IMG/VR virus record: IMGVR_UViG_3300044859_001027 | Location: 1-24,001 of that record | Source of the DNA: a virus | Strand: one strand, 5' to 3' | Length of the DNA stretch: 24,001 nucleotides | In this document: piece by piece, positions 1-24,001 of the stretch | Numbering within the stretch: position 1 is the stretch's first letter | Layout: each line of letters opens with the position of its first letter | Program-made: the position numbers and the translations under genes | The notes under the pieces: generated by a model | The model's input: the letters and a program-made list of their open reading frames with translations, nothing else | Database searches by the model: none | Told to the model about the DNA's origin: nothing

Positions 1-264
1 CTTGAGTACTACATCGGTCTGACTGCTGTGTCATTCAAGGGCAATGTATTTCGTACATTACGCCGTCGTATGCAAAAGCATATGCAACGTGCCTTGACTG
101 AGAACAAAGATTGGGGTTTGTCACGTGCCTTGCGTGAACAAGGTGCCGACAGTTTCGTATTTGGTGTCGTTGAGATTGTACGTGGCAAGCGCCCTGCTCA
201 TGCCCGCGAGACTGAATTGATTAACACATTGCGTCCAGCACTGAATACATTTGGAGTAAAGTAA
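1..264 (+). CDS. GIY-YIG domain protein, 5'-truncated by the window
   Basis: The frame is open from the first base and reads LEYYIGLT at the very start, which matches the YIG half of a GIY-YIG nuclease core. About 20 residues later there is an arginine-rich stretch (RTLRRRMQKHMQ) where the catalytic Arg of the family sits. The C-terminal ETELINTLRPALN resembles the metal-binding Glu helix and the 'p.LN' ending common to these domains. GIY-YIG proteins are small nicking or cleaving endonucleases, and in phages they occur as homing nucleases or repair-type proteins. The true start lies outside the window; the GTG at 28 is internal to the domain. The stop overlaps the next ATG (TAATG), so it is the first visible gene of the left operon. 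Confidence 0.6.
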   Translation, partial: LEYYIGLTAVSFKGNVFRTLRRRMQKHMQRALTENKDWGLSRALREQGADSFVFGVVEIVRGKRPAHARETELINTLRPALNTFGVK

Positions 265-467
265 TGAACGAACGAATTAAAGACCTTGCTGAACAGGCTG
301 GGTATGAAAAAGATATGTTTGGTATTGGACACTGGGAGATGCCAGAATGTAAAAAGTTCGCCGATTTGATTGTGCAGGAATGTGCTAACCAAGTTGATTG
401 GATTCTTGCTGAAGGTGGTAAGACACAGGGTGATTTGATTAAACAACATTTCGGAGTTGAAGAATGA
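264..467 (+). CDS. Small conserved phage protein, unknown function
   Basis: 67 residues, acidic. The start MNERIKDLAEQAG and the end GDLIKQHFGVEE, with KKFADLIVQECA in the middle, match a type of short protein often seen in tailed-phage accessory regions. I know no function for it. The ATG overlaps the upstream TAA and its TGA overlaps the next ATG, so it is translationally coupled on both sides. No catalytic motif or membrane segment is visible. Confidence 0.7.
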   Translation: MNERIKDLAEQAGYEKDMFGIGHWEMPECKKFADLIVQECANQVDWILAEGGKTQGDLIKQHFGVEE

Positions 468-838
468 CCAACGAAATCACAACAGAAATGCTGGACCACA
501 AGATTGCATGGTGTGAGCAAAAGCTAGCGGCCGCCAAGGCAGCGGCCATACCGCGTATGCAGGATTTTTACTTTGAAAAGACTCGCACCAGTGTAACTGA
601 GGATTGGTCTGACGCATTCACATTGCAGGAACTAGCTGACACTTTGGGTGTGGAACAAGTTCGGTATAGGATCTACTACAGCCGAGATAATCTTACTCTA
701 CGGCTGTTTGTGTTCCGTCCTCATTGTACCTATTCCGAAGAGCAAAAGATGTTGAATTTGGGATTTGTATATGCACAAGACGGCGACACTGAAAATATTC
801 CTGACAAACCAATAGCAATAGAGGAAATTGAAGAATAA
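464..838 (+). CDS. Hypothetical phage protein, 124 aa
   Basis: I do not recognise this protein. An N-terminal helical segment (residues 1-30, alanine-rich) is followed by a mixed region with many aromatic residues. No Cys/His cluster or membrane segment is seen. The ATG overlaps the upstream stop (ATGA), and its TAA overlaps the ATG of a 24-residue membrane peptide, so it belongs to the same coupled operon. Confidence 0.65.
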   Translation: MTNEITTEMLDHKIAWCEQKLAAAKAAAIPRMQDFYFEKTRTSVTEDWSDAFTLQELADTLGVEQVRYRIYYSRDNLTLRLFVFRPHCTYSEEQKMLNLGFVYAQDGDTENIPDKPIAIEEIEE

Positions 839-912
839 TGTATTTTACCGAAAGCACTATCTTTATACTAGTAGTATGTGTTATAATAATTTTTAAATAT
901 TTTTATGATTGA
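838..912 (+). CDS. 24-residue single-helix membrane peptide
   Basis: The ATG at 838 overlaps the upstream TAA (TAATG), and the 24-codon frame ends at a TGA that overlaps the next gene's ATG region. The product has a short polar N-terminus (MYFTEST), about 13 continuous hydrophobic residues (IFILVVCVIIIF) and a short charged end (KYFYD), so it is a one-helix membrane peptide. It exactly fills the otherwise empty 66-base gap between two coupled genes, which is the main reason to believe it. Function is unknown. Confidence 0.5.
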   Translation: MYFTESTIFILVVCVIIIFKYFYD

Positions 913-1177
913 CCTTAGATTTAATATTTCACATCCATTTGACGTAGAGTTTAAAAACCTTTGGTCTAAAACTTGGTCTACTGTATTTAAAAATAAGTTT
1001 ATTGAACTAGAGGTCTATAAAGACGCAACTATAGTGTCCTTTATGTTTAATTGGACTGTTAGACAAAGCCATGCAGGCTTATATATTGGGTTAGGTATAT
1101 TTGGCTACAATATACACTTTAATTTTTATGACAGTCGGCACTGGGACTACGAAAATAACAAAATGGAGGACGAATGA
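905..1177 (+). CDS. Conserved phage hypothetical protein, 90 aa
   Basis: The protein contains the stretches FNISHPF, HAGLYIGLGIFGYN and FYDSRHWDYE, which I associate with a recurrent small family in T4-like and aquatic phages of unknown function. It looks all-beta, rich in Trp, Phe and Tyr, and has no signal peptide. The start is inside the end of the preceding small peptide (8-base overlap) and the stop overlaps the next ATG. Confidence 0.7.
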   Translation: MIDLRFNISHPFDVEFKNLWSKTWSTVFKNKFIELEVYKDATIVSFMFNWTVRQSHAGLYIGLGIFGYNIHFNFYDSRHWDYENNKMEDE

Positions 1178-1473
1178 GCGTTAATGTAAAATCCACTGTA
1201 AGTACACCAACCCCATTGTTAGATTACACCTTACGCCACAAGCATGAACTTGAATTGCGTAAAGAAATATTCAACAAACATTATGACAGGGTAGATGAAT
1301 ATTATGATTGGAAAAGAATCAAGTATACTGAACAAAAGAGATTGGAAGAGGAACGTGAACTCCGTAAAAATTTAGAAGAAATGCACCAATATGAAAATTT
1401 AAAAAATCGCACAGACTACAACAATTATAGATATCAATTTTATATTGGTACATTAGTAGATTGCTATATATGA
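1174..1473 (+). CDS. Hypothetical charged helical protein, 99 aa
   Basis: Unrecognised. Residues 20-85 are strongly charged and probably form a long helix or coiled coil (RKEIFNKHYDR, EQKRLEEERELRKNLEEM). The start overlaps the upstream stop and its TGA overlaps the ATG of the next membrane protein. No catalytic residues are evident. Confidence 0.6.
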   Translation: MSVNVKSTVSTPTPLLDYTLRHKHELELRKEIFNKHYDRVDEYYDWKRIKYTEQKRLEEERELRKNLEEMHQYENLKNRTDYNNYRYQFYIGTLVDCYI

Positions 1474-1697
1474 ACAGATTTCCTAGTCCAAATAGATTGG
1501 CTGATTTGATACATCCTATATTTTTAATAATGTGCATAATTTTTGCCTTTATGTTGGTGTATGGGTTTTTTATGCATCAGGAATATGATGATTCGGATGA
1601 AATAACAGTTACTTTTAATTGTACACAAGTGTTAGGAGCACAAAATCAATACCCTGATTTTGTAATTAATGAATGTAGAAAAATAAGGCAAAGATGA
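1470..1697 (+). CDS. Small membrane protein, 75 aa
   Basis: One clear hydrophobic helix at residues 17-37 (HPIFLIMCIIFAFMLVYGFF) separates a short N-terminal arm from a C-terminal domain with two cysteines (NCTQ and NECRK) that might form a disulfide if outside. The ATG at 1470 is chosen over the TTG at 1461 because it overlaps the upstream TGA (ATGA), the rule throughout this operon. Topology and role are unknown. Confidence 0.6.
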   Translation: MNRFPSPNRLADLIHPIFLIMCIIFAFMLVYGFFMHQEYDDSDEITVTFNCTQVLGAQNQYPDFVINECRKIRQR

Positions 1698-1897
1698 AAT
1701 CAAAAGAAGAAATTATCACCGATATGTGTTACACATACCGACATGATTATGGGTTACGGAAAGAACTTGCTGAACCAAATTGGACAGCAGGCATGACTGA
1801 GCAGGATGCCAAAATGCTTTACAAAACAATGGAACAGATATATAATAACACAATTGAACCTTATATGGAGTTGAAACATGAATCTAAGTCAGATTAA
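1694..1897 (+). CDS. Hypothetical phage protein, 67 aa
   Basis: Short soluble protein, mostly helical, with MTEQDAKMLYKTMEQIYNNTIEPYMEL in its C-terminal half. This resembles a small phage family of unknown function. The start overlaps the upstream stop, and its own 3' end overlaps the next gene by 20 bases; the next gene's Shine-Dalgarno (GGAG) lies within it. Confidence 0.6.
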   Translation: MKSKEEIITDMCYTYRHDYGLRKELAEPNWTAGMTEQDAKMLYKTMEQIYNNTIEPYMELKHESKSD

Positions 1898-2423
1898 CGA
1901 AATTACCGATCACCGAATTACTGGTGGTAGCGAGTATCAATGGCAATGCTATCCTGATGCACGATACCTAGATTATGAAAGTGATTATGCTCACCTATCG
2001 GTAGTGTATAGTACTGTTAACCAAATAGTCTATTCTGCGGAAGTCTCAATTAACTCTGAGGCATGGACGGAAGATAAAAGTCCATATCGTTGGATGAATT
2101 CAGACTATAGTGATGCTTACATTGCCGAATCAAAACAACGCAATGTAGATCCTAATCAAGCATGGGATGATGTTAAGTGGATTGATTTGGAAGTAGAAGA
2201 AGATTTCCTTGAAAAGGCACTGGCTATGTTTAATGGCGAAAAGTTTGATAAGCGTGTGCAAGTCCCGTTAGAATTGGATGATCATTTGATGATGCAATTG
2301 TTTATGGAAGCGCACAAGCGTGATATTACTCTCAATCAAATGGTTGAAGAAGTATTGCGTAAAGTGATTGCAAAACAGGAAGAAGATACGATCATGGAAG
2401 ATTATTCTCAGGATTTTGGATGA
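1878..2423 (+). CDS. Protein with C-terminal ribbon-helix-helix-like segment
   Basis: 181 residues. The N-terminal two-thirds is an unrecognised acidic domain rich in Tyr and Trp. Residues about 126-170 read KRVQVPLELDD, then a helix, a turn (DITLNQ) and a second helix (MVEEVLRKVIAKQ), which fits the beta-helix-helix pattern of ribbon-helix-helix DNA-binding domains. If so, the protein may be a phage transcription regulator or a dimeric nucleic-acid-binding protein. Position, GGAG Shine-Dalgarno and ATGA coupling support expression. The RHH assignment rests on pattern only. Confidence 0.6.
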   Translation: MNLSQINEITDHRITGGSEYQWQCYPDARYLDYESDYAHLSVVYSTVNQIVYSAEVSINSEAWTEDKSPYRWMNSDYSDAYIAESKQRNVDPNQAWDDVKWIDLEVEEDFLEKALAMFNGEKFDKRVQVPLELDDHLMMQLFMEAHKRDITLNQMVEEVLRKVIAKQEEDTIMEDYSQDFG

Positions 2424-2707
2424 ACGATATAGTAATCGGTATCTTTTCCTGGATCAAAGATGATTTTAAGTCTAACCGAGTTCGCTTTTTTATTGAGTTG
2501 CTTGCTTGGGCTATTAGTATTGGATGCAGTCTTACTATGGCATTCACAGTCCCTAATCCCCCGCTATTGGCTCTTTATCCTGTTTGGATTACTGGCTGTG
2601 CCTTGTATGCTTGGGCTTCTTGGTCTAGGAAATCTTTTGGCATGCTTGCTAACTATATACTGCTAACAACGATTGACACAATTGGATTAATAAGGATGGT
2701 AATATGA
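2420..2707 (+). CDS. Multi-helix membrane protein, 95 aa
   Basis: Three hydrophobic segments are visible: about residues 23-43 (FFIELLAWAISIGCSLTMAF), 47-67 (PPLLALYPVWITGCALYAWA) and 74-94 (GMLANYILLTTIDTIGLIRM). The sequence resembles a widespread small phage membrane protein and loosely recalls half of a PnuC/SWEET-like three-helix bundle, but I would not assign transport. It is coupled to both neighbours by overlapping stop and start codons. Confidence 0.65.
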   Translation: MNDIVIGIFSWIKDDFKSNRVRFFIELLAWAISIGCSLTMAFTVPNPPLLALYPVWITGCALYAWASWSRKSFGMLANYILLTTIDTIGLIRMVI

Positions 2708-3171
2708 ACAAATCTTGGACACTAGAAGTTAAAGAAGATAATGAAACAGGTGATGCTATACTTGAATTTCCCGATGACCTTATGCAAGAGGCAGGATGGA
2801 AAGAGGGCGATACACTTGAATGGATCGATAACAAAGACGGATCATGGACTATGAAAAAGAAAGAACCAACACAATGGGTACTTGTTGAATGTGTCAGCAC
2901 ATTCCGTGAACGCTATATGGTAGAAGTACCTGTTGGTGTAGACAAGTACGGTAAAGATAAAACTCTATGGGCATTGGATACTGTTTCAATGAACGAAGCT
3001 AAAGAATTTAGCCAAGAACATATCGGGGAACAAATTGTGTCTCATCGTGTTGTTACTAAGGAAGAAGCATTGGCTTTGTGTGATAAAGACAATGATTATG
3101 GTAGTTCTTGGGATGAAGAATTGAAGATACAGAACTTTTTCACAACTTGGAAAGAACAGGAAAAGGGATGA
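2704..3171 (+). CDS. AbrB/MazE-like domain fused to an uncharacterised phage domain
   Basis: Residues 1-52 contain DAILEFPDDLMQEAGWKEGDTLEWIDNKDGSW in short strands, the swapped-hairpin pattern of AbrB/SpoVT/MazE DNA-binding domains ('P..l....gw..Gd.l'). From about residue 58 a second domain starts (WVLVECVSTFRERYMVEVP). It includes a conserved-looking DTVSMNEAKEFSQEHIGEQIVSHRVV segment and an acidic end (DNDYGSSWDEELKIQNFF) that I have seen in phage hypothetical proteins. The combination suggests a regulator or nucleic-acid binder. No adjacent toxin is visible, so an antitoxin role is not supported. It has ATGA coupling upstream and downstream. Confidence 0.65.
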   Translation: MNKSWTLEVKEDNETGDAILEFPDDLMQEAGWKEGDTLEWIDNKDGSWTMKKKEPTQWVLVECVSTFRERYMVEVPVGVDKYGKDKTLWALDTVSMNEAKEFSQEHIGEQIVSHRVVTKEEALALCDKDNDYGSSWDEELKIQNFFTTWKEQEKG

Positions 3172-3485
3172 ATATCACTGCCCATTGGACAGATACTGAG
3201 TGGAATTCTTTTGCATCATGGTTGACTGGTGTATTGCACATTAATCCTGTTACAGTAACCTTTACTAAAAAAGATGGTACTGAGCGTGTAATGAAATGCA
3301 CATTGCAACCTGAACTACTGCCACCAGTAGAGGTTAAACCTGTAGTTGAAGGTAAAGCACCTAGGAAAGAAAGCACCACATCAATGCGAGTGTTTGATTT
3401 GGAAAAGAAAGAATGGCGTAGTTTTACTATCCGTAGTGTCAAACACATTTCAACTGTGTTAGGAGAGGACGATGATAAGGTATGA
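3168..3485 (+). CDS. DUF2693-like SH3-fold phage protein
   Basis: The pattern VTVTFTKKDGTERVMKCTL, then a basic linker, then MRVFDLEKKEWRSFTIRSVKHIST matches the small phage family DUF2693 (SH3 beta-barrel-like, function unknown). The start at 3168 is preferred over the TTG at 3147 because ATG overlaps the upstream TGA and a good Shine-Dalgarno (AGGAAAAGGG) precedes it. This gives 105 residues. Such proteins usually sit among early genes, as here. Confidence 0.75.
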   Translation: MNITAHWTDTEWNSFASWLTGVLHINPVTVTFTKKDGTERVMKCTLQPELLPPVEVKPVVEGKAPRKESTTSMRVFDLEKKEWRSFTIRSVKHISTVLGEDDDKV

Positions 3486-3708
3486 TGATAAAACAAAGGT
3501 CACTTGTGTAGACAATGGACAAACAGTAGATGCTGAGGTTCTTGAATTCAAACCTCAAAGTCTGCTTAGTATCAGTTTAGACAGAAAAATCAAATTGGTA
3601 TTAAAATATGTAGCCAAGAGTGACGAATACCAAGGTGAATTGTATGGTAGAACTTTTGTTTCAAAAGGCCCAAAGGGTACACATTATAGCACTGGCCGAG
3701 GCGGTTGA
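3472..3708 (+). CDS. Hypothetical basic beta-rich protein, 78 aa
   Basis: Small protein with short strands and the ending GRTFVSKGPKGTHYSTGRGG. It overlaps the upstream gene by 14 bases and has an AGGAGAGGA Shine-Dalgarno. I recognise it only as a type often found near DUF2693-like genes. Its TGA stop codon lies inside the -35 hexamer TTGACA of the first early promoter. Confidence 0.65.
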   Translation: MIRYDDKTKVTCVDNGQTVDAEVLEFKPQSLLSISLDRKIKLVLKYVAKSDEYQGELYGRTFVSKGPKGTHYSTGRGG

Positions 3709-3733
3709 CAATAAATACGGATTCTGCTATACT
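3705..3733 (+). promoter_or_regulatory. sigma70-type promoter P1
   Basis: TTGACA at 3705-3710, 17-bp spacer, TATACT at 3728-3733. It shares the extended -35 TTGACAATAAAT with five promoters downstream. The predicted start of transcription (about 3740) coincides with the ATG at 3741. Confidence 0.8.
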
Positions 3734-3740
3734 ATGGGTT

Positions 3741-3899
3741 ATGAAAAAGCAAATCCTATCTTTCACTATTGAACAGCCCAAACATAGGGCTCACCGTGTG
3801 CTTTTCCAAGAAAACACGCCGTTCAAACCTAAGGTTGTGCAAAGTAAGATTGCCTACAATCGTAAACCCAAACACAAAAATCGTGGCTTTGAGGCTTGA
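3741..3899 (+). CDS. Small basic phage protein, apparently leaderless, 52 aa
   Basis: Starts MKKQILSFTIEQPKHRAHRVLF and ends with a lysine/arginine-rich tail (NRKPKHKNRGFEA). It is strongly basic, suggesting contact with nucleic acid or ribosomes, but no family is assigned. The ATG is 7 bases after the -10 hexamer of promoter P1 and has no Shine-Dalgarno, so the mRNA would begin at or next to the start codon. A longer frame from TTG at 3705 would place the start inside the promoter and is rejected. Its TGA stop is inside the -35 of the next promoter. Confidence 0.6.
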   Translation: MKKQILSFTIEQPKHRAHRVLFQENTPFKPKVVQSKIAYNRKPKHKNRGFEA

Positions 3900-3924
3900 C
3901 AATAAATCAGTTTGGGTTTATAAT
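3896..3924 (+). promoter_or_regulatory. sigma70-type promoter P2
   Basis: TTGACA at 3896-3901, 17-bp spacer, consensus TATAAT at 3919-3924. The -35 and spacer are almost identical to the promoters at 4191 and 4562. The 5' UTR after it is different. Confidence 0.88.
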
Positions 3925-3953
3925 ACACATATTAACTTAAAAGGGAAACTAAA

Positions 3954-4178
3954 ATGTCGTTGAAACAAAAAGCATTACTTCAAACTATTGGTATCTTTGC
4001 ATTGATTCTCGGATCGACTGCGTTGCTTCAGTTAGCACTTACTAACATGGATCTACAAACTATCCAATATATCGTGGGCGCAGGAGTACTTGGATTTTTT
4101 GGATATGTCATGTACGGCATTGTCCTCGCACGTCTCCAATCGCAAGAAATCCTCGACAAAATGAATACTAAAGTTTAA
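3954..4178 (+). CDS. Two-helix membrane protein, 74 aa
   Basis: Two hydrophobic helices at about residues 8-28 (LQTIGIFALILGSTALLQLAL) and 37-59 (YIVGAGVLGFFGYVMYGIVLA), followed by a short charged tail, so it is an inner-membrane protein. It has its own promoter P2 and a Shine-Dalgarno (AAGGGAAA). Function is unknown. An early-expressed small membrane protein could modify the host envelope or exclude other phages, but nothing in the sequence proves this. Confidence 0.7.
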   Translation: MSLKQKALLQTIGIFALILGSTALLQLALTNMDLQTIQYIVGAGVLGFFGYVMYGIVLARLQSQEILDKMNTKV

Positions 4179-4190
4179 GTCTAAAAAGGC

Positions 4191-4219
4191 TTGACAATAA
4201 ATCAGTTTGGGTATATAAT
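4191..4219 (+). promoter_or_regulatory. sigma70-type promoter P3
   Basis: TTGACA at 4191-4196, 17-bp spacer, TATAAT at 4214-4219. It is followed by the shared 5' UTR (AGAGTCTTATTCAGTC, then AACAACAGGAG) that leads to the ATG at 4254. Confidence 0.9.
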
Positions 4220-4253
4220 AGAGTCTTATTCAGTCAAACAACAGGAGTTTTAA

Positions 4254-4544
4254 ATGGAACGTCTTTCACAAATTCAGCAAATCAACCAAGCTATCATGTT
4301 CGGTAACTTTACCAATGACGAATTGACCAGTATCGGTGACGCTATCAAATTTGCAAGGTCACAAATTGCTAACCAAAACAAACGTGAAATGCGGGTCGGA
4401 ACACTTGTCAAATTTACAAGTAGTCGCACTGGTATGTCTGTGACCGGCACTGTTCAAAAAATAAATCGCAAATTTATCATTGTCCGTGAGACCAACAAAC
4501 TCTCTAATTGGAGAGTGCCCGCTAACATGTTGGAAGTTGCGTAA
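4254..4544 (+). CDS. Early phage protein with helical N-terminus and SH3/KOW-like C-terminus
   Basis: 96 residues. The N-terminal half is helical (SQIQQINQAIMFGNFTNDEL, then AIKFARSQIANQNK). The C-terminal half, from about residue 45 (RVGTLVKFTSSRTGMSVTGT, then VQKINRKFIIVRE), looks like a small beta barrel of the KOW/SH3 type found in nucleic-acid or ribosome-binding phage proteins. It is monocistronic, with its own strong promoter and AACAGGAG Shine-Dalgarno. The exact role is unknown. Confidence 0.7.
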   Translation: MERLSQIQQINQAIMFGNFTNDELTSIGDAIKFARSQIANQNKREMRVGTLVKFTSSRTGMSVTGTVQKINRKFIIVRETNKLSNWRVPANMLEVA

Positions 4545-4561
4545 AAACAACATACCCAAAC

Positions 4562-4590
4562 TTGACAATAAATCAGTTTGGGTTTATAAT
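4562..4590 (+). promoter_or_regulatory. sigma70-type promoter P4
   Basis: TTGACA at 4562-4567, 17-bp spacer, TATAAT at 4585-4590. It is nearly identical to P3 through the Shine-Dalgarno. It rules out a TTG start at 4562 for the following gene. Confidence 0.9.
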
Positions 4591-4624
4591 AGAGTCTTAT
4601 TCAGTCAAACAACAGGAGTTAAAC

Positions 4625-4891
4625 ATGCAAGCACTTCAAAAATACATTGATCAACAAAACAAATGGAACGCTATGTTCAAGGGTCGCCAATATGAAATTG
4701 AAACCCGTGAGGGTCGCAAACAAGTGGCAGAAATGATTGATGCCGCACTCAGTCCTGAAAATCTTTCCTGCGATGGCGAACTGCCCCGTAGTCAAGTGCA
4801 AGCCCGCTATCGTCAATTGACAGGAGCCGCTAAGGACCTTATCAAATTGGATCCTAGCGTTGCTCAATACATGTACGAATTTTCGGAGTAA
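4625..4891 (+). CDS. Early hypothetical helical protein, 88 aa
   Basis: The start at 4625 is set by the promoter at 4562-4590 and the AACAGGAG Shine-Dalgarno. The protein is helical and soluble (ALQKYIDQQNKWNAMFKGRQ at the start, TGAAKDLIKLDPSVAQYMYEF at the end). I recognise no domain. It is the first gene of a unit that continues with the membrane proteins at 4897 and 5281 and an HTH protein at 5106. Confidence 0.65.
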   Translation: MQALQKYIDQQNKWNAMFKGRQYEIETREGRKQVAEMIDAALSPENLSCDGELPRSQVQARYRQLTGAAKDLIKLDPSVAQYMYEFSE

Positions 4892-4896
4892 TAATC

Positions 4897-5109
4897 ATGG
4901 AAAAAATTGCTGTTATGATTGGGGCAATTGTCATTGCTATTGCAGGACTATTGTTACTTAGTTTCTTACTAAGTTGGCCTGTACACATGCTTTGGAATGG
5001 TTGCTTAGTTGGGGCCGTTGCAGGAGTCAGTGAAGTGTCCTGGCTACAGGCTTGGGGTATCACTATCTTGTGTGGATTTTTGTTTAAAACTACTGTGAGT
5101 TCAAAATGA
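4897..5109 (+). CDS. Two-helix membrane protein, 70 aa
   Basis: A long hydrophobic helix at residues 4-27 (IAVMIGAIVIAIAGLLLLSF) is followed by WPVHMLWNGCLVGA and a C-terminal segment WLQAWGITILCGFLFKT. The 'P..LWN ... W.QAWG...L...LF' pattern is shared by a common small phage membrane protein of unknown function. It lies 5 bases after the upstream gene, and its TGA overlaps the next ATG. Confidence 0.7.
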   Translation: MEKIAVMIGAIVIAIAGLLLLSFLLSWPVHMLWNGCLVGAVAGVSEVSWLQAWGITILCGFLFKTTVSSK

Positions 5110-5279
5110 GCAGAATGTCTGATTTAGATTTGGAAGTCCAACTTATGTTGGAAGATGGCGTTCACCCTACTAAAATTGCAAGGACTCTTAACATTCCGTT
5201 GAGTTGGGTGTATGATACACTTGAACACATGGAACCCAGTGAGGAAGAACTTAGTCCTTTTATGACGATTAATTCTTAA
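5106..5279 (+). CDS. Small helix-turn-helix protein, 57 aa
   Basis: The ATG at 5106 overlaps the upstream TGA (ATGA). The 57-codon frame encodes an N-terminal acidic helix, then DGVHPTKIARTLNIPLSWVY (about residues 17-36), a good helix-turn-helix with the 'IA..L.ip...V' pattern, and an acidic tail. Similar HTH-only proteins are frequent in phage early regions. It could be a small transcription modulator, but no target is visible. Without it the 5110-5422 stretch would look empty. Confidence 0.65.
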   Translation: MSRMSDLDLEVQLMLEDGVHPTKIARTLNIPLSWVYDTLEHMEPSEEELSPFMTINS

Positions 5280-5280
5280 A

Positions 5281-5418
5281 ATGATAATTTTAAGTGTTTT
5301 TTTCATGGTAATGACCGGGTATTGGCTTATCGAATCCGAGAAGTATTCCTTTGCTTGGTGGATAACCGGAATAGCATTTAGTCTTAATACTTATTCAGTA
5401 CTAAATTATTTGTTCTAA
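5281..5418 (+). CDS. 45-residue two-helix membrane protein
   Basis: The ATG at 5281 follows the HTH gene's TAA by one base. The product MIILSVFFMVMTGYWLIESE is followed by KYSFAWWITGIAFSLNTYSV and LNYLF: two hydrophobic helices joined by a short charged turn. There is no strong Shine-Dalgarno, so expression probably depends on coupling to the upstream gene. Function is unknown. Confidence 0.5.
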   Translation: MIILSVFFMVMTGYWLIESEKYSFAWWITGIAFSLNTYSVLNYLF

Positions 5419-5422
5419 ACGG

Positions 5423-5451
5423 TTGACAATAAATCGGTTCGGGTATATAAT
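5423..5451 (+). promoter_or_regulatory. sigma70-type promoter P5
   Basis: TTGACA at 5423-5428, 17-bp spacer, TATAAT at 5446-5451. The spacer differs from P3 and P4 at only a few bases, and the downstream 5' UTR up to the ATG at 5486 is identical to that of P3. Confidence 0.9.
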
Positions 5452-5485
5452 AGAGTCTTATTCAGTCAAACAACAGGAGTTTTAA

Positions 5486-5896
5486 ATGGCTTACATGTCC
5501 CAAGAACGCAAAGCAGAAATTGCCCCTAAAGTTAAATCCATTCTGAAAAAGTTTGGTATCAAGGGTTCACTGAGTGTCCGTCATCATTCAACCCTGTCAC
5601 TGACCCTGAAGTCAGGCAAGATTGATTTTATCGGTAACAGTAATCGGGTGTGTGGTAATGACCACTATCAAGTGGCACGTGGCTTTAAACCTAATACAAA
5701 TGGTTACGATTCTGTGAACCCTTACTGGTTCCATGAACACTACGACGGCGATGCTAAGGCATTCTTGACCGAAGTCATGGAAGCAATGAATGACGGTAAT
5801 TGGGACAAGAGCGATATCCAATCCGACTACTTCAACGTGGGTTGGTATGTGGATCTGCATATCGGTAAGTGGAATGCCCCTTACATTGTGGGTTAA
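5486..5896 (+). CDS. Conserved early phage protein, 136 aa
   Basis: Features visible are MSQERKAEIAPKVKSILKKF, then GIKGSLSVRHHSTLSLTLKSG, then a C-terminal YFNVGWYVDLHIGKWNAPY. This looks like a recurrent phage and plasmid protein family with a small alpha/beta fold; I cannot name a function. It is monocistronic behind P5 with an AACAGGAG Shine-Dalgarno. Among the early genes it is one of the best preserved in apparent domain structure. Confidence 0.7.
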   Translation: MAYMSQERKAEIAPKVKSILKKFGIKGSLSVRHHSTLSLTLKSGKIDFIGNSNRVCGNDHYQVARGFKPNTNGYDSVNPYWFHEHYDGDAKAFLTEVMEAMNDGNWDKSDIQSDYFNVGWYVDLHIGKWNAPYIVG

Positions 5897-5923
5897 TCAA
5901 CAAGATTTTGGTAACACAAATGG

Positions 5924-5952
5924 TTGACAATAAATCATCTTTGTGTTATCAT
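5924..5952 (+). promoter_or_regulatory. sigma70-type promoter P6
   Basis: TTGACA at 5924-5929, 17-bp spacer, TATCAT at 5947-5952. It has the same extended -35 (TTGACAATAAATCA) but a diverged remainder and a longer leader (about 50 bases) before the ATG at 6011. Confidence 0.8.
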
Positions 5953-6010
5953 TATAACTGTGCTGAAAAGCATTTTTTATCAACTAGCTATATTTTTTAA
6001 AGGAATCAAA

Positions 6011-6388
6011 ATGGCTAAAACTCTATTTAAAGTCGCAGGTATTACTGTTCACAACGGCAATGCTAAAGTTCGTTTCACTGATGACATGGTTCGCCGTGTC
6101 AAACAATTCAGTAAGGGCGGTGCTACTCGCATTGACCTCTTTGAGTTGCCAAGTGAGATGACTAAGGTTGATGCACTCAAGTATCTGGCTGCTCATGCAG
6201 ATTTCCAAAGTGCTGAGGATCAGGCTACTATCAGTGATGCACTTGCCGATCGTGAGAAGACCTCTAGTAAAGGTGAAGTTAAAGTTAAGGCTTCTAATGC
6301 TAAGCCTAGTATGGATGCAATCAAAGCCCGTGCTAAACCCTCTGTCAAGGCTACTGCGCCCGCTGATACACAGGAAGCTACTGTTTAA
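6011..6388 (+). CDS. Early phage protein with basic alanine/lysine-rich tail
   Basis: The start at 6011 (MAKTLFKVAGITVHNGNAKV) has AAAGGAATCAAA upstream; a TTG at 5924 is the promoter. Residues 1-85 form an alpha/beta domain (RFTDDMVRRVKQFSKGGATR, then KVDALKYLAAH). Residues 86-125 are low-complexity, rich in Lys, Ala, Ser and Pro. The basic tail suggests nucleic-acid binding. No family name is assigned. A 9-bp stem hairpin follows the stop. Confidence 0.7.
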   Translation: MAKTLFKVAGITVHNGNAKVRFTDDMVRRVKQFSKGGATRIDLFELPSEMTKVDALKYLAAHADFQSAEDQATISDALADREKTSSKGEVKVKASNAKPSMDAIKARAKPSVKATAPADTQEATV

Positions 6389-6392
6389 AAAC

Positions 6393-6417
6393 GAATAAGG
6401 GTGCAACGCCCTTATTC
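6393..6417 (+). terminator. Intergenic hairpin, weak terminator or mRNA-end structure
   Basis: A 9-bp perfect stem (GAATAAGGG pairs with CCCTTATTC) and 7-base loop directly after the stop at 6388. No T-run follows, so it may only attenuate transcription or protect the mRNA 3' end. Confidence 0.55.
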
Positions 6418-6436
6418 CATTACATAAGGAAACAAA

Positions 6437-6625
6437 ATGAAAGTAAGTGATAAATTGAAAAAAGCCGGTGACAGTGTAACTGTTTATTTTTACGATAACG
6501 GTTATATGGTTGAAGTGTCAGGTCGTGACCATGAAGATGATTGGAAGACTGCTAAGATTATGTGCCCTACTTTGGAAGAAGTAAATGCAGTTATCGTAGA
6601 AGCCAGCAAGATGGAACGTGATTAA
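6437..6625 (+). CDS. Small hypothetical phage protein, 62 aa
   Basis: MKVSDKLKKAGDSVTVYFYD with NGYMVEVSGRDHEDDWKTAK and a C-terminal helix (LEEVNAVIVEASKM): a beta-sheet followed by a helix. It has an ATAAGGAAAC Shine-Dalgarno. This is a common short phage protein type without known function. Its TAA is immediately followed by the next ATG. Confidence 0.7.
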   Translation: MKVSDKLKKAGDSVTVYFYDNGYMVEVSGRDHEDDWKTAKIMCPTLEEVNAVIVEASKMERD

Positions 6626-6844
6626 ATGTCTTTTCAAATTTGGACTAGGCTAAACGAATTTGCTGACAAGCGGCGAAAGTTTGATCCAAGTAAAAAGGAA
6701 GACCTTCGACAATTAGGATATTTTAAAAAATATCATAAATGGGAAACTGGTTGTCCGTTTTATATTGAATGGCCCTTTCACGATGCCGTATCAATGTGTC
6801 AAGCAAAGTACACGGACTATATGCTAGAGAAACTAGTAAAATAA
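6626..6844 (+). CDS. Small hypothetical protein, 72 aa
   Basis: Basic, aromatic protein with no recognised domain (YFKKYHKWETGCPFYIEWPF in the middle). It directly abuts the previous gene and ends in the left arm of the bidirectional terminator, so it closes the rightward early operon. Confidence 0.6.
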   Translation: MSFQIWTRLNEFADKRRKFDPSKKEDLRQLGYFKKYHKWETGCPFYIEWPFHDAVSMCQAKYTDYMLEKLVK

Positions 6845-6870
6845 AAAAGCCCCAAGTAAGGGGCTTTTTT
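6843..6870. terminator. Bidirectional intrinsic terminator between convergent genes
   Basis: An 11-bp perfect stem AAAAAAGCCCC / GGGGCTTTTTT with a 6-base AAGTAA loop. It has a T-run on both strands. The stop codons of both flanking convergent genes lie in its arms. Confidence 0.93.
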
Positions 6871-7865
6871 TATGACCAAGTTGTTAGTGCCGCCCGTTTC
6901 CAAGTACTACTTGCCACACATATATAAATATAGCTTGCATCAAATGCAATTTCTCCTGCAGTGCCCGCCGCACTAGCATTAAGCGGTACAGTACTACTTG
7001 CTAATTGTGGACTCCAATCCATTACCCCTGCGCCATCTGTAGTTAAAAACTCACCTACGTTACCAGAAGTATTAGGTAATTGCCATGCAATATATGCAAG
7101 TGAGCCAATACTAGCAGGAGCCTGTAATGCAACAAATTTGGTATTAGTTGATACTGTATTCATTACTAGATAACCTGTGTTATTAATAATGACTGTATTA
7201 CCTGCTCTAATGTCAGTGTCAACACTAAGATTTCCGGTTACAGCAAATGTATTTGTTCCTGTTGTGAAAGAGAAATTGTTTGTTAGTGGTGTGTATCTCC
7301 AACTACTATCATGGTATACAGCCATTCTAGTATTAGCCATGTCAAGTGATACTGTACCATTACCGGGCGTCCCGCCAGGAACTGAGGTGTTAATTCTTAC
7401 TGTACCTAAACTTGCTACAAGGTTACCGCCACTGACGTTACCTACAGCAGCCATTGTCAATGGAGTTTCAATTGAACCTAGATTTGCAACAGCCGAACTA
7501 GTGATGTTACCTACAGATATATTACCTGTTACAGTAAGTACTTGGGTTGATTTGTTGAAAGTAAAATTAGAACTAGCATTAATGGTACTGTCATCATTGA
7601 ACTGAACTTCTCTATTGCTACCAGCTGGTGGCGCAGTATCACTAGTCCAAGCTAACACACCTGATCCATTTGTTTTTAATAACTGACCATTTGTTCCGCC
7701 AGTGATAGTAATGTTGCCTACTGCACCTAAGTTTGCAGTATAGGTTACGTTAATATTTCCTACGTTAGCAATATTGCTATTGCCCAATTCTAATCCATCT
7801 GCTGATGGTAACTCTTTAATTATAGCTGAACTTGAATCTACAATTAATGGATATCTATTTGCCAT
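6870..7865 (-). CDS. Tail-fibre-like structural protein, 331 aa
   Basis: Low-complexity, Gly/Asn/Thr/Ser/Val-rich protein with repeated 'GN(I/V)xV' strands (for example NIANVGNINVTYTANLGAVG) typical of trimeric beta-fibres. It contains two 'GqlLkTnGsGvlaW' type segments (near residues 59-74 and 272-285). The C-terminus GEIAFDASYIYICVASSTWK ends in a tryptophan-capped module that recurs at the ends of phage tail-fibre and adhesin proteins. The likely role is host-surface recognition. It has an AAAAAAGGA Shine-Dalgarno and a GATAAATA late motif upstream that overlaps the stop of the neighbouring fibre gene. Confidence 0.8.
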   Translation of the reverse strand: MANRYPLIVDSSSAIIKELPSADGLELGNSNIANVGNINVTYTANLGAVGNITITGGTNGQLLKTNGSGVLAWTSDTAPPAGSNREVQFNDDSTINASSNFTFNKSTQVLTVTGNISVGNITSSAVANLGSIETPLTMAAVGNVSGGNLVASLGTVRINTSVPGGTPGNGTVSLDMANTRMAVYHDSSWRYTPLTNNFSFTTGTNTFAVTGNLSVDTDIRAGNTVIINNTGYLVMNTVSTNTKFVALQAPASIGSLAYIAWQLPNTSGNVGEFLTTDGAGVMDWSPQLASSTVPLNASAAGTAGEIAFDASYIYICVASSTWKRAALTTWS

Positions 7866-7882
7866 TTTCTAATCCTTTTTTA

Positions 7883-7890
7883 TATTTATC
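7883..7890 (-). promoter_or_regulatory. Late-promoter-like motif GATAAATA
   Basis: GATAAATA on the - strand, 17 bases before the fibre start codon; its first bases are part of the upstream gene's TGA. It matches the T4-type late consensus TATAAATA except at the first base. Confidence 0.5.
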
Positions 7891-9238
7891 AACTTATAGC
7901 AACACGGATAAATGAACCGTCTCTTGCTTCTAACATGTAATCTCTTTGTACCACATCAGGAGGACATGTTACTGTTGTACTGCCATTTCGTAGTGTTACA
8001 GAAATAGTTTGCGTAACTACTGTTTTCCAACCTAGTTGTTTTGTTGCGGCATCGTCTTTTATGCCTAATACACTATATATTGTACCGGTTACATTTGGTA
8101 CATAGTATGATGAATCTGATATAGAACTTGGTGTAAAAAACCCGGTGTAATTTCCAGTAGTATTGGTAAATTTTAAATAACCACTGTTGCTATTTGCAAC
8201 CAAGCCTGTACTAGTTACTGCTGTAGTTACATTTACATTGTTTGCACCAACATTTCCTGTAGCAGTAACTGCTGTGAAATTACCAGAATATGGAGTAGTA
8301 GCACCTACTGTACCTGTCAATGGTCCGATAAAATTACCATTGAATGTGGTACCGGTAACAATGCCCATTGTTGCATTTCCTGATACTGTCAAGTTACCCG
8401 AAGTTGCTAATGTTGTATTTGCTAATATATAATTTGCAATGACATTACCAGCCAATGTAATATTATTTGGAATGTCTACTGTGATGTTACCAGTTGATGT
8501 TACCGGTGATCCAGTGATAGTTAAATTGTTACTTGAAAAGTCAATACGAGTAACAGTTCCATAATTCATATTGGTAGATGAAATAGTAATCTCACCCGTT
8601 GTATCGCTAAGAGTTATTCCCTCTCCAGCATTGATTCTTGTTACACCAGTGTTAACAATCTCTATTGTGCCAGAATCTGTTATAGGACTACCGCTTACTT
8701 GTAATCCATTACCTACTGCGGTTAGTGCTATGCTGGTTACAGTACCAACACCTGATCCATTTGCAATTTCAACTACTCTACCATATTGATCAACTGTCAT
8801 TGTCGGGGCAATATATTGACCTGCCGCAAAAGCCACGCTTGGTGGGATAGCGGTCATTTCTATAGAAATGTTTCCAGCACTAACAATTGGAGTATTAGCA
8901 ACTAATAATGTAGTGGATTCTATACCAACACTGGTCACTCCTACATTGCCGTTACCGCTAGCGGAAATTGTTACCGCCCCTGTATCTCCTGAGATAGTTA
9001 TTCCAGTACCAGCTACGATAGATGTGACTCCGGTATTGGTTATAGTTACCGTACCAGAACTGCTGTTAGCATAGGTAGACACTCCTATGCCAGTGTTGAA
9101 TGTATTGTATGGGCTAGCTATATTGAATAATCGTGTGAAGTTATTCTGTGACTTGTTGAAGGCCTCATACAAGGAATCACTGCCAGAAACTTGATTTTCT
9201 GCCCCTATATTTATGATTTGTTGTCCTGAAATAGCCAT
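7889..9238 (-). CDS. Large tail-fibre-like structural protein, 449 aa
   Basis: The N-terminus MAISGQQIINIGAENQVSGS continues with DSLYEAFNKSQNNFTRLFNI, which resembles the attachment end of neck or fibre proteins of T4-like aquatic phages. Residues 60-330 are beta-repeats of 'TGxTSIxAGTGITISGDTG' and 'GNxTVSGNAT' types, predicted to form a long trimeric shaft. The C-terminal 120 residues lose the repeat pattern (YYVPNVTGTIYSVLGIKDDA, then DYMLEARDGSFIRVAI), suggesting a tip or oligomerisation domain. It is transcribed with the second fibre and likely part of the adsorption apparatus. Confidence 0.8.
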   Translation of the reverse strand: MAISGQQIINIGAENQVSGSDSLYEAFNKSQNNFTRLFNIASPYNTFNTGIGVSTYANSSSGTVTITNTGVTSIVAGTGITISGDTGAVTISASGNGNVGVTSVGIESTTLLVANTPIVSAGNISIEMTAIPPSVAFAAGQYIAPTMTVDQYGRVVEIANGSGVGTVTSIALTAVGNGLQVSGSPITDSGTIEIVNTGVTRINAGEGITLSDTTGEITISSTNMNYGTVTRIDFSSNNLTITGSPVTSTGNITVDIPNNITLAGNVIANYILANTTLATSGNLTVSGNATMGIVTGTTFNGNFIGPLTGTVGATTPYSGNFTAVTATGNVGANNVNVTTAVTSTGLVANSNSGYLKFTNTTGNYTGFFTPSSISDSSYYVPNVTGTIYSVLGIKDDAATKQLGWKTVVTQTISVTLRNGSTTVTCPPDVVQRDYMLEARDGSFIRVAIS

Positions 9239-9255
9239 ATATTGTCCCTATTATG

Positions 9256-9263
9256 TATTTATC
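9256..9263 (-). promoter_or_regulatory. Late-promoter-like motif GATAAATA
   Basis: GATAAATA on the - strand, 17 bases upstream of the fibre gene start at 9238 and immediately after the stop of the Fe-S carrier gene. Spacing and sequence equal those of the motif before the next fibre. Confidence 0.55.
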
Positions 9264-9590
9264 TTAAACACTAAATGAACTGCCGCAGCCGCATGTAGTT
9301 ACCGCTATCGGATTCTTGATGCTAAAACTAGAGCCATTGAGGTCTTCTTTGTAGTCTACTATTGAGCCATCCACGTATTGAGCCGACATTGCATCGACCA
9401 GGACACTTGAGGCGCCCGCTGGTATTTCCCAGTCGTCCTCATTTTTAGCATCATCTAAGGTAAATCCATAGCTGAACCCTGAGCATCCACCACCCTGCAC
9501 AAACATACGAAGTTTTAAAGTAGGGTTACCTTCTTCTGCTATAATATCTGCAATTTTACTTGTTGCAGACTCTGATATGATTAGATTCAT
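9264..9590 (-). CDS. A-type iron-sulfur cluster carrier (IscA/ErpA-like)
   Basis: The 108-residue length is typical of the family. Cys36 in [12 protein letters not shown], and Cys100 and Cys102 in TTCGCGSSF, are the three conserved ligands that bind and hand on Fe-S clusters. IscA/ErpA/SufA-type proteins deliver clusters to apo-enzymes in the cytoplasm. IscA-like genes occur in some aquatic T4-like phages, where they may support viral or host Fe-S enzymes. The ATG overlaps the stop of the secreted Cys-rich gene, so it is the last gene of the SOD operon. Which member of the A-type family it represents cannot be decided here. Confidence 0.92.
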
Positions 9591-10189
9591 TTTGTTGGAT
9601 TAGTTGTTTTTGCTAACGGATCTGGTGCTGCCACTGGATGCTTCAAACATGCTTTGCTGTTACCTTGACCGGCTTCTGTTAAGAATTTTATACCTTTAGC
9701 AATTTGTCCAATTGGGCAAGAACATGATGCTGTAACAGTACCGTTAGTAGGATCTTTGTCGTACTTGCACATCATGCCCCAACAGTTTGTTGACCCTTCT
9801 GCTATCGCCCCGGGGCAACTTTGTATCTGCGCTTTAGTAGCACTTTCCGGTACCCTTACAAAATTATTAGCTTCTTGTGGGTAATGAAATCCTTCAACTA
9901 ATCTAGGAGCAAACAAACTCCAAACTTGTGTTTCTGGATCAGGTACAGAGCAACTTCCCTTCATTACTCCTGCGGTAAGGTCAGCAATACTAGGTCCTTC
10001 TAATACAGGGCATTTACATATAACTTCAGGATATGTGACACCGTTGTTGGTTGTGATTGTTTTTCCTGTTTTAGTGCATGTACTTGCGGCACATAATGCA
10101 AATTTACCCTGGCAAATAGTCAGAGGGGGAGGAGTCTGTGCTTGCACAGAGCCAACGAAGAATGCTAATAACAATAATAATTTTTTCAT
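9587..10189 (-). CDS. Secreted protein with two six-cysteine modules
   Basis: A classic signal peptide: MKK, a leucine-rich core and a VQA cleavage site at about residue 17. The mature 180 residues carry 12 cysteines in two matching sets: C26-x6-C33-x4-C38-x19-C58-x-C60-x19-C80 and C125-x10-C136-x4-C141-x14-C156-x-C158-x22-C181. Each set has a CxCP core (CKCPV and CSCPI). This indicates an internal duplication and probably three disulfides per module, so it acts in the periplasm or outside. I recognise no named domain, though similar CxCP proteins seem to exist in aquatic bacteria. It lies 10 bases after the GNAT-like gene. Confidence 0.75.
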
Positions 10190-10199
10190 ATAAGTTCCT

Positions 10200-10742
10200 T
10201 TAAGGTAATAATTTTAATAACAATGTTTGCCTACGGGTATCATCCCCTATATCTGCTAGGTCTTTTGATGGTAAGTTTTGATAAACGTCATGTGTATTTA
10301 CATCTTGTTTACCAACCTGATTATATCCTACAACACGATTTGGGAAATTCTTAATAAGTTGTTGCCAAATGCCTATTCTACTGTCATCAGTTTGTGTGCT
10401 GTCACTGTATAACGGTACTTTTAGATACTGTGACATTGCATTATAAATTTTCCACCCGTATCCTTGACCACGCCCCTCAGGAGAACTAGCTACTGCACCT
10501 GTTTTTAATCCATTATGAAATTTACTCATACCCGCATAGAAGATAGGATTTTTGTTTTTATCAAATACATATATCTGATACATATCCGGGCTACGAACAA
10601 TAATGTTTGGAGCTCCTATGTCTAAACCAACAAGTCTTGATGCCTGACCTGATTTAATATTAATTAACGCAGTTTTATACATAGCATTAATATTAATATT
10701 CTTTTTTACCGGTGGCATTTGAATTATTTCTGTCATTCTCAT
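10200..10742 (-). CDS. GNAT-like acetyltransferase-fold phage protein
   Basis: Residues 80-150 show the GNAT acetyl-CoA signature: a strand followed by V/A-SSPEGRGQGYGWKIYNAMSQ (the R/Q-x-x-G-x-G loop and helix), then PLYSDSTQTDDSRIGIWQQL and a strand (RVVGYN). The preceding strand YVFDKNKNPIFYAGMSKF fits the central sheet. The substrate is unknown; phage GNAT proteins may acetylate host proteins or be structural. The ATG overlaps the SOD gene's TGA, giving tight coupling. The acetyltransferase function is inferred from the motif alone. Confidence 0.6.
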   Translation of the reverse strand: MRMTEIIQMPPVKKNININAMYKTALINIKSGQASRLVGLDIGAPNIIVRSPDMYQIYVFDKNKNPIFYAGMSKFHNGLKTGAVASSPEGRGQGYGWKIYNAMSQYLKVPLYSDSTQTDDSRIGIWQQLIKNFPNRVVGYNQVGKQDVNTHDVYQNLPSKDLADIGDDTRRQTLLLKLLP

Positions 10743-11290
10743 AAATTCTTACCCCAACGTGTATTGATATGGCCCCAGTTCATTATCTTCCAGATGTTTT
10801 CTAGGTATTGTCTTTTGTCTGCTTGATAGTCTAATGCCCAGGCATGTTCCCACCAGTCAACTAGTATAAGAATATCATCACGGACTTCATGGTTTACAAT
10901 AGTTTTTATTTCTCCGTTGTATGTCATGTAAATCCAACCACTGCCCTGTATCTTCATGGCTTCTAGTTTAAATTGTTCTTTAAAATCTCTCCACCATCCG
11001 TATCTACGTTTAATTAAATTTAGTACAGGACCATTAGCAGTGTTATCATCTCTAGGCTCACGGAATTGACTGAAATAAATGTTGTGCAGAATTGCTCCTG
11101 CATAGTTAAAATCTGTATCACCTTCATCGTTGTTGTATCGTTTAGCATAGCCATGGGCTAAATCACTATAGTGATATTCCATAGTGGCTTTGCTTAAAAC
11201 TGGATTGAGGTCAGAAAGACTATAGGATAGTTTATCTATCTCTATTTTTCGTGTGTTTGCTTCGGCAATTCTCTCTACAATATCATACAT
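10739..11290 (-). CDS. Fe/Mn-type superoxide dismutase
   Basis: All four metal ligands of the Fe/Mn SOD family can be placed: His40 in MEYHYSDLAHGY (the 'M.YHY..H...Y' helix), His69 in AGAILHNIYFSQF, and Asp145 and His149 in LVDWWEHAWALDYQ. The trailing WKIMNWGHINTRW matches the family's 'fw..iNW' end. It dismutates superoxide to peroxide and oxygen. At 183 residues it is slightly shorter than the usual ~200. The N-terminal extension is unusual (MYDIVERIAEANTRK), and the ATG has no Shine-Dalgarno and lies 7 bases after a GATAAATA motif. The metal preference cannot be told. It leads the SOD, GNAT, Cys-rich, IscA operon. Confidence 0.88.
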   Translation of the reverse strand: MYDIVERIAEANTRKIEIDKLSYSLSDLNPVLSKATMEYHYSDLAHGYAKRYNNDEGDTDFNYAGAILHNIYFSQFREPRDDNTANGPVLNLIKRRYGWWRDFKEQFKLEAMKIQGSGWIYMTYNGEIKTIVNHEVRDDILILVDWWEHAWALDYQADKRQYLENIWKIMNWGHINTRWGKNL

Positions 11291-11297
11291 TGTAGAG

Positions 11298-11305
11298 TAT
11301 TTATC
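11298..11305 (-). promoter_or_regulatory. Late-promoter-like motif GATAAATA before the SOD gene
   Basis: GATAAATAC on the - strand, with only 7 bases to the SOD ATG. If used like a T4 late promoter, transcription would start one or two bases before the ATG, giving an almost leaderless mRNA. Confidence 0.45.
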
Positions 11306-11315
11306 GGAAAATAGT

Positions 11316-12311
11316 TTACTTATCTATAAGATTGTCGCGGAATATCTGCCAGGCATTTTCCCATGACCAACGATAACTACCCTTTATAACTGTGTGTCTA
11401 GGTAGAAACAAACAATCAGTAACAGCCTGTTTTAAATCAGAATTTAAACAACCAGTAATACCCTCGTCTATCACATCTTCTGGCCCTGGTACCGGATATG
11501 CGGCTACTGGAGTTCCGCATGCCATTGCTTCGACCATAACAAGTCCAAATGTTTCCCATTTACTAGGGAATACAAATACTTCCGCATTTGCATAATACTG
11601 TGCTAATTCTATTCCGGTTTTAAACCCAGTAAAGTGTACATCAGGATATTCTTTCTTATAAGTTTCTAGCATTGGCCCATCGCCAACCATAACCTTAAGA
11701 TATCCTGAATAATCCATGTCTAAAAATGCTTCTAAATTTTTTTCTTTACTAACACGGCTGACACATACTATATATTTTTCGGTCGTTGCTACTCTATGGC
11801 TTGGATTAAATATTGTGCGGTCAACACCCCTAGTCCATGGAATTATTTCACCGTCAAATCCGTGTGCTTGTAACTCCTTAACCATTGTGTCAGTAGTAGT
11901 TAACACTTTGCCACTATGCTTATGAAACCACCTAACTAGAGGCCAAGTAATGGCTTCAGGTATTCCAAATAAAGCACGGAGCCCTTCAGGGAACTTAGTA
12001 TGATAAGCAGTATTGTACCTAAAATTATGTTTTGAAAGATATTTTCTAGCAGACAAACCGAGAGGACCCTCTGTGGCGATGTGGATATAATCCGGACTGA
12101 ACGCCTCAATCTTCTTGCCCATCTGCCTTGGACGGGCAATCTTGACTTCGTTGTAGCCAGGACAATCAAAATAGCGGAAGTCCCCGGGAGTAATGTAAAC
12201 AACGTTATAACCATCCAGAAGCGCACACGCCTCAATATTTTTGTATGTTGTAACGACACCATTTATTTGATCCGGTAAATTATCTGTTATAATTAAAATT
12301 GTTTTTTGCAT
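11316..12311 (-). CDS. agt: GT4-family glycosyltransferase, Agt type (diacylglycerol glycosyltransferase)
   Basis: GT-B fold. The N-terminal domain has ILIITDNLPDQINGVVTTYK (NGVV acceptor loop), then DYIHIATEGPLGLSARKYL and TAYHTKFPE. The C-terminal domain has RGVD (161-164), VSRVSKEKN (Arg186, Lys191), GDGP (210-213) and the EX7E motif ETFGLVMVE (Glu253, Glu261). These segments agree closely with the alphaproteobacterial Agt-like enzymes that transfer a hexose or uronic acid from a nucleotide sugar to diacylglycerol under phosphate starvation. Length (331) is near normal, with an AGGAG Shine-Dalgarno. It lies 21 bases after plcP, the same pairing as in bacteria. An alternative is mannosylation of another surface lipid; the sugar specificity cannot be read. 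Confidence 0.85.
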   Translation of the reverse strand: MQKTILIITDNLPDQINGVVTTYKNIEACALLDGYNVVYITPGDFRYFDCPGYNEVKIARPRQMGKKIEAFSPDYIHIATEGPLGLSARKYLSKHNFRYNTAYHTKFPEGLRALFGIPEAITWPLVRWFHKHSGKVLTTTDTMVKELQAHGFDGEIIPWTRGVDRTIFNPSHRVATTEKYIVCVSRVSKEKNLEAFLDMDYSGYLKVMVGDGPMLETYKKEYPDVHFTGFKTGIELAQYYANAEVFVFPSKWETFGLVMVEAMACGTPVAAYPVPGPEDVIDEGITGCLNSDLKQAVTDCLFLPRHTVIKGSYRWSWENAWQIFRDNLIDK

Positions 12312-12332
12312 TCTCCTACCACCTTAAAACTT

Positions 12333-13238
12333 TTAAATTTTAAATTCCATTTGATCGTTTCTAGTGCGTGTTGACATGATTTCTGATCCTGAAAGTAAAT
12401 CTCTACTTTTCCCGGTTGATCGGTTGGATCGTTCACGTGAACTGCTATCAATATCAGTAACCACATCATCGTACTCCTTAGTCCATTTAATTATTTCCCA
12501 TGCGCCGTTGTAATGCTCTACCAATGCTGTACAACTTTCAACCCAGTCACCATCATTCATATAAGTGACACCATCTATTTCTTTTATTTCTGCATGGTGT
12601 ATATGGCCACATATAACACCGTCAAACCCTCGCTTCTTACAATATCCGGCAAGGTTACGTTCAAAATGAAAAATAAAATCTACTGCTTTTTTAACCTTGT
12701 GCTTAAGATACAAGCTAAGGCTCCAGTACCCAAAACCAAACCTATGGCGAATCCAATTAAATTTATTATTGAGAGCCAATATGAAATCATATGCTTTGTC
12801 TCCTAAAAAACTAAGCCAAGGTGCTAAACGTGTTATACCGTCAAATAAATCACCGTGCGTTACAAGATAGTGCTTACCATCTATACCGATATGTTCAGTT
12901 TGATTTACTATTTCTACGTTACCAAATCCTATGTCATATGGTATTAGTGGTCGTAAAAATTCATCATGATTCCCGGCAACAAATACAACTCTGGTTCCGC
13001 GTTTTGCATGACCCAATATCCTACGTACTACATTGGTATGACTTTGTTTCCAACGCCACTTGTTTTGTTGAATGCGCCACCCATCAATTATATCACCTAC
13101 AAGATATAGTGTTTCGCATGTATTATGTTTGAGGAAGTTATTTAAGGCTTCAGCCTTACAGTCTTTTGTGCCTAGGTGCACATCACTTATGAAAATAGAG
13201 CGATAGGTTTTTAAGGGCATACAATATTTATTGCCCAT
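12333..13238 (-). CDS. plcP: PlcP-type metallophosphoesterase (phospholipase C for lipid remodelling)
   Basis: The calcineurin-like core is complete: SDVHLG (Asp19, His21), VGDIIDGW (Asp49), AGNHDEFLR (Asn90, His91), THGD (His128) and CGHIHHA (211-216). The segments GDKAYDFILALNNKF, GYWSLSLYLKHKVKKAVDFI and NDGDWVESCTALVEH match the PlcP branch, often annotated as UDP-2,3-diacylglucosamine pyrophosphatase, rather than true LpxH. PlcP hydrolyses phosphatidyl-ethanolamine or -choline to diacylglycerol and phospho-alcohol. The tail after about residue 255 is Ser/Arg-rich and outside the fold. A start at 13220 (MPLKTYRS) is equally possible and fits the family better; neither has a Shine-Dalgarno. 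It pairs with agt downstream and follows IF-1. Confidence 0.85.
   Translation of the reverse strand: MGNKYCMPLKTYRSIFISDVHLGTKDCKAEALNNFLKHNTCETLYLVGDIIDGWRIQQNKWRWKQSHTNVVRRILGHAKRGTRVVFVAGNHDEFLRPLIPYDIGFGNVEIVNQTEHIGIDGKHYLVTHGDLFDGITRLAPWLSFLGDKAYDFILALNNKFNWIRHRFGFGYWSLSLYLKHKVKKAVDFIFHFERNLAGYCKKRGFDGVICGHIHHAEIKEIDGVTYMNDGDWVESCTALVEHYNGAWEIIKWTKEYDDVVTDIDSSSRERSNRSTGKSRDLLSGSEIMSTRTRNDQMEFKI
13225..13232 (-). promoter_or_regulatory. Late-like motif AATAAATA at the plcP start
   Basis: AATAAATA on the - strand between the two candidate plcP ATGs (13238 and 13220). It may be a secondary late promoter or simply Asn-Lys-Tyr codons in AT-rich DNA, so confidence is low. Confidence 0.25.
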
Positions 13239-13260
13239 TATGTGTCAAATATGTGACAAA

Positions 13261-13476
13261 TTATCGTCTACGGGTGATTCGACCTTTAGTTAAGTCGTAG
13301 GGGCTAAATTCTATTTCTACTGTATCGCCCAACAGTATTTTAATATCATGCTGACGCATACGGCCACTGATGTAACCTATTACAGTAGGCCCTGCACTCA
13401 TTACTACACGGAACATAGCATTGGGTAATACATCGATTACCTTGCCGTCCATTTTAATACCTTCTTCTTTAGCCAT
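13261..13476 (-). CDS. infA: Translation initiation factor IF-1
   Basis: 71 residues starting [20 protein letters not shown] with [26 protein letters not shown] and [15 protein letters not shown]. This is a full-length OB-fold IF-1 with the family's typical landmarks (MAKE, LPN.MFRV, I.GkmR...I.il.GD.V, PYDL.kGRI). IF-1 binds the ribosomal A site of the 30S subunit and helps start translation. The ATG at 13476 is chosen from the family start; an AAGGAG lies rather far upstream (about 16 bases). It overlaps no other domain and precedes plcP. A phage IF-1 could replace or compete with the host factor. Confidence 0.93.
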
Positions 13477-13498
13477 GTTTTTAGTTTTAAAACTCCTT

Positions 13499-13885
13499 TT
13501 AATTTCGGCGCATTGTTGAAATGTCTTTTGCTTCCTGATCACTAAAGATAGGAACAGCGTTAGACTTGTGCATGGTACCTATGCCGATAATCTTAGTACC
13601 AGTGTATTGAGGGATTTGCTTAGTATTGCCGATACCGTCACCTGTATTACGGCTAGGTATGTGATTGCTAGTAGAACGACCAGCAGGCGTAGATAATGAA
13701 TAGACCAGTGACTCACGTTTAGGCGTAGTCATTTTGGGTGACATAGTAGACCATTTAGCTTGATTACGTTCCCACTCTGCTTGTAACTCACGTGCCTTGC
13801 GAGCCTCAGTAGCATTGCGGAATTTCTGTTTACCCTTACGTTTACCGCCGGTTGATAGAGCGGGGTGTGCGAGGTGCATAGTCAT
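13499..13885 (-). CDS. Conserved phage protein of the MTMHL type, 128 aa
   Basis: The N-terminus MTMHL and the C-terminal [20 protein letters not shown] are landmarks I associate with a widespread but uncharacterised phage protein; both ends are preserved with a basic, disordered middle ([20 protein letters not shown]). No enzyme motif is visible; it could be an RNA- or DNA-binding adaptor. It is the first full gene behind the sigma70 promoter at 13918-13946 and precedes IF-1. It has no Shine-Dalgarno; a nine-codon reading frame just upstream ends in a TGA overlapping this ATG. Confidence 0.7.
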
Positions 13886-13911
13886 AATACGTAGGTCATA
13901 GCGTTAAACAT
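13882..13911 (-). CDS. Possible nine-codon leader peptide
   Basis: ATG at 13911 reads MFNAMTYVL and stops at a TGA overlapping the ATG of the next gene (ATGA). The ATG is where transcription from the promoter at 13918-13946 is expected to begin, so it would be leaderless. There is no other support. Confidence 0.3.
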   Translation of the reverse strand: MFNAMTYVL

Positions 13912-13917
13912 GTATGT

Positions 13918-13946
13918 ATTATAGACTAAAACGGAATATCTGTCAA
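13918..13946 (-). promoter_or_regulatory. sigma70-type promoter for the MTMHL, infA, plcP, agt unit
   Basis: On the - strand: TTGACA (13946-13941), 17-bp spacer, TATAAT (13923-13918), both perfect consensus. It lies directly after the stop of the gene at 13950. It should be readable by host RNA polymerase without phage factors. Confidence 0.88.
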
Positions 13947-13949
13947 GTA

Positions 13950-14339
13950 CTACTTTTTTAGTATAGCCCAAATCTTTTCTTTTTCTATAATTTCGGCTTC
14001 AAGTTCCATGTATTGTTTGCGTAGTTCTCGCAAATTGTCCCATCTATTTTCTAATTCTTCATTAGGGTGTAATATAGCTAACCGTTCTTCAATAGCTAAT
14101 AGTGACTCTTTAATTGACTTACCTTTAATAGCAATATCACCCTCAAAAGTAACATCACCCTCAAACTCCGCATTACCCTTAACATGTAATGTACTACCTT
14201 TAAGGTTTGGATCACTAGCTATTGTATATGCCCCGTTGCTGGTTCCCCAATTGATACTACCTGTGTTGTTTGTTGTATACACATATGGTTGCGTATTAGA
14301 TGATGTCACCGTGATAGAGGTGTTAACTCCGTATGTCAT
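13950..14339 (-). CDS. Structural-type phage protein with beta repeat and coiled coil
   Basis: The N-terminal half is Thr/Asn/Ser-rich and ends in a short beta-repeat (GSTLHVKGNAEFEGDVTFEG then DIAIKGKSI). The C-terminal half is a long coiled coil (SLLAIEERLAILHPNEELEN, then LRELRKQYMELEAEIIEKEK and IWAILKK). This build recurs in T4-like phages of aquatic bacteria and looks like a virion appendage or assembly protein. It follows the AbrB-like gene by 2 bases. Confidence 0.7.
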   Translation of the reverse strand: MTYGVNTSITVTSSNTQPYVYTTNNTGSINWGTSNGAYTIASDPNLKGSTLHVKGNAEFEGDVTFEGDIAIKGKSIKESLLAIEERLAILHPNEELENRWDNLRELRKQYMELEAEIIEKEKIWAILKK

Positions 14340-14341
14340 AA

Positions 14342-14527
14342 TTATGCCTTAGTAAAAACATAGTTCCCTTTATCATCCAATTCAATAGCAATCTCGTCTC
14401 CCTCTTTCCAATTTAATGCTCTTAGAAGTTCAGGAGGAATTGGTAATAATAAATCATCGTTGTCATCTTTATGAGTAACAACCTCATACGATGTAGAACT
14501 TGAACTATGTTTTTTCATTGTACTCAT
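14342..14527 (-). CDS. Small AbrB/MazE-like protein, 61 aa
   Basis: Residues 26-60 read LLLPIPPELLRALNWKEGDEIAIELDDKGNYVF, the 'lpiP..l...l.w..GD.i.i' pattern of AbrB/MazE swapped-hairpin DNA-binding domains. The N-terminal 25 residues are Ser/Thr-rich and disordered. A regulator or auxiliary DNA binder is likely; no toxin partner is next to it. The start has no Shine-Dalgarno, so the exact start codon (14527 or 14518) is uncertain. Confidence 0.65.
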   Translation of the reverse strand: MSTMKKHSSSSTSYEVVTHKDDNDDLLLPIPPELLRALNWKEGDEIAIELDDKGNYVFTKA

Positions 14528-14548
14528 TTTTTGTCAATATGTCAATAC

Positions 14549-15082
14549 TTATGTGCCCAAATAGGGTTCATATATTTTCGTCAATTGTTTGATAGTGTGG
14601 TCTGTGCTTGCGTCACTATGTTTGACTGCAATGCCACCTGCTTCTGCCCAACTGTTAAGATAATAGTTAAAGTCATCTACTAACACATTGGGTCTTCCAT
14701 CTGTAATAGCATACTTGAATTTGCGTCTTGTAAAGATAGCATCTTGACTAGTCCCTGGATTATATTGATCCAACCAATCACGTTTAGCTTTTTTACTAGC
14801 CTCTTGTTCATTACGTAATGGAGCACTTAATACAGTGAATGGAATCTTGTTATCATGGAGCCATTTAATGATAACTTGACCTCCGGATAAAGGACCTAAG
14901 TTACGGAATAGGTCATACACTGCTTCTGGCCCCTCTAAACTTAATCTAGTTATAGCTTCATCTTGATCTGGGATATCATCCCAATGATTTACATTTTCAC
15001 GTTTTGCAACAGCATGAAACAAGTCTGCTTGCACCCCATCCATGTCTAAGTATAAGTGTGGCATTGGGTTATTTATATTCAT
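14549..15082 (-). CDS. HAD-family 5'-nucleotidase-like protein
   Basis: HAD motif I is LYLDMDGVQADL (Asp13, Asp15). FTVLSAPL carries motif II (Ser), and NVLVDDFNYYLNSWAEAGG holds the acidic motif IV. Size (177 residues) and layout fit the cytosolic 5'(3')-deoxyribonucleotidase type, which removes phosphate from nucleoside monophosphates. In a phage it could balance dNMP pools or salvage host nucleotides. The ATG at 15082 is preferred to a TTG at 15112, which falls within the late-promoter region; a purine-rich TAAGAGAA precedes it. It is transcribed divergently from the DUF4337-like gene. Confidence 0.75.
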   Translation of the reverse strand: MNINNPMPHLYLDMDGVQADLFHAVAKRENVNHWDDIPDQDEAITRLSLEGPEAVYDLFRNLGPLSGGQVIIKWLHDNKIPFTVLSAPLRNEQEASKKAKRDWLDQYNPGTSQDAIFTRRKFKYAITDGRPNVLVDDFNYYLNSWAEAGGIAVKHSDASTDHTIKQLTKIYEPYLGT

Positions 15083-15102
15083 TTCTCTTATTTTCACATT
15101 GA

Positions 15103-15110
15103 TATTTATC
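15103..15110 (-). promoter_or_regulatory. Late-promoter-like motif GATAAATA (leftward)
   Basis: GATAAATA on the - strand, 20 bases before the nucleotidase start at 15082. It stands back to back with the rightward AATAAATA at 15139. Confidence 0.5.
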
Positions 15111-15138
15111 AATACACAGATATATAGGCAATATTTCC

Positions 15139-15146
15139 AATAAATA
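15139..15146 (+). promoter_or_regulatory. Late-promoter-like motif AATAAATA (rightward)
   Basis: AATAAATA 33 bases upstream of the + strand start at 15179, which also has an AAAGGAGAC Shine-Dalgarno. The A/T-only stretch between them contains several TATAAT-like hexamers, so the exact promoter is uncertain. Confidence 0.4.
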
Positions 15147-15178
15147 TTATTATAATTATAACTATAAAGGAGACTAGA

Positions 15179-15718
15179 ATGGCAGAAGTCAAAACATTAT
15201 CACGGTCAGAACGTGAGGCACAAATCAAGGATAAAGCAGGTTGGGTAATCTGTATTCTTGCGGCTTGTCTAGCTATCAATACACTGATGGGCGGCAGTAA
15301 TTCAAGCAAGATATTGAACAACACAATTGATGCTAACAATACTTGGGCATTTTATCAAGCAAAATCAATCAAACAAACATTAGCTGAAATGGCTCACGAT
15401 GATGCAGACCTTGCCAAAGACACAAAGAAAATGGAAGCGTTACAAGCTAAAATAGACCGTTACGAAAGTGATCCTAAATCCGGAGAGGGTAAAAAGGAAT
15501 TGATGGCTAAAGCACGTAAATTAGAAGATGAACGTTCTGTAGCTAAACAACGTAGTCCATGGTATACATATGCAGGATCATTACTACAGATTGCTATTGT
15601 GTTACTAACTGCTAGTATTCTTGCAGTAAATACACGACTATATTCGGCTAGTATAGGTGTTGGTGGTCTAGCAATACTATTGATGAGCCAAGCTGTTTGG
15701 CTTTGGATTCCAATTTAA
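15179..15718 (+). CDS. DUF4337-like membrane protein
   Basis: One N-terminal helix (residues 22-40, GWVICILAACLAINTLMGG) and two C-terminal helices (about 131-150 and 155-176) flank a charged coiled-coil domain. The segment DANNTWAFYQAKSIKQTLAE and the pattern LQIAIVLLTASILAVN fit DUF4337, a bacterial and phage membrane family of unknown function. It is probably an inner-membrane protein with its coiled coil on one side. It begins the rightward operon; a perfect palindrome follows the stop. Confidence 0.75.
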   Translation: MAEVKTLSRSEREAQIKDKAGWVICILAACLAINTLMGGSNSSKILNNTIDANNTWAFYQAKSIKQTLAEMAHDDADLAKDTKKMEALQAKIDRYESDPKSGEGKKELMAKARKLEDERSVAKQRSPWYTYAGSLLQIAIVLLTASILAVNTRLYSASIGVGGLAILLMSQAVWLWIPI

Positions 15719-15720
15719 TT

Positions 15721-15746
15721 TTATAATAAACTTAAGTTTATTATAA
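15721..15746. repeat. Perfect 26-bp palindrome in the intergenic spacer
   Basis: Arms TTATAATAAACTT and AAGTTTATTATAA are exact reverse complements with no loop. It starts 2 bases after the DUF4337-like gene's stop and ends 15 bases before the next ATG, just ahead of an AGGAG Shine-Dalgarno. It may be an operator, a cruciform, or an RNA hairpin. Confidence 0.85.
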
Positions 15747-15761
15747 TCCAGGAGTCCAACT

Positions 15762-16589
15762 ATGGATCCGTTGACCCTTCTCGCACTTGCTAATGGCGCA
15801 GTTGCAGCCATTAAGAAGGGTTGCCAACTTTACAAAGATATCAAAAGTGCAGCCGGTGATGTAAAGGGAGTACTTGATGATTTGGACAAGCAATTCAACA
15901 AGCAACATGAAGGCAAACCAGCTACCAAAGAACAACGTCAACAGTTTGAGCAAAAGAAAAAAGAAGTAAGAGCAAATATTGAGAAGGATCCAAATGATGT
16001 TATGTCCGTCATTGGAGACCAATTAGGAACATTCTTTGATGCAATGGATAAGATTGAAGAATTGTTCTATGAAGAAGAAAAGAAATCTAAAGAGGTATAC
16101 GTTGGTGATGTATCGCTAAGCCGTAGAGCATTGCAACGTGTATTGATTCGTTCCAGACTTGAACAGATGGAAGTTGAATTACGTGAACAAATGATTTACC
16201 ACGTACCAGCAGACCTAAAAGATTTGTGGACACGATTCCAAGAAATGCGTGGACAAATTATCCAAGAACAAAAGATTGCTAGATTGGTCAAAGAAAAAGA
16301 AGATGCAATCAAGGCCGCTAAACGCAAAAAAAGAATGGAAAATCTTACATTAGAAATTTCATTTATTGTTGGAATAATAATGATTTTTGTCGTAATGGGT
16401 GCTTTGTTCACATGGATACATTATGACAAGAAAAAGAGATGGCCAGAATTGGAACAAAAGACATATCAACAAGAGTTAGAAAGAGAAAAGCAATTAAGGA
16501 ACGAAAGAATTTTACAAGCAATCAAATATCTTGATGAAAAAAATCAAGAACAAAACAGGAAATTGATAACACCAAATGAAGAAAAATAA
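15762..16589 (+). CDS. Phage coiled-coil membrane protein, 275 aa
   Basis: Begins MDPLTLLALANGAVAAIKKG then CQLYKDIKSAAGDVKGVLDD, an alanine-rich amphipathic helical region. Long charged helices follow (residues 55-190), then one transmembrane helix at about 197-220 (LEISFIVGIIMIFVVMGALF) and a charged helical C-terminal tail. The N-terminus resembles a protein I associate with T4-like aquatic phages; function is unknown. It may be membrane- or virion-associated. It is encoded next to the DUF4337-like protein and two more small membrane proteins, suggesting a joint envelope role. Confidence 0.65.
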   Translation: MDPLTLLALANGAVAAIKKGCQLYKDIKSAAGDVKGVLDDLDKQFNKQHEGKPATKEQRQQFEQKKKEVRANIEKDPNDVMSVIGDQLGTFFDAMDKIEELFYEEEKKSKEVYVGDVSLSRRALQRVLIRSRLEQMEVELREQMIYHVPADLKDLWTRFQEMRGQIIQEQKIARLVKEKEDAIKAAKRKKRMENLTLEISFIVGIIMIFVVMGALFTWIHYDKKKRWPELEQKTYQQELEREKQLRNERILQAIKYLDEKNQEQNRKLITPNEEK

Positions 16590-16722
16590 GTACACGTTTT
16601 TAGAATGGGTATTTGACAATGTTGGATTTGGTAAATTTATTTTATTATTTTATCTATTTTTAATATTAGTCGGGTCTGGATTATTGACAATTATTTGGTT
16701 TTATACCAAAGACTATAGATGA
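16576..16722 (+). CDS. 48-residue single-helix membrane protein
   Basis: The ATG at 16576 lies 14 bases inside the end of the upstream gene in another frame. The 48-codon frame starts MKKNKYTFLEWVFDNVGFGK, followed by a strong hydrophobic helix (FILLFYLFLILVGSGLLTII) and WFYTKDYR. It fills the gap before the gene at 16729. Coupled translation is likely because there is no close Shine-Dalgarno. Confidence 0.5.
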   Translation: MKKNKYTFLEWVFDNVGFGKFILLFYLFLILVGSGLLTIIWFYTKDYR

Positions 16723-16728
16723 TCATAG

Positions 16729-17046
16729 ATGAGCCCTTTAAAGAAAAAATTAATTGGCATCGGAGCTGTGGTGACTTTGATTGCGCCAATGATTCCAAAT
16801 TACGTGAACATTAGTATATCAGTGCCTATAAAAATTGAAGCACAGATATCATCAAAAAAAGAAAAACATTATGAGATTGTAACCAAAACTTGTAAGTTAC
16901 ACAACTCATTTGTGACTAAAGAAGGATTGAAAGTATGTGACTATGCGTGTGATGGATCAGATAAACAACATGTTTTTAAAACATACTTTAACAACGCATC
17001 TAGATGTCCAGCGACAATAACCGAACAGGTTAAGGAAAAACAATAA
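16729..17046 (+). CDS. Membrane-anchored or exported small protein, 105 aa
   Basis: Basic start (MSPLKKK) and hydrophobic stretch (LIGIGAVVTLIAPMIP) form an N-terminal signal anchor. The remainder is polar with four cysteines (TCKLHNSF, KVCDYACDG and SRCPA), which may pair in the periplasm. No known domain is recognised. It lies in the rightward membrane-protein cluster. A late-like AATAAATA covers its stop codon. Confidence 0.6.
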   Translation: MSPLKKKLIGIGAVVTLIAPMIPNYVNISISVPIKIEAQISSKKEKHYEIVTKTCKLHNSFVTKEGLKVCDYACDGSDKQHVFKTYFNNASRCPATITEQVKEKQ

Positions 17047-17067
17047 ATATTATGAACAATATGGCGT

Positions 17068-17075
17068 TATAAATA
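17068..17075 (+). promoter_or_regulatory. T4-type late promoter TATAAATA
   Basis: An exact TATAAATA followed by C, 16 bases before a start codon with a TAGGAG Shine-Dalgarno. It is the best match to the T4 late consensus in the window. Confidence 0.7.
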
Positions 17076-17091
17076 CTTTATAGGAGATTGT

Positions 17092-17298
17092 ATGAGTATA
17101 GATATCAAAAGCGTAGTCAATCGCATCAAGAATTTGAGAGAGTTTGTAATTGAAGTAGAAATCCCAGATGGAAAAACCTTAAGTGGAATCATGCCATATG
17201 ATGTTAAAATAAGTAAAAATATTGGTAGATTTAAAATTTATGCAGCCAGTATGGAAGAAGCAAAACAACGTATTGACGAATACTTAGAGAAAGAATAA
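17092..17298 (+). CDS. Small alpha/beta hypothetical protein, 68 aa
   Basis: Sequence MSIDIKSVVNRIKNLREFVI, then EVEIPDGKTLSGIMPYDVKI and a C-terminal helix (ASMEEAKQRIDEYLEKE), suggests a beta-alpha mini-domain. It has its own late promoter and Shine-Dalgarno and is followed at once by a terminator, so it can be a single-gene unit. I do not recognise a family. Confidence 0.65.
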   Translation: MSIDIKSVVNRIKNLREFVIEVEIPDGKTLSGIMPYDVKISKNIGRFKIYAASMEEAKQRIDEYLEKE

Positions 17299-17301
17299 TA
17301 T

Positions 17302-17321
17302 GCCCCGAAAGGGGCTTTTTT
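17302..17321 (+). terminator. Intrinsic terminator with GAAA tetraloop
   Basis: GCCCC-GAAA-GGGGC stem-loop (17302-17315) followed by six T. It lies 3 bases after the stop at 17298, and the next gene's AGGAG Shine-Dalgarno follows directly. Confidence 0.88.
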
Positions 17322-17333
17322 ATAGGAGAAAAA

Positions 17334-17480
17334 ATGAGTTGGTATAAAAGAAAACCTAGAAAAAACGAGCTACACAAACATGTATATCCTCCCCATCGCA
17401 CTAGTCCTGCGACAGAAAAAATGTTAGAAGAAGCAAAGAAGACTGGCCCAGACCAAAACAAATTAAAAACTGATAAATAG
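17334..17480 (+). CDS. 48-residue basic phage protein
   Basis: MSWYKRKPRKNELHKHVYPP, then HRTSPATEKMLEEAKKTGPD and a lysine-rich end. The 'SPATEKMLEEAKKTGP' type ending is familiar from small T4-like phage proteins of unknown function. It has an AGGAGAAAAA Shine-Dalgarno directly after the terminator. The last codons (Thr-Asp-Lys-stop) form the GATAAATA late motif for the next gene. Confidence 0.6.
   Translation: MSWYKRKPRKNELHKHVYPPHRTSPATEKMLEEAKKTGPDQNKLKTDK
17472..17479 (+). promoter_or_regulatory. Late-promoter-like motif GATAAATA
   Basis: GATAAATA overlaps the stop of the 48-residue protein, 24 bases before the start of the RCC1-repeat gene at 17504. It has the same form as the motifs before the tail fibres. 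Confidence 0.5.
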
Positions 17481-17503
17481 TAGATGATTTTGATAAGCAT
17501 ACA

Positions 17504-18955
17504 ATGATAATATCAGGTGGATTTAGTTTAACAGGCGGTGCCTCTTTTGCAATAGAAAGAGAACCTGACGCTCCTACAATTGGTGTTGCTACTGCAAATG
17601 GCAGTACTGCAGCCACAGTGACGTTCACTGCACCTACATTCAATGGTGGTAGAACAATAACAACCTACACAGCAACTAGTAGTCCCGGAAGTATTACGGG
17701 AACATTAAGTCAAGCTGGTAGTGGTACAATAGATGTTTCTGGATTAACAACCGGAGTATCATATACATTTACAGTAACTGCTACTAATGCATTAGGTACA
17801 AGTTCACCTAGCAGTGCAAGTAATAGTATTACACCTGCTCAATCTATTGTTAGTAATCAAATTGCAACTACTGATTTGAATACATATGTGATTAATACTA
17901 CCAATGGGGTAGCATATGGCTGGGGATTGAATAATCAAGGTGCAGGCGGTGAGATAGGCAGTGTAGGGGACGGCACGTCAATTACTAGATCAACACCTGC
18001 AATAATCGGTGGAAGTTTCTTGTCTATTATGGGAATATCAATGGGTGGGTTTGGCATAAAATCCGATGGTAGTTTATGGAGTTGGGGAGCAGATGGCGGC
18101 ACTGGCAAACTGGGACTTGGAGGTACTTCTTCCAGATCAAGTCCAACTCAAATAGGGTCAAGTACCAATTGGATACGATTGGCATTAAGTCCTGGTGACA
18201 ACGGGACGATGGCTGCAGCTATCAATAGTTTAGGTCAATTATATGCATGGGGATATGATGATTACGGAACTTTTGGTAATGGTGTTGCAGGATACCGTAG
18301 AAGTAGTCCGGTACAAATAGCAGGATCTTGGACAATGGCCTCAATTGGTTATAATAATGCAATCGGTATTAAAAGTGACGGAACTGTATGGTCTTGGGGA
18401 AATAATCAATGGGGATTTATCGGCGATGGTACTACAATTAGCAGATCAAGCCCGGTTCAAATTTTATCCGGCAAAACTATTACTTATGTAGGTTTAAAAG
18501 GTAACGCCGGCGGCCTTGCACTTGAATCTGACGGAAAATTATGGTCATGGGGAATTAACTCCCCTTATGGAAGTGTCGGTGATAATACTAATATTAGCAG
18601 GAGTAGTCCGGTACAGGTAGCTGGATCTTGGACATCTGTTTCAGGTGGCAATTATTTTGTATTGGCAATCAGGTCCGATAACACCTTATGGTCTTGGGGA
18701 TATAATGGTTATGGTGAATTGGGATTACCTATACCAGGTGGTAATGTATTCCGTAGTAGCCCAGTACAAATTGGTTCTAATTCTAATTGGACAAAAGTTG
18801 CCGCAGGCAATGGCGGCGCTATGGCATATAATTCAAGTAATCAATTATTTGTTTGGGGAAGAAACGCCGGCGGCTCATATAACTTCTTTAGGGTAGGCGA
18901 TGGAACAAGTATTAACAGGAGTAGCCCAGTGCAAATTGGTACTACATGGGGATGA
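17504..18955 (+). CDS. FN3 domain plus RCC1-repeat beta-propeller protein, likely virion adhesin
   Basis: 483 residues. After a short Gly-rich N-terminus, residues about 20-112 form a fibronectin type III domain (PDAPTIGVATANGSTAATVT through SGLTTGVSYTFTVTATNALG). Residues 118-483 contain seven RCC1-type repeats, each with a 'LWSWGxNxxGxxGdGT' strand pair and an 'RSSPVQI' turn, at spacings near 50 residues. This is the number needed for a closed seven-bladed propeller. RCC1-like propellers with Ig/FN3 domains appear on phage surfaces as fibre tips or capsid decorations that bind host glycans or proteins. A virion role is inferred. No export signal is present. A late-type motif precedes it. 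Confidence 0.82.
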   Translation: MIISGGFSLTGGASFAIEREPDAPTIGVATANGSTAATVTFTAPTFNGGRTITTYTATSSPGSITGTLSQAGSGTIDVSGLTTGVSYTFTVTATNALGTSSPSSASNSITPAQSIVSNQIATTDLNTYVINTTNGVAYGWGLNNQGAGGEIGSVGDGTSITRSTPAIIGGSFLSIMGISMGGFGIKSDGSLWSWGADGGTGKLGLGGTSSRSSPTQIGSSTNWIRLALSPGDNGTMAAAINSLGQLYAWGYDDYGTFGNGVAGYRRSSPVQIAGSWTMASIGYNNAIGIKSDGTVWSWGNNQWGFIGDGTTISRSSPVQILSGKTITYVGLKGNAGGLALESDGKLWSWGINSPYGSVGDNTNISRSSPVQVAGSWTSVSGGNYFVLAIRSDNTLWSWGYNGYGELGLPIPGGNVFRSSPVQIGSNSNWTKVAAGNGGAMAYNSSNQLFVWGRNAGGSYNFFRVGDGTSINRSSPVQIGTTWG

Positions 18956-19263
18956 TATATAAATTTTTAATAATCCCTTTTCTATGCGTCAGTTCTTTTG
19001 TATACGCCGAAGCACAAACCTTAAGTTTTGACGCTCAGTGTGATGACACTAAAATTGTAGTGGAACTACTATCAAAGAAATATCGTGAGATACCTATTGC
19101 ATTTGGTGATACTGAAGATGTTGCAAAAAGCAAAATGAGTATATGGGTTAACCCTGCAACTAAATCTTGGAGTATAGTGGCTACGAAAGAAAAACTTAGT
19201 TGTATTATTGGCGTGGGTGAAAATTTTGAATTTATCCCACTCAAACCTGCAAGACAGGTCTGA
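18952..19263 (+). CDS. Secreted or periplasmic hypothetical protein, 103 aa
   Basis: The signal peptide MIYKFLIIPFLCVSSFVYA ends in an AxA-like cleavage site; the mature part is small with two cysteines (QCDDT and SCIIGV). The ATG at 18952 overlaps the RCC1 gene's TGA and is preferred over the ATG at 18946. The domain is unrecognised. One base separates its stop from that of the convergent gene, and no clear terminator lies between. Confidence 0.65.
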   Translation: MIYKFLIIPFLCVSSFVYAEAQTLSFDAQCDDTKIVVELLSKKYREIPIAFGDTEDVAKSKMSIWVNPATKSWSIVATKEKLSCIIGVGENFEFIPLKPARQV

Positions 19264-19264
19264 C

Positions 19265-19555
19265 CTATTTCCTTATAGGAATATAGTCAACATTTGGAAT
19301 AGGGGAATAATCTTTAGTTAGATTGTTTCTCATATCATCCCCGTACTTCAATGTTACATAGCTATAGATTTTGTCAATATCTTTGATATACTCGTTGATA
19401 CCAATAAGCAAGTGGTTATCCCAACGAACAGTTTCATCTACATTCTTTTTTAGATTAACATCATTTAAGATATCATCAAAGTTATTCGATTCACGGTAAA
19501 AGGTATAGTATTTCATTTTTTCCAAAGTATAAAGTTGATGTAGTAAGGATTTCAT
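19265..19555 (-). CDS. Hypothetical protein with duplicated N-terminal segment, 96 aa
   Basis: Starts MKSLLHQLYTLEKMKYYTFY; the frame upstream of the ATG repeats the same LYTLEKMK residues because of a 39-base DNA duplication. The ATG at 19555 overlaps the upstream TGA (ATGA) and has GGA 5 bases before it; a second, equally good ATG is at 19516. The rest is a charged helical protein with no known domain. Confidence 0.55.
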   Translation of the reverse strand: MKSLLHQLYTLEKMKYYTFYRESNNFDDILNDVNLKKNVDETVRWDNHLLIGINEYIKDIDKIYSYVTLKYGDDMRNNLTKDYSPIPNVDYIPIRK

Positions 19556-19575
19556 TTTTTCCAAAGTATAAAGTT
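19511..19575 (-). repeat. 39-bp tandem duplication spanning a start site
   Basis: Two identical 26-base segments (19511-19536 and 19550-19575), each starting TTTCATTTTTTCC on the + strand, are 39 bases apart. On the - strand each carries TTTGGAAAAAATGAAA, a Shine-Dalgarno-like GGA plus ATG. Confidence 0.85.
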
Positions 19576-19752
19576 AACATAATCTTTCTCATCCTCAAAA
19601 TAAAATTCATATTTTCCAGGATGAAATCCAGCACTATCAACTATTGTATATCCCCAATCATTTGTGCATTGAGTTTGGCACCAATGCATTATCGGTGCAA
19701 GCTGGCCAAACTTAATGTCAATTTCAGTTTTGTACTGGGTGTCGGGTAACAT
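19552..19752 (-). CDS. Small hypothetical protein, 66 aa
   Basis: MLPDTQYKTEIDIKFGQLAP, then IMHWCQTQCTNDWGYTIVDS and an acidic aromatic end (YEFYFEDEKDYVNFILWKK). The ATG at 19752 is preferred to the GTG at 19761 because it has GGAG 4 bases upstream. It overlaps the dCMP deaminase 3' end by 29 bases. The domain is unrecognised. Confidence 0.6.
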   Translation of the reverse strand: MLPDTQYKTEIDIKFGQLAPIMHWCQTQCTNDWGYTIVDSAGFHPGKYEFYFEDEKDYVNFILWKK

Positions 19753-20245
19753 TGACTCCACTCTTAGTTAAGAAATTTATACCATCATCGCTACGATAAG
19801 AGTTACGGTATAGAATATTGTTAATACCACTTTGGTAGATAAGTTTGGCACAGTCCAAACATGGAGCATGGGTAATAAACAAAGTAGCACCCACACCAGA
19901 CTCGTTAGATTTAGCAAGTTTTGCAATTGAATTTGTTTCCGCATGTAATACCTCTGGTTTAGTTTTTAATCCACATGATACAAGACCCTGTGCTTCCTCG
20001 TTGTACATTTGATATGGATATTTCTGTTTAAATTCTTCTGGATCAAGCCAAGCACTGGCACCTTCGTTATCCCATACAATATCTTCACAAGTATTATCCC
20101 AACCACTGGGCATGCCATTATAACCAATGCTAATGATTCTATCATCTTTCACAATTATAGCACCAACCTTCAATCGTATTGCATGGCTTAACTGACTTGT
20201 GCGTTCAGCAACATCCATAAAATAATCAATAAATTTTTGTTTCAT
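19724..20245 (-). CDS. dCMP deaminase
   Basis: Zinc-binding motifs are complete: HAET (His101, catalytic Glu103) and PCLDC (Cys129, Cys132). The N-terminal HAIRLKVGAIIVKDDRIISI and GYNGMPSGWDNTCED match the phage and bacterial dCMP deaminase family. The enzyme converts dCMP to dUMP, feeding thymidylate synthesis. Residues 58-95 contain the usual insert. The 173-residue length is normal. The gene overlaps its upstream neighbour by 4 bases. With MazG and the 5'-nucleotidase it forms the window's nucleotide-pool enzymes. Confidence 0.93.
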   Translation of the reverse strand: MKQKFIDYFMDVAERTSQLSHAIRLKVGAIIVKDDRIISIGYNGMPSGWDNTCEDIVWDNEGASAWLDPEEFKQKYPYQMYNEEAQGLVSCGLKTKPEVLHAETNSIAKLAKSNESGVGATLFITHAPCLDCAKLIYQSGINNILYRNSYRSDDGINFLTKSGVNVTRHPVQN

Positions 20246-20487
20246 TTAACATAACCACAGTAGTTAATATGTGCCATTGCATCTGCTTGGTCTCTGAACA
20301 TACTTAGTACCCTATCTCTTACACCAAACCTTTTTTGAAAAGCCGTACCAAAACTTATACCTTTCAATTTTTCAAAAACATACTCTTTACAGAATATAGC
20401 ATATTCATATTTACAGACGGGTGTAAAATCATTATCTTTAAATGCATCACTAGATAAAGTAGTTACTATATGATCAAACGCATTCAT
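20242..20487 (-). CDS. Hypothetical protein, 81 aa
   Basis: MNAFDHIVTTLSSDAFKDND then FTPVCKYEYAIFCKEYVFEK and MFRDQADAMAHINYCGYVK. The start at 20487 directly follows the upstream stop (TAAC then ATG), with GGGA in front; a longer frame to 20553 would overlap the upstream gene by 65 bases. It has three cysteines and no known motif. Confidence 0.6.
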   Translation of the reverse strand: MNAFDHIVTTLSSDAFKDNDFTPVCKYEYAIFCKEYVFEKLKGISFGTAFQKRFGVRDRVLSMFRDQADAMAHINYCGYVK

Positions 20488-20488
20488 G

Positions 20489-21028
20489 TTAATCCCACAA
20501 ATTACGAAAATATTTACCAAACAAATCAAGACCTTCTTGAATTCGTTCTTCATGTTTCATATGACCAATGTAGTCATACCAATGTTCATTAGGATTTTTG
20601 TCAACCATTTGATATGTTGCTTCTATTTTACCTGTAATTGGATTGGGATATGTTGTATCAGTTTTTACCCAATCATAGTCACCTTTACCATGATGATACT
20701 TGTCATCATAATCTTCATATGCAATTTGTCCAAAACTCCAAATCATTTTGTCTAATACTTCATCCCAGCGTTCTGCACCCTTTTTCCAGGCTTCATCATG
20801 TGTTTCTTTATAAAAATCAAAACTACCTTGTTCTTCGTAATCTGCACCACCGATATCATTTACAAATTCACTAGGCAATCCGTGCTTAGTGGCTTTAAGC
20901 TGTAACAACATTGGATAGATAATCTGTGCAAGAGTGTTATCCATGTTCCATGTGTCCCACCTATCTACCTGAACAGATGACTTTCTACGATGTCCGTTTT
21001 TAGGGAAATTCTTTATATTGATTTTCAT
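20489..21028 (-). CDS. Conserved phage protein (WDTWNMDNTLA type), 179 aa
   Basis: Contains RRKSSVQVDRWDTWNMDNTL then AQIIYPMLLQLKATKHGLPS and later RWDEVLDKMIWSFGQIAYED. These are landmarks of a widespread tailed-phage protein, common in T4-like phages, with no proven function. It is acidic, Trp-rich, probably all-helical. The C-terminal part repeats the family's 'EeRiqeGl.LFGKYFrnLWD' ending. It overlaps the upstream gene by 4 bases. Confidence 0.75.
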   Translation of the reverse strand: MKINIKNFPKNGHRRKSSVQVDRWDTWNMDNTLAQIIYPMLLQLKATKHGLPSEFVNDIGGADYEEQGSFDFYKETHDEAWKKGAERWDEVLDKMIWSFGQIAYEDYDDKYHHGKGDYDWVKTDTTYPNPITGKIEATYQMVDKNPNEHWYDYIGHMKHEERIQEGLDLFGKYFRNLWD

Positions 21029-21369
21029 TGTTCTTTTACTTCGCCATTATGAAATAGAAATATTTTTTCTTCGTGTACTACTGCTGCCAATTTTATATTT
21101 TTGTATTCATTAGCAATTTTTGCTAAACCTTCTATTGTATTAGATTGGCATACAAAATCTTTAGTATCATAGTTGAACAGATATAGTATATCATTGATTT
21201 TTTCAGTATGTAACTTGTAAATTTCTACTATAGATTCATCCTCATCTAAAGATTTTTCTATATTAGATAGATATTTTGCTTTGGCAAAGGTCCAATAGCC
21301 ATAGATTTCCCCAGCCTTAAAGACTATATAAGTACCGCCCAATAATACAAACCAATCAAGTATAGACAT
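21025..21369 (-). CDS. Membrane-anchored small protein, 114 aa
   Basis: An N-terminal hydrophobic segment (residues 5-27, DWFVLLGGTYIVFKAGEIYG) is followed by a soluble alpha/beta region (LYLFNYDTKDFVCQSNTIEG, IANEYKNIKLAAVVHEEKIF). Probably anchored in the inner membrane facing the cytoplasm. The family is unrecognised. An AATAAATA motif stands just before the start. Confidence 0.6.
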   Translation of the reverse strand: MSILDWFVLLGGTYIVFKAGEIYGYWTFAKAKYLSNIEKSLDEDESIVEIYKLHTEKINDILYLFNYDTKDFVCQSNTIEGLAKIANEYKNIKLAAVVHEEKIFLFHNGEVKEQ

Positions 21370-21373
21370 AATA

Positions 21374-21655
21374 TTATTTATTAATAGTGAGGTTAGACCA
21401 CTGCTTCAATTTTTCAAATTTGTTCTTTTTTGCATGTTGGATGCCTGCTACTGATACCCCAATTTTCATATCGGTGAGCAACTCAATCATAGCCATCAAG
21501 TCGCCAATTTCTTCTTCAAGCATATTAATGTTAGTACGTTCTTTGCCTGGCTTTAATTGATCAGGCCCAAAACGAAAACACTTACTAATTGCTTGGGTGA
21601 CCTCTGCACATTCTTCTTGCAGTATCAATAATACTTCTCTAGTTTCTTCGTTCAT
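21374..21655 (-). CDS. MazG-like nucleotide pyrophosphohydrolase
   Basis: 93 residues, all-helical. The metal-binding pattern is LQEECAEVTQ (Glu14, Glu15, Glu18) and LEEEIGDLMAMIE (Glu49, Asp52), the EExxE...ExxD signature of MazG/dUTPase-like all-alpha NTP pyrophosphatases. Such phage enzymes hydrolyse non-canonical dNTPs or alter alarmone and nucleotide pools. It overlaps the upstream gene by 4 bases. Substrate preference cannot be read from the sequence. Confidence 0.85.
   Translation of the reverse strand: MNEETREVLLILQEECAEVTQAISKCFRFGPDQLKPGKERTNINMLEEEIGDLMAMIELLTDMKIGVSVAGIQHAKKNKFEKLKQWSNLTINK
21375..21382 (-). promoter_or_regulatory. Late-like motif AATAAATA over the MazG stop
   Basis: AATAAATA on the - strand forms the end and stop codon of the MazG-like gene and lies 5 bases before the next ATG. 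It could be a near-leaderless late promoter, or coincidence in AT-rich DNA. Confidence 0.25.
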
Positions 21656-22176
21656 AATTTCTTTTTACTCATTACAATTTTTGGTTCGACATATCGTTTG
21701 TGATAGTCCTGATAGTTAGTCAAGTAATTTTCATGTTGAATCCATTGTGTCTTTTTAGTTGTTTTGTTGACCAAGAATCCCCAATCACGTACTTGAGGGC
21801 CCATGAAGAATAATGTTGTTGCAGGGCCTATGTTTTCATCAAGTTCAAGCCAATGAAATTCATTTGCCTTACGCACAATGATACTACCTGGACCACGCCA
21901 TGTCTGAAACTCTGCAAACTTTTTACCCTCATTGTCAAAGACAGGTGTATGTTCCCAATAACCACCCTTAAGAATAACTGTCATGTAACCCCAAGGATGA
22001 TCGTGAAAAATTGGATCATCACTCTTTACAATAGTATGTAGTGTTAAATTGAATGGAAACCATTTACGGTCTTTAAGAAAAAGATAGTAGCGGTGCATAT
22101 AATCATCACCAGTTCTACGATCAGGAATTAAACGATAACGACCTAATTTGTTCATTATCTTGCGAAACAAACCCAT
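21652..22176 (-). CDS. Cupin-fold phage protein, 174 aa
   Basis: The start at 22176 (MGLFRKIMNKLGRYRLIPDR) has AAAGGAG 6 bases upstream; an in-frame ATG at 22245 would place the start in the terminator. Cupin landmarks are FHDHPWGYMTVILKGGYWEH (metal-type His residues and the first cupin motif) and RGPGSIIVRKANEFHWLEL (second motif). It may bind a small ligand or catalyse a sugar- or dioxygenase-like step; the family is common in phages with no proven role. It has its own sigma70 promoter. Confidence 0.7.
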   Translation of the reverse strand: MGLFRKIMNKLGRYRLIPDRRTGDDYMHRYYLFLKDRKWFPFNLTLHTIVKSDDPIFHDHPWGYMTVILKGGYWEHTPVFDNEGKKFAEFQTWRGPGSIIVRKANEFHWLELDENIGPATTLFFMGPQVRDWGFLVNKTTKKTQWIQHENYLTNYQDYHKRYVEPKIVMSKKKL

Positions 22177-22194
22177 TGAATACTCCTTTTGTGT

Positions 22195-22223
22195 ATTATA
22201 GCACAAAAATGATTTAATGTAAA
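22195..22223 (-). promoter_or_regulatory. sigma70-type promoter before the cupin gene
   Basis: On the - strand: TTTACA (22223-22218), 17-bp spacer, TATAAT (22200-22195). The spacer begins TTAAATCA, a variant of the ATAAATCA of the left early promoters, so it is the same promoter family. Confidence 0.85.
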
Positions 22224-22228
22224 CAGAA

Positions 22229-22250
22229 AAAGGGTGACTAGTCACCCTTT
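22229..22250 (-). terminator. Terminator of the winged-helix gene, perfect palindrome
   Basis: A 22-bp perfect palindrome, stem GGGTGA-CTAG-TCACCC flanked by A and T runs; reading leftward it ends in five T. It separates the winged-helix gene from the next promoter. Confidence 0.85.
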
Positions 22251-22269
22251 GTTCTTAGCTAAGATTAAC

Positions 22270-22524
22270 TTAGACTGCGTGTGCCAAAGCACGGAAGCCT
22301 GCGGCAACTACTGCGCGGCTAGGAGTACCCAAACGATACTTGGTATAAGTACCACCGAGTTTGTTGGTACGCTTGTTAGCGTAAACTGCAAAACCACTCA
22401 AGCGGAGTTCGCTGATGGTTGCGGTTGGGTTCTTAACACCGAAACGTGCGGTGATTTGCTTTGCGGTGAGTTCTTCACCTTTGGTGAGTGCCTCTAGGAC
22501 ACGTGCTTGCTTAGTTACTTTCAT
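22270..22524 (-). CDS. Winged-helix DNA-binding protein, 84 aa
   Basis: MKVTKQARVLEALTKGEELT, then AKQITARFGVKNPTATISEL, RLSGFAVYANKRTNKLGG and a TKYRLGTPSRAVVAAGFRAL tail. The helix-turn-helix (residues 19-44) and the wing (about 45-66) fit a small winged-helix fold with the recognition helix PTATISELRLSG. This is a recurrent phage family of unknown target, likely a transcription regulator. It is flanked by its own promoter with 5' hairpin and a terminator: a stand-alone unit. Its codon choice is GC-richer than its neighbours. Confidence 0.8.
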   Translation of the reverse strand: MKVTKQARVLEALTKGEELTAKQITARFGVKNPTATISELRLSGFAVYANKRTNKLGGTYTKYRLGTPSRAVVAAGFRALAHAV

Positions 22525-22547
22525 CTTTATTTTCCTCTTAAATGAAT

Positions 22548-22564
22548 CGTTGTGAATTACAACG
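22548..22564 (-). promoter_or_regulatory. 5'-end leader hairpin of the winged-helix mRNA
   Basis: CGTTGT-AATTC-ACAACG: 6-bp perfect stem with a 5-base loop, beginning at the expected +1 of the promoter at 22572-22600. A hairpin at the very 5' end would protect the mRNA from decay, or it may be an operator for the encoded regulator. Confidence 0.6.
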
Positions 22565-22571
22565 TAGAGTG

Positions 22572-22600
22572 ATTATATAACATCTAGTCTAGTAAAGCAA
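22572..22600 (-). promoter_or_regulatory. sigma70-type promoter of the winged-helix gene
   Basis: On the - strand: TTGCTT (22600-22595), 17-bp spacer, TATAAT (22577-22572). The -10 is perfect; the -35 matches the consensus only at TTG. Confidence 0.7.
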
Positions 22601-22633
22601 TAACTTATGGTCACCTAGTGTATGTTTTTTGTC

Positions 22634-23341
22634 CTAATTCTGAACAAAACGGTTATTCTGTCCTAAATTGCCTTCTACACCTATAAATTCAGCTTCATAT
22701 ACTAACTTAGGTGGCAGATTTTTATAAAGCAAGTGTTCTATATCGGCATATCGTCCAGCACGTAATCGCATATCCATTTCAGTAAAGGCATCACTATAAA
22801 ACTTTTTAACTTTGGTGTGATGTTTAATAGGCCAGGACCAAAGCCTAGATACATATTGATAAGGAATATCAACTACCTTGTTGAAAGGAGTGGGTAATTT
22901 TGTGCCCACTATAATTTTATTTTTTTGTTTCTCATATAGGTTAAGGTCAAACTTATCATTCAACCTATACCTACCTGATAGTTTATGCACACGGTCAATG
23001 CCAGTTAACATATCAGAATTATCTAACATCTTTAATGCGCTATGAAAGCAGATAATTTCACTCACATTTTTAACAATATCCCAATTCTCATTTTTTTCGT
23101 GAATGTCAGCTAACATCTCATTACCAGACATATTAATAAAACAATGCGTGGAGTCTTGAAATTTATCAACTATATCTTGTTCCAAAGGAATAGCTGAGGA
23201 TTCTACTACAACAATTTTTGCACCCGGTGCTTTTTCATACACACTTTTTAAGGTGTGTAATGTTTGAAGTACTCTATCCTCTCTAGTGTGATGACCAAAT
23301 CGTGTATTAATGGCACTGGTTATTATAAACAAATGATTCAT
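22634..23341 (-). CDS. Hypothetical protein, possibly glycosyltransferase-like, 235 aa
   Basis: The N-terminal HLFIITSAINTRFGHHTRED and AKIVVVESSAIP look like the beta-alpha-beta start of a nucleotide-sugar-dependent (GT-A) fold. A central IDRVHKLSGRYRLNDKFDLN recalls the 'k.sGRY.l' segment of some surface-sugar transferases. No clear DxD catalytic motif was located with confidence, so the assignment is tentative. Its start overlaps the stop of the metallophosphoesterase by 4 bases, forming one unit. Confidence 0.5.
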   Translation of the reverse strand: MNHLFIITSAINTRFGHHTREDRVLQTLHTLKSVYEKAPGAKIVVVESSAIPLEQDIVDKFQDSTHCFINMSGNEMLADIHEKNENWDIVKNVSEIICFHSALKMLDNSDMLTGIDRVHKLSGRYRLNDKFDLNLYEKQKNKIIVGTKLPTPFNKVVDIPYQYVSRLWSWPIKHHTKVKKFYSDAFTEMDMRLRAGRYADIEHLLYKNLPPKLVYEAEFIGVEGNLGQNNRFVQN

Positions 23342-24001
23342 GCATTTATATATGCCAACTGAAACACATCTGCATTTTTATCATGGCCTGCATATCCGCG
23401 AGGATTACACACCACCCTTGTTGTTCCAATCATATAGTCCATTGGTTCGTGTGTGTGACCATGAGTCCACAACACGATTTGTGGGTGATCCAAAATGAAT
23501 TCACTCAAATCACTATGATAACCGCCGTTCATCAAATAGTCACCCCTGTACATTTCATGGATACTTTGGTGACTTGGCGTATGATGACCAACGAATACAA
23601 CCTTCTTGTCTTTCAAGTCAGGCAACACAGCCTTCAAGTATGACATAGTTTGGTGATGACGATGCATAGTATGTGCTGGCCGCAACTTAGTGAAGCCAAG
23701 TTCATCATTACGAATGACACGATAGTCATTCATCATATCGGTTAGTGCATGTAAAGTCAATGGATCAGCCTTGTTACAATCAGTCCACAATGTAGCACCG
23801 ATAAAGGACACTTCACCTATCACCTTGATATCGTTTTCGAGGAAGTAAACATTAGGATATCTTGCACACTCGTCACGCAAATGTTGTAGGCTAGCCTTCC
23901 AACGCCCGTGATAGAATTCGTGGTTGCCTGCAATGTAAATTACATGCGGGAATTGAAAGCTACAACGGCTAAGAAAGTCACGGAATCGTAGTGCAGTCTC
24001 T
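23338..24001 (-). CDS. Metallophosphoesterase, 5'-truncated by the window end
   Basis: The frame is open to the right end of the window. Visible calcineurin-like motifs in order are YIAGNHEFYHG (GNHE), VVFVGHHTPS (GHH) and LWTHGHTHEPMDY (GHTH). The N-terminal DxH and GD motifs would lie outside. The type is a soluble phage phosphoesterase distinct from the PlcP gene at 12.3 kb (different spacing, no PlcP insert). The substrate is unknown. The C-terminal NPRGYAGHDKNADVFQLAYI is common to phage and bacterial homologues with unknown role. An internal TTG at 23880 is not the start. Confidence 0.85.
   Translation of the reverse strand, partial: ETALRFRDFLSRCSFQFPHVIYIAGNHEFYHGRWKASLQHLRDECARYPNVYFLENDIKVIGEVSFIGATLWTDCNKADPLTLHALTDMMNDYRVIRNDELGFTKLRPAHTMHRHHQTMSYLKAVLPDLKDKKVVFVGHHTPSHQSIHEMYRGDYLMNGGYHSDLSEFILDHPQIVLWTHGHTHEPMDYMIGTTRVVCNPRGYAGHDKNADVFQLAYINA

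Follow-up and report, generated by a model that had tools for sequence, protein, structure and literature searches.

Can a phage draw on the membrane of its host as a source of phosphorus? Phage DNA is rich in phosphorus, aquatic hosts are often short of it, and phages are known to carry pstS to keep phosphate uptake going. The question is raised by two adjacent genes in a 24,001-base IMG/VR virus record (IMGVR_UViG_3300044859_001027), the whole of which, positions 1 to 24,001, is referred to here as the window. The initial annotation recognized in them a PlcP-type metallophosphoesterase followed by an Agt-type GT4 glycosyltransferase, the two enzymes with which bacteria replace phospholipids by sugar lipids under phosphate starvation. 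It proposed that the phage uses them to release phosphorus for its DNA while keeping the membrane stable and that the altered surface could also block other phages. Our analysis confirms the gene pair and supports the proposed pathway, although the action of the enzymes on phospholipid and diacylglycerol during infection, and any effect on superinfection, remain inferences. It further uncovered three features that the initial annotation did not see, namely, a probable phosphate-responsive promoter, the replacement of the GT4 by an unrelated GT2 in many relatives, and an Asp-to-Glu change in the Agt active site.

A plcP-agt gene pair in viral genomes

Both ORFs are intact and lie on the minus strand, with plcP at 12333 to 13238 (301 aa) and, 21 bases downstream, the GT4 gene at 11316 to 12311 (331 aa). 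Pfam profile searches recovered Metallophos in the first (44.5 bits) and Glycos_transf_1 plus Glyco_transf_4 in the second (86 and 48 bits), and the latter shows the INGVV, VGDGP, and E253-x7-E261 motifs. The gene order matches that of bacterial plcP-agt operons. The pair is flanked upstream by a phage-encoded IF-1-like gene (13261 to 13542) and downstream by an iron/manganese superoxide dismutase gene (10739 to 11290), followed further on by an IscA/HesB-type gene. The window has no tRNA genes; it also codes for an RCC1-like repeat protein of 483 aa (17504 to 18955) and contains a second phosphoesterase reading frame (23338 to 23880; phrog_1649 metallo-phosphoesterase).

Although no capsid or terminase gene was recognized in the window itself, its genes are syntenic with a region (locus L155) of a 524-kb phage contig, G022, and match other plcP contigs (L057 and L083). 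G022 carries a T4-type gp23 capsid gene whose product is 71% identical to the major capsid protein of Sinorhizobium phage Phosso and 66% identical to that of the PA5oct-like Pseudomonas jumbo phages. Nine of the 49 long plcP contigs carry gp23, and the virus clades in the trees described below hold at most one bacterial sequence. On the basis of these observations, we reject bacterial contamination or a prophage remnant as a source of the pair. The porin_4 and PstS types encountered hint only at a Gram-negative Pseudomonadota host.

The pair is widespread, with at least 600 PlcP and 335 GT4 relatives in viral contigs. In the loci we retrieved, the two genes, when both are present, are on one strand with plcP first, often 21 bases apart. 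In 106 loci made nonredundant at 96% PlcP identity, plcP is followed by a GT4 gene in 75 and by a GT2 gene in 26, such that 101 of 106 have a glycosyltransferase of one of two families downstream on the same strand, nearly always as the very next gene, which excludes a chance association. The GT2 enzyme, seen at L061:6916-7632, L032:6916-7632, and 24 more nonredundant loci, belongs to Pfam Glycos_transf_2, reaches no curated NCBIfam cutoff, and occupies exactly the same place behind plcP as the GT4; no match to it lies near the bacterial plcP genes examined. The jumbo phage contig G022 has two modules, at 82 kb and 184 kb, one with GT4 and one with GT2. Median dN/dS is 0.10 for plcP and 0.16 for GT4, indicating that both genes are under purifying selection.

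Affinities of the phosphoesterase and the glycosyltransferase

The window phosphoesterase scores 47 bits against the LpxH model (cutoff, 134 bits), comparable to bacterial PlcPs, which score 27 to 52 bits, whereas the true LpxH proteins of the same bacteria score 230 to 315 bits. In a 73-sequence maximum-likelihood tree, PlcP is split from 10 LpxH sequences with full support (100/100), and the window protein lies inside bacterial PlcP from plcP-agt operons, in a clade of 27 viral sequences plus one long-branched Methylotenera contig (99/100), next to Hyphomonadaceae-type PlcP with weak support (84/59). The placement rests on these operon-linked bacterial relatives rather than on the characterized PlcP sequences themselves. 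The proteins of phages Mosig and S-SRM01 and of a gut phage fall elsewhere, so phages gained plcP more than once. The metal ligands D18, H20, D48, N89, H127, H211, and H213 (numbered without the first Met) are invariant in 22 sequences, and the AF2 model (pLDDT, 80) has LpxH enzymes as its best PDB matches. Many viral PlcPs, including that of the window (residues 255 to 301), have a Ser- and charge-rich, predicted disordered C-terminal tail that is absent from other viral copies. A 670-kb contig filed under a Methylotenera MAG (L206) has a divergent plcP in phage-like surroundings and may be a phage or prophage, and in a single-cell betaproteobacterium (L211:4923-8842) plcP is followed by a DUF3419 (BtaA-like) gene, a methyltransferase gene, and a GT4 gene, a possible combined betaine-lipid and glycolipid cluster.

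In a second 73-sequence tree, of GT4 proteins, all viral copies form one clade (100/100) inside the bacterial Agt group (100/100), apart from other GT4s of the same bacteria and from E. coli WaaG and WaaB. Hyphomonas and Hellea, whose plcP is not next to agt, still have an Agt elsewhere. The AF2 model of the window protein (pLDDT, 87.5) matches GT-B fold structures. Of the 14 residues that mutagenesis showed to be essential in GTcp of Pelagibacter HTCC7211 (PMC8231724), 13 are identical in the window protein, including the diacylglycerol-contact residues H104, T160, R161, and W317 (window numbering), with the correspondence inferred from motif spacing and the alignment. The exception is the catalytic Asp256, which is Glu253 here and is preceded by Trp instead of Thr, such that His104 of the catalytic dyad is kept but the FPSxTDTFG motif reads FPSKWETFG. 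All 42 bacterial plcP-adjacent Agts have Asp, while 86 of 91 viral copies have Glu; the five viral copies with Asp belong to the subclade that branches first within the viral clade. Therefore, the change most likely happened inside the viral lineage, providing a clean comparative case of an enzyme whose catalytic acid changed after entering viruses. As the D256E mutant of GTcp lost more than 90% of its activity (PMC8231724), the donor, acceptor, or rate of the viral enzyme may differ, although Glu is the usual residue at this position in other GT4 enzymes, such as MshA (E316) (PMC8231724). Accordingly, we regard the window protein as an Agt-clade variant rather than a proven Agt.

Pho-box-like promoters and linkage to pstS

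Scanning of upstream regions for a Pho box gave a clear excess over shuffled sequences. A refined pattern, TGTMAY-N5-TGTMAY, matches at 11 or 12 of 12 positions upstream of 84 of 101 plcP genes, against 0.7 expected from shuffles and 1.8% of other segments of the same loci. As the pattern was refined on these same sequences, the contrast between gene classes is the better test: it precedes 87 of 106 plcP, 12 of 12 pstS, and 10 of 11 genes of an uncharacterized MRLEDLA family but only 19 of 1,217 other ORFs, 0 of 77 GT4, and 0 of 26 GT2 genes. Hence, plcP and its transferase appear to share one promoter. The box is followed by TAAATA, a promoter -10 or T4-late-like element, at 11 nt or 21 to 22 nt, spacings that are one helical turn apart and that account for 83 of 87 viral plcP promoters. 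In the window, the direct repeat TTGTCACATATTTGACAC (11 of 12 positions) lies on the minus strand at 13242 to 13259, with TAAATA at 13225 to 13230, 11 nt after it. These elements lie so close to the annotated start that the second in-frame ATG (13218 to 13220) is the likelier plcP start, which would make PlcP 295 rather than 301 aa. In 80 of 82 loci, the next in-frame ATG lies within 8 nt of TAAATA, most often 4 to 8 nt after it, suggesting a leaderless or nearly leaderless plcP message; in contrast, pstS has a longer leader with an AGGAG.

Across the 49 long records (6.46 Mb), the combination of box and TAAATA occurs 43 times, with zero hits for the reversed pattern. By our assignment from coordinates and downstream reading frames, 27 sites are upstream of plcP and 6 are upstream of all six pstS genes; the rest precede MRLEDLA genes, a second uncharacterized family, and one secreted-protein gene, with one site lacking a clear gene. 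The MRLEDLA family (215 aa; e.g., L068:7721-8368, L142:7064-7711, and L155) occurs behind the pair, whereas the second family (DPVRP...IP) is seen at L312 and L322. Phage-encoded porins or outer-membrane barrels also lie near plcP (L070:4851-5759 and L119:1157-1711), and the L119 secreted-protein gene has a Pho-type box. Bacterial plcP genes carry the same 11-bp-period repeat more often than control segments (10 of 67 at 11/12 or better against 0), in line with the Pho boxes reported for plcP operons (PMC4796936, PMC8528852).

All six pstS genes in the 49 long records lie within about 5 kb of plcP (0.16 to 4.2 kb), in records of 65 to 320 kb, with a nominal probability of about 5e-7 that assumes independence, although related contigs are not independent. 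The viral PstS passes two curated PstS cutoffs. In the cultured pelagiphage Mosig, an independently acquired plcP is divergent from a pstS-like gene; no Pho box of the same type was found between them (best, 9/12), though CTTAAC-like repeats are visible there. Taken together, these observations point to a phage Pho regulon combining phosphate uptake with lipid renovation. This inference is from sequence only, and a study of cyanophages warns that Pho boxes predicted in phage genomes are not reliable without binding assays (PMC10976474).

Functional interpretation and comparison with known systems

The explanation we consider probable is that the two genes are a phage-borne copy of the bacterial phosphate-starvation lipid-renovation operon. 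Under this proposal, host phosphate starvation activates PhoB, which turns on the phage operon from a hybrid promoter upstream of plcP; PlcP removes the phosphorylated head group of host phospholipids to leave diacylglycerol, and the viral Agt caps it with a sugar, such that the membrane keeps its lipid while phosphorus is released for phage nucleic acid. In related phages, the same promoter type precedes pstS, whose product would keep phosphate uptake going. If a cell has on the order of 10^7 phospholipids, it would hold phosphorus for about ten genomes of 500 kb, suggesting a gain that is worthwhile but limited. A bolder reading, which we consider about as likely as not, is that a large group of freshwater-type phages, including jumbo phages, carries a Pho regulon of its own with hybrid PhoB-box/late-type promoters. 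This would couple pstS to plcP with exchangeable GT4 or GT2 through virus-evolved transferases with an altered catalytic acid, making the host membrane a phosphorus store for viral DNA and possibly giving it a virus-specific glycolipid.

Other interpretations appear less likely. The pair might make glycolipids chiefly to change the envelope, for superinfection exclusion, membrane stability, or lysis timing. The exchange of GT2 and GT4 behind the same plcP suggests that a sugar-lipid product may matter in itself, fatty acid desaturase genes occur near plcP in 28 of 106 loci, and lipid changes alter phage attachment in roseobacters (PMC9938194). However, the link with pstS and the shared Pho-type promoter point to phosphorus, PlcP is the conserved member and the transferase the exchangeable one, and the desaturases, present in 26 of 49 long records with up to four per record and often far from plcP, are only partly linked to the module. 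It is also conceivable, but unlikely, that the viral GT4 has moved to another acceptor or sugar donor, for example, a polyprenyl or LPS intermediate, as the Asp-to-Glu and Thr-to-Trp changes at the donor site in the main viral clade and the near-inactivity of GTcp D256E might suggest. Against this, the residues shown to contact diacylglycerol are all kept, the clade lies inside Agt, strict adjacency with plcP is maintained, and Glu is usual in other GT4 enzymes. With respect to the regulation alone, and compatibly with the lipid pathway, the repeat plus TAAATA could be a phage-specific promoter activated by a phage factor unrelated to host PhoB: the viral consensus prefers TGTAAY over the E. 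coli TGTCAT, TAAATA resembles the T4 late promoter, and two uncharacterized gene families also carry it. We consider this doubtful because the element marks all pstS genes, bacterial plcP genes have the same repeat, and the 11-nt period with an A-rich spacer is that of the Pho box.

The enzymes and the bacterial operon are known (PMC4796936, PMC9239053, PMC8528852), as are phage genes under host Pho control in cyanophages (PMC10976474), but we found no published phage plcP-agt system in the papers searched, which did not cover preprints and most subscription journals, so that priority cannot be claimed. Compared with the bacterial plcP-agt operons of Phaeobacter MED193, P. aeruginosa (PA3219-PA3218), and Methylosinus OB3b, the phage locus has the same two families in the same order on the same strand with a Pho-type box upstream but differs in its phage genome, its own virus clade, Glu for Asp in the Agt active site, and the TAAATA promoter with the start codon 4 to 8 nt after it. 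Relative to GTcp, the transferase retains all tested essential residues but one, with T255 and D256 replaced by Trp252 and Glu253 and GRVA by SRVS. LpxH shares the fold and metal center of the phosphoesterase but is separated from it by a fully supported branch. Pelagibacter phage Mosig EXVC030M and Synechococcus phage S-SRM01 have PlcP family genes annotated as UDP-2,3-diacylglucosamine hydrolase, that of Mosig going unmentioned in its genome announcement; these T4-like phages represent separate acquisitions, with no glycosyltransferase directly downstream in the annotated records. Finally, like the cyanophage pstS and phoA genes under host PhoBR control, the present system appears to tie a phage metabolic gene to host phosphate starvation, with pstS present in relatives, but it occurs in a different host group with a different box type and would add membrane lipids as the phosphorus source.
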